Below are positions 1 through 64,000 of a stretch of 64,000 bases of DNA, one piece after another (within the stretch, counting starts at the first letter, position 1; every line of letters starts with the position of its first letter). Below the pieces are notes generated by a model. The model was given only the letters and a program-made list of their open reading frames with translations. It was not told the DNA's origin and made no database searches. Both the position numbers and the translations under genes were made by a program. The stretch spans positions 62,001 to 126,000 of the forward strand of contig NKIR01000001.1 of the NCBI GenBank assembly GCA_002255985.1, in the 5' to 3' direction. This DNA is from Sphingomonadaceae bacterium PASS1 (lineage in GTDB: Bacteria; Pseudomonadota; Alphaproteobacteria; Sphingomonadales; Sphingomonadaceae).

Positions 1-257
1 CCGATCAGAATATGATCCGCGCCTGCTTTGCCCTTGGCGGCGAGCATTTCCTGCGCAAGAGCACGAAAGCGGCGGCGCATGCGGTTGCGGATGACGGCGT
101 TACCGACTTTTTTGGTGATGGTGATGCCTAGCCGGATTGCAGGGCTTTCGTCCTGTCTGTCGCGAACCAGCAAAACAAAACCGGGAGTTGCATATCGCTT
201 CCCCCGGTTGGCGGCCAGAAAGTCTGACCTTTTTTTGATGACGCTGTAACCGCGCAT
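1..257 (-). CDS. rnpA: Ribonuclease P protein component (partial, runs off the left edge)
   Basis: Reverse-strand translation MRGYSVIKKRSDFLAANRGKRYATPGFVLLVRDRQDESPAIRLGITITKKVGNAVIRNRMRRRFRALAQE; RnpA RNR motif; adjacent to rpmH. Confidence 0.93.
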   Translation of the reverse strand, partial: MRGYSVIKKRSDFLAANRGKRYATPGFVLLVRDRQDESPAIRLGITITKKVGNAVIRNRMRRRFRALAQEMLAAKGKAGADHILI

Positions 258-280
258 TTCGCGGTCCGCCTGCTCGGGGA

Positions 281-415
281 TTAAGCCGAGAGTTTCTTGC
301 GGCCGCGTGCGCGACGTGCGTTCAGGATGTTGCGGCCAGCGGCGGTTGACATACGGAGACGAAAACCGTGGCGACGGGCACGCACGAGATTGCTCGGCTG
401 AAAAGTGCGCTTCAT
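281..415 (-). CDS. rpmH: 50S ribosomal protein L34
   Basis: Reverse-strand translation [44 protein letters not shown] (44 aa); canonical L34; too short to appear in the ORF track. Confidence 0.97.
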
Positions 416-530
416 GACTGTAATCCTTAAATTTTTTGCGTCTTGAAATGAAAAGGGCCGCCGAATCTGCGCAGCGACCGCTTCTGTTGCAGTGGCCGAT
501 ACGGTCCGAAAGGCTAAAAGTCAACACAGG

Positions 531-881
531 TCAGGGCATTTTCATGTCTATGTCGTCGCGGCGGAACAGGTACAGGATATCGCGTTTGATGTCGGGAAAG
601 GGCGGGCGGCCTTTGACCTTGTTGCGCCGCAGTGCCCAATTTGCCCAACGCGCATATTCGGGATGGATCTTTGAAAGCCGCGAATATCGCTTCTTTGCCC
701 AAAGCGAATGCTTGAGGACCACGCCGAGCCCGATGATAAACTGCGCTAGTCCGCCTGGGCCTGGAAGCCAACTGATAGCTGGCGCCGCAACGATCAGTGC
801 CCAACCTAAAATGACCATCGACCAGCGATAGGCAGGCAAATCGCTCCAGCTTTTTCGTTTCGAGGGATGCATATGCATCAT
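531..881 (-). CDS. Small membrane protein, PGPGW-like
   Basis: 116 aa ORF with hydrophobic segments and a LPGPGG motif; upstream of rpmH on the same strand. Confidence 0.6.
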   Translation of the reverse strand: MMHMHPSKRKSWSDLPAYRWSMVILGWALIVAAPAISWLPGPGGLAQFIIGLGVVLKHSLWAKKRYSRLSKIHPEYARWANWALRRNKVKGRPPFPDIKRDILYLFRRDDIDMKMP

Positions 882-1040
882 GTGGGATAGCGGAACGGGT
901 GTTGCAAGTTCATGTCAGCGCCAAGCCGTTTTCGCAAAAGTGTAAAATCTTTAGCATTGTCAGTAATAGCCAGCATTCATTCACGGTTTCGCCGCAATAG
1001 GGCTGTATTACCCTCTCTTAACGTTTATGATGAAAGCTTC

Positions 1041-1442
1041 ATGACAACCGCTCACCTGCATCTTCACCGTATAGGCGTACTGCCTTCAGACATCGACTTC
1101 ATGGGGCATGTAAACAATGCGCGCTACCTGAACTGGGTGCAGGATGCGGTGCTCGCGCATTGGAATAAGCTTGCCCCGCCTGAGGCCGCTGCAAAATATC
1201 TGTGGGTCGCGTTGAAGCACGAAATTACTTACAGGAAGCCGGCTTTTCTTGATGATGTCGTTATCGCTTCCGTCGTTCTTGAAAAAGTGCAAGGCGCCCG
1301 GTCGTTTTATGAAACGATCATCAAACGCGGTGAAGACGTGTTGGCGGAGGTCAAATCAAGCTGGTGCTGCATCGAGGCTGAAACACTTCGTCCAGCGCGT
1401 ATTGCGGCGGACATTCAGGCGTATTTTTTCCAGAAGGATTAA
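1041..1442 (+). CDS. Acyl-CoA thioesterase, hotdog-fold 4HBT family
   Basis: MTTAHLHLHRIGVLPSDIDFMGHVNNARYLNWVQDAV... with the DxxxxGHVNNxxYL 4HBT motif; start chosen at the internal ATG. Confidence 0.85.
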   Translation: MTTAHLHLHRIGVLPSDIDFMGHVNNARYLNWVQDAVLAHWNKLAPPEAAAKYLWVALKHEITYRKPAFLDDVVIASVVLEKVQGARSFYETIIKRGEDVLAEVKSSWCCIEAETLRPARIAADIQAYFFQKD

Positions 1443-1455
1443 TTGCGCGCGCCGG

Positions 1456-2226
1456 TTAAAAGATCGGGTCGTTTGCGCTATCATCCAGCGGCGTAACGGC
1501 CGCATGAATTCCGCACTCAACCTTGTCCCAGCCCTTCCAGCGACCCGAGCGCGGGTCTTCGCCCGCCGAGACCTTCGTGGTGCAGGGTGAGCAGCCAATC
1601 GACGGATAGCCCTGTTCCACCAGAGGATGCACAGGCAGCGCGTGCTCGGACATATAGGCTTCGATCCTAGCCTTGTCCCAATCTGCAAGCGGGTTGACCT
1701 TCAGGCGGCCTTCCTCGATCTCGAAACGTGGCAGCGCTTTGCGGGTTGCGGACTGAAAGGCTTTTCGGCCCGTAAACTGGGCATCAAAACCCGCAAGCGC
1801 AGATTTCAGCGGAAGGACTTTACGAATTTCGCAGCATCCATCGGGATCATAAGACCAGCGCAGGCCAGTTCCGTCCTTTTGCGTCAGATGCGCAGGGTCG
1901 GGGGTTATGATGCGCAGGTCCAGTAAGCCGAGGATATTGCGCAGTTCCTCGCGATAGGTAATCGTCTCCGGAAAATGCTTCCCGGTGTCGAGAAATAATA
2001 TAGGCGTGGCGGGGTCAATGCTGGCAATTAAATGCAGCAAAACGGCGCTCTCTGCGCCGAAGCTGGAGACTATCGCCGCATCACCCAGCATATTTTCACG
2101 CAGCAAGACGGTCAGCATCTCGATCGTATCGTGCCCACGGAACATGTTGTTGAGACGAACGGCGTCCGCCTCCGTGTAACGTGGTGCGGTGTTGATACGG
2201 TCGGCGATGCGAACCTGTTCACCCAT
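1456..2226 (-). CDS. cysH: Phosphoadenylyl/adenylyl-sulfate reductase, Fe-S (APS reductase) type
   Basis: SFGAESAVLLHLIA P-loop-like motif, GCCEIRKV and IGCSPCT cysteine pairs, ECGIH C-terminus. Confidence 0.92.
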   Translation of the reverse strand: MGEQVRIADRINTAPRYTEADAVRLNNMFRGHDTIEMLTVLLRENMLGDAAIVSSFGAESAVLLHLIASIDPATPILFLDTGKHFPETITYREELRNILGLLDLRIITPDPAHLTQKDGTGLRWSYDPDGCCEIRKVLPLKSALAGFDAQFTGRKAFQSATRKALPRFEIEEGRLKVNPLADWDKARIEAYMSEHALPVHPLVEQGYPSIGCSPCTTKVSAGEDPRSGRWKGWDKVECGIHAAVTPLDDSANDPIF

Positions 2227-2641
2227 GCCGTAGCTTCCAAACCGGAATCGCGGAGTCCGCGGCCTTTTGGTAAAACTGGTCGTAGGTTGAAAGCGCGCGC
2301 GCGACTGCTTCGGGATTTAACGACGCTTCGGGTGCAAAGCTGTCAAAACCACAGCGACGCATGAACGCAATTTGGTCAACCAGAACATCGCCCTGCGCGC
2401 GCAGTTCGCCGGTATATCCAGCTTCACGCAAGATGCGCGCGGAACTGTAGCCGCGCCCGTCGCGATATTTCGGAAACGCAACTTCGATAAGCGTGAGCCG
2501 ATCTAGAAAAGGGATCAGTGCGCGTGCATCATCATCGGGTTCAAGCCGGACCGCGGTTGCGTTCGACTGATCCAAAAAGGCATCGAGCGTAACCGATGGC
2601 TGTTCGGTGACTTCATCCGTGCGATAGCGAAACTCAACCAT
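2219..2641 (-). CDS. DUF934 family protein, sulfite-reduction associated
   Basis: MVEFRYRTDEV... then PKYRDGRGYSSARILREAGYTGELRAQGDVLVDQIAFMRRCGFDSF, a DUF934 signature; between cysI and cysH. Confidence 0.88.
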   Translation of the reverse strand: MVEFRYRTDEVTEQPSVTLDAFLDQSNATAVRLEPDDDARALIPFLDRLTLIEVAFPKYRDGRGYSSARILREAGYTGELRAQGDVLVDQIAFMRRCGFDSFAPEASLNPEAVARALSTYDQFYQKAADSAIPVWKLRHG

Positions 2642-4262
2642 AGATCGCCTCCTTAAATGGTTCGAGGCCGACACGGCGATATGTGTCGATGAAACGTTCA
2701 TCGCCTTCACGAAGGGTCTTGTAGACCTCGGTGGCTTTCTCGACCGCGTCGACAACGCCGTCTTCATCAAAGCCCGGGCCAATGATTTTCCCGATGCTAA
2801 CGTCTTCCGCGCCAGAGCCGCCGAAGGTCAGCTGATAATTCTCGACACCCTTCCGGTCGACACCCAATATGCCGATATGACCCGCATGGTGATGCCCGCA
2901 TGCATTGATGCAGCCGGAGATTTTGAGCTTCAGTTCGCCCAAATCGCGTTGCCGGTCCATGTCAGCAAAGCGCGTCGCAATTTTCTGCGCGACCGGGATC
3001 GAACGGGCGTTGGCAAGGCTGCAATAATCGAGGCCGGGGCAGGCGATGATATCGCTGATCAGATCAAGATTGGCATCTGCCAGATCGGCATTGCGCAATA
3101 CTTGCCACACAGCGTGCAGATCACGTTTGGCCACATGTGGCAGGACGATGTTCTGCGCATGGGTGACGCGCAATTCGTCAAAGCCATATTGCTCGGCAAG
3201 GTCAGCCATCACATCGATTTGCGCCGATGTGGCATCGCCCGGGATACCGCCAATGGGCTTCAGGCTGATGTTGACGATCGCGTAACCGGTTTGCTTGTGT
3301 GGCTTGACGTTCTGATCAAGCCAAACCGCGAAATCGGGGTCACTGCGATCGGGCTCCACGTCTGCTGCGTCAAATGCAGGCGGTGCAAAGAAGGCGCTGA
3401 TGCGTTCCAGCTCTGCCAACGGCGGATCGATACCCAGCGTTTTGACATGGGCGAATTCTTCCGCAACCTGACGGCGATATTCGTCTGCACCAATTTCGTG
3501 GACGAGTATCTTGATACGCGCTTTGTAGATATTGTCGCGGCGGCCATAGCGATTGTACACGCGCAAGCACGCTTCGATATAGCTCAGCAAATCGTCGGCT
3601 TTGACGAACGGATTGATTTCGGGCGCAATCATTGGTGTACGGCCCATGCCGCCACCTACGAATACGCGCGCACCCAATTCGCCATTTTGGCGGACAAGCT
3701 CTAGCCCGATGTCATGCAAGCGCATGGCGGCACGATCTTCGGGTGAGGCGATAACCGCAATCTTGAACTTACGCGGCAAATAGCTGAATTCAGGGTGGAA
3801 TGTGGACCATTGGCGCAGCAATTCCGCCCAAGGACGCGGATCAGCAACTTCATCCGCCGCCGCCCCTGCATATTGGTCCGACGAAATGTTGCGAATGCAA
3901 TTGCCGCTGGTTTGAATGGCATGCATTTCAACCGTTGCCAGTTCTTCCAACAGATCCGCGCATTCCTCAAGCTTGATCCAGTTATACTGGATATTCTGGC
4001 GCGTTGTGAAATGGCCGTAATCGCGGTCATATTTGCGGGCGATATGCGCGAGCATCCGCATCTGCCGGCTGTCGAGCGTGCCGTAAGGAATGGCAACGCG
4101 CAGCATATAGGCATGCAACTGCAGATACAGACCGTTCATCAGCCGCAATGGCTTGAACTGGTCTTCCGTAATCTCTCCAGCGATACGCCGGTTTACCTGA
4201 TCGCGAAATTCGGCAACGCGCGCATCGACGATCGATTGGTCGAAATGGTCATATTTATACAT
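2634..4262 (-). CDS. cysI: Sulfite/nitrite reductase hemoprotein subunit
   Basis: 542 aa; TTRQNIQYNWIKL, CPGLDYCSLANARS and SGCINACGHHHAGHIGILG siroheme/Fe-S motifs. Confidence 0.94.
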   Translation of the reverse strand: MYKYDHFDQSIVDARVAEFRDQVNRRIAGEITEDQFKPLRLMNGLYLQLHAYMLRVAIPYGTLDSRQMRMLAHIARKYDRDYGHFTTRQNIQYNWIKLEECADLLEELATVEMHAIQTSGNCIRNISSDQYAGAAADEVADPRPWAELLRQWSTFHPEFSYLPRKFKIAVIASPEDRAAMRLHDIGLELVRQNGELGARVFVGGGMGRTPMIAPEINPFVKADDLLSYIEACLRVYNRYGRRDNIYKARIKILVHEIGADEYRRQVAEEFAHVKTLGIDPPLAELERISAFFAPPAFDAADVEPDRSDPDFAVWLDQNVKPHKQTGYAIVNISLKPIGGIPGDATSAQIDVMADLAEQYGFDELRVTHAQNIVLPHVAKRDLHAVWQVLRNADLADANLDLISDIIACPGLDYCSLANARSIPVAQKIATRFADMDRQRDLGELKLKISGCINACGHHHAGHIGILGVDRKGVENYQLTFGGSGAEDVSIGKIIGPGFDEDGVVDAVEKATEVYKTLREGDERFIDTYRRVGLEPFKEAIYG

Positions 4263-4263
4263 A

Positions 4264-4560
4264 TCAGATTATCCAGTCGCCTGCCGCTGGGTCAGCGGGT
4301 TTCAATGTAAGGTCTGGCCGCACAGTCGGCCCAAGTGCACGGACCCTGTCCTTGATATGCGCGGGGCGTGGCCCTTGGGGTGTTGCAACCGCGTCGATGA
4401 TGTACGGCGCGTTCACACGGCGTGCGCCTTCCTCGGCATGCAGCACGGCTTCGCCATGCTCACCAACATCAACCGCATCTTCAACATGGAGCGACCAGCC
4501 ATTGCCCGTCCACCAGGTAACAGCGCCTGATCCCAATTCATTTCCAGTAAGTAACTTCAC
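4264..4560 (-). CDS. DUF2849 domain protein
   Basis: 98 aa ORF between cobA and cysI; LLTGNELGSGAVTWWTGNGWS typical of this sulfite-reductase-associated small protein. Confidence 0.82.
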   Translation of the reverse strand: MKLLTGNELGSGAVTWWTGNGWSLHVEDAVDVGEHGEAVLHAEEGARRVNAPYIIDAVATPQGPRPAHIKDRVRALGPTVRPDLTLKPADPAAGDWII

Positions 4561-5324
4561 GCAATTTTCTCCGCCTGTTTGGCAAAATGTTTGAGCCGGT
4601 TTTTGGCATCTGATTTGAGGACAACGTCGCCGACAACGATGATCGCAGGTGATTGGACGCCCTCACGTTTAATCATGTCGCCCAAATCGGTGAGGATCGT
4701 TTGCATCGCGCGCGCATCGGGCCGCGTCGCGCGTTCGAGCACGGCAACGGGCGTATCGGGTGACAAGCCATCGGAAATCAGCTTTTCGGTAATATCCGCA
4801 GCGGTTGCAACGCCCATGTAAATGACGAGCGTGCGACCTTTACCGGCAAGGCCAGCCCAATTCTGGTCGGTCAGGCCCTTGCACTGCCCAGCGACGAAGG
4901 TGACGGCGCTGGAGGCATCGCGGTGGGTGAGTGGCAGCATAGTCGCCGCAGCGCCGCCCATTGCCGCAGAGATGCCGGGCACAACCTCAACATCTATTCC
5001 GGCATCACGGCAGGCTTCGGCTTCTTCGCCACCGCGTCCAAAAATGAATGGATCGCCACCCTTTAACCGGACAACCACCCGGCCAACCTGCGCCTCACGC
5101 ACCAGAATGTCGTTAATGCCGTCCTGCGGTACTGAATGGCGCGACCGGCTTTTTGCGACTGAAATCAGGCGTGCGGATGGGCTAATCAGCGCCATAATCG
5201 CGGCGTCGACAAGGCCATCATGCACAACAACGTCGGCCGAAGAGATTAGCCGCGCAGCCTTCACCGTCAGCAGGTCGGGGTCACCGGGGCCAGCGCCCAC
5301 CAAATAGACTCGTGCTTTTTCCAT
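4557..5324 (-). CDS. cobA: Uroporphyrinogen-III C-methyltransferase
   Basis: VYLVGAGPGDPDLLTVKAARL, VVRLKGGDPFIFGRGGEE and VVPGISAA SUMT motifs. Confidence 0.95.
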   Translation of the reverse strand: MEKARVYLVGAGPGDPDLLTVKAARLISSADVVVHDGLVDAAIMALISPSARLISVAKSRSRHSVPQDGINDILVREAQVGRVVVRLKGGDPFIFGRGGEEAEACRDAGIDVEVVPGISAAMGGAAATMLPLTHRDASSAVTFVAGQCKGLTDQNWAGLAGKGRTLVIYMGVATAADITEKLISDGLSPDTPVAVLERATRPDARAMQTILTDLGDMIKREGVQSPAIIVVGDVVLKSDAKNRLKHFAKQAEKIA

Positions 5325-5335
5325 TACGCCAAAAT

Positions 5336-5350
5336 GGACGGCCGCCGTCC
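5336..5350 (-). promoter_or_regulatory. Hairpin in the cobA 5' untranslated region
   Basis: GGACGG-CCG-CCGTCC, perfect 6-bp stem, 11 nt upstream of the cobA ATG. Confidence 0.4.
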
Positions 5351-5480
5351 AAGCTTCAAAACAGGATTAGTTGGCCATGGGTTAGAAGAACTTTATCGGT
5401 GCCGATTTTTAAGCGGTACCCTCACTCGCCACAGCCGCTTGCCCGTTTCGCCTAATCAGGTCCGCAGACTTTTTCAATTA

Positions 5481-6866
5481 TCAGCCTTCATGCTGCAAAG
5501 CTTTCCCCAAGCCCTGAATATGCGCGAGTTTTTGATATAAAGGTTGCCAGTCATCCTTTTGGGCAATGGTGTCCCAAATCATCTCGACCTCATCGATCAA
5601 CATCGAGCAGACGGGGTTGCTTGCCCAATAATCGTCCGATGCGTTCACTGGCCCATAACTGCGCAAGATGTCTTCAAATGCGGCTTGGTCTGCCGCGTTG
5701 GTTGCGAATGCGCCTGTCCTTCCACCTCTGTAGCCATGGAAAAATGCGGCGATGGGAATTTGATCACGGACCATCGCGCGTTCGGCGGCTTCGACAAGAC
5801 GCTTATCCTCGTCTTCGCCCTTCGACACAACGCCCAGTCGCCACAAAAATCGGCGAATGACCGACTGTTGATAGAGGTTGGGAAAGCGTTCAAGTGCGGC
5901 AATCAGCGGCGGCGCGTCCGACACCAATCGCAGCGCCACCGCGAGTTGGCCAAGGTTCCAATGCAAGGCTTCGGCTTGCCGCCCGAACGCATAAAGTCCG
6001 GATTGATCGAAATAGGCTGCCGTAAAGCTTGGGTCCCATTTTTCGGTGAAACGCCATGGGCCATAGTCAAAGCTTTCGCCCGTGATGTTGATATTGTCGG
6101 TGTTGAGGACGCCGTGGACGAAGCCTGCGACCATGTATGAACCGGCAAGGTCGGCTACGCGATCCACCGCGAGCCCCAACAACTGTGCTGCGGGGTTGTC
6201 CGAAACCTCGACGCAGTAGAGATGCTCGAGGCAATAATGGATGAGCTTGTGCATAAGCGCCGCGTTGCCTTCCGCCGCGATGCGTTGGAACGTCCCGAAA
6301 CGTATATGGCTATGGCTGAGCCGCACCATAACGGCGGATCTGGTGGGCGAAGGCTCATCCCCGCGGATCAATTCTTCGCCGGTTTCAATCAGCGAGAATG
6401 TTTTGGAGGTGTTGACCCCAAGCGCCTCCAGCATTTCGGTCGCTAATATCTCACGCACGCCACCTTTCAGGGTGAGCCTTCCGTCGCCGCGCCGACTATA
6501 TGGGGTGGTGCCGGAACCCTTTGTCCCAAGGTCGAGTAGCCGGTCGTGGCCATCGCGCAGCTGTGCGAACAGAAATCCACGTCCATCGCCAATATCGGGA
6601 TTGTACACACGGAACTGGTGCCCGTGATACCTCAGGGCCAAAGGTTCGGGCATGTTATCGGGAAGCTGTTCAAAACGCCCGAAATGGCGGAGCCATGCCG
6701 CGTCGTCATATCCATCAAGCCCAACAGTTGCCGCCCAACGGTCGTTGCGAAAACGCAATTTTGTTTCGGGGAAGTTGGCCGCGCGCACCGGATCACCAAT
6801 TTTTTCGCCTAGACTGGCGATTTGCGGATCAGGACGGTAGGGAGAGTGCATAGGTTCTATAATCAT
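5481..6866 (-). CDS. selO: Protein adenylyltransferase SelO (YdiU family)
   Basis: YHGHQFRVYNPDIGDGRGFLFAQLRDGHDRLLDLGTKGSGTTPYSRRGDGRLTLKGGVREILATEML and FVHGVLNTDNINITGESFDYGPWRF motifs. Confidence 0.95.
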   Translation of the reverse strand: MIIEPMHSPYRPDPQIASLGEKIGDPVRAANFPETKLRFRNDRWAATVGLDGYDDAAWLRHFGRFEQLPDNMPEPLALRYHGHQFRVYNPDIGDGRGFLFAQLRDGHDRLLDLGTKGSGTTPYSRRGDGRLTLKGGVREILATEMLEALGVNTSKTFSLIETGEELIRGDEPSPTRSAVMVRLSHSHIRFGTFQRIAAEGNAALMHKLIHYCLEHLYCVEVSDNPAAQLLGLAVDRVADLAGSYMVAGFVHGVLNTDNINITGESFDYGPWRFTEKWDPSFTAAYFDQSGLYAFGRQAEALHWNLGQLAVALRLVSDAPPLIAALERFPNLYQQSVIRRFLWRLGVVSKGEDEDKRLVEAAERAMVRDQIPIAAFFHGYRGGRTGAFATNAADQAAFEDILRSYGPVNASDDYWASNPVCSMLIDEVEMIWDTIAQKDDWQPLYQKLAHIQGLGKALQHEG

Positions 6867-6903
6867 TCAAAGCATCTGGGCGGTGCAAGAAAGAAAGGCA
6901 AGT

Positions 6904-8052
6904 ATGGCGGCGGTCCGCATCCTCCATTTGCACAGCAGCTTTAACCTTGGCGGTCAGGAATCGCGCACGGTTCGTCTTATGAACCATTTTGGCGGTCAGG
7001 CCGAACATACCGTTTTGTCGGCTGTCGATGACGCCTTTGGCGCTGCCGACGCGATTGACCGGCGTGTCAAAGTCCAGTTTCCGAAAGATGCGGCACCCTC
7101 GCTTAAAGGCATGCCAGCTATTGGGCGCTATCGTCGGCTTGCCCAGTTTATGAAAAAATTCCATCTCGTTTTGACGTATAATTGGGGCGCGATGGATGGG
7201 GTGATGGCGCATACGTTGTTCACGCGGAGCATGAACTTACCGCCATTGATCCACCATGAAGACGGGTTCAACGATGATGAAGTCGACCGGCTGAAACAGC
7301 GGCGGAACTGGTTTCGCACGATTGCGTTGCAGCGTTCGAATTCGCTGGTCGTCCCTTCGAAAACGCTTGAGCATATCGCCCGAACCATATGGCATCAGCC
7401 GCTGGACAAGATTTGTCGGTTCCCCAATGGCATCGATACCGACCATTTTAACCGGCGGCCGCAGCGCGGATCTTTTCCGGGTTTTCAGAAACGCGATGGC
7501 GAGATTGTTGTCGGCACGATCGCCGGGCTACGCGCCGTCAAAAATCTTCCGCGGCTTGTTCGTGCGGTTGCTGCGGCGGGGCCAAATGTTCGGCTCGCGA
7601 TTGTGGGCGACGGGCCAGAGCATGGAGCAATCATGGCAGAGGCAGAACGCCTTGGTATCGCAGACCGTGTGATGATGCCCGGCTTCTTACGTGACCCGGC
7701 GCGCTATATTCGCCTGTTCGATATTTTTGCGTTGTCGTCGGATAGCGAGCAATATCCGATCTCGCTTGTGGAGGCGATGACGAGCGCCCTTCCGGTGGTT
7801 TCCACGGACGTTGGCGACGTACGAACTATCGCCGCAAGTGAAAACCGTCCCTTCATCGTCCCGCGCACCGACGAGGCGTCTTTGGCGGAAGCCATTAGAG
7901 AGCTGGCAAATGATGCCGGACTTCGGGAAAAACTGGGCACCGCCAACCGCGCTCTGGCTTGTGCACTATATGATGAAGAGACAATGTTTGCGCGTTATCG
8001 GCAGCTATATGGTTCCGCCATGAAACGTGCCGATTTTGCGCGACAAAGCTAG
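6904..8052 (+). CDS. Family 4 type glycosyltransferase, resembles the PEP-CTERM/XrtA-associated TIGR03088 type
   Basis: LHLHSSFNLGGQESRTVRLMNHFG N-terminus; VGTIAGLRAVKNLPRLVRA; SSDSEQYPISLVEAMTSALPVVSTDVGD donor-site motif. Confidence 0.82.
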   Translation: MAAVRILHLHSSFNLGGQESRTVRLMNHFGGQAEHTVLSAVDDAFGAADAIDRRVKVQFPKDAAPSLKGMPAIGRYRRLAQFMKKFHLVLTYNWGAMDGVMAHTLFTRSMNLPPLIHHEDGFNDDEVDRLKQRRNWFRTIALQRSNSLVVPSKTLEHIARTIWHQPLDKICRFPNGIDTDHFNRRPQRGSFPGFQKRDGEIVVGTIAGLRAVKNLPRLVRAVAAAGPNVRLAIVGDGPEHGAIMAEAERLGIADRVMMPGFLRDPARYIRLFDIFALSSDSEQYPISLVEAMTSALPVVSTDVGDVRTIAASENRPFIVPRTDEASLAEAIRELANDAGLREKLGTANRALACALYDEETMFARYRQLYGSAMKRADFARQS

Positions 8053-8102
8053 ATAATTGCGATAGCGCGCCAGCACGCTGAACGGCGCTTTTGACATAAA
8101 TA

Positions 8103-9521
8103 TTGGGGGTTGTGATTGTGTTCAAGGGTCTGAAACCCATTATCTATGGTGGCCGCGAAGTCTGGCCGTTGGTCGAAGGTGGAAAGGGCGTTGCCGCTAC
8201 CAATCACGCAAGTTCTGGCGCATGGGCCGCCGCCGGCGGCATTGGGACTGTGTCGGCGGTTAATGCCGATAGCTATGATGAAAATGGCGAGATGATCCCG
8301 CAGGTTTTCCTCGGGAAAACACGCGCGGAACGTCATGAAGAGCTGGTGGAATACGGCATCCGAGGCGGCATCGCGCAGGTTCGCCTGGCGCATGAAATGG
8401 CCAATGGCAAAGGTGCCATCAATATCAACGTGCTTTGGGAAATGGGCGGATCGCAGCGCATTTTGCACGGCATATTGGAAGCGACCAAGGGGATGGTTAC
8501 CGGCGTCACATGTGGCGCGGGCATGCCCTACAAGCTTTCCGAAATCGCGGCGCAATATGGCGTATATTATCTGCCTATCGTTAGCTCCGCGCGTGCATTC
8601 CGTGCGTTGTGGAAACGCGCGTATCACAAGGTGCCCGAATGGTTGGGCGCGGTGGTTTACGAAGATCCGTGGTTGGCCGGTGGTCATAACGGTCTTTCCA
8701 ACGCGGAAGACCCACGTAGCCCTGAAGATCCCTATCCACGCGTAAAAGCACTGCGTGATGTCATGCGCGTCGAAGGGATTTCGGACGACGTGCCGATCGT
8801 CATGGCGGGCGGCGTATGGTTCTTGCGCGACTGGGATAACTGGATTGATAATCCAGAGCTTGGGCAAATCGCATTCCAGCTGGGTACGCGGCCATTGCTC
8901 ACGCAAGAAAGCCCTATTCCACAGGGTTGGAAAGACGCGCTGACGAAAATTCCTGAAGACGGCGTGCTGTTGCATCAGTTTTCGCCAACAGGTTTCTATT
9001 CAAGCGCGGTCATCAATCCGTTCCTGCTTGAGTTGCAGGCCCGTTCAGAACGTCAGATTGCGTATGTGCAGGCCGCTGATGCGGAACACACCGCGCAGCT
9101 TGATGTCGGCGTGAAGGGCAAGAATTTTTGGGTGAAGCCTGCGGACCTGATGAAGGCACGCGAATGGGATGCACGCGGGTTTACGGTCGCTTTGAAGACG
9201 CCGGATAATACATTGGTCTTTGTGACGCCGCCGTCGGGCGAAGTCATTCGCAAGGACCAAAAGGATTGCATGGGCTGTCTGTCGCATTGCGGATTTTCGT
9301 CGTGGAAGGACCATGACAATAATTCGACTGGCCGCCTCGCCGATCCGCGTAGCTTCTGCATTCAAAAGGCATTGCAGAACATTGCGCACGGCGCGCCCAT
9401 CGACGAAAACCTGATGTTCGCGGGGCACAGCGCCTATCTGTTCGGCAAGGACCCGTTCTATTCGAACGGGTTCGTCCCGACTGTGCAGCAGTTGATGGAC
9501 CGCATCCTGACGGGCGATTGA
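8103..9521 (+). CDS. NAD(P)H-dependent flavin oxidoreductase, nitronate monooxygenase-like, with C-terminal Cys cluster
   Basis: 472 aa; VTCGAGMPYKLSEIA, VVYEDPWLAGGHNG, VPIVMAGGVWFLRDW motifs; CX2CX3C...C near the C-terminus. Confidence 0.85.
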   Translation: MGVVIVFKGLKPIIYGGREVWPLVEGGKGVAATNHASSGAWAAAGGIGTVSAVNADSYDENGEMIPQVFLGKTRAERHEELVEYGIRGGIAQVRLAHEMANGKGAININVLWEMGGSQRILHGILEATKGMVTGVTCGAGMPYKLSEIAAQYGVYYLPIVSSARAFRALWKRAYHKVPEWLGAVVYEDPWLAGGHNGLSNAEDPRSPEDPYPRVKALRDVMRVEGISDDVPIVMAGGVWFLRDWDNWIDNPELGQIAFQLGTRPLLTQESPIPQGWKDALTKIPEDGVLLHQFSPTGFYSSAVINPFLLELQARSERQIAYVQAADAEHTAQLDVGVKGKNFWVKPADLMKAREWDARGFTVALKTPDNTLVFVTPPSGEVIRKDQKDCMGCLSHCGFSSWKDHDNNSTGRLADPRSFCIQKALQNIAHGAPIDENLMFAGHSAYLFGKDPFYSNGFVPTVQQLMDRILTGD

Positions 9522-9541
9522 CCCCAGGTTACATTACCGAA

Positions 9542-9579
9542 ATAGCCCTTGGTCGCATAGCGTTGCGACCAAGGGCTAT
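9542..9579. terminator. Perfect 16-bp inverted repeat with 6-nt loop between convergent genes; candidate bidirectional terminator
   Basis: ATAGCCCTTGGTCGCA-TAGCGT-TGCGACCAAGGGCTAT; an outer imperfect arm gttacatta/taatgttac extends it. Confidence 0.65.
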
Positions 9580-9664
9580 ATAATGTTACAATGTGCCTTT
9601 GCAGAGCAGCCCCACGGGCGCCACTGCCGTATGCGCTGATGCATTAGGCCAAGTCAGGGCCAGC

Positions 9665-10975
9665 TTAATCCAAATCCCAAGCGCGTTCGCCATGGCTTGA
9701 AATATCAAGTCCATCGCGCTCTTGATCTTCGCTGACACGCATCGGCACAATCATCGACACCATATAGCCGATGATGAGCGTCACCACGGCTGAATAGGCG
9801 CCGACGATAGCCACGGCTTTCACCTGAATCCACAATTGCGATGCCATTCCCGCACCTTCGGCATAGCCAACGCCGCCAAGCGCCTCGCTTGCAAAGACGG
9901 CCAGCAGGACGGAACCAAGAATTCCGCCGATACCATGCACTGCAAAAACGTCGAGCGAGTCATCGATTTTCAGCGCGCCTTTGACAAGGCCAACAAACCA
10001 GAAGCAGACGACGCCTGCCAATATGCCGAGAATTATCGCGCCGCCGGGGCCAATCACCCCTGCTGCGGGCGTTATCGTGGCAAGTCCAGCGACTGCGCCC
10101 GTTGCAAAGCCGACTGCGGTGGCCTTGCCGACCTTGATACGTTCAATCATTAGCCAGACAATCGCTGCCACCGAAGCCCCGACATGGGTGTTGATGATGG
10201 CGCTGGCGGCAGCGTCATTTGCCGCCAAAGCCGATCCGCCGTTGAAGCCAAACCAGCCGACCCAGAGGAGGCCGGCACCGGCCAATGTGAGCGCGGGGCT
10301 ATGCGGGAGCATTAGCGTTCTGGGAAAGCCAATGCGCTTGCCAAGCATGAGCGCGACAACAAGCGCTGAAATGCCCGCTGTGGTGTGCACAACAATGCCA
10401 CCTGCGAAATCGATGACGCCCTGTTCGGCCAGAAAACCGCCGCCCCAAACCCAGCGGGTTACGGGAACATAAATCAGCAGCGACCATAAGGCACTGAAAG
10501 CCACCACCCAGCCAAAGCGAGCGCGTTCAACCCATGCACCGACGATAAGGGCAGGGGTGATGATCGCAAATGTCATCTGGAAAAGCGCAAAGGCAAGCTC
10601 GCCTGTTGTCTGCCCCTCGCGGACAGAATCGAGCAAGCCATTGAACATGAAATTTTCAAGCGAGCCAATGAAGCCGTTGCCGTTGACCGAAAAGGCGAGG
10701 CTGTAGCCAATGACAATCCAGATCACCGAAGCGATAGCGGCAATTGCGCCGCATTGAACGAGAACCGACAAGAAGTTTTTAGCGCGGACCAGTCCGCCAT
10801 AAAATAGTGCAAGCCCAGGAAGTGTCATCATCAACACGAGGGCCGATGCCGTCAATATCCACGCGCTATCGCCGCTGTTTGTTTCAGGGATGGCGACCAT
10901 GCCCGTCTGTGCCATCGCTGGCGTTGACATGACTGCGCTTAAAACCAGCGCTGCTTGCACAAATTTCTGGATCAT
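9665..10975 (-). CDS. amtB: Ammonium transporter
   Basis: LPGLALFYGGLVRAKNFLSVLVQC and GVWERA-like motifs; FAVHGIGGILGSVLLAVFA; start chosen at MIQKFVQAALVLSA (signal-like). Confidence 0.95.
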   Translation of the reverse strand: MIQKFVQAALVLSAVMSTPAMAQTGMVAIPETNSGDSAWILTASALVLMMTLPGLALFYGGLVRAKNFLSVLVQCGAIAAIASVIWIVIGYSLAFSVNGNGFIGSLENFMFNGLLDSVREGQTTGELAFALFQMTFAIITPALIVGAWVERARFGWVVAFSALWSLLIYVPVTRWVWGGGFLAEQGVIDFAGGIVVHTTAGISALVVALMLGKRIGFPRTLMLPHSPALTLAGAGLLWVGWFGFNGGSALAANDAAASAIINTHVGASVAAIVWLMIERIKVGKATAVGFATGAVAGLATITPAAGVIGPGGAIILGILAGVVCFWFVGLVKGALKIDDSLDVFAVHGIGGILGSVLLAVFASEALGGVGYAEGAGMASQLWIQVKAVAIVGAYSAVVTLIIGYMVSMIVPMRVSEDQERDGLDISSHGERAWDLD

Positions 10976-11076
10976 AATCTTCCCTGCCCGCTTATTTGCC
11001 ACGTCTCTAGGCGCGGCGTAACAAAGCCTCAAGGCAGAAAATTACGATTAACCTACCGCAATCGAAAGAAAATTGC

Positions 11077-12075
11077 TTATTGCCAGCCCTCAAGCACCTG
11101 ATCGGGCGGTCGGTGGCCGTCGGCCCATACGCGGATATTTGTAATCACGCGCTCGCCCGATGCTTCGCGGCCCTCGAATGTGGCACTCCCCAAATGCGGA
11201 AGCAGCACCGCGTTGGGTATGCTCAAGAACCGCGAGTCGACGGCGGGCTCATGCGTGTACACATCAAGCCCTGCGCCCGCGATACGACCACTTTGCAGTG
11301 CCTCGATCAATGCGTCTTCATCGATCAATTCACCGCGTGAGCTGTTGATGACATAAGCATTGGGTTTCATATGCGCGATGCGTTCAGCGTTGATGATTTT
11401 GTCTGTGTCTGCCGTCAACGGACAGTGCAGCGTGATGATGTCCGAACGGGCCACCAGCCGGTCGATGTCGGGTTCGAACGTGACGCCCAGTTCATCTTCA
11501 ACGCTGGCGGGCAAACGGCTGCGTTTGTTGTAAATGATATTCATGCCAAATTCCTTGGCGCGCATGGCTACGGCCTCACCGATACGGCCAAGCCCGATAA
11601 TGCCCAGCGTCTTGCCACCAATGCGGTGACCCAGCATGCCAGTGGGGCTCCAGCCGCTCCATTCGCCATTGCGCATGGCCCGGTGTCCTTCGCCAAGCCG
11701 GCGGGGCACGTTCAATATGAGTGCCATCGTCAGGTCAGCAGTGTCGTCCGTAAACACGCCGGGCGTGTTCGTCACCATGATGCCCTTGGCCTTTGCTGCG
11801 GCCAAATCGATGTGATTAACCCCAGCGCCATAGCTCGCAATCAATTTCAGACGCTGCGGGGCGGCGGCAATGATGCTGGCATCGATGGAGTCCGTGACGG
11901 TCGGCACGAGTACGTCGCAGTCCGCCATGGCGGCGACAAGCGCGTCGCGGGTGAGGGGGGTGTCATCGGCATTAAACCGGGTATCGAACAGTTCCGCCAT
12001 GCGCTTTTCAACAGCAGGAAGAAGCGTGCGGGTGACGCGGACAGATGGACGTTCAATGCGGCTAAGTTCGGGCAT
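11077..12075 (-). CDS. D-isomer-specific 2-hydroxyacid dehydrogenase (glyoxylate/hydroxypyruvate reductase-like)
   Basis: LGIIGLGRIGEAVAMRAKEFGMNIIYNKR Rossmann motif; NSSRGELIDEDALIEALQSGRIAGAGLDVYTHEP signature. Confidence 0.93.
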   Translation of the reverse strand: MPELSRIERPSVRVTRTLLPAVEKRMAELFDTRFNADDTPLTRDALVAAMADCDVLVPTVTDSIDASIIAAAPQRLKLIASYGAGVNHIDLAAAKAKGIMVTNTPGVFTDDTADLTMALILNVPRRLGEGHRAMRNGEWSGWSPTGMLGHRIGGKTLGIIGLGRIGEAVAMRAKEFGMNIIYNKRSRLPASVEDELGVTFEPDIDRLVARSDIITLHCPLTADTDKIINAERIAHMKPNAYVINSSRGELIDEDALIEALQSGRIAGAGLDVYTHEPAVDSRFLSIPNAVLLPHLGSATFEGREASGERVITNIRVWADGHRPPDQVLEGWQ

Positions 12076-12150
12076 GGCAGTGACTAAAGCCGATTATATG
12101 ACAAGGTCAAGACAGGATGGTTGCGCTGCCTGCTGCGCTTACGGTATAGA

Positions 12151-12657
12151 ATGAAAACGGTGGTAAAAATTATGGCTAATCAACACAATTCGATCGTGCG
12201 TTGCGGCGCATTGGCGCTCGTGCTTTTTGGAGCTGCGTCTGCCGCTGGGCAGGCCCAACAAAAGCCGCCTTATTGGGCCTCAATTTCGAAGCCAGAGGCG
12301 CGAATGCGTACGGGCCCCAGCACTGAGTTCCCCGTTACATGGGTGTATAAACGCGAAAACTTGCCCGTGAAGGTGGTGGCGGTGCACAGCGTATGGCGCA
12401 AGGTCCAAGACCCCGATGGCGAGCAGGGATGGCTTCATGTCCGCTTGCTGAGCCCGAAGCGGGCTGCCATCGTAATCGGCAAGGATATTGGCGGATTGCG
12501 TGACGCGCCCGAAGCCAACGCGCATATATCATGGCGCGTTGAACCCGGTGTGGTCGGGATTATTGAAGAATGTGAAAAGGGCTATTGCCGCTTCGAAACC
12601 GAAGGGCGCTATGGTTATATTGAAACGGCACGCATCTGGGGCGACGAGGCCCCCTGA
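12151..12657 (+). CDS. SH3-domain (bacterial SH3-like) exported protein
   Basis: Signal-like N-terminus; ARMRTGPSTEFPVTWVYKRENLPVKVVAVHSVWRKVQDPDGEQGWLH typical SH3b repeats. Confidence 0.82.
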   Translation: MKTVVKIMANQHNSIVRCGALALVLFGAASAAGQAQQKPPYWASISKPEARMRTGPSTEFPVTWVYKRENLPVKVVAVHSVWRKVQDPDGEQGWLHVRLLSPKRAAIVIGKDIGGLRDAPEANAHISWRVEPGVVGIIEECEKGYCRFETEGRYGYIETARIWGDEAP

Positions 12658-12664
12658 GATATAA

Positions 12665-12689
12665 CGCGCGAGGCTTAAGCCTCGACGCG
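12665..12689. terminator. Palindrome overlapping the atpC stop codon; candidate terminator between convergent genes
   Basis: Perfect palindrome CGAGGCTTAAGCCTCG (12669-12684), extended by 4 further pairs past one bulged A. Confidence 0.5.
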
Positions 12690-12935
12690 CTCCGCCAGAA
12701 CGGTCAGGCCGCTTTCATTCACTTCTGCAAAGCCACCAGCGATGATGAGGCGCTCGGGTGTTGCGCCTTGCGTCACGTAAATCTCAAGCGCGGCATCGTT
12801 ACGCAGCGTGCTCATCATTGGGCTGTGGCCCTCAAGTACACCAAAATCGCCCTCACTACCCGGAACGACGACCATATAGACGTCGTCCGAGCGGTAGAGC
12901 TTTTCAGGTGTTACGAGTTCGAAACGAAGTGCCAT
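12675..12935 (-). CDS. atpC: F1 ATP synthase epsilon subunit
   Basis: [45 protein letters not shown]; downstream of atpD. Confidence 0.95.
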
Positions 12936-12941
12936 AATGGC

Positions 12942-14546
<1,605 letters not shown>

Positions 14547-14580
14547 TTAAAGCGCTTCTGCGCCTGCGTTTACTCTGTTG

Positions 14581-15462
14581 CTACAGTGCTTCCGCACCAG
14601 CAATAATTTCGATAAGTTCAGTGGTAATCGCCGCCTGACGCGTGCGGTTATATTGGATAGTCAGCTTGTTGATCATGTCGCCCGCATTGCGCGTTGCATT
14701 GTCCATTGCGGTCATTTTTGAACCCTGCTCGGACGCAGCATTTTCGCGGTTTGCGCGAAGCAACTGGACGGCAACATTGCGCGGCAGCAAGTCAGCGAGG
14801 ATTTCTTCCTCGTCTGGCTCGTATTCAACGGTTGCAGAAACGGCTAAGGCATCGCCTCCACCCGCGCTGACGGCGACGGGCATCAGCTGAATTTGCGTCG
14901 GCGTCTGTGTAAGCACGTTTTCGAACTTGCTGAAGAACAGATGCGCGACATCAAATTCGTCCGCTTCAAAACGTGCAGTCAGATCTTCACCCCATGCTTG
15001 AACATCAGCGTAAGCGAGCTTACCCAAATCGCCTGGTTCAATGCTGTGGATGATATCGCCAAGGAAAGTCCGGCTGAGCTGGTCGCGGCCTTTCTTTCCG
15101 ATGGTATAGAATTTGACGGTCTTGCCTTCGGCCTTCAATACCTCTGCCTGACGGCGGGCAAGACGGACGATGTTGGTGTTGAATGCGCCCGCAAGGCCCT
15201 TGTCGCTGGTGGCGACAACGAACAGATGCACGTCGCTTTTGCCGGAACCAGCAAGCAGCTTCGGCGATTGTGGGCCGACCGTTACTTTCGACGCGATGCT
15301 TGATACGACCGCTTCCAGTCGTTCGGCATATGGGCGTGATGCTTCAGCAGCTTCGGTTGCCCGACGCAGTTTCGCAGCAGCGACCATTTTCATCGCCTTA
15401 GTGATCTTCTGGGTCGATTTGACCGAGTTGATCCGCATTTTGAGGGCTTTTAAACTTGCCAT
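14581..15462 (-). CDS. atpG: F1 ATP synthase gamma subunit
   Basis: MASLKALKMRINSVKSTQKITKAMKMVAAAKLRRA; RQAAITTELIEIIAGAEAL C-terminus. Confidence 0.97.
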   Translation of the reverse strand: MASLKALKMRINSVKSTQKITKAMKMVAAAKLRRATEAAEASRPYAERLEAVVSSIASKVTVGPQSPKLLAGSGKSDVHLFVVATSDKGLAGAFNTNIVRLARRQAEVLKAEGKTVKFYTIGKKGRDQLSRTFLGDIIHSIEPGDLGKLAYADVQAWGEDLTARFEADEFDVAHLFFSKFENVLTQTPTQIQLMPVAVSAGGGDALAVSATVEYEPDEEEILADLLPRNVAVQLLRANRENAASEQGSKMTAMDNATRNAGDMINKLTIQYNRTRQAAITTELIEIIAGAEAL

Positions 15463-15477
15463 CTTGGTTCCCGTGTT

Positions 15478-15535
15478 CCCCGGCGCAGGCCGGGGTCCAG
15501 TTTATCGTTGTGGTCCGTGCCCCGGCCTTCGCCGG
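15478..15535. repeat. Pair of REP-like hairpins between atpA and atpG
   Basis: CCCCGGC-GCAG-GCCGGGG (15478-15495) and CCGGC-CTTC-GCCGG (15522-15535), roughly inverted relative to each other. Confidence 0.65.
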
Positions 15536-15546
15536 AGATCAGTGAA

Positions 15547-17651
<2,105 letters not shown>

Positions 17652-17873
17652 GCGTTGAAGTCCTTAAATGTACAACTGATGTATTTGCTGAGCCAGCCGA
17701 AAGGTTGCCCTTTCTCTAGCTTCGCCGCGCGCCTAGCAGGGCTTTTGTTGCGATGCAAGACGCGGAATTGAGTTCATCGCATGCTGTTGCGGTCACAAAC
17801 TTATTCTGGTGATGCAAACTGGCGTTGCGCGGCAATCGAAAACACGTGCAATGCGGCTTTAGAGGAGACGAAG

Positions 17874-18551
17874 ATGGGCGAAATGATTCGGATGACAATG
17901 TCGGACGGCGCGGAAATTGCCGTCTACCATGCCTTGCCAAATGGTGAGCGGCGTGGTGGCCTAGTGCTGGTGCAGGAAATCTTTGGCGTGACGGAACATA
18001 TCCGCGAGCTTTGCGATGAATATGCCGCAGATGGCTATGAAGTTTTGTCACCTGCTATTTTTGATCGCGAGCATCCCGGTTTTGAGGCTGATTATACGGG
18101 ACCCGATTATAACCGCGCGACGGAATTGGCGCGCGAGCTTCATCCATTTGCACAGTCGCTGGATGATGTGCAGATGTGCATTGATGCGTTGAAGGATAAA
18201 GGTCCGGTTTTCATCACCGGATATTGCTATGGTGGTTCAGTGGCTTGGGCACTTGCCGGCATCAGCGATGATCTTGCGGCCGCCAGTTGCTATTATGGCA
18301 GTCTCGTGCCGACAATATATGCAGACCAGACGCCCAAATGCGCCACAATCGCGCATTTTGGCAGATATGACCAAGGCATCCCAATGGAAGGTGTCGAGGC
18401 GCTTATCGACAAGGCGCACCCCACCGCGCAGATATTTGTTTACGACGCCAACCATGGGTTCAATTCGGACCGGCGCAAAGACTATCATGAAGACAGTGCC
18501 GATCTGGCGCGGGGGCGGACCCTGGCTTTGTTCCACGCATGTGGCGGCTAA
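17874..18551 (+). CDS. Dienelactone hydrolase family protein
   Basis: GLVLVQEIFGVTEHIRELCDEYAADGYEVLSPAIFDR; ITGYCYGGSVAW nucleophile elbow; YDANHGFNSD. Confidence 0.92.
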   Translation: MGEMIRMTMSDGAEIAVYHALPNGERRGGLVLVQEIFGVTEHIRELCDEYAADGYEVLSPAIFDREHPGFEADYTGPDYNRATELARELHPFAQSLDDVQMCIDALKDKGPVFITGYCYGGSVAWALAGISDDLAAASCYYGSLVPTIYADQTPKCATIAHFGRYDQGIPMEGVEALIDKAHPTAQIFVYDANHGFNSDRRKDYHEDSADLARGRTLALFHACGG

Positions 18552-18577
18552 ACTGGATAGCAAAGGGACATTTGGGT

Positions 18578-19111
18578 ATGACGCCAAGCGCGTGGAAAAA
18601 TGGCGGTGCAGGGGTAACAATCCGCTGGGCGGTGGTGGATACCGTGCTCGGCAAGATGCTGCTTGGCGCGACCGATAAAGGCATATGCCGCCTGTCATTC
18701 GATGAAGATGAGGACGCGCTGCAACGCCGGTTTCCAAACGCAGATATCATTGCCGGGGGCAGTGCGATCGCGCATCTGGTAAGGGGCGCCATTGCGGCGA
18801 TCGAGAACCCTGCACACATGCCGGACTTGCCGCTGGACGTGGCGGGCACTGCATTTCAGCAGGCCATCTGGAACGAGCTCAATCGTATCCCGGCGGGTGA
18901 AACACGAACATATGCAGATATCGCCGCTGCGGTGGGCAAGCCAAAGGCCGTCCGTGCAGCGGGAAGTGCCAATGGCGCGAATAACGTCGCGGTGCTCATC
19001 CCTTGTCATAGGGTTATCCGCAGCGACGGTTCGCTTGGCGGCTATGCATATGGCTTGGAACGAAAACAGGCATTGCTGGACAAAGAACGCGCACAGGACC
19101 GTTTATTTTAA
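18578..19111 (+). CDS. ogt: Methylated-DNA-[protein]-cysteine S-methyltransferase
   Basis: GTAFQQAIWNELNRIPAGETRTYADIAAAVGKPKAVRAAGSANGANNVAVLIPCHRVIRSDGSLGGYAYGLERKQALLDKE; PCHRVI active site. Confidence 0.93.
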   Translation: MTPSAWKNGGAGVTIRWAVVDTVLGKMLLGATDKGICRLSFDEDEDALQRRFPNADIIAGGSAIAHLVRGAIAAIENPAHMPDLPLDVAGTAFQQAIWNELNRIPAGETRTYADIAAAVGKPKAVRAAGSANGANNVAVLIPCHRVIRSDGSLGGYAYGLERKQALLDKERAQDRLF

Positions 19112-19417
19112 TAAGCGCACGATAGACAGCGTATGCATCAGCAAATTTGGCGCCGTAAAATGCGACCATTGGTTGCCGGAGAGAAACTTCTTCTTGCGTT
19201 AATCATTATTTGAAACCGCTTATATCGAATATCGTACATAAACAGACAGTTGGCATTTTGTCCTAAATCGGGACTGCGCCGTTTTGGCGACGAAATAATG
19301 GTTAATCCTAACGGTCTGTTCACCCTTTTCCGCCATAGCGAAGTCCAATCTGCGATGATTGCACCTGCGTGAGCCGCGCAGAGGCTTTCACAAGCTGCAG
19401 CGAAAAGGGACGATGAG

Positions 19418-20062
19418 ATGCAAAAATTGAGGAAAATCAGGCTGCTGCTGGCGCTCGGTGCAGGTGCATCTGCATTGACAGGCTGTGGTTCTGTTGCCGG
19501 TGGTCCGCAGCTGCCGCAAGCGCCAACCGTCTCCGTTCGCGAAGGCCCTGGCGAAGATTATATGATCGGCCCGCTGGATCAGTTGACGATATTCGTGTGG
19601 CGCAACCCCGAGTTGGGCGCGAAGGTACAAGTTCGCCCTGATGGTCGCATAACCACGCCGCTGATTACAGATATGCCAGCGGTTGGCAAAACACCGACGA
19701 TGCTGGCGCAGGATATCAAGCTTCAGCTGTCGCAATATATCAATGAACCGATTGTGTCGGTGATCGTCAACGAATTTGCTGGAACCACGTCGCAGCAAGT
19801 CCGCATCGTCGGCGCGACGGAGAAGCCCGCATCGATTCCGTATCGCGCCAATATGACCGTGCTCGACGCGATGATCGCAGTGGGTGGCCTGTCCCAATAT
19901 GCCGCAGGCAACAAAGCACGGCTTATCCGCCATAATAAAGGCACGGGCCGCCAACAGGAATATTCGCTGCGGTTGGGTGACTTGCTGAAGCGCGGCGACA
20001 GTCGGGCCAACGTGCTGCTTCAACCCGGCGACGTTATCATCATTCCTGAAAGCATGTTTTGA
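19418..20062 (+). CDS. Polysaccharide export outer membrane lipoprotein, XrtA/PEP-CTERM-associated type
   Basis: Lipobox-like ALTGC; YMIGPLDQLTIFVWRNPELGAKVQVRPDGRITTPLITDMPAVGKTP; first gene of the XrtA cluster. Confidence 0.9.
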   Translation: MQKLRKIRLLLALGAGASALTGCGSVAGGPQLPQAPTVSVREGPGEDYMIGPLDQLTIFVWRNPELGAKVQVRPDGRITTPLITDMPAVGKTPTMLAQDIKLQLSQYINEPIVSVIVNEFAGTTSQQVRIVGATEKPASIPYRANMTVLDAMIAVGGLSQYAAGNKARLIRHNKGTGRQQEYSLRLGDLLKRGDSRANVLLQPGDVIIIPESMF

Positions 20063-20097
20063 TCCGCCCTTAAGTCGCAGAAAGCCCAAATTTCGTT

Positions 20098-21600
20098 ATG
20101 ACGAGCCTTTACGATGAGTTCCGGATTGCCGTCCACAGCGTGTGGAACCGCCGCTGGCTGGCGCTCGCCGTGGCTTGGGGCGTTTGCCTGATCGGCTGGC
20201 TCATCATCGCGATGATTCCCAACAAATATGAATCAAAAGCGCAAATTCAGATCCGGACGCAAACATTGTTGTCGGATCAGGTGGGCATTGACCCGCAGGA
20301 CCAGCGCAAGAATATCCAGCAAATTGGACAGACATTGATTTCATCGGGCAACCTCGAGAAGGTTATTCGCGGAACGGAACTTGGCGCTTCTGTTGCAACG
20401 CCTGCGGAGATGGCGGCCAAGATTGAGGCGCTGCGAACCAACATTGAAGTGAAGCCTGAACAAGATGATTTCTTTGCCATTTCGGTTAAGCAATCGAGCG
20501 GCAAGCTGGCGCGTGATATTGTACAAAAACTGATAGATGTCGCCGAAGACGACAGCATTGCGGGCGACCGCACGGAAATGGGCCAGACGCTGCGTTTCCT
20601 GGATGCGCAGATCGTCGACCGGACTAAAGAGCTTCAGGAAGCCGAAGCGAAGCGTGTTGCATATGAAACGCAGAACCTTGGCCTTTTGCCTGGCGTCGGT
20701 TCCGTGTCGCAGCGGATTGAAGCTTCTCGCGCTGAACTTGGCCAGATTGACTCGCAGCTTATTCAAGCCAGCAGCGCGCTGGCTGCACTGAACGGGCAGC
20801 TTGCAGGTACGCCATCGACATTGAACAGCCCAGCCATGGGCGGAGGCGCACCCACCGCGCTTGCCCAAGCACAGGGCGAACTCGCGTCCATGCGTGCCCG
20901 TGGGTTTACGGATCAACATCCAGATGTTGTCAGCATCAAAAGCCAGATCGCGAACCTGCGTGCACAGGGCGGCGGGGCATCGGGGGCTGGTGGAAATCGT
21001 TCCCCCAATCCAGCTTACAGCGCGCTTCAGTCGATGCGCGCCGAACGCCAAGCTGCCGTTACTGTGCTTCAAGCACGTAAAAGTGCACTGCAGTCAGATA
21101 TGACGCAACTGGCGGCAAAGCAGACGGCTGAGCCGGGCGTTGCTGCCGAATATCAGCGCATCAGCCGCGATTATGAGGTCAAGAAAGAGCAATATGACAA
21201 GCTGCTCGTCAACCGTGACCAGATAAGGTTGCGCGGTCAGGTGGAATCGCAAACCGATGCGGTACAGTTCCGTGTGGTAAAAGAACCATCATTCTCAAAC
21301 GTACCTGCCGCACCGAACCGGCCATTGCTGTTAGCGGCTATACTGATTGTTGGAATTGGCGCTGGTGTCGGTACGACTTTCGCCTTGGGCCATGTGCAGA
21401 CCAGCTTTCCCACAGCGGATAAGCTTGAAAAGGCGAGTGGTCTGCCGGTTATCGGTTCGATTTCGCAAATGCTGACAAGCGCGGAACGAACCCAGCGCAA
21501 ACAGAAGATGAAACTCTTTTATGGCGCGACTGGGGGCCTTTTCGGGTTTTGTGCGTTGCTGGTGGTTGCTGAGTTCGTCCAGCGCGGCTTAACGGCGTGA
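20098..21600 (+). CDS. XrtA-system polysaccharide chain length determinant (Wzz/GumC-like)
   Basis: 500 aa; N- and C-terminal TM helices and a long coiled coil; VWNRRWLALAVAWGVCLIGW, QYDKLLVNRDQIRLRGQVESQTDAVQFRVVKEPSFSNVPAAPNRPLLL. Confidence 0.9.
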   Translation: MTSLYDEFRIAVHSVWNRRWLALAVAWGVCLIGWLIIAMIPNKYESKAQIQIRTQTLLSDQVGIDPQDQRKNIQQIGQTLISSGNLEKVIRGTELGASVATPAEMAAKIEALRTNIEVKPEQDDFFAISVKQSSGKLARDIVQKLIDVAEDDSIAGDRTEMGQTLRFLDAQIVDRTKELQEAEAKRVAYETQNLGLLPGVGSVSQRIEASRAELGQIDSQLIQASSALAALNGQLAGTPSTLNSPAMGGGAPTALAQAQGELASMRARGFTDQHPDVVSIKSQIANLRAQGGGASGAGGNRSPNPAYSALQSMRAERQAAVTVLQARKSALQSDMTQLAAKQTAEPGVAAEYQRISRDYEVKKEQYDKLLVNRDQIRLRGQVESQTDAVQFRVVKEPSFSNVPAAPNRPLLLAAILIVGIGAGVGTTFALGHVQTSFPTADKLEKASGLPVIGSISQMLTSAERTQRKQKMKLFYGATGGLFGFCALLVVAEFVQRGLTA

Positions 21601-21613
21601 GAGGGCGAACGAC

Positions 21614-22546
21614 ATGAACAAGCATAGCTCCATCAAATCCAAAGGCTCACTGATTGAACGGGCGTCCGAATTATATGATTTCGGTGCGGCTTTTCGCAAT
21701 GGTTCGGGCAACGCGCCGGAGCAGGTAGGGGAAGGTGAGCCGGCAGTGGAAGCAATTGCTGAAGCTGCTGTGCCAAAACCTCCCGCGACCGTTGTGCCGC
21801 ATCAGCAAGCGACCTTTGCCGCAATTGACCGGGCCCGTCTTGCATCGTGCAATTTGATCGTTCCGGACGGACCAGTAACTGGCCTATCCGAAGAATTTCG
21901 CATCGTTAAGCGTCAGCTTTTGCTTGCTGCGCGCGGCGGCAAGGGTGTCGACGCGGTACCGCATGGTGAACGCATCCTTGTTTGTTCTGCCAATCCCGAC
22001 GAAGGCAAAACCTATTGCGCAATCAATCTCGCGCTGTCGATGGCGAGCGAGAAGGACAATCGCGTTTTACTCATCGATGCCGATTTCGCAAAACCAAGCG
22101 TATTGAAAACGCTGGGTATCGAAAATCGCGCTGGTTTGATGGATGCTTTGGCCGATGGCACATGTGACGTTGAGTCATTGGTCATTGCCACCGACATTCC
22201 AGGGTTATCGATCCTGCCGGCGGGCAGCCACACGCATCATGATACCGAATATCTGGCGGCTTCGCGGACAGCGGACATTATCGATCAATTGACGCGGCAT
22301 GATCCTTCGCGGATCATCATTTTTGATTCGCCGCCAGCACTGGCTGCGTCGCCTGCGTCTGTCCTTGCCCTGCATGTCGGGCAGACGTTGATGGTCGTCC
22401 ACGCGGATGTGACAACAGACAGCGCCCTGCGTGATGCTCTTAGCCTGCTGAACGGGTGCGAGCATGTACAACTGCTGCTGAACCGAACCAAATTCTCCCC
22501 GACAGGACGCCGGTTTGGAAACTACTACGGATACGGAGCATCATGA
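21614..22546 (+). CDS. XrtA-associated tyrosine autokinase (BY-kinase)
   Basis: ILVCSANPDEGKTYCAINLALSMASEKDNRVLLIDADFAKPSV Walker A/A' motifs; C-terminal GNYYGYGAS tyrosines. Confidence 0.9.
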   Translation: MNKHSSIKSKGSLIERASELYDFGAAFRNGSGNAPEQVGEGEPAVEAIAEAAVPKPPATVVPHQQATFAAIDRARLASCNLIVPDGPVTGLSEEFRIVKRQLLLAARGGKGVDAVPHGERILVCSANPDEGKTYCAINLALSMASEKDNRVLLIDADFAKPSVLKTLGIENRAGLMDALADGTCDVESLVIATDIPGLSILPAGSHTHHDTEYLAASRTADIIDQLTRHDPSRIIIFDSPPALAASPASVLALHVGQTLMVVHADVTTDSALRDALSLLNGCEHVQLLLNRTKFSPTGRRFGNYYGYGAS

Positions 22547-24252
22547 TGCTCAAGCCGTTATTCAAATCCCTTCTTGTGGCAGGGGTCATGCTGATGCCAG
22601 CCCACGCAATGGCGCAACAGATCAATTCTGATTGGTCGCCCGCGGACAGTTCCTACAGTGATGCCGGGACTGCGGAGCCAGTGTCCGAAGCGCCTGTCCA
22701 GAAATCCCGTGGAGGTCGTCAGGGCCCACGCGTTGACGTCACGCCTTATATCGAAGCGCAGCAGGTGATTGTTGCTGATTTGAAAAATGGTGGTGACGTC
22801 CTGACCTATTCGACGGTCGCCGCTGGCATCGATGCGTCGGTTGCCACACGACAGGCCCAAGCGCAGGTCAGTCTGCGTTATGAACGGCGTATCGGTTACG
22901 ATAATGGTGTTGCCGATCAGGATAATGTGACCGGACTTGCGCGCGGATCGCTGGCGCTCACGCGGAACTTCAGCGTTGAAGCTGGCGGTGTCGCCGCGCG
23001 GACGCGCGTTGATGGCCGGGGTGCTGCGCCGACCAATCTGGTGGGCAATCCCGACAATGTGACTCAGGTCTATTCGGTTTACGCTGGACCAACTTTCACC
23101 TCACAAGTCGGCGATCTCACTGTCAACGCAGCCTATCGCGCCGGTTATACGAAGGTCGAGAACCAGAACAATGTCGTGTTGCCTGCTGGCCAGCAGCGCT
23201 TTGACCAGTTTGACGATAGTGTTAGCCAAGTTGCTACCGCGTCTGTTGGCATGCAGCCCGGTGTGCTTCCAATTGGTTGGGCGGTCAGCGGAAGCTGGCA
23301 GCATGAAGATGCAGGTCAACTCGACAACCGCTTCGACAGCAAATTTGCGCGCGCTGATATAACCGTTCCAATTTCGCCATATTTCGCTGTTGTCGGCGGG
23401 GTCGGATATGAAAACATCACGATCAGCGAACGCGATGCCGTGCGCGATACAGCGGGCAATGCTGTTGTCGGCAGCGATGGTCGATTGGTCACGGATGCCG
23501 CATCGCCGCGCCTTGTAGCCTATCAAACCGATGGGTTGATCTGGGATGTCGGCGTGTCATGGCGTCCAAGCCCCCGTACCTCGTTTGAGGCACGGTATGG
23601 TCGGCGCTATGGGTCGGATAGCTATATCGGCAGCTTAAGTTATCAGCCGGGTCGCGACTGGGCGGTCAACGTGTCCGTTTACGACACTGTTTCGGGCTTT
23701 GGCAGTTCGCTGAACAATAGCCTGGCGTCCTTGCCAACGCAGTTTCGGAGTGCGCGAAACCCGTTGTCTGGTGACATTAGCGGTTGTGCCTTTGGCCAGA
23801 CCGGCGGCTTTTGTTTGGATAATGCGTTACAAAATGCGTCGTCAGCTGCGTTCCGTCAGCGCGGTGTTTCGGCGGCTTTCAGTGGCACCAATGGCGGCTG
23901 GGATAGCGGCGTTGCTGTTGGATATAACCAGCGCAAATTTATCGCATCGCAGATTGGTGCGCAGGCGCAAATTGACGGTCTGAAGAACGACAATTATTAC
24001 GCTGTCGCTTATCTTGGAACAAACATCGACCGTCGGACGCGCTTTGAATCCAATGTGTACGCAAGCTATTTTGATCCCGGCGCTGCCGGAGCGCCCGATG
24101 CGCTCTCAACAGGCGCCAATGCCGCGCTCTACCGTCAGATTATTCGGGGATTGTCTGCATCTGCGGCGGTTGGTCTCGACAGTTACAAGCAAGAAGATTT
24201 AGATGGCGAGCTGACAGCCTCTGCGCTGCTTGGCCTGCGCTACAGTTTCTAA
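22543..24252 (+). CDS. XrtA-system outer membrane beta-barrel protein (TIGR03016-like)
   Basis: Signal peptide MMLKPLFKSLLVAGVMLMPAHAMAQ; repeated beta-strand pattern; ends in aromatic LLGLRYSF; start overlaps the kinase stop (ATGATG). Confidence 0.85.
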   Translation: MMLKPLFKSLLVAGVMLMPAHAMAQQINSDWSPADSSYSDAGTAEPVSEAPVQKSRGGRQGPRVDVTPYIEAQQVIVADLKNGGDVLTYSTVAAGIDASVATRQAQAQVSLRYERRIGYDNGVADQDNVTGLARGSLALTRNFSVEAGGVAARTRVDGRGAAPTNLVGNPDNVTQVYSVYAGPTFTSQVGDLTVNAAYRAGYTKVENQNNVVLPAGQQRFDQFDDSVSQVATASVGMQPGVLPIGWAVSGSWQHEDAGQLDNRFDSKFARADITVPISPYFAVVGGVGYENITISERDAVRDTAGNAVVGSDGRLVTDAASPRLVAYQTDGLIWDVGVSWRPSPRTSFEARYGRRYGSDSYIGSLSYQPGRDWAVNVSVYDTVSGFGSSLNNSLASLPTQFRSARNPLSGDISGCAFGQTGGFCLDNALQNASSAAFRQRGVSAAFSGTNGGWDSGVAVGYNQRKFIASQIGAQAQIDGLKNDNYYAVAYLGTNIDRRTRFESNVYASYFDPGAAGAPDALSTGANAALYRQIIRGLSASAAVGLDSYKQEDLDGELTASALLGLRYSF

Positions 24253-24266
24253 AAGGCAATCTAGCA

Positions 24267-25412
24267 ATGTACGATCAATTTTACGGTCTCACCGGTCGCC
24301 CGTTTCAGCTGACCCCTGATCCGCATTATTATTTTGAAAGCATCACGCATCGCAAAGCGCTGTCCTATCTGGGATATGGCTTGGCGCAGGGTGAAGGCTT
24401 CATTGTGATAACGGGCGAAGTCGGTGCAGGCAAATCAACGCTCGTTAGCCATTTGATGCAGTCGGTCGACAAAACGCGGCTAACAGCGGCAACGATTGTC
24501 ACCAGCCATTTGGACGGCCTTGATCTGGTCCATATGGCTGCGGCGGCCTTTGGTATCGATACAAGGGGACTTGACAAGGCATCTACGCTGAAGAGCATCG
24601 AAAACTTCCTACATGCAGAAGCGCGCACCGGTCGCCGTTGCTTGTTGGTCGTTGATGAAGCACAAAATCTGTCAATCGATGCGCTTGAAGAACTGCGCAT
24701 GTTATCGAACTTCCAGCTGGGTTCGTCTGCGTTGCTGCAGATATTCCTTTTGGGTCAGCCGGAGTTTCGTGATCTTGTGCGTGATGCGCCGGAGCTCGAG
24801 CAGCTTCGCCAACGCGTGATCGCCACGCACCATCTTGAACCCATGCACGCGAAGGAAGTCGAACCATATATCATCCACCGCTTGTCGCGTGCGGGCTGGA
24901 ACGGAAATCCATCCTTTACCCCCGATTCCTTTGCGACCCTTTTTGACGAAACGGGCGGCATGCCGCGCAAGTTAAATACGCTGATGAACCGTGTCATGCT
25001 GATGGGCGCTGTCGAGCAAACTACGCGAATTGACGCGCCCCTCGTCGAGGCAGTTGTTGCAGATATGGCGGGCAAACCCTTTGCGTATGAAGAACCGCTT
25101 TGGGCCACTCGAGAGCCTGAAATGGAGATTGTGGCCGAAATCGAAGCCGCCCTTGCGTCCGTTGCCGAAGTTGAACCAGCGCTTGACGAAATCAAAGCAT
25201 TCACTGCGGACGCCAAAGCGGTCGAGGAAGTAGGTCGCATTGAAACGCCTGCTTTCGATGCCGAAGTCCTCATCTCGCGCATCGCCGCGCTCGAACAGCG
25301 CGTGTCCGAACAGGATGACGCTTTACGCCGCGTTCTGTCCACCATGATCGATTGGATGGACAAAGAAGGCAATGTTGAGGCGCGGTTGGGACATAAAAAC
25401 GAAGCGGCTTGA
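24267..25412 (+). CDS. XrtA-associated AAA ATPase (ExeA/TIGR03015-like)
   Basis: MYDQFYGLTGRPFQLTPDPHYYFES; VITGEVGAGKSTLVSHLM; CLLVVDEAQNLSIDALEELRMLSNFQ. Confidence 0.93.
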   Translation: MYDQFYGLTGRPFQLTPDPHYYFESITHRKALSYLGYGLAQGEGFIVITGEVGAGKSTLVSHLMQSVDKTRLTAATIVTSHLDGLDLVHMAAAAFGIDTRGLDKASTLKSIENFLHAEARTGRRCLLVVDEAQNLSIDALEELRMLSNFQLGSSALLQIFLLGQPEFRDLVRDAPELEQLRQRVIATHHLEPMHAKEVEPYIIHRLSRAGWNGNPSFTPDSFATLFDETGGMPRKLNTLMNRVMLMGAVEQTTRIDAPLVEAVVADMAGKPFAYEEPLWATREPEMEIVAEIEAALASVAEVEPALDEIKAFTADAKAVEEVGRIETPAFDAEVLISRIAALEQRVSEQDDALRRVLSTMIDWMDKEGNVEARLGHKNEAA

Positions 25413-25445
25413 CGCCCTTGGCGCGAATGAAAGGATGAATGGCTG

Positions 25446-26291
25446 GTGCGTAACGCGATTTCCGTCGACGTTGAAGACTGGTTCCAGGTGGGCGCGTTCG
25501 AAACCGTTATCGCACGCGACAACTGGGCTACGCTTGAATGCCGTGTGGAGCGCAACACTGATGCCGTTTTGGAACTATTCAACGAAGCTGGCGTAAAAGC
25601 GACCTTCTTCGCGCTTGGTTGGGTCGGCGAACGATATCCTGCATTGATGCGCCGCGTGGTGGATGCCGGGCATGAAATCGCCAGCCACGGTTACAGCCAT
25701 GATCGGGTATTCACTTTCACCCCGCAGCAATTTGCCGATGACATCGCGAAGACGCAGAACATCCTCGAAGATGCAACTGGCCACGCTGTGACCGGTTACC
25801 GCGCACCCAGCTTTTCCATCGATCAACGTACACCATGGGCCCACGAGATTTTGGCGGAGCACGGCTATGCCTATTCATCGAGCGTGGCGCCCATCAAGCA
25901 CGACCATTATGGCTGGGCGTCGGCCCAGCGTTTCGCATTCCGTCCGGTGTCGGGCAGCAATTTTGTCGAGATGCCGGTCACGACGGTTGAGCTGGGGTCG
26001 AGGCGCCTTGCCGCTGGCGGCGGCGGTTTCTTCCGGATTTTGCCTTACGCCTTTTCGAAGTGGGCGTTGCGTAAAGTGAATGTCCATGATTGCCGGCCAG
26101 CAATCATCTATTTCCATCCATGGGAAATTGATCCCGGCCAACCCCGCGTGGCAAATGCGCCGCTCAAGTCAAAGCTGCGGCATTATACGCGGCTTAACAA
26201 TATGGCCGACAAATTGCGGCGGCTAACCGGCGACTTTCAATGGGAACGGTTGGATGCCATTGCAGCGTTGGAGCGGGCGCGGCTGTCATGA
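25446..26291 (+). CDS. XrtA-system polysaccharide deacetylase
   Basis: GTG start; NAISVDVEDWFQVGAFE; KATFFALGWVGERYPALMRRVVDAGHEIASHGYSHDRVFT; YFHPWEID. Confidence 0.92.
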   Translation: MRNAISVDVEDWFQVGAFETVIARDNWATLECRVERNTDAVLELFNEAGVKATFFALGWVGERYPALMRRVVDAGHEIASHGYSHDRVFTFTPQQFADDIAKTQNILEDATGHAVTGYRAPSFSIDQRTPWAHEILAEHGYAYSSSVAPIKHDHYGWASAQRFAFRPVSGSNFVEMPVTTVELGSRRLAAGGGGFFRILPYAFSKWALRKVNVHDCRPAIIYFHPWEIDPGQPRVANAPLKSKLRHYTRLNNMADKLRRLTGDFQWERLDAIAALERARLS

Positions 26292-27361
26292 ACGCGCCCT
26301 TGTTACGGCAACAGACGACGGTGCGGCTGGCAGATTTATCCGATCCAGCCGAGGTTGCGTCGCTTGAAAAATGGCTTGCGGTTCAACCCGATGCCTTGCC
26401 GTTCCACCAACCCAATTGGCTTATGGCTGTCGAGCAAGGTACCGGCCAACAAGCGTATATGTTGGTTGCACAATCACATGACGGCATAGCGGGGGTGCTA
26501 CCATTCCATCTGATACATTCGCCTATGTTCGGGCGTGCGCTTGTTTCGTCGGGCTTTGCCGTCGGCGGGGGTATCTTGACGCGTGATCCAGCAGCGGGAC
26601 GCCGTCTGGCAGCAGAGATATGTGTACTTGCCGAACGATGGAGTTGCCCATCGGTGGAACTCCGCGGCGGCTGGCTGCCCCGGGGCCAGCGTTGGACCGA
26701 AAAACGTAATGCATACGCCAATTTTATCAGGCCATTGCAAGCCGATGACGATGCGGAGCTTTTGGCGATTCCGCGTAAGCAGCGCGCCGAAGTGCGCAAG
26801 GCGTTGGATAATGGGCTGACTTTCGAGATTGGTCGTACAGCCCGTGATATCGACTGGCATTACGCCACCTATGCCGAAAGTGTCCGAAATCTTGGAACGC
26901 CGGTTTTCCCAAAAAGCCTGATGGAAGCTACGCTGCGGCAATTTGGCGCGGATGCCGATATCTTAACCGTGCTGCACGACGGCAGGCCAGTGGCGAGCGT
27001 CATGAGCCTGTATCACCGCGCGACGGTTATGCCCTATTGGGGCGGGGGCGTGTGGGACGCGCGTCGGCTTCGTGCCAATGACCTTATGTATTATGCGTTG
27101 ATGAACCACGCGCGGCAAAGGGGATGCATGCATTTCGATTTTGGCCGTTCAAAGGTGGGATCAGGCGCATATCATTTTAAGAAAAGCTGGGGGTTTGAAC
27201 CGGAGCCACTGGCCTATGCGTTCTACACACATGATGGTCAGGTCCCGCGTGATATCAATCCCAATAGCCCTAAATACCGGGCGCAAATCGCCCTTTGGCA
27301 GAAACTGCCATTGGCCGTGACCAACCGGCTCGGCCCATGGATTTCCAGAGGCCTCGGATGA
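26288..27361 (+). CDS. FemAB/GNAT-like protein, XrtA/PEP-CTERM-associated
   Basis: VSRVMSLYHR-like ASVMSLYHRATVMPYWGGGVWDARRLRANDLMYYALMNHARQRGCMHFDFGRSKVGSGAYHFKKSWGFEPEPLAY; ATGA overlap with the previous gene. Confidence 0.9.
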   Translation: MNAPLLRQQTTVRLADLSDPAEVASLEKWLAVQPDALPFHQPNWLMAVEQGTGQQAYMLVAQSHDGIAGVLPFHLIHSPMFGRALVSSGFAVGGGILTRDPAAGRRLAAEICVLAERWSCPSVELRGGWLPRGQRWTEKRNAYANFIRPLQADDDAELLAIPRKQRAEVRKALDNGLTFEIGRTARDIDWHYATYAESVRNLGTPVFPKSLMEATLRQFGADADILTVLHDGRPVASVMSLYHRATVMPYWGGGVWDARRLRANDLMYYALMNHARQRGCMHFDFGRSKVGSGAYHFKKSWGFEPEPLAYAFYTHDGQVPRDINPNSPKYRAQIALWQKLPLAVTNRLGPWISRGLG

Positions 27362-28557
27362 TGCAGGAGATACTGTTTCTCGCGCATCGTGTTCCATGGC
27401 CGCCCGACAGGGGCGACAAGATCCGGTCGCATCATATCCTGAATTATCTCGCTGAAATGGCACCGGTGCATATCGGCGCCTTCGCTGATAATTACCACGA
27501 TATGGGGTTCGCTGCCGCAATGGGTGCAAGCGTCGCGTCCAGCCATGTTGAAATCCGAAGCAAGCCGACATGGCTGGCGGGTGCTGAGGCCATGCTTATG
27601 GGAAAGCCGGTTTCCATCGCCAGCTTTGCCAGCGCGTCAATGGCGGCATGGGTTCGCGGCGTGCTGGCATCGCGCCCGATTAACCACATTTTATGTTTCT
27701 CCGGCCAAATGGCGCAATATGTTCCAGCTGACTTTACCGGTCGTTTCGTCATGGACTTTGTCGATGTCGATAGCGCCAAGTTTGAAAGCTACGCCGATAC
27801 GGGCAATCCGGTCATGCGTTGGGTTAATGCGCGGGAAGGGCGATTGCTCTCGGCATTCGAACGCGATGTCGCAATGCGCGCAGATGTAAGCCTGTTCGTC
27901 AGCGATGCAGAGGCCGGGCTTTTTCGCGCCCGAAGTGGCGTCAGCGCGGTTCGCGCGCTTGGCAACGGCATCGATTCGGTCTTTTATGATCCGGAAGGCG
28001 CCTTCCGTAGGCTTCATCCGCCCTTTGCTGATGCGTTAATCGTCTTCACTGGACAGATGGATTACCGCCCGAATATTGAGGCTGTGACGATATTCGCGAC
28101 CGAAGCGATGCCCATCATTCGGGCCGCCAATCCTGAAGCAACCTTTGCCATTGTTGGCCGTAATCCCACTGCTGCCGTGTCTGGTCTGTCGGCTTTGCCG
28201 GGGGTACAAGTCACTGGCGCAGTAGATGACGTCCGCAGTTGGCTCGCCGCCGCCGATGTTGTGGTCGCGCCGCTGCGCACGGCGCGTGGTATCCAGAATA
28301 AAGTGCTTGAGGCGATGGGGATGGGAAAGCCCGTTGTGGCTTCTCCAGCTGCGGCAGAGGGCATAGATGCACAGGCAGGTACCCATTTCTATGTCGAGGA
28401 TAATGCTCAGGCAGAAGCCGCGCGGGTGTGCGCTTTGCTTGCGGATGCGAAAGCGATGCAACGGGTCGGCCGTGCGGCACGGGCGCATGTCATTGCGCAT
28501 TATGGATGGGACCAGCAGCTCGCGCCACTCAAGCAAGTAATAAGCGAGATTCCATGA
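27358..28557 (+). CDS. Glycosyltransferase, PEP-CTERM/XrtA type (TIGR03087-like)
   Basis: EILFLAHRVPWPPDRGDKIRSHHILNYLAE N-terminus; APLRTARGIQNKVLEAMGMGKPVVASPAAAEGI. Confidence 0.92.
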   Translation: MMQEILFLAHRVPWPPDRGDKIRSHHILNYLAEMAPVHIGAFADNYHDMGFAAAMGASVASSHVEIRSKPTWLAGAEAMLMGKPVSIASFASASMAAWVRGVLASRPINHILCFSGQMAQYVPADFTGRFVMDFVDVDSAKFESYADTGNPVMRWVNAREGRLLSAFERDVAMRADVSLFVSDAEAGLFRARSGVSAVRALGNGIDSVFYDPEGAFRRLHPPFADALIVFTGQMDYRPNIEAVTIFATEAMPIIRAANPEATFAIVGRNPTAAVSGLSALPGVQVTGAVDDVRSWLAAADVVVAPLRTARGIQNKVLEAMGMGKPVVASPAAAEGIDAQAGTHFYVEDNAQAEAARVCALLADAKAMQRVGRAARAHVIAHYGWDQQLAPLKQVISEIP

Positions 28558-30083
28558 CCTTTGCATCAACCTTGCAAAGTTTGGCCGCGCGATCTGCGAT
28601 GACGCGATGGCAACGAGCGCTGATTGGGCTTGGCATTGCATGGGGCCTGTTGCTTGTCATATTCCGGCAGGATGCAGCCGACATGGCAGGTATCTGGTGG
28701 AACAGCTCGACCTTCAACCATTGCCTTCTGATCGTGCCAGTCCTCGGATGGCTGGTGCACCAGCGCAAAGAGCAATTGGCGGCACTCACACCGCAATCCT
28801 GGGCACCTGGGCTGATGTATGTCGCAGCGGGCGCTTTTGGGTGGCTGCTTGGTGATGCTGCAGCGCTTGCGGTTGCCCGACAGCTCGGGCTGATCATGAT
28901 GTTGCAGGGTGCCGTGGTTTTGATGTTTGGCCCAAATGTCGCGCGCGGGTTGCTATTCCCCTTATTCTACATGTTCTTCCTGCTGCCTATTGGCGAAGAG
29001 GTTGTGCCAGTCCTTCAGACGGTTACGGCGCAAATGTGCATGACATTGCTGGGCTGGGTTGGCATCCCCGCGCGTCTCGACGGGATATTCATCACGACGC
29101 CAACCGGCTATTTCCGCGTCGCTGAGGCATGTTCAGGCGTAAAATTCCTCATCGCGATGATGGCTTACGGTGTTCTTGTTGCCAATCTGTGTTTCAACAG
29201 TTGGCCGCGCCGTGTTGCATTTCTGGTGGTCTGCGTCGCCGTGCCGATATTGGCGAACGGGGTGCGTGCATTTTCAACAATTTACATCGCGCATGTCCAA
29301 GGCATCGGATTCGCCGCCAGCCTTGACCATGTGATCTATGGCTTGGTGTTTTTCGGCATCGTCATTGCTCTGGTAATGGCGGCAGGCTGGCGCTTTTTTG
29401 ACCGCCGACCTGATGCGGATGCATTTGACCCCGCCCTGCTTCAGGGACCTGTTCGACACACGCTAAGCATCAAGCAGGCCCTGGGTGCTTTATTGCTGGC
29501 CGCCTTGGTACCTTTTGGCTGGTCGGCGTATGTGTCCGCCCGTTCGTCGCCCGTTCCAGACCGTATCGTCCTGCCCAATGTGGTGGGGTGGGACATCGTT
29601 CCTTATAGTCCCAAGGTTCATTGGATGCCGCGTTTTGTGGAAGCGAGCCACTATCTTTCGGGGCGCTACCGCAACGCTGCGGGGCAGGAGGCTGACCTGT
29701 TTGTTGTGGTGTACGACCGGCAGAGCGAAGGCCGCGAACTGGTCGGGTTCGGACAAGGCGCGGTGGACCCTAATGGTCATTGGTCATGGTCCGCAAATCT
29801 GCCTGCACCGGCATCAGGACGCGCCGAACGTATCCAAACAAAGGGCGCGGTCCGTGACGTTGTAAGCTTCTACCGCGTGAACGGGGTGACAACCGGATCG
29901 GCAGCGCGCGTAAAGCTCGCAACGCTTCAGGCACGGCTGTTAAATGGCAATCAACAGGCGGTTGCCATTCTTGTTTCTGCAGAGAACGAGGCGGACACAC
30001 CCGCGCGTCCGGTCGTCGATGTATTTGTCTCCGCCTTGGGCGATGTTGATAAAGTGGCTGACCGCTTCGCCGGTTTACGTTAG
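28554..30083 (+). CDS. xrtA: Exosortase A fused to an EpsI-like (DUF3485) C-terminal domain
   Basis: Polytopic; VAEACSGVKFLIAMMAY (Cys), ILANGVRAFSTIYIAH (Arg), DHVIYGLVFFGIV (His) exosortase triad; C-terminal soluble domain DLFVVVYDRQSEGRELVGFGQGAVDPNGHWSW. Confidence 0.92.
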   Translation: MTFASTLQSLAARSAMTRWQRALIGLGIAWGLLLVIFRQDAADMAGIWWNSSTFNHCLLIVPVLGWLVHQRKEQLAALTPQSWAPGLMYVAAGAFGWLLGDAAALAVARQLGLIMMLQGAVVLMFGPNVARGLLFPLFYMFFLLPIGEEVVPVLQTVTAQMCMTLLGWVGIPARLDGIFITTPTGYFRVAEACSGVKFLIAMMAYGVLVANLCFNSWPRRVAFLVVCVAVPILANGVRAFSTIYIAHVQGIGFAASLDHVIYGLVFFGIVIALVMAAGWRFFDRRPDADAFDPALLQGPVRHTLSIKQALGALLLAALVPFGWSAYVSARSSPVPDRIVLPNVVGWDIVPYSPKVHWMPRFVEASHYLSGRYRNAAGQEADLFVVVYDRQSEGRELVGFGQGAVDPNGHWSWSANLPAPASGRAERIQTKGAVRDVVSFYRVNGVTTGSAARVKLATLQARLLNGNQQAVAILVSAENEADTPARPVVDVFVSALGDVDKVADRFAGLR

Positions 30084-30092
30084 AGGCGCGGC

Positions 30093-31985
30093 ATGTGTGG
30101 CATTGCCGGTATTTTTCACTTGGAGACTGCCAAGCCCGTTGATCCTGAAAGGGTGAAGCGGATGACGGACGCCATCGCGCACCGTGGCCCCGATGGATCG
30201 GGCGTGTGGACTGCGCCCGGCGTTGGACTTGGGCATAGGCGGCTGTCGATTATCGATGTGGAGGGCGGCGCGCAACCGATGCACTCGGATGACGGCGTGC
30301 TGACACTTACCTTCAATGGTGAGATTTATAACTTCCGTGCGTTGCGTCAGGAACTCGAGGCGGCCGGACATGCATTTCGCACGCACAGCGACAGCGAAGT
30401 CATCTTGCACGGGTGGCGGCACTGGGGCGCCGATTGCGTTTCGCATTTTCAGGGCATGTTTGCTTTCGCCATTCACGATGCGCGCACCAAGCAGTTGTTT
30501 ATGGCACGCGATCGTGTCGGCGTTAAGCCGTTATTCTACGCGCCAATTGCGGATGGCAGTGTGTTGTTTGGGTCGGAGCTTAAGGCGTTAACCGCGCATC
30601 CGGCATTGCGGCGCGATATCGACCTGTCCGCCGTCGATGATTTCATGGCTTTTGGCTATGTGCCGGATCATGCCTGCATATTGCACGGCGTGAAAAAGCT
30701 GCCTGCGGGACATCATCTGACGCTGCAACAAGGCAGCCCATTGCCTGCGCCGACGCAATATTGGGATATTGATTATTCGAAACGGGCGCGCGGCAGCCAA
30801 TCGGAGTTGTCCGAAGAACTGCTGCGTTTGCTGCGCCAATCTGTCACCTCGCGCATGGTGACCGATGTGCCATTGGGTGCATTTCTGTCGGGTGGTGTAG
30901 ATAGCAGCGCCGTGGTCGCGATGATGGCAGAGGCATCGCGGCAGCCAGTGAAGACATGCTCGATCGGTTTTGACGTCGCTGCGGTGGACGAGCGTGCCTA
31001 TGCCGAACGGATCGCGCGCCGGTTTGCGACCGACCACCGGTCGCGCGAGGTCGCTGCAGATGACTTTGGCCTGATCGATACGCTTGCTTATCATTTTGAC
31101 GAGCCCTTCGCCGATGCCTCCGCTTTGCCCACATATCGGGTGTGCGAATTGGCGCGTGAAGAGGTCACTGTGGCTTTGTCGGGCGATGGAGCCGATGAGG
31201 CTTTGGCCGGGTATCGGCGCCATATGTTCCACCATAAGGAAGAACAGATCCGCAGCGTGCTGCCGCAATCCTTGCGTGGTCCATTGTTTGGCGGTCTGGG
31301 TAAGGTCTATCCAAAGGCTGATTGGGCACCGCAGTCGTTGCGCGCCAAAACGACATTGCTTTCACTCGGACGCAGTGGACCCGAGGGCTATACCGACGCG
31401 GTTAGCCTGACGAACCCCGCGGTGCGCCATAGACTCTACTCCGAACGTATGCGCAGCTTGGTCGGCGTGTATCGGGCCGAAACCTATATGGAGCAGCTGA
31501 TGACCCATGCGCCAGCGCGCAGCGGCCTTGATCAGGCGCAATATGCCGACATGAAGATGTGGTTGCCGGGCGACATATTGACTAAGGTTGACCGCATGAG
31601 CATGGCTGTTGGTCTGGAAGCACGCGAGCCATTGTTAGACCATCACTTGCTGGAATTTGCGGCAAGCCTGCCCGAGAAAATGCGTATCCGCAGCGGGCAG
31701 GGCAAATGGTTGCTGAAAAAGACGATGGAACCCTATTTGCCCAGCGACATATTGTACCGACCCAAAATGGGCTTTGTAACGCCAATCGATGCGTGGTTCC
31801 GTGGGCCATTGGCGCCGCAGGCACGCGCTCTTTCAACAAGCTTGATGTTTTCGCAAATGGACCTGTTTGACAGCAAGGCCATCGCGCAAGCGGCCGAAGA
31901 TCATATATCGGGCCGGACCAATAATGGGCGGCTGTTGTGGCAGCTTGTGATGCTTGAAAAATCGCTCAACAAGCTGTTTGCTTAA
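30093..31985 (+). CDS. XrtA/PEP-CTERM-system amidotransferase (asparagine synthase-like)
   Basis: [59 protein letters not shown]-loop. Confidence 0.94.
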
Positions 31986-32722
31986 GGGTAGATTGCCCGC
32001 ACAAAATACAGGCCTTCAGGTGGTGCATTTTCCGCCAAGGCGGAACGGTCTGCCGCATCAAGCGCAGCCTGCAAATCGTCGGCGGTCCATCGGCCAAGCC
32101 CAACGGCCACAAGGCAACCCACCATCGACCGCACTTGGTGATGTAGGAATGACAAGGCCGCAGCCTCGACGATCACATGCTGCCCTTCGCGGCGGACGTT
32201 CAATCGTTCGAGCGACTTGACCGGGCTTGCCGATTGGCATGCCGTCGACCGGAAGGTCGTGAAATCATGCACGCCCACCAAAATTTGCGCCGCTGCGTGC
32301 ATTGCGTCAGCGTCAAGGTGCGGGCCAACGCGCCACACCCGGCCCTTTTCAAGTGTTAGCGATGCGCGGCGATTGAGGATGCGATATTGGTAGGACCGGC
32401 CAATGCAGCTGTAACGCGCATGCCAGTCGTGGGTGACTTCTTCGCAATGCAATATCGCGATGGGGTGCGGCCGCAAATGGGCGTTGATGGCTTCCATCAA
32501 TCGGAACGATGATAGTCCTTTTTCCACATCGACATGCGCGCGCATGCCCAATGCGTGGACGCCGGCATCGGTGCGGCCTGCGCTATAGACCAATGTCTTT
32601 TCGCCAGTGGTTTTGAATATAGCCTCTTCGATGGCGCCTTGGACCGAAGGGCCATGGTCTTGCCATTGCCAGCCCATATAGGGGCCGCCGTCAAATTCGA
32701 TGGTGAGCGCAAAACGGGTCAT
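31982..32722 (-). CDS. truA: tRNA pseudouridine(38-40) synthase
   Basis: [56 protein letters not shown]. Confidence 0.95.
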
Positions 32723-33624
32723 TGCAGGATCGTGCCCGCCGGGATTGCCTTGCCACGCAGCAAGTCTGCGGTCGGCATTGCGGGTTTGCCGGCACGTTGG
32801 ATCAGGGTGGGACAGATCGCATCAACGCCGCATGCGATGGTCAGCCGATCGTCCGAAATTGTACCGGCTGTGCTAGCTCCAGCAACGATGTCCGCCGCAA
32901 GCACCCGATATCTCTCGCCTTCAAATTCGAACCATGCACCCGGCGCGGGGTTGAATGCGCGTATCTGTCGTTCGACCGCTTCGGCGGACATTGAAAAATC
33001 CAATTTGGTTTCTGCCTTGTCGATTTTGGCAGCATAGGTCACGCCATCATCCGGTTGCGGCACGGCAGGGTGGGCATTGAGGTCAGATAATACCCGCACC
33101 ATCAATTCTGCGCCAAGGTCGGCCAGCTCGCTCGTGAGCATGCCCGTGGTATTGTGTCCGATTTCGAGTTCGGTTGTTGCGCGAACAGGGCCGGTATCGA
33201 GGCCTGCTTCCATTTGCATGACCATGACGCCTGTTGTGGCGTCCCCTGCCAAAATAGCACGCTGAACCGGCGCCGCACCGCGCCAGCGTGGCAACAGCGA
33301 GCCGTGAATGTTGAGGCAGCCCTGCCGTGGCGCATCCAAGATCGATTTGGGCAGGATAAGGCCATATGCCGCGACAATTGCGGCGTCGAGGTCAAGCGCG
33401 GCAAATTCAGCTGCTGCATCGTCCTGTCGCAGGGACAGCGGGGTGCGTACATGCAAACCCAGTTCCTCGGCACGCCGTTGTACGGCGGACGGCGTAAGCT
33501 TTTTACCGCGGTTCGCGGGGCGGGGCGGCTGCGAATATACGGCAACCACATCATGCCCAGCGGCAACCAGCGCGTCGAGCGCTGGCACGGCAAATTCGGG
33601 TGTTCCCATGAAGGCAAGACGCAT
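32719..33624 (-). CDS. fmt: Methionyl-tRNA formyltransferase
   Basis: [63 protein letters not shown]. Confidence 0.96.
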
Positions 33625-33666
33625 CGTCACTTTTCCTTTGTTCGAAAGCCCCCTAAGACCCGCAGC

Positions 33667-34263
33667 ATGGCATCGCAAGAAATAGACGCATTGGCACAGG
33701 CATTGTCGAAATTGCCAGGACTCGGCCCACGCTCGGCACGGCGGGTCGTGCTGCACCTCATGAAAAAGCGTGAAAGCGTTTTGATGCCACTTTTGCGCGC
33801 GTTGGAGCAGGTCGAACAACGGCTTGTCGTGTGCAGCACATGCGGAAATATCGATACCGGTAACCCCTGCGGCATTTGCGTCGATCCGCGCCGCGATATC
33901 CGTTCCATCTGTGTTGTTGAGGACGTATCCGATTTGTGGGCGCTGGATCGCTCGCGGCTATTTCCGGGTAAATATCATGTGCTGGGTGGCCGTTTATCTG
34001 CATTGGATGGCGTTCGGCCGGAGGATTTGAACATCGAAGGCTTGGTCAGCCGTGTTGCATTGGGTGGCGTCGATGAAGTCGTACTGGCCATGAATGCCAC
34101 GTTGGAGGGGCAGACAACCGCGCATTACCTCGCGGAACGGCTTGAACAATTTCCTATACGCTTGACCCAGTTGGCGCATGGCGTACCCGTTGGCGGTGAG
34201 CTTGATTATCTGGACGATGGCACTTTGGCACAAGCATTGCGCGCCAGACGTCCAGTCGGTTGA
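33667..34263 (+). CDS. recR: Recombination mediator protein RecR
   Basis: [40 protein letters not shown] zinc finger; Toprim [21 protein letters not shown]. Confidence 0.96.
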
Positions 34264-34294
34264 TTTATCGAACGACCGTCCCTATCTGCGACCC

Positions 34295-34852
34295 ATGGCC
34301 ATATTACCTATTCTTGAAGTGCCCGATCCGCGGCTGAAAACCATCTCGACGCCTGTCGAGAAATTTGATGCGGATTTGAAAACGCTCGTCGATGACATGA
34401 CCGAAACGATGTACGCCGCGCCCGGTATCGGGCTGGCCGCTATTCAGGTCGGGGTCCCCAAACGCCTGTTGGTCATCGATTTGCAGGATGAGGAAGGTGA
34501 GGGTGATGTGCCCGTTCGCAACCCGCGGGTATTTGTGAATCCGGAAATATTGGATCCTTCGAACGAACACAGCCTGTGCAACGAAGGCTGCCTTTCCGTC
34601 CCTGACCAATATGCAGAAGTGGAGCGCCCTGCGCAAATCCGTGCACGCTGGCAGGACCTTGATGGCAAAGTCCATGAAGAGACGATGACGGGTCTTATGG
34701 CGACCTGCCTCCAGCACGAGATGGACCATCTCGAAGGCATCTTGTTCATTGACCACCTGTCACGATTAAAGCGTCAGATGGTGCTCAAGAAAATCGAGAA
34801 AGCCCGCAAAATGTTTGGCGGCCATGTCCATAATGAGCATTGCCGCCACTAA
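34295..34852 (+). CDS. def: Peptide deformylase
   Basis: PGIGLAAIQVG, NEGCLSVPD and LQHEMDHLEGILFIDHLS motifs. Confidence 0.97.
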   Translation: MAILPILEVPDPRLKTISTPVEKFDADLKTLVDDMTETMYAAPGIGLAAIQVGVPKRLLVIDLQDEEGEGDVPVRNPRVFVNPEILDPSNEHSLCNEGCLSVPDQYAEVERPAQIRARWQDLDGKVHEETMTGLMATCLQHEMDHLEGILFIDHLSRLKRQMVLKKIEKARKMFGGHVHNEHCRH

Positions 34853-34863
34853 ATTGCGTTAGC

Positions 34864-34887
34864 CGGACAAGCCCCCGGCTTGATCCG
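34864..34887. terminator. Stem-loop in the 40-bp gap between convergent genes
   Basis: CGGA-CAAGCC-CCC-GGCTTG-(A)-TCCG. Confidence 0.5.
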
Positions 34888-34892
34888 CCTCG

Positions 34893-36086
34893 TTATTTTG
34901 GGAATTGCGTCGGCGCGGGGCTTATTGTCACGAACTTGCCCGACTGAATTTCCTGCACCTCAAGCATACGCTCTGTGAGTCCATTGGGCATGAAGCGGAA
35001 TGCGCCATCAACGCCGATGAAGCCTTGCGGATCGGTAAGCTGCGCAACGGGGAATTTCGTCCCCGGACGCCAGTCACGTGCCACCCGCGCGATCAAAAGC
35101 ACCGAATCATAGCCAAGGCTGGAAAGCCGCAGTGGCGCTTTGCCAAACCGTGCCCGATATTTGGCGGCATATTGGGTATATAGCGTGTCAGAGACGCTCG
35201 CAAACCAACCGCCATACATGGCCGGGCTACCCGCCAATGACCCATCGATATTCCACAAATCGGTGCCTAGAATTTTTGCATTGCGCATCCCGTTGCGCCG
35301 AAGTGCGGGCACCAATGTCACCCCTGCACGGCCACTATCGGCAATCAGGACAGCATCAATCTGACCCACTTTTGCCAGCCGGCGCGCCGCTGCATCCGCA
35401 GAAGATGTCGTTCCATCGGATTCTTCAATGGCAACAAGGGTACCGCCTGCGCTGCGCACTGAAGAGGTCAGGTTCGATTGCGCACGCTGGCCATATACAT
35501 TGGTCGAAACGACGCCTGCAATGCGGTTATACCCTTGCGAACGGGCGTAACGGACAACGCGGTCGATGGATTGATTGGGCAAATGGCCAAGCAAGAACAC
35601 ATTTTGTCCGGCAACACCGACATCGTTGGAAAAGCTGATGATCGGCACAGCTGCGGTACGCGCGACTGCGGCAGCCTCCACAACATCGTCGCCACGCAAC
35701 GGGCCCAATATGACCTTGTTCCCATCAGCAATGGCGCGCTTTGCGGCTGCGGCGACTCCGGTGCCGGTGTCGTAGGTGATCATGAGGATGTTGGTCGCTT
35801 TGGTGTCGGCCAGTGCAAGCGCGGTCGCGTTGGCGATAGATTGGCCAACGTCGCCGTCGGGACCAGTCACCGGCAACAGCAACGCCACGCGGTGCATTCC
35901 GTCCAGCGGGTCCTCGGACACCACAGGTGGTGGCCCGTTGGCTCCACGCGGGACGGCGGCGCAGGCCGCGAGCAAAACGACCGAAGCCAAAACCAGCAGC
36001 TTTTTGATCTGTCCTGCTAAAGCTTGCGGCGTTGCGCCGCTTGCTGCAATGGTTGTGCTCATGAATTTTCCCTTGGGTAGAAGCAT
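34893..36086 (-). CDS. Penicillin-binding protein activator / periplasmic ligand-binding lipoprotein (LpoA C-terminal-like)
   Basis: VLLAACAAVP lipobox; MHRVALLLPVTGPDGDVGQSIANATALALAD; divergent from rsmI as in many proteobacteria. Confidence 0.85.
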   Translation of the reverse strand: MLLPKGKFMSTTIAASGATPQALAGQIKKLLVLASVVLLAACAAVPRGANGPPPVVSEDPLDGMHRVALLLPVTGPDGDVGQSIANATALALADTKATNILMITYDTGTGVAAAAKRAIADGNKVILGPLRGDDVVEAAAVARTAAVPIISFSNDVGVAGQNVFLLGHLPNQSIDRVVRYARSQGYNRIAGVVSTNVYGQRAQSNLTSSVRSAGGTLVAIEESDGTTSSADAAARRLAKVGQIDAVLIADSGRAGVTLVPALRRNGMRNAKILGTDLWNIDGSLAGSPAMYGGWFASVSDTLYTQYAAKYRARFGKAPLRLSSLGYDSVLLIARVARDWRPGTKFPVAQLTDPQGFIGVDGAFRFMPNGLTERMLEVQEIQSGKFVTISPAPTQFPK

Positions 36087-36095
36087 ATAAATCAG

Positions 36096-36926
36096 ATGAT
36101 GTTCGAGTCGGGCTTATATGTCGTTGCGACACCAATCGGCAACCTTGCAGATATGTCACAACGGGCGATTGATCTGCTGGAAGCCGCAGAAATTGTAGCT
36201 GTAGAAGACAGCCGGGTAACCGGTAAATTGTTGCACCATCTTGGCCTGAAGAAAAAGATGCGGCGATATAACGACCATAGTGGCGAGGCAGAGCGCGAGT
36301 CACTGGTAGCCGCTGCGCGCGGCGCGGTCGTTGCGCTGGTATCGGACGCAGGGACGCCGTTGATTTCAGACCCCGGTTACAAACTCGTGCGCAGCGCACG
36401 CGAGGTAGGCGTGCCGGTATTCACGATCCCCGGTGCAAGCGCGGTTACGGCGGCGTTATCGATTTGCGGTTTGCCGACAGACCGTTTTCTGTTTGCCGGC
36501 TTCCTTCCCAATAAAGCCAAGGCGCGTATCGAAACGTTGACGGAGCTGGGTCAGGTAAAGGCGACATTGGTTTTCTACGAGGCGGGCCCCCGTCTTGCTG
36601 CGTCGCTTTCCGCGATTGCGGAGACCTATGGCGACCGTGAAGTGGCCGTCGCGCGGGAACTGACCAAGAAATTTGAAGAGGTTGTAACGGGCACCGCATC
36701 CGAACTTGCCACGCGTTATGCTGCGCAGGAACCAAAGGGTGAAATCGTCCTGATCATTGGTCCGCCGGCGGATGACGTTGTATATGATACAGGCGATGTG
36801 GACACAGCATTGCGCGAAGCACTGGATACGATGTCCGCCGCCAAGGCCGCTGGCGTCATTGCCAAGCGTTTCGGGCTGGAACGTAGCGACGTCTATATGC
36901 GTGCTACGCAACTGAAGTCGCAGTGA
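36096..36926 (+). CDS. rsmI: 16S rRNA (cytidine(1402)-2'-O)-methyltransferase
   Basis: GLYVVATPIGNLADMSQRAIDLLEAAEIVAVEDSRVTGKLL; SDAGTPLISDPGYKLV. Confidence 0.96.
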   Translation: MMFESGLYVVATPIGNLADMSQRAIDLLEAAEIVAVEDSRVTGKLLHHLGLKKKMRRYNDHSGEAERESLVAAARGAVVALVSDAGTPLISDPGYKLVRSAREVGVPVFTIPGASAVTAALSICGLPTDRFLFAGFLPNKAKARIETLTELGQVKATLVFYEAGPRLAASLSAIAETYGDREVAVARELTKKFEEVVTGTASELATRYAAQEPKGEIVLIIGPPADDVVYDTGDVDTALREALDTMSAAKAAGVIAKRFGLERSDVYMRATQLKSQ

Positions 36927-37273
36927 ACCGGTTTGCCGCAGAAAAATTGGGGCGGCGGGGCGAAAATATTGCTGCCTGGTTTTTGCGGTTAAAGGGATGG
37001 CGGGTCGTCGCAACGCGTGTGAAGACGCCGCGCGGCGAAGTCGACTTGATCGCGCGACGCGGCAAAACCATTGCGTTCGTCGAAGTAAAAGCGCGCGCAA
37101 ATGTGCGTGACCTCGCCACCGCGATTGACGCTTACAGATTACGCCGCGTTGCAGCTGCGGCAGAAATTCTGCTCCCGAAATATGGAAAAGAATGCGAAAA
37201 TATGCAGATAGACGTGATTATGGTTGCGCCATGGCGTTGGCCGAACCATCTGCCAAACGTCTGGCACGGATAA
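36923..37273 (+). CDS. YraN family (UPF0102) nuclease-like protein
   Basis: AEKLGRRGENIAAWFLRLKGWRVVATRVKTPRGEVDLIARRGKTIAFVEVKAR. Confidence 0.93.
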   Translation: MNRFAAEKLGRRGENIAAWFLRLKGWRVVATRVKTPRGEVDLIARRGKTIAFVEVKARANVRDLATAIDAYRLRRVAAAAEILLPKYGKECENMQIDVIMVAPWRWPNHLPNVWHG

Positions 37274-37283
37274 GGACAAGCAA

Positions 37284-38246
37284 ATGGCAATACAAATGGC
37301 GGTCCAGATGGACCCGATGGACGGCATCAATATTCATGGCGACTCCAGCTTTGCGCTGATGCTTGCTGGCCAATCGCGCGGCTATGACATTTGGCATTAT
37401 GATGTGATGTCATTGACGCTAGACGCCAATGACCGGCTAACCGCGCTCGCACATCCAGTGCATGACCTCCAGCGCGTCGAGGGTGCACATTATCGGTTCG
37501 GCGCGCCACAGCGCATTGATTTGGGCTCTGACATTGACGTCGTGCTGATGCGGCAGGATCCGCCATTTCACGTGGGCTATATCACCGCGACCCATTTGCT
37601 CGAACGTATCGAGCATGAGACGTTGGTGGTCAACAACCCTGCCAGCGTGCGCAATGCGCCGGAAAAAGTCATGGTGCTCGACTATCGCAAGTTCATGCCA
37701 CCGACGCTGATTACGCGTTCACTTGATGAAGTGCGTGCGTTTCAAAAGGAACATGGCGCGATTGTCGTCAAGCCGCTGCATGGCAATGGCGGCAAGGCCA
37801 TTTTCCGGATTGAAGCCGATGGCAGCAATGTCGGTGCGCTGTTTGAGGTGTTCAATTCGACATGGCCCGAACCACATATGGTGCAGCCATTCCTGCCCGA
37901 CGTTGCGAAGGGCGATAAGCGCATCGTTCTCATAGACGGCGCAGTCACAGGGGCTATCAACCGCCGTCCGGGTGAAGGCGAATTCCGGTCCAACCTTGCC
38001 GTGGGTGGTAGTGCCGAAGCAACGTTATTGACCCCGGAGGAGCTGGAAATTTGCGCTGCGATGGGGCCACGTTTGAAGGAACTTGGGCTGATATTCGTCG
38101 GCATTGATGTCATTGGCGGAAAATGGCTGACGGAAATCAACGTAACCTCGCCAACGGGTATCGTCGCGATTGACCGCTTCAATGGCACCGATACCGCCGC
38201 CAAAATACTCGATGCCATTGAACGCAGGCTTGCCGGCCGGGGTTAA
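37284..38246 (+). CDS. gshB: Glutathione synthase
   Basis: VQMDPMDGINIHGDSSFALMLAGQSRGYDIWHY; VVKPLHGNGGKAIFRI; INVTSPTGI. Confidence 0.97.
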   Translation: MAIQMAVQMDPMDGINIHGDSSFALMLAGQSRGYDIWHYDVMSLTLDANDRLTALAHPVHDLQRVEGAHYRFGAPQRIDLGSDIDVVLMRQDPPFHVGYITATHLLERIEHETLVVNNPASVRNAPEKVMVLDYRKFMPPTLITRSLDEVRAFQKEHGAIVVKPLHGNGGKAIFRIEADGSNVGALFEVFNSTWPEPHMVQPFLPDVAKGDKRIVLIDGAVTGAINRRPGEGEFRSNLAVGGSAEATLLTPEELEICAAMGPRLKELGLIFVGIDVIGGKWLTEINVTSPTGIVAIDRFNGTDTAAKILDAIERRLAGRG

Positions 38247-38896
38247 TGGAAGACTGGATTATCAGGCTCGTCGAATGGGGGCATTATTGGGGCGTGGCCC
38301 TGCTGATGCTGCTGGAGACGGTTTTCCCGCCCGTCCCGTCAGAGGTCATTATGACCGTGGCGGGTGTGTCCGCGGCGCGCGGCAATATGAGCCTTTGGGG
38401 CACGATCGCGGCTGGAACCGCAGGCGCAATGCTTGGCAACTGGCTGTGGTATTGGTTGGCCATCAAGTTTGGCGAAGCGCGGATGCATCTGTTTATCGAC
38501 CGCTACAGCCGATGGCTCACGCTTGACTGGGCAGAGATCGAACGCGGTCACGGGCTGTTTCGTAAGCATGGGCCAATCATCGTGCTTGTGGCGCGCATGT
38601 TGCCCACGCTGCGTTCTTTGATTTCGATTCCCGTTGGTTTGTTCGGTATGTCGCTGCGGCGTTTTCTGGTTTTCTCCACGATTGGAACGGCGGGGTGGAG
38701 CGCGGCTCTCGCCTCCGGTGGCTATTTTTTGGGCTCACAATTTGACGATATCGAAAAGTGGCTTGGGCCTTTGTCGACGGTCATCATGGTCGGCATATTG
38801 GGGACTTATGTTTGGCGTCTGGCGCGCTGGAAGCCCGGCCCTACGCCCGTGCCTGCGCTCGTGGATGCGCGTTCTGATACTCATCCAGAAGCATAG
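38246..38896 (+). CDS. DedA family membrane protein
   Basis: LLMLLETVFPPVPSEVIMTVAGVSAARG; ARMLPTLRSLISIPVGLFGMSLRRFLVFSTIGTAGWSAAL. Confidence 0.93.
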   Translation: MEDWIIRLVEWGHYWGVALLMLLETVFPPVPSEVIMTVAGVSAARGNMSLWGTIAAGTAGAMLGNWLWYWLAIKFGEARMHLFIDRYSRWLTLDWAEIERGHGLFRKHGPIIVLVARMLPTLRSLISIPVGLFGMSLRRFLVFSTIGTAGWSAALASGGYFLGSQFDDIEKWLGPLSTVIMVGILGTYVWRLARWKPGPTPVPALVDARSDTHPEA

Positions 38897-39737
38897 CCGT
38901 ATCGACAGCGGTATAGATTTGCGTTGATGACAGGCTGCTGTGGCCGAGAAGTTCCTGAAGACAGCGCAGGTCTGCACCCCCCGCGAGCAAATGCGTTGCA
39001 AAGCTGTGGCGCAAGGCATGCGGCGTCGTGCGTTCCGATAGGCCAAGCCGCATGCGCGCACCTTGCACTGCGCGGCGCACAAGTGCGGGCGCCAATGGCC
39101 CACCGCGCGCGCCGCGAAACAATGGCTGGTCGGCAGTCATTGGATAAGGGCACAGCGCAATATATTCCTGAATAGCGGTGCGGACTTGATCGAGCAGCGG
39201 CACAATGCGCGTCTTGTTACGCTTTCCGGTGACGCGCAGTGTCGTGCCAAGCGGTAAGACATCGCCATTTAGCCCCGTCGCTTCGCTCACGCGCAGGCCG
39301 CTGCCGTAGAGCAGGAGAAGCAACGCCCAGTCACGTGCGCCAACCCAGCCATCGTTCGCGCTTTCTGCGACGTCATCCGCCAGTGCGAGAACATCGTCGG
39401 GGTTTACGGGGCGGGGCAGGCTGCGTTGCACGCGCGGGCCCTTCATAGCGGGCAGGGTCGCGTTGTCGCCCAGTGCAAAGCGCAAAAAGTGACGGATGGC
39501 GGACAATTCGCGTGCGGTGGACCGGTTGGTAAGTCCATCGCCACGCCGGTCCGCCAAAAAGGCGCGCATATCAGCGGCGGAAATTTTCATCAGCGTTGCG
39601 CGGTCGACTGCCGACCCCCAGTGCAATTGCAGAAAAGCGGTAAGCCGATCTGCCGTGGCATGATAGGCGCGGACACTATGCGGCGACATCCGGCGATTGT
39701 CGGTCAGGAACGTCAGATATTCGGCGAGCAGTGACAT
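38841..39737 (-). CDS. xerC: Tyrosine recombinase XerC
   Basis: LLLLYGSGLRVSEATGL; HALRHSFATHLLAGGADLRCLQELLGHSSLSSTQIYT (R-H-R-H-Y). Confidence 0.92.
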   Translation of the reverse strand: MSLLAEYLTFLTDNRRMSPHSVRAYHATADRLTAFLQLHWGSAVDRATLMKISAADMRAFLADRRGDGLTNRSTARELSAIRHFLRFALGDNATLPAMKGPRVQRSLPRPVNPDDVLALADDVAESANDGWVGARDWALLLLLYGSGLRVSEATGLNGDVLPLGTTLRVTGKRNKTRIVPLLDQVRTAIQEYIALCPYPMTADQPLFRGARGGPLAPALVRRAVQGARMRLGLSERTTPHALRHSFATHLLAGGADLRCLQELLGHSSLSSTQIYTAVDTAMLLDEYQNAHPRAQARA

Positions 39738-39752
39738 TATGCCGTCATGCTA

Positions 39753-40913
39753 TCAGGCGGCAGCATCTGCCTCAACCGCTACTATTTGCGGCAGGATCGC
39801 ATCCAGCAACGGCATGCCTTGCGGCGTGACCGTGAAGCGGTCGCCGTTGCGGGTGATGAGGCCAAGGCGCGCGATTTTGTCGACAGCCGTGAAATCCAGC
39901 ATCTTGTCCGCAGCGATATTCGTGCGTGATGACAGCCGCTCAAGGCTGATGCCCTCGCTCAACCGCAGTCCCATGAGCAAGCTTTCGGTTGCACGGCTTG
40001 CGGGGTCGAGATGATCTTCACTGCTGATGCCATGCGCATTCCGGTTCACTGCAGACAGAAAATTCTCTGGTTTTTTATGGCGTTGCGTCGCACATTTCAG
40101 ACGCCGTCCATGTGCGCCGGGGCCTATGCCGATATAATCATCATAGCGCCAATAACTCAAATTATGGCGGCTTTCATGCCCCGCCCGCGCATGGTTGCTA
40201 ATCTCATAGGCCGCCATGCCCGCCGCGCGCGTCATGTCATGCGATATTTCATAGAGTGTCGCCGCATCGTCATCGTCGGCGGGGGTGAAGTGTCCCTTGC
40301 GAACGAGCGTTTCGAACCTTGTGCCTACCTCAATCGTCAACTGATATAGCGACATATGATCGGTGCCGAAGGACAATGCGCGCCGAAGCTCCGCCTCCCA
40401 TTGTGCGGCTGTTTGTTCGGGCCGCGCATAAATCAGGTCGATATTGACGCGGCCGAAATGCTGCTGCGCAACCGTGAGGGCATCGAGGCTTTCTGCAACG
40501 GAATGTGCACGCCCCAAAAAGGCCAAGGCCGCGTCGTCGATCGATTGCAGGCCAAGCGACACGCGGTTGACGCCAGCTTTGGCCAAATCGGCGAAGCGGG
40601 ATGCCTCAACCGAGGACGGGTTCGCCTCAAGTGTAATCTCGATATTGTCGGCAAAGCCCCAATGTTGCGCAGCGGCGTCAATCAACGCGGCGACCGTTGA
40701 CGGCGGCATCAACGATGGCGTGCCGCCGCCGAAGAAAATGGAACTCAGCTTGCGGCCATGCGTCAACGCCGCTTCGTGGGCCATATCCGCCAACAATGCC
40801 GCGCACCACGCGTCTTGGTCGACGCTTTCCCGCACATGGCTGTTGAAATCACAATAAGGGCATTTGGAAATGCAAAAGGGCCAGTGGATATAGAGGGCGA
40901 GCGGATTTGACAT
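39753..40913 (-). CDS. hemW: Radical SAM heme chaperone HemW (HemN-like)
   Basis: LALYIHWPFCISKCPYCDFNSHV; SSIFFGGGTPSLMPP; SLGLQSIDDAALAFLGRAHS. Confidence 0.95.
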   Translation of the reverse strand: MSNPLALYIHWPFCISKCPYCDFNSHVRESVDQDAWCAALLADMAHEAALTHGRKLSSIFFGGGTPSLMPPSTVAALIDAAAQHWGFADNIEITLEANPSSVEASRFADLAKAGVNRVSLGLQSIDDAALAFLGRAHSVAESLDALTVAQQHFGRVNIDLIYARPEQTAAQWEAELRRALSFGTDHMSLYQLTIEVGTRFETLVRKGHFTPADDDDAATLYEISHDMTRAAGMAAYEISNHARAGHESRHNLSYWRYDDYIGIGPGAHGRRLKCATQRHKKPENFLSAVNRNAHGISSEDHLDPASRATESLLMGLRLSEGISLERLSSRTNIAADKMLDFTAVDKIARLGLITRNGDRFTVTPQGMPLLDAILPQIVAVEADAAA

Positions 40914-40937
40914 TCGAGGTTTACCTTAGCCCTGAGC

Positions 40938-40958
40938 CGGCAGTGCGGAGCACTGCCG
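40938..40958. repeat. 9-bp stem, 3-nt loop hairpin between hemW and rdgB
   Basis: CGGCAGTGC-GGA-GCACTGCCG. Confidence 0.5.
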
Positions 40959-41076
40959 AAAAGTCGAACGGTGCGTCTCGTTCAACCACCGTGCTTGACT
41001 GATGGCCGCCCTTCGACGGTCGCAGCCACTGCGTGACTGCTGCTCTGGGCTACGGTCTGGTCAGATGTGGCGCCTG

Positions 41077-41703
41077 TCAAAAAACGGCCTCAACCAATTT
41101 GCGGAACGCGTCTGCCCGATGGCTCATGGCATGTTTTTCCGCCGGGTCCAGTTCCGCAAAAGTGTGCGTGCGGTCGGTTGGCACAAACACGGGATCATAG
41201 CCAAAGCCCAACGTACCGCGCGGAGGCCATGTCAGGCTGCCTTGTACGCGGCCTTCGAACAGTTCTTCATGACCATCGGGCCATGCAAGCGCGAGGGTGC
41301 AGATAAAATATGCGCTTCGGTCGGTATCTGGGCCAAGCTCGGCCAATTTGCCCTCGACTTTACCCATTGCCATATACCAGTCGCGTCCTGGGCCCCCTTC
41401 GAACCGCTGCTTTTCCGCCCAGTCCGCTGTGTACACACCAGGTGCGCCGCCAAGCACGGCCACGCAAAGACCGCTGTCATCCGCCAAGGCGGGCAGGCCC
41501 GATCCTTGGGCAGAGGCATGGGCTTTCAGCAGTGCATTTTCGGCAAAGCTCGTCCCCGTCTCTTCGGGCTCGGGCAAGCCAAGCTCACCCGCCGACACCG
41601 GTTCGATACCGAAGGGCGCCAGCAAGGCGCGGATTTCACGCACCTTGCCCACATTGTGGCTGGCGATGACAAGCTTGCCGGGCTGCAATTTGCGATGGGT
41701 CAT
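41077..41703 (-). CDS. rdgB: dITP/XTP pyrophosphatase
   Basis: [67 protein letters not shown]. Confidence 0.96.
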
Positions 41704-41725
41704 ATATTCTTGCCTTGAACCATAT

Positions 41726-41753
41726 TGTCACCCCCGCTTTCGCGGGAATGACA
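41726..41753. repeat. REP-like palindromic element between rph and rdgB
   Basis: TGTCACCCCCGCTTTCGCGGGAATGACA: outer TGTCA/TGACA, inner CCCGC/GCGGG. Confidence 0.6.
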
Positions 41754-41778
41754 TGGACGTTTAAAGTGCCAAATGCGG

Positions 41779-42492
41779 TTACTTCACCGCTTCAGCTTGC
41801 ACCGCGAATATCCGGTCGGTGCCCATGCGTGCGAGACGGAGCAAGCGCAGCAGGCTCTCCTCATCATAGGTCGCACCTTCGGCGGTCGCTTGTACTTCAG
41901 CGATCTGTCCGCCTTCAATTAGGACAAAGTTCGCATCAGCGTCAGCGCTCGAATCTTCGATATAGTCGAGGTCAAGCACGGGCGTTCCATTGACGATGCC
42001 GCAGCTGATGGCGGCGACGCGGCCGCTGATTGGGTCTTCCTTAATCGCACCCGAAGCAAGCAGGCCATCGACCGCAAGCCGCAAGGCTACCCATGCGCCG
42101 GAAATAGCTGCGGTCCGTGTTCCGCCGTCGGCTTGCAACACATCACAATCGATTGTGATCTGATGCTCGCCAAGCTTTTTCATATCTACGACAGCGCGTA
42201 AAGAACGACCAATAAGACGTTGAATTTCTTGTGTTCTGCCTGACTGCTTGCCCTTTGCCGCTTCGCGCTGACTGCGGGTATGCGTCGCGCGTGGGAGCAT
42301 CGAATATTCCGCTGTTACCCAACCTTCACCCTTGCCGCGCAACCATGGCGGAATGCGATCTTCGACGCTTGCGGTGACAAGCACGCGGGTGTCGCCAAAG
42401 CAGATGAGGCAGCTGCCCTCTGCATGCTTGGTGAAATGGGTTTCAATCGAAATGGCGCGCATTTCGTCGGGCGCACGGCCTGATGGACGCAT
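41779..42492 (-). CDS. rph: Ribonuclease PH
   Basis: [84 protein letters not shown]. Confidence 0.97.
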
Positions 42493-42573
42493 GATAGTCT
42501 CCTGATAATGGGTTGAAGGACGCAATAGCTTGCCCCGCTTGCTTTGCAAGCGCGCTGCGCTAAACCAGCAAAC

Positions 42574-43617
42574 GTGAGCCAAATTCCAATCAATGAACTG
42601 AACGACCGCACGCGCGTCATCTTCCGGATGGTGGTCGAAAGCTATTTGGACAATGGTGCGCCGGTGGGGTCGCGAACGATCTCCAAATTTGCGGGCCTTA
42701 ATTTGTCTCCGGCCTCCATTCGCAATGTGATGCAAGATTTGGAAGAGGCAGGACTGCTTGCCTCACCGCACACCAGCGCTGGCCGTGTGCCCACCGAGAG
42801 CGGGCTTCGTCTTTTTGTCGACGGCATGATGCAGTCGGCTGAACCGTCGATGGAAGAACGCCGTGCGATTGAATCGCAAATCATGGGCGATGGGCCAATT
42901 GAGGAAGCGTTGGCGGCGGCAACGTCGGTTTTGTCGGGGCTATCGGCCTGTGCCGGAATCGTGCTTGTCCCCAAACGCGATGCCGTGTTGAAGGCATTCA
43001 ACTTTGCGCGTCTATCGCCGACCCAAGTTCTGGCCATCATGGTCGGTTCGGACAACAGCGTCGAAAACCGGTTGGTTGCGATTGACCCTGCTGTTTCCGA
43101 TTCGGCGCTGGTTGAAGCGTCCAATTACATCTCGGCCCGATTGTCGGGTTTGACCTTGTCAGAGGCGCTTGAGCATCTTGATCGCGAAATTCGGGCGGAA
43201 CAGGCGGAGCTTGACGCGGCAAGCCAGAAGCTCGTGCGCGATGGTCTGGCGATCTGGTCGCTCGATGCCAATGACCGGCCTGTCCTGATTGTGCGCGGTC
43301 AATCGAACCTGATTGACGACGCCGCAGCCGCGGACCTTGATCGGGTGCGCCAGTTGCTCGACGAATTGGAAAGCAAGGAAGAAATCGCGCGTTTGGTCGA
43401 CAGTGCCCGCGATGCGCAATCGACTCGGATCTTCATTGGTTCAGAGAATAATCTGTTCTCGCTGTCCGGCTCCTCGGTCATCGCTGCGCCTTATCGTGAG
43501 GCGGGTGGCAAGGTGGTCGGTGTCGTGGGCGTCATTGGCCCGACACGGCTCAATTATGCCCGCATCGTCCCGATGGTCGATTTCACGGCACAGGCGCTCA
43601 GCCGCTTAATAAAGTGA
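42574..43617 (+). CDS. hrcA: Heat-inducible transcription repressor
   Basis: GTG start; [75 protein letters not shown]. Confidence 0.96.
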
Positions 43618-43705
43618 CGCACGGCTTGATGAAACCGAATTGGTTTCTATATGCGCAAAGCAACAGGCGGCATAAGTGCCGCAACAATCATGGGTTAATC
43701 AGGTT

Positions 43706-44281
43706 ATGACGGACAAGAATACAGAATCTGCAGATGCAGCAGCAGAAAAGGAATTGGAAGGCGTGCCAGAGCATATGAAGGAAGACGCCTCAGAAGCGAC
43801 CGACTCCGCCGACGCCAAAATTGCCGCGCTCGAAGACGCGCTTGCTACGGCACAGCAAGAAGTTCTGTATGCGCAGGCCGAAACCCAAAATGTGCGCCGC
43901 CGTATGGAAAAGGAAGCGCAAGATGCGCGCGCTTATGCCGCAACCGGCTTTGCCCGCGACGTCTTGTCCGTCTCAGACAATTTGGCACGTGCATTGGAAG
44001 CCATCCCCGCCGAAATGCGCGAGAGTGAATCAATGAAACCGCTCGTCATTGGCCTTGAAGCCACTGGCCGCGAACTCGACAGCGTCTTTGCCAAAAACGG
44101 CATCACCCGCATCGCCGCAATGGGCATGCCGCTTGATCCGAACCAGCATCAGGCGATGGTCGAAATCCCAAGTGCGGATGCCGCACCTGGTACGATCGTT
44201 GCGGAAATGCAGGCGGGTTATATGATCAAGGATCGCTTGCTGCGCCCTGCATTGGTCGGGGTGGCGAAGGCACCAGAATAA
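43706..44281 (+). CDS. grpE: Nucleotide exchange factor GrpE
   Basis: Coiled-coil region; NVRRRMEKEAQDARAYA; GMPLDPNQHQAMVEIPSADAAPGTIVAEMQAGYMIKDRLLRPALVGVAK. Confidence 0.95.
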   Translation: MTDKNTESADAAAEKELEGVPEHMKEDASEATDSADAKIAALEDALATAQQEVLYAQAETQNVRRRMEKEAQDARAYAATGFARDVLSVSDNLARALEAIPAEMRESESMKPLVIGLEATGRELDSVFAKNGITRIAAMGMPLDPNQHQAMVEIPSADAAPGTIVAEMQAGYMIKDRLLRPALVGVAKAPE

Positions 44282-44355
44282 GGGCTGGGGAATAGTCCCT
44301 ACGCGGGAATGCCGAAGTTCGGGGGTGGTCTCATTGGCCGCTCTCCGCTATCGCC

Positions 44356-45759
44356 GTGTCCATGACCAAAGCGGCATTCTCAACCATAGGCCAATCCCCT
44401 TGGCGCCATGAGCTTCGGGCGACGTTGCTGCTCGCGTGGCCGATGATCCTGTCGAACCTGACGATGATGCTGATCGGCGTAACCGACGTCATTTTGCTGG
44501 GCTGGCTTGGGCCGCGTGCGTTGGCGGCGGGTGCTTTGGGGCACAACCTCGCCATTTTCTGCGCGATTTTCTGCATGGGTTTAATCACGGCCACGGCGCC
44601 GATGATGGCATCTGAAAAAGGCCGCATGGCGCATTCGGTGCGCGATATTCGGCGGACCTTTCGGCAGGGTCTTTGGGTATGCTGCACGGTCATGGTGCCG
44701 GTGTGGGCATTTTTATGGAATGCCGAAGCCATCCTGATTGCGACGGGTCAGCAAGCGGATCTCGCCGCCGACGCTGCGGTGTTTGTGCGGGCCTATATGT
44801 GGTCCATATTGCCGTTCCTCGGATTTCTCGTTCTGCGCAATTTTGTCGCGGCGCTGGAAAAGCCAGTCTGGGCAACCATCGTCGCGTGCGGAGCAGTGCT
44901 GTTAAATGCCGTTGTCAATTACGGCCTAATTCTCGGTAACTTTGGCTTGCCGCAATTGGGGCTGGTCGGAGCGGGCATTGGCAGCACGATTACCAATGTC
45001 GTGCAGTTCGGGGTCATGGCTCTCGTCGTCACCTTCCATCCGAAATTTCGCCGCTACCATTTATTCGGACGCTTCTGGCGTGCGGATTGGCGGCGGTTTC
45101 GCGAGATATGGCGTTTGGGATTGCCGATTGGGTTCACGATGGGTTTCGAAGGCGGCGTGTTTGCACTCGCTATCCTGTTGATGGGGCTGATAAACGAGGC
45201 GTCGGTTGCGGCACATGCGATCGCCCTCCAAATCGCGTCGCTCACCTTCATGGTGCCCATGGGGCTGGGGCAGGCCGCGACGGTGCGTGTCGGCCTTGCT
45301 TATGGCCGGCGCGACGCGGTTGCGATCACACGCGCAGGCTGGACCGCTTTCGTGCTGGGGACCGGATTTATGGCGGTCATGGCGCTTGGCATTTATTTGT
45401 TTCCAGAGGCGCTGATTGGTATTTTCGTCACCCCCGTCGATGCCGCAACGCGCCAAGTGTTTGACCTTGCTGTCAGCTTCCTGCTGGTGGCCGCGATATT
45501 CCAGATTGTCGATGGCGCGCAGGTTGTCGGCGCGGGCATGTTGCGTGGACTGCACGATACCAAAGTCCCGATGTACTTTGCAGCGTTCGGATATTGGGTG
45601 GTCGGCATCGGTGTAGGTGCTTGGCTTGCGTTTCGGGCAGGTTGGGACGGCGTCGGTGTGTGGACCGGCCTTGCGGCCGGACTTGCGCTTGTGTCGGTAT
45701 TGATGCTCGTCCGCTGGTCGATGCGGGCGCGGCTCGGGTTGCTGCCTTCAGAAGCTTAA
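44356..45759 (+). CDS. MATE family efflux transporter
   Basis: Twelve-TM-like hydrophobic profile; ELRATLLLAWPMILSNLTMMLIGVTDVILLGWLG; HAIALQIASLTFMVPMGLGQAATVRVG. Confidence 0.93.
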   Translation: MSMTKAAFSTIGQSPWRHELRATLLLAWPMILSNLTMMLIGVTDVILLGWLGPRALAAGALGHNLAIFCAIFCMGLITATAPMMASEKGRMAHSVRDIRRTFRQGLWVCCTVMVPVWAFLWNAEAILIATGQQADLAADAAVFVRAYMWSILPFLGFLVLRNFVAALEKPVWATIVACGAVLLNAVVNYGLILGNFGLPQLGLVGAGIGSTITNVVQFGVMALVVTFHPKFRRYHLFGRFWRADWRRFREIWRLGLPIGFTMGFEGGVFALAILLMGLINEASVAAHAIALQIASLTFMVPMGLGQAATVRVGLAYGRRDAVAITRAGWTAFVLGTGFMAVMALGIYLFPEALIGIFVTPVDAATRQVFDLAVSFLLVAAIFQIVDGAQVVGAGMLRGLHDTKVPMYFAAFGYWVVGIGVGAWLAFRAGWDGVGVWTGLAAGLALVSVLMLVRWSMRARLGLLPSEA

Positions 45760-46218
45760 TATGCCATCATATTGCGACAATGGCGGCGCTCCTGGAACCT
45801 TTGCACCGTTCCGCAACAGGAATATGTGCCGGACAATCTCGGCCTGCTGCTCAATCCCGTATTGTTCAAGCTTCCATCCGGGTTTCAGGCTGTAATCATA
45901 GCGACAGAACGGGTGACGCCGCAGCGGCAGGCATATGCCTTTTTGGTGTTGCCACACATGCACCAGCTCGTGAATGAAGTGGCCTTGCAATCCAAGGTCG
46001 CGGTCGCAAAAATCGGCGCAGAATAGTTCGCTTTTCGGGTGGAACCACAAATGACCGTTGGGCGCCATGGTGACCCGGCGGGGTTGAAACCACCAATATT
46101 TGCGATTGTGAATCCGGATCCGCTGATAATCCAGCGCCGAGCCGAACACAGATTCCGCCACCGCCCGCTCACGGACCGTCATTGGCCGGCCGGATTTATG
46201 CGGGCCGAATATGCTCAT
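45748..46218 (-). CDS. Zinc-protease-like protein with HExxH-type motif (the family often labelled vgr-related in sphingomonads)
   Basis: 156 aa; GHFIHELVHVWQHQKG; upstream of REP-like element. Confidence 0.7.
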   Translation of the reverse strand: MSIFGPHKSGRPMTVRERAVAESVFGSALDYQRIRIHNRKYWWFQPRRVTMAPNGHLWFHPKSELFCADFCDRDLGLQGHFIHELVHVWQHQKGICLPLRRHPFCRYDYSLKPGWKLEQYGIEQQAEIVRHIFLLRNGAKVPGAPPLSQYDGILSF

Positions 46219-46229
46219 TCCAGATCCAT

Positions 46230-46304
46230 TTCGTCATCCCGAACTTGTTTCGGGATAACAAACAACGGTGGCGCGTTATCCTGAAACAAGTTCAGGATGA
46301 CGAA
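46230..46304. repeat. BIME-like element: two 30-nt arms in inverted orientation, each itself a hairpin
   Basis: TTCGTCATCCCGAACTTGTTTCGGGATAAC (46230-46259) and GTTATCCTGAAACAAGTTCAGGATGACGAA (46275-46304); 28 of 30 positions complementary. Confidence 0.88.
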
Positions 46305-46328
46305 AAAAATATTGGAAAAGGGCATGCC

Positions 46329-46802
46329 CTAGCCGTCAATTGCCTTTTTCTCGTCCGGGTCAGTGCCGTCGACTTCCTGCACGCGGGCTTTCACCAATAT
46401 GCGGACATTGTTGGAGAACAGAAATTCAGCTTCGATCTCGCCAAGGCGGCGGGGGATAAGGTTGACGCCCCACATCATCACATGCTTGCCACCTTTTTTG
46501 AAGGCGACGGTTTCGGCTGCGGGAATGCGGACGCGTTGCAGGGGCGCCATGGACACTGCCCCCGTTTTCGGATCCACCGTAACATCGTGCATTTCAACGC
46601 GGATGGCTGATGGCGAACTAACGCGCAGCAAATAGACATCTTCGGGGCCGCCATAGACGTTGAAGTGAAATGCCGACGGATTGCTGTCGACCGGCGATAG
46701 CGTGAGGACTGCCTCTTTGACCTTTAGCTGCGGTGTGGGGCCGCACGAGCTCAGTAATAGCGCGCTTGCTGCGGCTGCAACTGTGAATATCCGTCGGTTC
46801 AT
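46329..46802 (-). CDS. Copper chaperone PCu(A)C-like lipoprotein
   Basis: ALLLSSCG lipobox; VEMHDV...MAPLQRVRIPAAETVAFKKGGKHVMMWGV resembles the PCuAC metal-binding pattern. Confidence 0.75.
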   Translation of the reverse strand: MNRRIFTVAAAASALLLSSCGPTPQLKVKEAVLTLSPVDSNPSAFHFNVYGGPEDVYLLRVSSPSAIRVEMHDVTVDPKTGAVSMAPLQRVRIPAAETVAFKKGGKHVMMWGVNLIPRRLGEIEAEFLFSNNVRILVKARVQEVDGTDPDEKKAIDG

Positions 46803-46881
46803 ATGATCCTCGTTTCGGCATTGGCTTTGTTGTCCAAAGCCGGGACTGTGTCTACTTTTTCCCTATCTAGGGTTGCCGAAG

Positions 46882-46910
46882 TCTTGTGCCAAGAGATTTG
46901 GCACCTATAT
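46882..46910 (+). promoter_or_regulatory. Candidate heat-shock (RpoH-like) promoter with embedded inverted repeat upstream of dnaK
   Basis: CTTGTGC-N12-CACCTATA arrangement; GTGCCAA-GAGAT-TTGGCAC inverted repeat at 46886-46904. Confidence 0.35.
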
Positions 46911-47013
46911 CGCCGCTACAAGGTTGCATTACGGGAAAACACCGGTGCCTGATAGGGCCGGACCGTAAGTGGCCAGTAAGCGTTCAATTTTAAAATTTCG
47001 GGGTAAAGTTTTT

Positions 47014-48918
47014 ATGGCTAAAGTTATTGGTATCGACTTGGGCACGACAAACAGCTGCGTTGCGGTAATGGACGGCGGCAAGCCCAAGGTCATCGAGAAT
47101 GCTGAAGGCGCACGTACGACGCCATCGATCGTGGCCTTTGCTAAGGACGGTGAGCGCCTGATTGGACAACCTGCAAAGCGTCAGGCTGTGACCAATCCGG
47201 AAAGCACAATTTACGCGGTGAAGCGCCTTATCGGCCGCCGCTTTGACGACCCGATGACCAAGAAGGACATGGGCCTCGTCCCCTACAGCATCGTCAAGGG
47301 TAAGACCGGCGATGCATGGGTTAAGGCAGGCGGCGAAGAATATTCGCCATCGCAGATTTCCGCGTTCATCCTTCAAAAAATGAAGGAAACGGCAGAAGCC
47401 TATTTGGGCGAAACCGTAACGCAGGCCGTTATCACGGTTCCCGCTTACTTCAACGACGCCCAGCGTCAGGCGACGAAGGATGCTGGCCAGATTGCGGGTC
47501 TTGAAGTTCTGCGCATCATCAACGAGCCAACCGCCGCTGCGCTTGCATACGGCATGGACAAGGATGAGAACAAAACCATCGCGGTCTATGACCTTGGTGG
47601 CGGTACATTCGACATCTCGATCCTCGAAGTCGGCGACGGCGTGTTTGAAGTGAAGTCCACCAATGGTGACACGTTCTTGGGCGGTGAAGATTTCGACAGC
47701 GTGCTCGTTGAGCATTTGGCAGCCGATTTCAACAAGGTCGAAGGCATTGACCTGACCAAGGACAAGCTCGCGCTTCAGCGTTTGAAGGAAGCCGCTGAAA
47801 AGGCGAAGATTGAACTGTCATCGACACAGACAACTGAAGTCAACTTGCCGTTCATCACCGCTGACCAAAATGGTCCAAAGCATTTGGTGAAGACGATCAC
47901 CCGTTCCGACCTTGAAAAGCTGGTGGATGACCTCATCAAGCGCACGTTGGAGCCTTGCAAAAAGGCTTTGGCTGACGCTGGTTTGAAGGCGGATGCCATT
48001 GACGAAGTCGTCATGGTTGGCGGCATGACCCGCATGCCAAAGGTACGTGACGTTGTTAAGGCGTTCTTCGGCAAGGAACCACACACCGGCGTGAACCCTG
48101 ACGAAGTTGTTGCCATGGGCGCAGCTATTCAGGCAGGCGTATTGCAGGGCGACGTTAAGGACGTGTTGTTGCTGGACGTAACACCGCTGTCGCTTGGCAT
48201 CGAAACGCTCGGTGGTGTGTTCACCCGCATGATTGACCGTAACACGACAATCCCAACGAAGAAGAGCCAGGTTTACTCGACTGCGGAAGATAACCAGAAT
48301 GCGGTTACCATCCGCGTGTTCCAGGGCGAGCGTGAAATGGCGGCGGATAACAAGCTGCTCGGCAATTTCGACCTTGTCGGAATTCCACCCGCACCGCGCG
48401 GCGTGCCGCAGGTTGAAGTGACATTCGATATCGATGCCAACGGCCTCGTCAGCGTAACCGCAAAGGACAAGGGCACGGGCAAGGAACAGCAGATCAAGAT
48501 CCAGGCTTCGGGTGGTTTGTCCGACGCCGACATCGATCAGATGGTCCGTGACGCCGAAGCCTTCGCTGAAGAAGACAAGAAACGTCGTGAGGCTGCCGAA
48601 GCCAAGAACAATGCCGAAAGCCTTGTGCACACCACGGAAAAGCAGCTCGAAGAGCATGGCGACAAGATTGACGCTGCGCTGAAGGGCGAAATCGAAGCGG
48701 CTGTTGCGGAAACCAAGACTGCCATCGAAGGTGGTGATGCAGAAGCGATGAAGGAAAAGGCAACTGCCTTGGCGCAAATCGCGATGAAGCTTGGTGAAGC
48801 CATCTACAAGGAAGAGCAAGCCGCGGCATCGCCGGGCGCTGCGACCGAAGAAGCTCCTGCGGACGACAATGTTGTCGATGCAGAATTCTCCGAAGTCGAA
48901 GACGACAAGAAAGACTGA
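47014..48918 (+). CDS. dnaK: Molecular chaperone DnaK
   Basis: [59 protein letters not shown]. Confidence 0.99.
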
Positions 48919-48932
48919 TGTTGAAAATTCCC

Positions 48933-48962
48933 GACCGTCGCCAGCGAAATGCAGCGACGGTC
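48933..48962 (+). promoter_or_regulatory. Intercistronic hairpin between dnaK and dnaJ
   Basis: GACCGTCGC-N12-GCGACGGTC, perfect 9-bp stem. Confidence 0.6.
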
Positions 48963-48985
48963 AGGAAGCCGGGGGGTGGTCAGTC

Positions 48986-50110
48986 ATGAATCTTGACATC
49001 GATTATTACGAATTGTTGGAAGTCGAGCGGACAGCGGACGAAAAGACGCTGAAGTCCGCCTATCGCCGGATCGCGATGGAATGCCATCCCGACCGCAATC
49101 CCGGCTGCGACAAATCCGAAGCCAGATTTAAAGCGGTCAGCCAGGCCTATGATGTCCTGAAAGATCCGCAAAAGCGTGCGGCCTATGACCGTCTTGGTAA
49201 AGCCGCATTTGAAAATGGCGGCATGGGCGGCGGCGGCCAAGGTGGCGCAGGCTTTGGTGACTTTTCCGACATATTCGAAAGCTTTTTTGGCGATGCCTTT
49301 GGCGGACGCCAGCGTGGCCCCGCACGCGGTGCAGACTTACGCTACGATCTCGAGATTTCGCTTGATGAGGCGTTCCACGGCAAGGATGCCGAGATCACCA
49401 TCGACGTGGCGACGGTTTGCGGCACCTGTGAAGGTTCAGGCGCAACCCCGGGTTCGGGTAAGCGCCGTTGCAACCTGTGCGCGGGTCACGGCAAGGTGCG
49501 CGCGCAGCAGGGGTTCTTCGTCGTCGAACGGACATGTCCAACCTGTCATGGTCGGGGCGAGGTTATCGAAGACCCCTGCCGTGTCTGTGCTGGCGAAGGC
49601 CGCAAGGACGAACGCAAGACCATATCCGTAAATATTCCGCCTGGCGTCGATGAAGGCACCCGCATTCGGGTTGCGGGCAAAGGCGAAGCTGGGCCTTATG
49701 GCGCGGCGGCTGGTGACCTTTACATCTTCATCCATCTGTCACGGCACAAGGTGTTCGAGCGCGACGGCACGACATTGTTCTGCCGTGTGCCCGTAAGCTT
49801 CACCACAGCGGCGCTGGGCGGAGAAATCCGTATTCCGGGCCTTGATGGTGCCGAGCATATCATCATCGTTCCAGAGGGCATCCAGTCGGGTAAACAGCTT
49901 CGCCAGCGTGGGGCAGGGATGCCCGTCCTGCAAGGACGCGGACGCGGCGATATGGTCATCCAAATCGATGTTGAAACGCCGTCCAAATTGTCAGCGCGCC
50001 AGAAAGAAATATTGCGTGAGTTCCGTGAAACCGAAACCGGTGAGGAATGCCCGCAGTCGACTGGCTTTTTTGATAAGCTCAAAGGGATTTGGGACGGCAT
50101 CGCGACGTGA
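48986..50110 (+). CDS. dnaJ: Molecular chaperone DnaJ
   Basis: DYYELLEVERTADEKTLKSAYRRIAMECHPDRNPG; four CxxCxGxG-type zinc repeats. Confidence 0.98.
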   Translation: MNLDIDYYELLEVERTADEKTLKSAYRRIAMECHPDRNPGCDKSEARFKAVSQAYDVLKDPQKRAAYDRLGKAAFENGGMGGGGQGGAGFGDFSDIFESFFGDAFGGRQRGPARGADLRYDLEISLDEAFHGKDAEITIDVATVCGTCEGSGATPGSGKRRCNLCAGHGKVRAQQGFFVVERTCPTCHGRGEVIEDPCRVCAGEGRKDERKTISVNIPPGVDEGTRIRVAGKGEAGPYGAAAGDLYIFIHLSRHKVFERDGTTLFCRVPVSFTTAALGGEIRIPGLDGAEHIIIVPEGIQSGKQLRQRGAGMPVLQGRGRGDMVIQIDVETPSKLSARQKEILREFRETETGEECPQSTGFFDKLKGIWDGIAT

Positions 50111-50174
50111 TTGCGGTGCGTGCCAAGCGCGCGCAGGTTCGTTGAAACGGTCTTCGGTGTGTTGAAATGAAGGC

Positions 50175-52515
50175 TCAGCTTTCGATCTGGTCAATCTCAT
50201 TCCGCAATGATGCGATGAGCGGCTGGACATATTTCAGCCGATCTTGCTCCTCATCCAATATCGCGTGGAAGACGAGCCTTTTGTAAGCCCGCACCCTGTT
50301 TTCGGCGACGTCATGACCGGCGGGAAGGGAAGACACCAAAATGTCGATGAGCCGTTCCGCGCCGTGCAAACGCCCCCACAGATAATCATTCTCGCGGTAA
50401 GACCGGCTGAAAAACGCGCCGAAATTGTTGAATTCTATGCCCTTCAACGTGGCAGCAGCGCCACCTTGGCGAATGGAGTTGCAGTCTTCGGGTGAAATGC
50501 GGTCCACTTTGACGGGGTCAAATTCGTCGAACCCTTCGTCCTGCAACAATGGCAAGGTCGCGATATCGTACAGCGCATAACCCAGATAGCCGAGCAGCAT
50601 GGCCCGGCGTGCCTCAACCGGCAGTGCGAGGACCGCGGCGCACAATATCGCATCCACACGCAGGTCTGTTTGGACGAGGTCGCGCTGTGCCGCCAAATGT
50701 TTCATGAGCCCGGCCGGATTGGTGACGCCTGCCTTTGCGGCAACGGCAAAATCGACACCGAGGAATTCGGCCGTTTCCAGATCCAGATACATCGCCAGAC
50801 AGCGATAAATGGCATCACGGATCTGCATGATGTCGCTTTCGGGTACGTCGATGACATTTTCGACCTCTTCCGTCAGATGCCGTGCGAGGAAGCGGAGCCG
50901 GCGAATTCTGAACCGTAGGTCATGCGTGCCAAAGAAGGCGATGGACTGTTTGGTGGCTTGCTTGCCGCTGTCATGCGGCATGCTGTCCAATCCCCGTGTC
51001 CTGATTTCGGACCACAAAGCGGTCCTCAGGTCCCGGAAAAACCCGTTGTTTGCATCGGGCAGACTGCGACGCGCGGTCGCCACAATGTCGTCGACGACGC
51101 CCGCAAGCTTTAAATGGCCATAAGCACGATAGCTGAAGCCAGCGGCAAGTATCGCCTTTTCCTGCGCAGATTGGCGCCATTTTTGCATACGGACCGCAGT
51201 CGGCTGGCTCAGGAACCAAGTCTTGCCCAGCAGTGCCTCGACGGTGGTTTCGACTTCGTTCCGTAGGCTGTCGATCACCTGTCGCATCCGTTCGATCCGT
51301 TCCGACCGGCCCATGATTTTTTCCAAGCTATCGCGGATCGGTTGTTCCCGCGGGATGTTGGATGTCGCGCCAAATATCGTTGCGAAAAAGCTGGGGGGTT
51401 TGCGCGGGTTCTCCGCGCTGCCATCTGCGTTGCGCCGACCGAAGCGGAAACTTGGGCGGCCGGGCTTTGGGTCAATGTAGACAAAGCGGCGGTCGACTTC
51501 GCGGCGCGCGGGGCGGTTGCGCAGGGCGGCAATCGCCTGATTAAACGGCGCGTTGGCGAGCACCGAACCGTCAATCAGCATGGTGTCTTCCGCTGCATTG
51601 GCGGCAAATTGCTGCGGCAATATGCGTTTCAGAAATGTGTTCCGCCCGAGCCATGGTACATTTTCGCGTGCCAGCAATCGGTCAAGCTCACGCACCGAAA
51701 AGGGCGGAAACGCACCTGGGAAGCTCGCGGTCGCACGTGCCGCAAAGATAAGTTCGGCCATATCAGCAAGGCCGGTCCGGCCGCGTGTCGAAAAGTCGAC
51801 GGTGATCCGGTGTTCAGACTCCGTCACCTCGGGCGGACTGTTCAACCGCAAGACTTGATCATGCCCGTTAAAATCGGTGACCGTCACAAACAGGTCGAGC
51901 GGTTGGTTGATGGGCAAAAGCGGCGATCCGGCTTTACTCGCCGCCATGGCCTTCAACGCATCCAACAATAGCTTGGAAAACACGTTGCCGCCAAAGGGTG
52001 GCGCGAACCAGCGGGCACGAACGAAGCGCGATAGCTTGGTTGCCACCTCGTCCTGTGCTTCCTTCGCAACCGTCCGTTCAACAGTCCCGCCGCGCCGCCG
52101 CAATATCATCCACGCTATCGGTGTCGCCCAAAATTTGGAGAAGCGCGACAGCGGGCGGGCATCGGGGTCAAGCAGGACATCGACATCGGCCATTTCAAGC
52201 CACATGTCGGTCAGCGGCTCCAGCGACTGCCCTGTGACAATCGCTTGGGACAGAAATATGCCGTTAATGCCGCCCGCGCTTGAGCCGGCGATAATATCGG
52301 TCAGCACGCGAAGCTTCGTTCCGCTGACTTGTGATATTTCGGCGAGTAAGTCGTGATAGACGGACTCGCTGCCCCGGGCGGCAGGCGCTGCATCATGGAA
52401 TGCGCGGCTGGCGCGAACCATATGCCAAATCTCGCGCGTGACGCCATGCATGTAGATGGCAAGGCTTACCCCGCCATAACAAATGAGCGCTAGCCGAAGT
52501 TCTTTTTCACGCATG
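50175..52515 (-). CDS. Patatin-like phospholipase domain protein (DUF3376-type)
   Basis: MREKELRLALICYGGVSLAIYMHGVTREIW; IIAGSSAGGINGIFLS (GxSxG); MLIDGSVLANAPFNQAI. Confidence 0.9.
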
Positions 52516-52607
52516 CCGATGGTGTGACAGCGCCAACGGTCGTGCGCAAGCACCGATGCGTGCTTTTTACGGCTTGAGTTCTTGATATGTTCTGATAGTT
52601 TCCGCTT

Positions 52608-53972
52608 ATGGCAAAGGCAAAGCGCAAATATGTATGTCAGGCATGCGGTTCGGAAGCGAACCGCTGGCAGGGGCAATGTGACGACTGCGGCGAATGGAAT
52701 ACGCTGGCGGAAGAAGCGAGCGCGACGGTCTTTGAGCTGAAGCATCATTTGCATTCGGGCGGACGTTCTGTGGAACTGTCGGGGCTGAACACCGACATCA
52801 AACTACCTGATCGCGCCTCGACCGGCATCGCTGAATTCGACCGTGCGTTGGGTGGGGGCCTTGTTCCGGGTTCAGCGACTTTGCTGGGCGGTGACCCGGG
52901 CATTGGTAAGTCTACTTTGTTGTTGCAGGCGGCGGCCAATTTGGCGCGGCGTGGACTTAGCGTTGCGTATATTTCGGGCGAAGAGGCGGTTGACCAAGTG
53001 CGTTTGCGCGCACGGCGGCTTGGGCTCGGCGATGCGCCGGTGCAATTGGCGGCCGCAACGTCGGTCCGCGACATATTGACGACGATGGGGAAGGGCGCGC
53101 CGCCCGCCTTGTTGGTGATTGACTCGATTCAGACGATGCATAGCGATTTGATTGAAGGCGCCCCGGGCACCGTCAGCCAAGTGCGGGCATCGGCGCAAGA
53201 GCTGATCCGTTTTGCCAAAGAGCGTGGCTCTGCATTGATGCTCGTTGGCCATGTCACCAAAGACGGAACGATTGCCGGCCCACGCGTGCTTGAACATATG
53301 GTTGATACGGTGTTGGCGTTTGAAGGTGAGCGAAGCCACCAATATCGCATATTGCGCGCATCGAAGAACCGCTTTGGCGGCACCGATGAGATTGGCGTTT
53401 TCGCCATGGCGGAAGAGGGCCTGACCGAGGTTGGCAACCCAAGCGCATTGTTCCTGACCGACCGTGCCGAACAAGTGACCGGTGCAACGGTGTTTCCGGC
53501 GTTGGAAGGCACGCGGCCAGTGCTCGTTGAAATTCAGGCGCTTACCGTGCGCCTATCCAGCGGTGCCACGCCGCGCCGCGCGGTGGTCGGATGGGACAGC
53601 GGACGGCTCGCCATGATATTGGCGGTGTTGGAGGCGCGCTGTGGCCTAAGCTTTTCGACTGCTGAAGTATATCTGAACATCGCTGGCGGGTATCGCATTT
53701 CGGACCCTGCGGCGGACCTTGCGGTCGCGGCAGCGCTGGTATCTGCCCTTGCCGAGCGGCCGTTGCCGTCGGATGCTGTCCTGTTTGGGGAAGTCGCCTT
53801 GTCTGGCGAAATTCGTCCCGTCGCACATGGCGCATTGCGCTTGAAGGAATCGGCCAAGCTTGGCTTCAGCCGCGCACTTGTTCCGCCATCGGTGAAGGGA
53901 CAGTCGGGAATTTCAACGCAAGAGTTCCGCACGCTGGCCAATCTCGTTGACCATATGCTGGGACGTCACTAA
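52608..53972 (+). CDS. radA: DNA repair protein RadA
   Basis: YVCQACGSEANRWQGQCDDCGEWNTL; LLGGDPGIGKSTLLLQAAA; KNRFGGTDEIGVFAM. Confidence 0.97.
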   Translation: MAKAKRKYVCQACGSEANRWQGQCDDCGEWNTLAEEASATVFELKHHLHSGGRSVELSGLNTDIKLPDRASTGIAEFDRALGGGLVPGSATLLGGDPGIGKSTLLLQAAANLARRGLSVAYISGEEAVDQVRLRARRLGLGDAPVQLAAATSVRDILTTMGKGAPPALLVIDSIQTMHSDLIEGAPGTVSQVRASAQELIRFAKERGSALMLVGHVTKDGTIAGPRVLEHMVDTVLAFEGERSHQYRILRASKNRFGGTDEIGVFAMAEEGLTEVGNPSALFLTDRAEQVTGATVFPALEGTRPVLVEIQALTVRLSSGATPRRAVVGWDSGRLAMILAVLEARCGLSFSTAEVYLNIAGGYRISDPAADLAVAAALVSALAERPLPSDAVLFGEVALSGEIRPVAHGALRLKESAKLGFSRALVPPSVKGQSGISTQEFRTLANLVDHMLGRH

Positions 53973-54089
53973 ATCTGTTTTTAGGCCATGTCATATGCGA
54001 CGGAAATCAGGCGGCCTTGCGGCTTGAATGGCGATATTAGCGCACTGCGGACGAGGTGCGACGAATTATAGATTGGGCAGCAGCGTTAA

Positions 54090-54614
54090 ATGACCGCACT
54101 TGATACCATTGTATTTTTCCTAATCGGCAGCGGAGCCATTTTCGGCTTCTTGCGCGGTTTTGTGCAAGAAACGCTGTCGATGATTGCATGGATATTGGTT
54201 ATCGCTGCCGTTCGCGTCCTGCATGCCCCTGCGACGTCTGCGCTGGCGGAAACCATTGGTTCGGAAACAAGCGCGGCTATTGTGGCGTTTCTGTCTATTG
54301 TCATCGTCATCTATGCACTCGGCAGATGGATCGCAAAATCGCTTGGCGCGCGATCGCGCAAATCGCTTTTGGGGCCATTTGACCGTGTCTTGGGTTTTGG
54401 TTTCGGAATGTTGAAGGGGCTGATGATGGCGACCCTCATATTCCTGTTGCTCGTCATGGGTTATGGCATGTTCGTCGGCGCGGATGAGGCGCGCCCCGAA
54501 TGGATGACACAATCACGCACCTATCCACTTCTGAACGCCAGCGGGACAGCCATGTCCGATTTCGTTCGGGAGAACAGCGGGGCCGACGACGAAGCCGCGG
54601 GAACCAACGAGTGA
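54090..54614 (+). CDS. cvpA: CvpA family protein
   Basis: MTALDTIVFFLIGSGAIFGFLRGFVQETLSMIAWIL; RVLGFGFGMLKGLM. Confidence 0.9.
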   Translation: MTALDTIVFFLIGSGAIFGFLRGFVQETLSMIAWILVIAAVRVLHAPATSALAETIGSETSAAIVAFLSIVIVIYALGRWIAKSLGARSRKSLLGPFDRVLGFGFGMLKGLMMATLIFLLLVMGYGMFVGADEARPEWMTQSRTYPLLNASGTAMSDFVRENSGADDEAAGTNE

Positions 54615-55045
54615 GCGATTCCGCTCTATACAATCGCGACATACTTCGCCTCGCGACCGCATTGGTCGCAAATGACCGCCTTGAAAATCCCGACGGGTCG
54701 GCAGAGGTCCGATCCCCGGTTTGCGGAAGCCGGATGCAGGCAGATGTCATGACCGACGCAAGCGGGCATATACGCGGGCTGGCCTTGCGCGCAAACGCCT
54801 GCGCCTTGGGTCAGGCCTCGGCTGCCATTTTGCGACAGAATGCCGACGGGTTGAGCCTATCGATGCTGAATGAACTGCGCGACGGCATTGCGCATGCATT
54901 AAAGCGTGAGGGCGCGATGCCCGATATTTGGCCTGAACTGGATTTGCTTTCCGCGGCAAGTGATTATCCGTCACGACATGCGGCCATCTTGCTGCCCTAT
55001 GATGCGGTTCTGGCTGCGGCGCAGAATATCAAAGAAAAAAGCTGA
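54611..55045 (+). CDS. NifU/IscU-like iron-sulfur cluster assembly scaffold protein
   Basis: GTG start overlapping the cvpA stop; SPVCGSRMQADV, ANACALGQASAAIL, conserved Cys positions. Confidence 0.8.
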   Translation: MSDSALYNRDILRLATALVANDRLENPDGSAEVRSPVCGSRMQADVMTDASGHIRGLALRANACALGQASAAILRQNADGLSLSMLNELRDGIAHALKREGAMPDIWPELDLLSAASDYPSRHAAILLPYDAVLAAAQNIKEKS

Positions 55046-56831
55046 TGGAGGACGCGCCGCATAATCTTGTTGCGGACGTGATGCTCGGCGGGGTTGTCTT
55101 GCTGGGCGCAGCGCTGATATCCGTTCTTATTTTCCGCCGCCTCGGCCTTGGTGCTGTGCTCGGGTATCTGGCTGCCGGTATCGCCATCGGTCCGGATGGT
55201 CTTGGCCTAATCGGCGCGCCAGAGACGATATTGGCCTATTCGGAAATCGGCATCATATTGCTCTTTTCCTCGTCGGGTTGGAACTATCGCCCAGCCGGTT
55301 GTGGCTGTTGCGCAGGGATATTTTGTTGTTCGGTCCGCTGCAGGTGACGCTCTGTGGCCTTGGCATGTTTGCGATCATTCGCTTCGCCATGCCGACCTTC
55401 AGTTGGGAAGCGGCGTTGGTGCTTGGCCTGCCGCTTGCCTTATCATCCACCGCGCAGGTCCTGCCGCTGCTGCAATCGCGTGGCCGCATGAAAACCGACT
55501 ATGGCGAAAAAAGCTTCTCCATCCTGTTGTTTCAGGACATTTCGATTGTCCCATTGCTGACGATTGTCGCCGCATTGTCGCGTGCACCGGCAGATGACGG
55601 CGCCATTACGGGCTGGCGGCTGGTTCTATATGCGGTCCTCGCCATATTGGGGCTGGTGCTCGCCGGGCGCTGTTTGCTGTCGCCATTGTTGCGGCTTGTC
55701 GGCAAGATTTCCGAACGTGAACTGTTCATTGTCACGGGGCTGTTCACGGTTTGCGTGAGCGCGGCGGTCATGCAGTCGATTGGCGTGTCGCCTGCATTGA
55801 GGGCGTTTGTTGCAGGCGTGATGCTGGCAGAATCGCCGTACCGGCATGAGCTTGAGGCGGATATTGATCCGTTTCGATCGATCCTGCTGGGTCTGTTTTT
55901 CCTTGCGGTCGGCATGTTGCTCGATGTTGACGTCATTCTTGCCCAGCCGCTATTTGTTGCGGGGCTTGCGCTGGCGTTGGTCACCGTCAAAATTGCCATC
56001 ATCTTTGCGCTTGGCCGGTTCTTTGGATTGAAGAGCAAGCCGTCCATCATCATGGCCATGCTGTTGAGCCAGGGCGGGGAATTCGCATTTGTGTTGTTCA
56101 CTGCGGCGCAGCAAGCGTTGTTGATTGAGCCGGAGGCTGCGAGCCTATTTGGCGCGGTGGTAACGCTGTCGATGGCGTCGACGCCTTTCTTGATGATTAT
56201 TGCCGGCAAGCTGGCGGCACATAAGCCCAAAAGTGCCGCCCAGCTTGATGACCCTGCGTTGGCTTCGCAAGCCAATGTGATCATCGTTGGCCATGGCCGG
56301 TTCGGGCAACAGGTGTCGCAGATTATGCAGGCCGCGGGCCGGTCGGTCACGCTCATCGATATTAACCCACGGACAATCGACACAAGCGGCGAATTTGGTG
56401 TCAAAGTCTTCTACGGCGATGGAACACGCATTGATTTGTTGCAGCGGGCAGGGGGCGAGGACGCGCAGGCGATATTCTTCTGCATCGACGACCGGCACAT
56501 GACCGCAGAGTCATTGATGCCCGTGCGTGAGACATTTCCACGCACCAAGCTGTTTGTGCGCGCATATGACCGGCAACAGGCGCTGGCGTTAATGGAAGAT
56601 GACGGCATCAGTATTATCCGCGAGCTATTTGAATCGTCGATCCGCATGTCGGTCGATGCGCTCAAGTTCTTCGGAACTGAACGCGAGGCTATTCATGAGA
56701 TCGTCGCCGAATTCCGCCGGCGCGACCGAAGCCGACTAAAAGCGCAGTTCTCCAGCGGCGATATGCACGCCGGTAAACAGCATAGCTTTGGCGGTGATGA
56801 TTCGGATGATTTCCTGATCGCTCAGGATTGA
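55045..56831 (+). pseudogene. KefB/KefC-like CPA2 monovalent cation:proton antiporter with TrkA-N domain, interrupted by a -1 frameshift near 55264-55267
   Basis: Frame of 55045-55347 gives ...AYSEIGIILLFSSSGWNYRPA; frame of 55278-56831 continues LELSPSRLWLLRRDILLFGPLQVTL...; adding one T restores IILLFFLVGLELSPSRLWLLRRDI. Confidence 0.85.
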
Positions 56832-57928
56832 GCTTCATCGTCGAGGAAGGCCGCGACGTCATCCAGTACAACGTCCTTGGACAGGAAGGTTTGCCCTATG
56901 CCTCGCGCGAGCAAGAAGGGCAAAGTGCCGCCGCTCATTTTTTTGTCATGCCGCATATAATCCACCAGCAACGCGCCGTTCGCGGTGACGCCAGCATCTG
57001 AAAGCGTGGTGGGTAAGCCGGCCGCCTTCAGCAGCTGCGACACGCGCTTGGCATCTTCTACGGAGCACAGGCCAAGCCGGACGGAATACCGAAACGCCAG
57101 CGCCATGCCCGCTGCGACGGCTTCGCCGTGGAACAGTCTATCGGAAAAACCTGTGTCGGCTTCCAACGCATGGCCAAAGGTATGGCCCAGGTTCAACAGT
57201 GCCCGTGTGCCCGTGCGTTCGGTCTCGTCAGCGGCGACGATGCGCGCTTTGGATTGAACCGATGTTATGATGGCCCGTGCGCGAATGGCGGGGTCTCCGG
57301 CAAAGAAACTGTCCAGATTGTCTTCGCAATATCGGAAGAATTCGGGATCATCGATCAGGCCATATTTGACCACTTCGGCAAAGCCAGCCGCCAATTGGCG
57401 TGGCGGTAGAGTCGACAACAATTCAGGGTCGATCAGCACCAATGCGGGCTGATGAAATGCACCGACGAGGTTTTTGCCTGCCACACTGTTGATCGCGGTC
57501 TTGCCACCGACGCTGCTGTCCACTTGCGCCAGCAAGGTCGTCGGGATTTGCACGAACGAACAGCCGCGCTTCACAATATGCGTTGCAAAACCCGTGATGT
57601 CGCCGACAACACCGCCGCCTAACGCGATGACATGATCGCTGCGTTCTACATGCTGTGATAGCATCCAGTCGGTCAGCTTTTCCAGCTCAGCCCAGCTTTT
57701 TCCAGCCTCACCCGCGGGCAAAATATACACCGCCATTCTCACGCCAGCGGCGGAGAGCACGACTTCAATCGCAGGCCAGACAGCGCGGGCAACATTTTCG
57801 TCTGTGACCACCAACAACCGGTTGTCGCGCGTATAAGGAAGCAGATATTCTGGCGCCTGTGCCATTAAGCCCGCACGGACATGAATGTCATAAGGTGCAT
57901 TGGTCAGGTCGACGGAAATGACGGTCAT
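56822..57928 (-). CDS. aroB: 3-dehydroquinate synthase
   Basis: VIALGGGVVGDITGFATHIVKRGCSFVQIPTTLLAQVDSSVGGKTAIN; HGEAVAAGMALAF. Confidence 0.97.
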   Translation of the reverse strand: MTVISVDLTNAPYDIHVRAGLMAQAPEYLLPYTRDNRLLVVTDENVARAVWPAIEVVLSAAGVRMAVYILPAGEAGKSWAELEKLTDWMLSQHVERSDHVIALGGGVVGDITGFATHIVKRGCSFVQIPTTLLAQVDSSVGGKTAINSVAGKNLVGAFHQPALVLIDPELLSTLPPRQLAAGFAEVVKYGLIDDPEFFRYCEDNLDSFFAGDPAIRARAIITSVQSKARIVAADETERTGTRALLNLGHTFGHALEADTGFSDRLFHGEAVAAGMALAFRYSVRLGLCSVEDAKRVSQLLKAAGLPTTLSDAGVTANGALLVDYMRHDKKMSGGTLPFLLARGIGQTFLSKDVVLDDVAAFLDDEAQS

Positions 57929-58488
57929 TGGGCAAGGGCCTTCAGGATATTTTCAACGGTCCGCATATGCGGCGATGTATCGCTGCGAATATGGATATTG
58001 GCCGTCGCATAAAGCGGGTTGCGAGTCTTGCCAAGTTCCGTCAGGACTTCAATAGGGTCCTTATCCTTTAGCAAAGGCCGGTGGCTGCGCCGACCAACGC
58101 GGTCGGCCAGTACTTTTACGTCCGCGTCCAGCCAAATCGATATCGCGCGCTCCAATATCAGTGCGCGGGTGTCCGCATTGACGAACGCGCCGCCGCCTGT
58201 GGCGATAATCTTTGGCGCACCCTCGACAAGCCGCGCGATAACCCGTCGCTCTCCATCGCGAAAATAGCCTTCGCCGAACTTTTCGAATATTTCGGAAATG
58301 GAAAGTCCCGCGGCACGTTCAATTTCATCGTCAGCATCGGCAAAAGGCACGTTCAACCGGGCAGCTAGGCGTTTTCCAATGCTGCTTTTGCCCACGCCCA
58401 TCATCCCGACCAGAACGACCGGCCGGTCAATTACCTGGTCAGTTACTGTTCGGTCGTTGCCGATTTTTTGTTCATCGTTTCCGGGCAT
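57925..58488 (-). CDS. aroK: Shikimate kinase
   Basis: VVLVGMMGVGKSSIGKRLAARLNVPFADADDEIERAAGLSISEIFEKFGEGYFRDGERRVI; start chosen at ATG (MPGNDEQ). Confidence 0.95.
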   Translation of the reverse strand: MPGNDEQKIGNDRTVTDQVIDRPVVLVGMMGVGKSSIGKRLAARLNVPFADADDEIERAAGLSISEIFEKFGEGYFRDGERRVIARLVEGAPKIIATGGGAFVNADTRALILERAISIWLDADVKVLADRVGRRSHRPLLKDKDPIEVLTELGKTRNPLYATANIHIRSDTSPHMRTVENILKALAQ

Positions 58489-58539
58489 TGCGACACCGCC
58501 TATATATCGGCTATTCCCAACCCGAAAGTAATTTGCCAC

Positions 58540-58746
58540 TTGTCCGGAAAATTATGGAAAAGCATTATATTACACAAGGCCCCAAGAGCGGCGGACGTAA
58601 AAACGGGGTTTTTGCGCTTTCTAATTGTTGCGGCAGTGGCATTTGGCTTGCTACTCTGGCGTGCATGGTTAGGCGGTGAACAACTTATGCAGATAAGAGA
58701 AATTGCAGTGCAGCCCCAAACATTTGAAACAGGTTCGCGTCATTGA
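58540..58746 (+). CDS. Putative small single-TM protein
   Basis: TTG-initiated frame giving ...KTGFLRFLIVAAVAFGLLLWRAWLGGEQLMQIREIAVQPQTFETGSRH; its stop overlaps the TTG start of the next ORF. Confidence 0.35.
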   Translation: MSGKLWKSIILHKAPRAADVKTGFLRFLIVAAVAFGLLLWRAWLGGEQLMQIREIAVQPQTFETGSRH

Positions 58747-60554
58747 CTGATAAAATAACAAAAGGCGGGCTTTTGGCGGCAGCCGCTGTCGTCCTCGCAT
58801 TTGCTTTGCCCGCATTGGGGCAGCAGGGTCCGGAGTCACTTCTTCCCGAAGGCTTTGGCGACCCCGCGCCGTCAGCACCCAATAACCCCGCGCGTCCTTC
58901 GTCTTCTCCAACACCGTCAACCGCCAAGACCGGAACATCATCGGCAAACCCGGCATCGGCTGAAGTCAGTGGGGACACTGTGGCGGACGAAACGGACGCG
59001 GCAGATGATGAAGACGACGCACAAGAAATGGTCGTTCGGTATGACGTTCCACCTGCTGCGCGTCGTTCCCTCAATGCAATTGGCATTATCTCCGAAACAT
59101 CGGGTGGATTTCCAGCCGCGTCGTTTGGCGTGACCAGTGGCGTTTTCCTTAAACAGGTTGTCGAACGCACATCGGGTCCAATCGCGTCGCGTTGGGGCAG
59201 TATCATGGCACGGCGGTTGCTCGCCAGCCGGACCAATACGCCACAGGGAGTAAACGGCGCGGACTGGACCGCAGAACGGGCGTGGCTGTTGCTGCGCATG
59301 GGAGACTCAGTTGTCGCACGTGGGCTTGTTCAGCAAGTCGACGCTGGCAACTATACCAAACGGCTTCATGAGGTTGCGATGCAGACCTATCTCGCCAATG
59401 GCGACCTGGCGGGCATATGTCCTTTGACGGAAGGCGGCGTTCGCCTTGTGAACAGCGGGCGTTGGAAAATGTCGCGCGCTATTTGTGCTTCGCTCGCTGG
59501 CGAACAAGGGAGCGCAACGGGGTTCATCAATCAGGGACGCTATCAGGGCTGGGTTCGGGGTGTCGATTATCTCTTAACCGAAAAGGCCGTGGGTGCGGGC
59601 ATCAATGGTCGCCGGTCGGTTAAAATCGAATGGGATGGCGTTGAGGGGATGAACCCATGGCGCTTTGGTTTGTCCGCCGCCGTTGGTCTTGAGCCACCGG
59701 AGCAGTTGTTCAGCAAGAGCGGCCGCCAGATTAACGGATGGCGTGCGCAATTGCCCATGTTTGCACCCGCCATACGCGCCAAATACGCACCCGGTGCCGC
59801 GGCGCTTGGGGTATTTTCCAACCGCGATATGGTCGATCTCTATGCGCAGGTTCTTGATGATCCCGATGCGCCTGACGCGATGAAAACGCAGGCTGAAAAT
59901 CTGGGTAATGCTTACACGGCATCCGGCGATTCCGGAAAAGTCTCGGCGATGGCGTCGATTTGGGGCGCAGAGCGGACGGGTGCGGACTATCTGGCGGCGC
60001 TTGTCATGACGGCACGGGCGGCAGCGCTTATAGACCCAAGTGCAGACCATGTTGGGCAGGCGGATGGGTTGATTGCATCTATGCTGACGGCTGGGCTTGA
60101 TCGTTCGGCGGCGCGATGGAGCAATATCGTCTCCGGCGGGTCGCTTGGTTGGGCGCTTGTCACCTTGGGCGCACCCGGCCGCGTTACTCTGGCGGATTAT
60201 GGCGATCTCGATGAATTTTACGGCAATGACGACAGCGTTGAAGGGCATAAGTCCGGGCTTTTGCTTGCCGGACTTGCCGGGCTGGGCCGCGTTGAATCCG
60301 GCGCACGCACTGATTTTGCGGGCGATCTGAAGATAAACATTGCGCGGCAAACGGCTTGGTCAAAAGCGATTACGGCCGCCGCAGATCGCGGTGAGCAAGG
60401 CACGGTCGCGCTGATGGCGATTGCTGGAATGCAGGCACCGTCATGGGCTTCGGTGCCTGCGCATCATGTATATTATATCGTGCGTTCGCTGCGTCAGGTG
60501 GGTCTTGAGGCGGAAGCGCGGATGATTGCGGCCGAAGCGGTCACCCTTGGGTGA
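58743..60554 (+). CDS. Exported protein of unknown function (603 aa), low-complexity linker and helical-repeat-like body
   Basis: TTG start; signal-like GGLLAAAAVVLAFALPALGQQ; Pro/Ser/Thr then acidic linker; upstream of xerD. Confidence 0.75.
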   Translation: MTDKITKGGLLAAAAVVLAFALPALGQQGPESLLPEGFGDPAPSAPNNPARPSSSPTPSTAKTGTSSANPASAEVSGDTVADETDAADDEDDAQEMVVRYDVPPAARRSLNAIGIISETSGGFPAASFGVTSGVFLKQVVERTSGPIASRWGSIMARRLLASRTNTPQGVNGADWTAERAWLLLRMGDSVVARGLVQQVDAGNYTKRLHEVAMQTYLANGDLAGICPLTEGGVRLVNSGRWKMSRAICASLAGEQGSATGFINQGRYQGWVRGVDYLLTEKAVGAGINGRRSVKIEWDGVEGMNPWRFGLSAAVGLEPPEQLFSKSGRQINGWRAQLPMFAPAIRAKYAPGAAALGVFSNRDMVDLYAQVLDDPDAPDAMKTQAENLGNAYTASGDSGKVSAMASIWGAERTGADYLAALVMTARAAALIDPSADHVGQADGLIASMLTAGLDRSAARWSNIVSGGSLGWALVTLGAPGRVTLADYGDLDEFYGNDDSVEGHKSGLLLAGLAGLGRVESGARTDFAGDLKINIARQTAWSKAITAAADRGEQGTVALMAIAGMQAPSWASVPAHHVYYIVRSLRQVGLEAEARMIAAEAVTLG

Positions 60555-60585
60555 TATTCAAGGCAGCGGCGCCTGATCGACGGAT

Positions 60586-61512
60586 ATGAGCGCGACGGAC
60601 CGCGATCTGATAGCGCGCTTCATTGAAATGATGGCGGCTGAGCAGGGCGTTGCTGCAAACACCAGCGCTGCCTATGCGAGCGACTTGCTGGCGGCTTCCA
60701 GCCTGACCAGTGGAAAGCTCGCACATGCCAATGCCGATATGTTGGTGACGCTTTCAAGCCATTGGCGCGACCTTGCCAACAGTTCAGTCGCGCGCAAATC
60801 ATCGGTACTCCGGCGCTTTTTCGCGTTTTTGCATGAGGAGGGTTTTCGCGCTGATAATCCGTCCGCCGCTTTGCCCAAGCCGGCGCAAGTGCGCGCGCTG
60901 CCGAAGATCCTTGATACGGCGGAGGTCGATCTTTTGTTCGCCGCAATCGAGGCGAAGCTTGCGCAGCCCGCGCCTGCGTCCACGGATTATCGGCTGTCAG
61001 CGCTGATTGAGCTGCTCTACGGCTCCGGCTTGCGTGCGACCGAGCTGGTTGCGCTGCCGCGAAGTGCGATCGTGTCGGACAAGCCGTTCATTATCGTCAA
61101 GGGCAAGGGCGCGAAGGAACGGATGGTCCCCATTTCAAATCGTGCGCGGCAGGCGGTTGGAACATGGCTTGCGTTCGTTCCGGAAAAGTCGCGCTTTTTG
61201 TTTCCGTCGCGCGCGGGGCATATTAGCCGTATTCGGCTGTTTCAGATTATCAAGGCGCTCGCGGCCCAATCCGGTTTAGATCCGGCCAAGGTCAGCCCCC
61301 ATGTCCTGCGGCATGCCTTTGCAACGCATCTTTTGGCGGGCGGTGCGAACCTAAGGGCGCTTCAGGCGATGTTGGGCCATGTCGATATCGCCACCACGCA
61401 AATTTACACGCATGTGGACAGCAGCCGTCTGGTGGAATTGGTCAACCGCAGGCACCCGCTGGCAATGCGCACGTTGACCCGTGGCGCGACAGGCTCTAAC
61501 CGGCAATCATGA
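60586..61512 (+). CDS. xerD: Tyrosine recombinase XerD
   Basis: LIELLYGSGLRATELVALPRS; HVLRHAFATHLLAGGANLRALQAMLGHVDIATTQIYTHVDSSRLVELVNRRHPLA. Confidence 0.93.
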   Translation: MSATDRDLIARFIEMMAAEQGVAANTSAAYASDLLAASSLTSGKLAHANADMLVTLSSHWRDLANSSVARKSSVLRRFFAFLHEEGFRADNPSAALPKPAQVRALPKILDTAEVDLLFAAIEAKLAQPAPASTDYRLSALIELLYGSGLRATELVALPRSAIVSDKPFIIVKGKGAKERMVPISNRARQAVGTWLAFVPEKSRFLFPSRAGHISRIRLFQIIKALAAQSGLDPAKVSPHVLRHAFATHLLAGGANLRALQAMLGHVDIATTQIYTHVDSSRLVELVNRRHPLAMRTLTRGATGSNRQS

Positions 61513-62453
61513 TGGTATATCTTGAATTCGAAAAACCTGTAGCTGCTTTGGAAGCACGTATTATTGAACTGCAGGATGCAGCGCGCGAAAGCGACATCGA
61601 TGTCAGCGCCGAAATTGGCAAGTTGCGCGACAAAGCGGATAAGCAGCTTAAGGACACGTACGCAAACCTGACTGCGTGGCAGAAAACGCAGGTCGCGCGC
61701 CACCCTGAACGACCGCATTTCAAACATTTCATGGCGTCGATATTTGAAGATTTCATGCCCTTGGCCGGCGACCGCGCATTTGGCGACGATCAGGCCATTA
61801 TCGGCGGGCTCGCCCGACTCAACGGTCGGCGCGTCATGGTCATTGGCCATGAAAAGGGTGACGATACGCAAAGCCGTATTCGCCATAATTTCGGTATGGG
61901 GAAGCCAGAAGGCTATCGCAAAGCCATCCGGCTGATGGAACTGGCCGACCGGTTCGGTATTCCTGTGGTTAGCCTGGTGGATACATCGGGTGCGTTTCCG
62001 GGTATTCAGGCCGAAGAGCGCGGTCAGGCCGAAGCCATCGCCCGCTCCACAGAAAAATGCCTCGCGCTTGGCGTGCCCATGATCGCCTGCATCGTGGGAG
62101 AGGGCGGTTCGGGCGGCGCGGTCGCACTTGCGGCTGCGGACCGCGTCTTGATGTTTGAATATGCCGTATACTCCGTCATTTCTCCTGAAGGTTGCGCGTC
62201 GATCCTCTGGCGGACAGGCGACAAGGCGGCTGATGCTGCGCAGGCCATGAAGATGACTGCCGATGATTTGAAAGCGCTTCGGATTATCGACCGAATCGTC
62301 AAAGAACCTATTGGCGGTGCGCATCGCGACCATGCGCTTGCGGCTGCATCGCTTGCGAAAGCGATCGACGAAGAAATTGAAGCGCTCTCTTCGTTTTCGT
62401 CGAAGGAGCTTCTGCAACAACGCCGTGCAAAGTTCTTGGCGATGGGTGCGTAA
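61509..62453 (+). CDS. accA: Acetyl-CoA carboxylase carboxyltransferase subunit alpha
   Basis: YLEFEKPVAALEARIIELQ; RPHFKHFMASIFEDFMPLAGDRAFGDDQAIIGGLARL; EGGSGGAVALAAADRVLMFEYAVYSVISPEGCASILWR. Confidence 0.98.
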   Translation: MMVYLEFEKPVAALEARIIELQDAARESDIDVSAEIGKLRDKADKQLKDTYANLTAWQKTQVARHPERPHFKHFMASIFEDFMPLAGDRAFGDDQAIIGGLARLNGRRVMVIGHEKGDDTQSRIRHNFGMGKPEGYRKAIRLMELADRFGIPVVSLVDTSGAFPGIQAEERGQAEAIARSTEKCLALGVPMIACIVGEGGSGGAVALAAADRVLMFEYAVYSVISPEGCASILWRTGDKAADAAQAMKMTADDLKALRIIDRIVKEPIGGAHRDHALAAASLAKAIDEEIEALSSFSSKELLQQRRAKFLAMGA

Positions 62454-62554
62454 CCATATTCAGTTGTTGCACATGTTGCAGCGGCACAAGAATTTACGTC
62501 GGTGCACACGATAATGTGATAAATTAGGTTTTCCTGACTTTAGGAGGACATGGA

Positions 62555-64000
62555 TGCGCTATTCGAAAATTGTTATGGCTGCTGGCGCGGTAATCCTTGG
62601 ATTGACGGCAATGGTTGGCAGTCTTCCGGTAGATGCAAAAACAAAGCAGCCCGTCGCGCCGCGTGCATTCAGCGCCCAGGAAAAGGCAGAGGGCGCTAAA
62701 TATCATTCGGAAATTCTGAAAGAATTTGGCGGTCCGATGCAGAGCCCGCAGACGGCCTATGTTGTGCGGGTTGGCAAAAACATTGCGGCACAATCCGGCC
62801 TCGGCAATTCGCAGGATGATTTCAACGTCACCTTGCTGAACTCTTCCGTGAACAACGCTTTCGCGCTTCCGGGCGGCTATGTTTACATTACGCGCCAACT
62901 GGTTGCCTTGTGCAATAGCGAGGCGGAGATGGCGGGCGTATTGGGCCATGAAGTCGGACACACCGCCGCGCGCCACAGCGAAAAACGCCAAAACAACGCC
63001 ACATTTGCCAACATATTGGGCATAGGCGGCACGATTTTGGGTTCAGTTCTTGGCGATTCCGCTGGATGGCTTGGCGCTGTCGGCGTTGGGCTTAAGCAAT
63101 ATGCGGGCCCGCTCGCACAAGTTTTCAGCCTGAAATATTCGCGGACACAGGAAGAGGAGGCTGATGACTTCGGCATCCGATATCTGAGCAACGCGGGCTA
63201 TGACCCAAGCGCATTATCATCGATGCTGAATGCGCTGGCCTTGCAGACGAGCCTTGATTCACGGGTCGCTGGCCTTGGTGACAATGCGGTGCCCGAATGG
63301 GCCAGTACGCACCCCGATCCCGCGCGGCGTGTTGTCCGTGCGGCCATGCGGTCAAAATCCTATCCAGCCAGCAATGTGCGCAACGCCGACGCCCACTTCG
63401 CCGCCATTGACGGCATGCTCTATGGTGACGATCCGGATCAGGGCGTCATTGAGGGGCAGGCATTCATCCATCCGCAATTAAAAATGCGGTTCACAGCGCC
63501 AACCGGGTTTGGCATTCAAAACGGAAATGAATCCGTCTCCATAAATGGCAACACTGGCAAGGCGATGTTCACCGCAGCGGCGTTCGACGGCAATGTTGAT
63601 GCGTATATCAGCAATGCGTTTAAATCTGTTGCCGGCAAAAACATGGACATTCCAGTCCGCGATATCCGCAGGACAACCGTTAATGGCATTCCGGCATTTT
63701 ACGCCCGCAGCGTCGTCAATACGCAGCAGGGGCAGCGCGCGGTATCCGTCTTTGCGTATGAATGGTCATCCAACATAGCATATCATTTTGTGACCATTAC
63801 CGCCGCCAATGCGCGCCCTTTTGATGGCATGTTTGAAAGCATGTCGCGATTGAGCCATACGCAAGCAGCAGAGGTGAAGCCACGCAAATTACGCGTGGTG
63901 ACGGTGGGACGTTCTGACACTATAGCGTCGCTGGCAAAGCGGATGGCATACCCGTCGCTGCAGACCGAACGGTTCCTTGCGCTGAATGGGTTGACCCCAA
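62555..64000 (+). CDS. M48 family Zn metalloprotease (partial, runs off the right edge)
   Basis: Signal-like MRYSKIVMAAGAVILGLTAMVGSLPVDA; MAGVLGHEVGHTAARHSEKR; YSRTQEEEADDFGIRYLSNAGYDPSA; LysM-like C-terminal segment begins near the edge; not in the ORF track because it is open at the edge. Confidence 0.93.

Follow-up and report, generated by a model that had tools for sequence, protein, structure and literature searches.

A head-to-head pair of CGTC-type REP hairpins in a sphingomonad genome, found in opposite orientations at orthologous sites and with a likely GIY-YIG nuclease partner

Overall, we consider it probable that the strongest inverted repeat in a 64,000-nucleotide stretch of the genome of Sphingomonadaceae bacterium PASS1 (the window) is a head-to-head CGTC-REP pair with a likely partner in a GIY-YIG nuclease of the Ssn type, and that short pairs like this one are non-autonomous derivatives and recognition sites of that partnership. 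The element has many copies in its genome, its single hairpins are conserved, the RAYT transposase that its layout brings to mind is absent, hairpin families are linked to GIY-YIG clades, and the element is found in opposite orientations at orthologous sites.

The element occupies positions 46232-46302 (71 bp) and has its CGTC tags outermost; these tag-to-tag borders come from comparison with the 55 elements of the same genome and with two relatives, G013 and G027. It forms the top-ranked inverted repeat of the window, with 31-nt arms (46229-46259 and 46275-46305) that are 94% complementary and stand 15 nt apart. The left REP unit (46232-46256, plus strand) consists of the tag, stem ATCCCGAA, loop CTTGT and stem TTCGGGAT, and the right unit (46278-46302, minus strand) of the tag, ATCCTGAA, the same loop CTTGT and TTCAGGAT. 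Two near-identical inverted arms at 46230-46304, each a perfect 8-bp hairpin, with arm differences that pair inside each hairpin, were what the original prediction had described, and the sequence bears this out: the difference is one compensated pair, at pair 5 of the stem, C:G on the left and T:A on the right. Between the units lies a 21-nt spacer, AACAAACAACGGTGGCGCGTT (46257-46277), which is made of two facing tails AACnnnCnAC and provides a locus-specific mark for reading orientation. The REP unit occurs twice in the window, as the two arms, against no occurrence expected in shuffles. Folded as one 85-nt RNA strand, the sequence prefers a single long hairpin (-46.7 kcal/mol, z -10.4) to the small hairpins, which reach about -10.1 and -8.6 kcal/mol. 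Against Rfam the long hairpin drew nothing but plant and animal miRNA models, with scores far under their gathering cut-offs, and we take these as chance.

As had also been predicted, the element lies between a PCu(A)C-like gene and an HExxH gene that run in the same direction, both on the minus strand. The former, a copper-chaperone-like gene (46329-46802; PF04314, E 3.1e-15), has its stop codon 26 bp from the element; the latter, an ORF of 156 aa with the motif HELVH (45748-46218), has its ATG 13 bp from the element and orthologous DNA in many congeners, and searches of Pfam and NCBIfam gave no match for it. A plus-strand ORF running through the element (46182-46610), also without a family match, was discarded as spurious. 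Compared over window positions 45808-46307, six relatives, G023, G029, G014, G010, G016 and G002 (L079-L083, L089), have neither the HELVH gene nor the element, and the right break falls within a few bases of the right end of the element. In G015 the element is missing together with about 17 bp of its right flank, and in relatives further removed the locus has a short intergenic region of unrelated sequence, so that none of them offered a clean empty site with an insertion signature.

In the genome itself, a draft of 3.07 Mb in 30 contigs that is 96% complete and in which the window is C4:62001-126000, a search allowing up to 3 mismatches found the unit 89 times, and a reversed control pattern gave none. 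The element is thus repeated genome-wide, mostly as head-to-head pairs, and is not the single-copy sequence that would have spoken against the original prediction. Grouping the copies and searching slightly more widely around them resolved about 55 elements, 39 head-to-head dimers and 16 singletons, and the exact CGTC tag is present in 66 of the 78 dimer units. Two subfamilies can be distinguished. Type A, which includes the window element, measures about 71 bp and has the facing tails AACnnnCnAC; type B, of about 74-85 bp, has CTTA(A/C)T tails and often two unlike stems, ACCC/GGGT with ATGC/GCAT. At four places (L037, the second element of L047, L066 and L067), comparison with the G013 orthologue shows that one and the same intergenic region can carry either type: the dimer is of type A in one species and of type B in the other, and the adjoining DNA differs too. 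The window also holds a second inverted hairpin pair (15478-15537; CCCCGGCGCAGGCCGGGG and CCCCGGCCTTCGCCGGAG), which lacks a clear CGTC tag, is akin to the GCCCC(A/G)GCGCAGGC hairpins that bracket another GIY-YIG clade, and is perhaps a decayed dimer.

Judged by its sequence, we place the window element in the superfamily of CGTC-tagged REPs defined by Di Nocera, De Gregorio and Rocco in 2013 (PMC3733652), with CGTC-2 the nearest family by stem and loop length. As that survey describes them, CGTC-2 repeats share with our elements the CGTC tag at one end, the 8-bp stem and 5-nt loop, the prevalence of head-to-head dimers with the tags outside, the alphaproteobacterial host, the setting between same-direction or convergent genes, and the want of a RAYT gene flanked by the repeats. 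Unlike CGTC-2, however, our subfamilies end in AAC (type A) or CTTA (type B) and not in CCA. Since the survey ascribes the CCA tail only to "most" CGTC REPs, we read the AAC and CTTA tails as variants that do not exclude the elements from the superfamily. CCA tails do occur among the relatives, in two classes of longer unit, one with a spacing of 117 nt and one with a total length of 403 bp. The first of these, with CCAT-type tails, was seen in G003, G006 and G004 (L138-L143, L145-L151, L155, L156); its arms are almost identical across copies, its long spacer varies strongly in sequence and hardly in length, and it is possibly a shrunken derivative of the second, which carries a gene.

The layout had originally suggested BIME/REP pairs mobilised by RAYT transposases, and the first half of that suggestion stands. 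Like REPINs and BIMEs with their RAYT (TnpA-REP) enzymes (PMC3116915, PMC8266576), the elements are paired inverted hairpins in a small, repeated intergenic unit with a tetranucleotide tag, many copies and a conserved hairpin. At the same time, our searches of the genome, the genus and the family led us to reject a RAYT or other Y1 transposase as the partner. The known systems combine a GTAG tag with an HUH/Y1 transposase (PMC3116915, PMC8266576), whereas the tag here is CGTC. A PF01797 search of the genome gave no match although its controls responded, and in the congeners it gave 5 stretches in 4 of 45 genomes, with no CGTC hairpin in the whole locus of any of the five Y1 genes, so that no RAYT gene flanked by REPs was found in the genome or its close relatives. 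Near-complete congeners can hold many copies and no Y1_Tnp gene (G006, for example, has 131 copies in 3 contigs), and among 201 family genomes the repeat was present in 21 of 31 with Y1_Tnp and in 96 of 170 without, which is no association (p = 0.32). The 2013 survey likewise describes CGTC repeats without a dedicated transposase, the tyrosine transposase genes of their hosts not being flanked by CGTC repeats (PMC3733652). That a Y1 tyrosine transposase, present or since lost, moves these hairpins therefore seems to us highly improbable.

A different enzyme is indicated by the longer units. Hairpin pairs spaced 373-378 bp apart, found in a family-wide pattern search, recur in several genera and bracket an ORF of about 105-111 aa that matches PF01541 (E 1e-12 to 1e-14) and whose stop codon is typically a TGA inside the right hairpin stem. 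The full unit, with the nuclease gene between its hairpins, is about 403 bp long when measured across both outer REPs; G196 has two copies, in G013 a unit lies at C3:21505-21903, and Altererythrobacter sp. KTW20L has one at L286. The 2013 survey reports no dedicated enzyme (PMC3733652), and the linked GIY-YIG gene sets our observations apart from it. Six of the proteins, in which Y21, G23, R31, H35, E68 and N81 are invariant, have a GIY-YIG domain with catalytic-type residues, and a profile made from them detects related proteins in 28 of the 45 congeners and in 132 of the 201 family genomes. We compared 135 GIY-YIG loci from the genome search and from named GTDB genomes, collections that overlap and in which some loci are perhaps counted twice: a perfect CGTC hairpin lies within 130 bp of the gene in 120, and the ORF sits inside a head-to-head pair in 63. 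When the same geometry was shifted by 550 bp, a bracketing pair was found at 1 of 263 positions and at least one hairpin nearby at 45 of 263, the latter because REPs cluster. The commonest hairpin offsets, -48 bp on the left and +18 bp on the right, are shared by 19 loci.

Gene and repeat also occur together across genomes, and in matching types. The GAACTTGTTTC repeat, to which the window element belongs, is found in all 47 genomes with a close GIY-YIG relative (E <= 1e-43) against 70 of 154 others, and in at least five copies in 42 of the 47 against 42 of the 154, figures for which p-values ignore shared ancestry and, the genomes being related, overstate independence. In further GIY-YIG clades the gene is flanked on both sides by CGTC hairpins of different sequence, for example ATTCCCGCGAAGGCGGGAAT and GCCCCAGCGCAGGCTGGGGC. 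On the GIY-YIG tree, which has few columns and many weak forks, the hairpin family changes 14 times, where the minimum is 9 and shuffles average 26 (none of 200 was as low), and 73 of the 83 loci with at least two hairpins near the ORF have a single hairpin family. A matching repeat thus lies near the gene and is itself repeated in the genome. The PASS1 draft gave no such GIY-YIG match at E <= 0.01, and several congeners with many repeats, G028 and G004 among them, have no GIY-YIG gene, which indicates that the repeats persist without a visible enzyme; the PASS1 copies may have been left behind by an element since lost, or the gene may be located in the part of the genome that the draft lacks. 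Searches with the GIY-YIG protein found no defence-family match in PADLOC and no more than weak resemblance to solved structures, namely those of UPF0213 GIY-YIG proteins and UvrC, and a literature search for a link between GIY-YIG proteins and REPs found no paper.

The Ssn family, described in 2025, reportedly comprises GIY-YIG nucleases whose target is single-stranded DNA, cut at a cognate repeat that is called NTS in Neisseria, and we take the pattern of GIY-YIG gene and CGTC hairpin to be probably that of the Ssn/NTS system, which is likewise said to join a small GIY-YIG protein to a palindromic repeat in many copies. We regard a small GIY-YIG nuclease of this kind, the Ssn type, as the likely partner enzyme; cleavage, a reported feature of Ssn, is for the sphingomonad proteins a prediction. 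Ssn/NTS is also said to have a role in natural transformation in Neisseria, and nuclease and repeat might accordingly act mainly as a filter on incoming single-stranded DNA, with the repeats accumulating as protection or marking sites and not as mobile elements. A GIY-YIG fold with cognate hairpins at many intergenic places would suit such a role, as would a GIY-YIG locus assigned to Neisseria with a CGTC hairpin nearby (L354), in a genus whose dRS3 repeat the 2013 survey classes as CGTC-1 (PMC3733652). Nonetheless, the 403-bp unit looks self-copying, its gene being enclosed by hairpins of its own whose offsets hardly vary, and G196 having the unit twice; we regard the filter as an unlikely main account.

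The hairpins of these REP pairs have been conserved individually. Among the 39 dimers of the PASS1 genome, 27 have arms that differ in the stem, and 83 stem positions break the long palindrome against just 13 broken hairpin pairs. In 33 distinct units, 96.2% of cells are paired, compared with 88.3% after shuffling and at most 57% in slid structures, and the covariation score is 0.264 against at most 0.088 for slid versions. Paired substitutions, for which the original prediction had looked among the genomic copies, do appear, as 21 cells in which both partners have changed, where shuffles give 5.6, although these cells are non-independent events, a few stem types having been copied many times; pairs with a double change show no excess (3 against 2.5), and the signal thus sits in the cells. 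These counts support the single hairpin, and not the long palindrome, as the conserved unit, despite the preference of the RNA fold for the long hairpin. Whether covariation also means that the hairpins are maintained, as the prediction had it, is another matter. Template switching, a mutational rival known from RNA genes (PMC8794818), can yield paired stem changes without selection, and covariation alone is thus no proof of selection for hairpins.

A reading that does invoke selection would see the pairs as domesticated RNA hairpins at transcript 3' ends, kept for stabilisation or termination, with their mobility long past. By a simple longest-ORF gene model, 33 elements of the PASS1 genome lie between same-direction genes, 17 between convergent and 3 between divergent ones, mostly 5-40 bp past a stop codon, as this reading would have it. 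It would also fit the divergence between orthologous loci in the same orientation, where flanks are about 94% identical and stems differ by 0.8-0.9%, spacers by 6-7% and type A loops by 9%, so that stems stay constant, unlike the middle of the loop, and are 6-8 times more conserved than spacers; and it would fit those orthologous intergenic regions where two species have pairs of different type, A in one and B in the other. However, on the transcribed strand of the window element the hairpin is not followed by a U-run, so the element is not a classical intrinsic terminator, presence varies between relatives at orthologous sites, and template switching could conserve stems without selection. 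Taken as a whole, we find this reading somewhat doubtful; it is nevertheless compatible with, and does not exclude, the CGTC-REP pair with a nuclease partner that we favour.

Such pairs also turn around in place. At the window locus of G013, which is 92% identical over 1,055 bp, the element sits between the same flanks but reads as its exact reverse complement, with agreement at 71 of 71 bases, the arms having turned as well. Since the more distantly related G027 is oriented as in G013, the turn probably took place on the branch of the PASS1 genome (G000). Seven genomes, with G027 added at one locus, gave 25 orthologous loci with recognisable spacers; in 8 of these, at least one pair of genomes has the element in opposite orientations (5 of the 12 type A loci and 3 of the 13 type B loci). 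One of the eight is weak, 2.7% of unrelated spacer pairs reaching its score (L035/L116), and was kept; another candidate (L045/L159), with a spacer score of 0.62 that 7% of unrelated pairs reach, was dropped from the final count. Several flipped loci also show divergence in the DNA that immediately adjoins the element, be it on one side or on both, and the history there is thus not simple. A separate locus, L055 (3055-3081 in G000), has a single hairpin where the same site in G013 (L137) has a full dimer, the pattern to be expected had slippage between the arms removed the spacer together with one arm.

Opposite orientations might be assembly errors, since assemblers working from short reads are able to invert a spacer that is flanked by identical inverted arms. 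Several of the compared genomes are drafts or metagenome bins, and homodimer arms are perfect over 25-29 bp. At the window locus, however, the arms share just 11 bp without mismatch in both genomes, the distinguishing arm bases have turned along with the spacer, and G027 agrees with G013; the arms of L125/L194 share 17 bp. We therefore judge error unlikely at the window locus and possible for perfect homodimers in metagenome bins, and as an account of the flips in general quite improbable. A biological cause is at hand in template switching between the arms of inverted repeats, which is known to invert spacers and to homogenise arms in yeast (PMC8604942) and in RNA genes (PMC8794818). We infer that it caused the flips seen here, which resemble those systems in both outcomes at short inverted repeats and differ from them in concerning a dispersed bacterial REP dimer at several loci and in several species, with the mechanism presumed. 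The accessible text of the CGTC survey does not include in-place inversion (PMC3733652).

The general pathway for such a nuclease and its REP pairs can thus be sketched, if only conditionally. Consider a complete unit of about 403 bp, carrying its nuclease gene between two hairpins, in a genome with short pairs such as the window element, which would be its non-autonomous derivatives and recognition sites. The nuclease would recognise tag and hairpin in single-stranded DNA and nick there, and the nick could start copying to a new place, or could limit the uptake and recombination of single strands. Once in place, a pair would behave as a replication hairpin, in which template switching between the arms would restore stem pairing and, now and then, turn the element around. 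That the nuclease cuts these hairpins and has moved them is what we infer. We would go further only tentatively, and with less confidence than we have in the partnership itself: CGTC REPs could be a second, independent REPIN-like mobile system, with a GIY-YIG nuclease in place of the HUH transposase, the unit of about 403 bp as the autonomous element spreading by single-strand cleavage, the short dimers carried along by it, and hairpin processing giving rise, as a side effect, to frequent flipping in place.

If the 2025 work on Ssn already covers these repeats, the value of our observations would lie in connecting that enzyme with sphingomonad CGTC REPs and with a gene-carrying unit of constant size. 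What makes or maintains CGTC REPs is a question that the 2013 survey left open (PMC3733652), and linkage, co-occurrence and the matching of clades now point to one small enzyme family. The flips, in turn, indicate that dimers change orientation over the time that it takes species to diverge, and they are a caution against taking paired stem changes as proof of selection.
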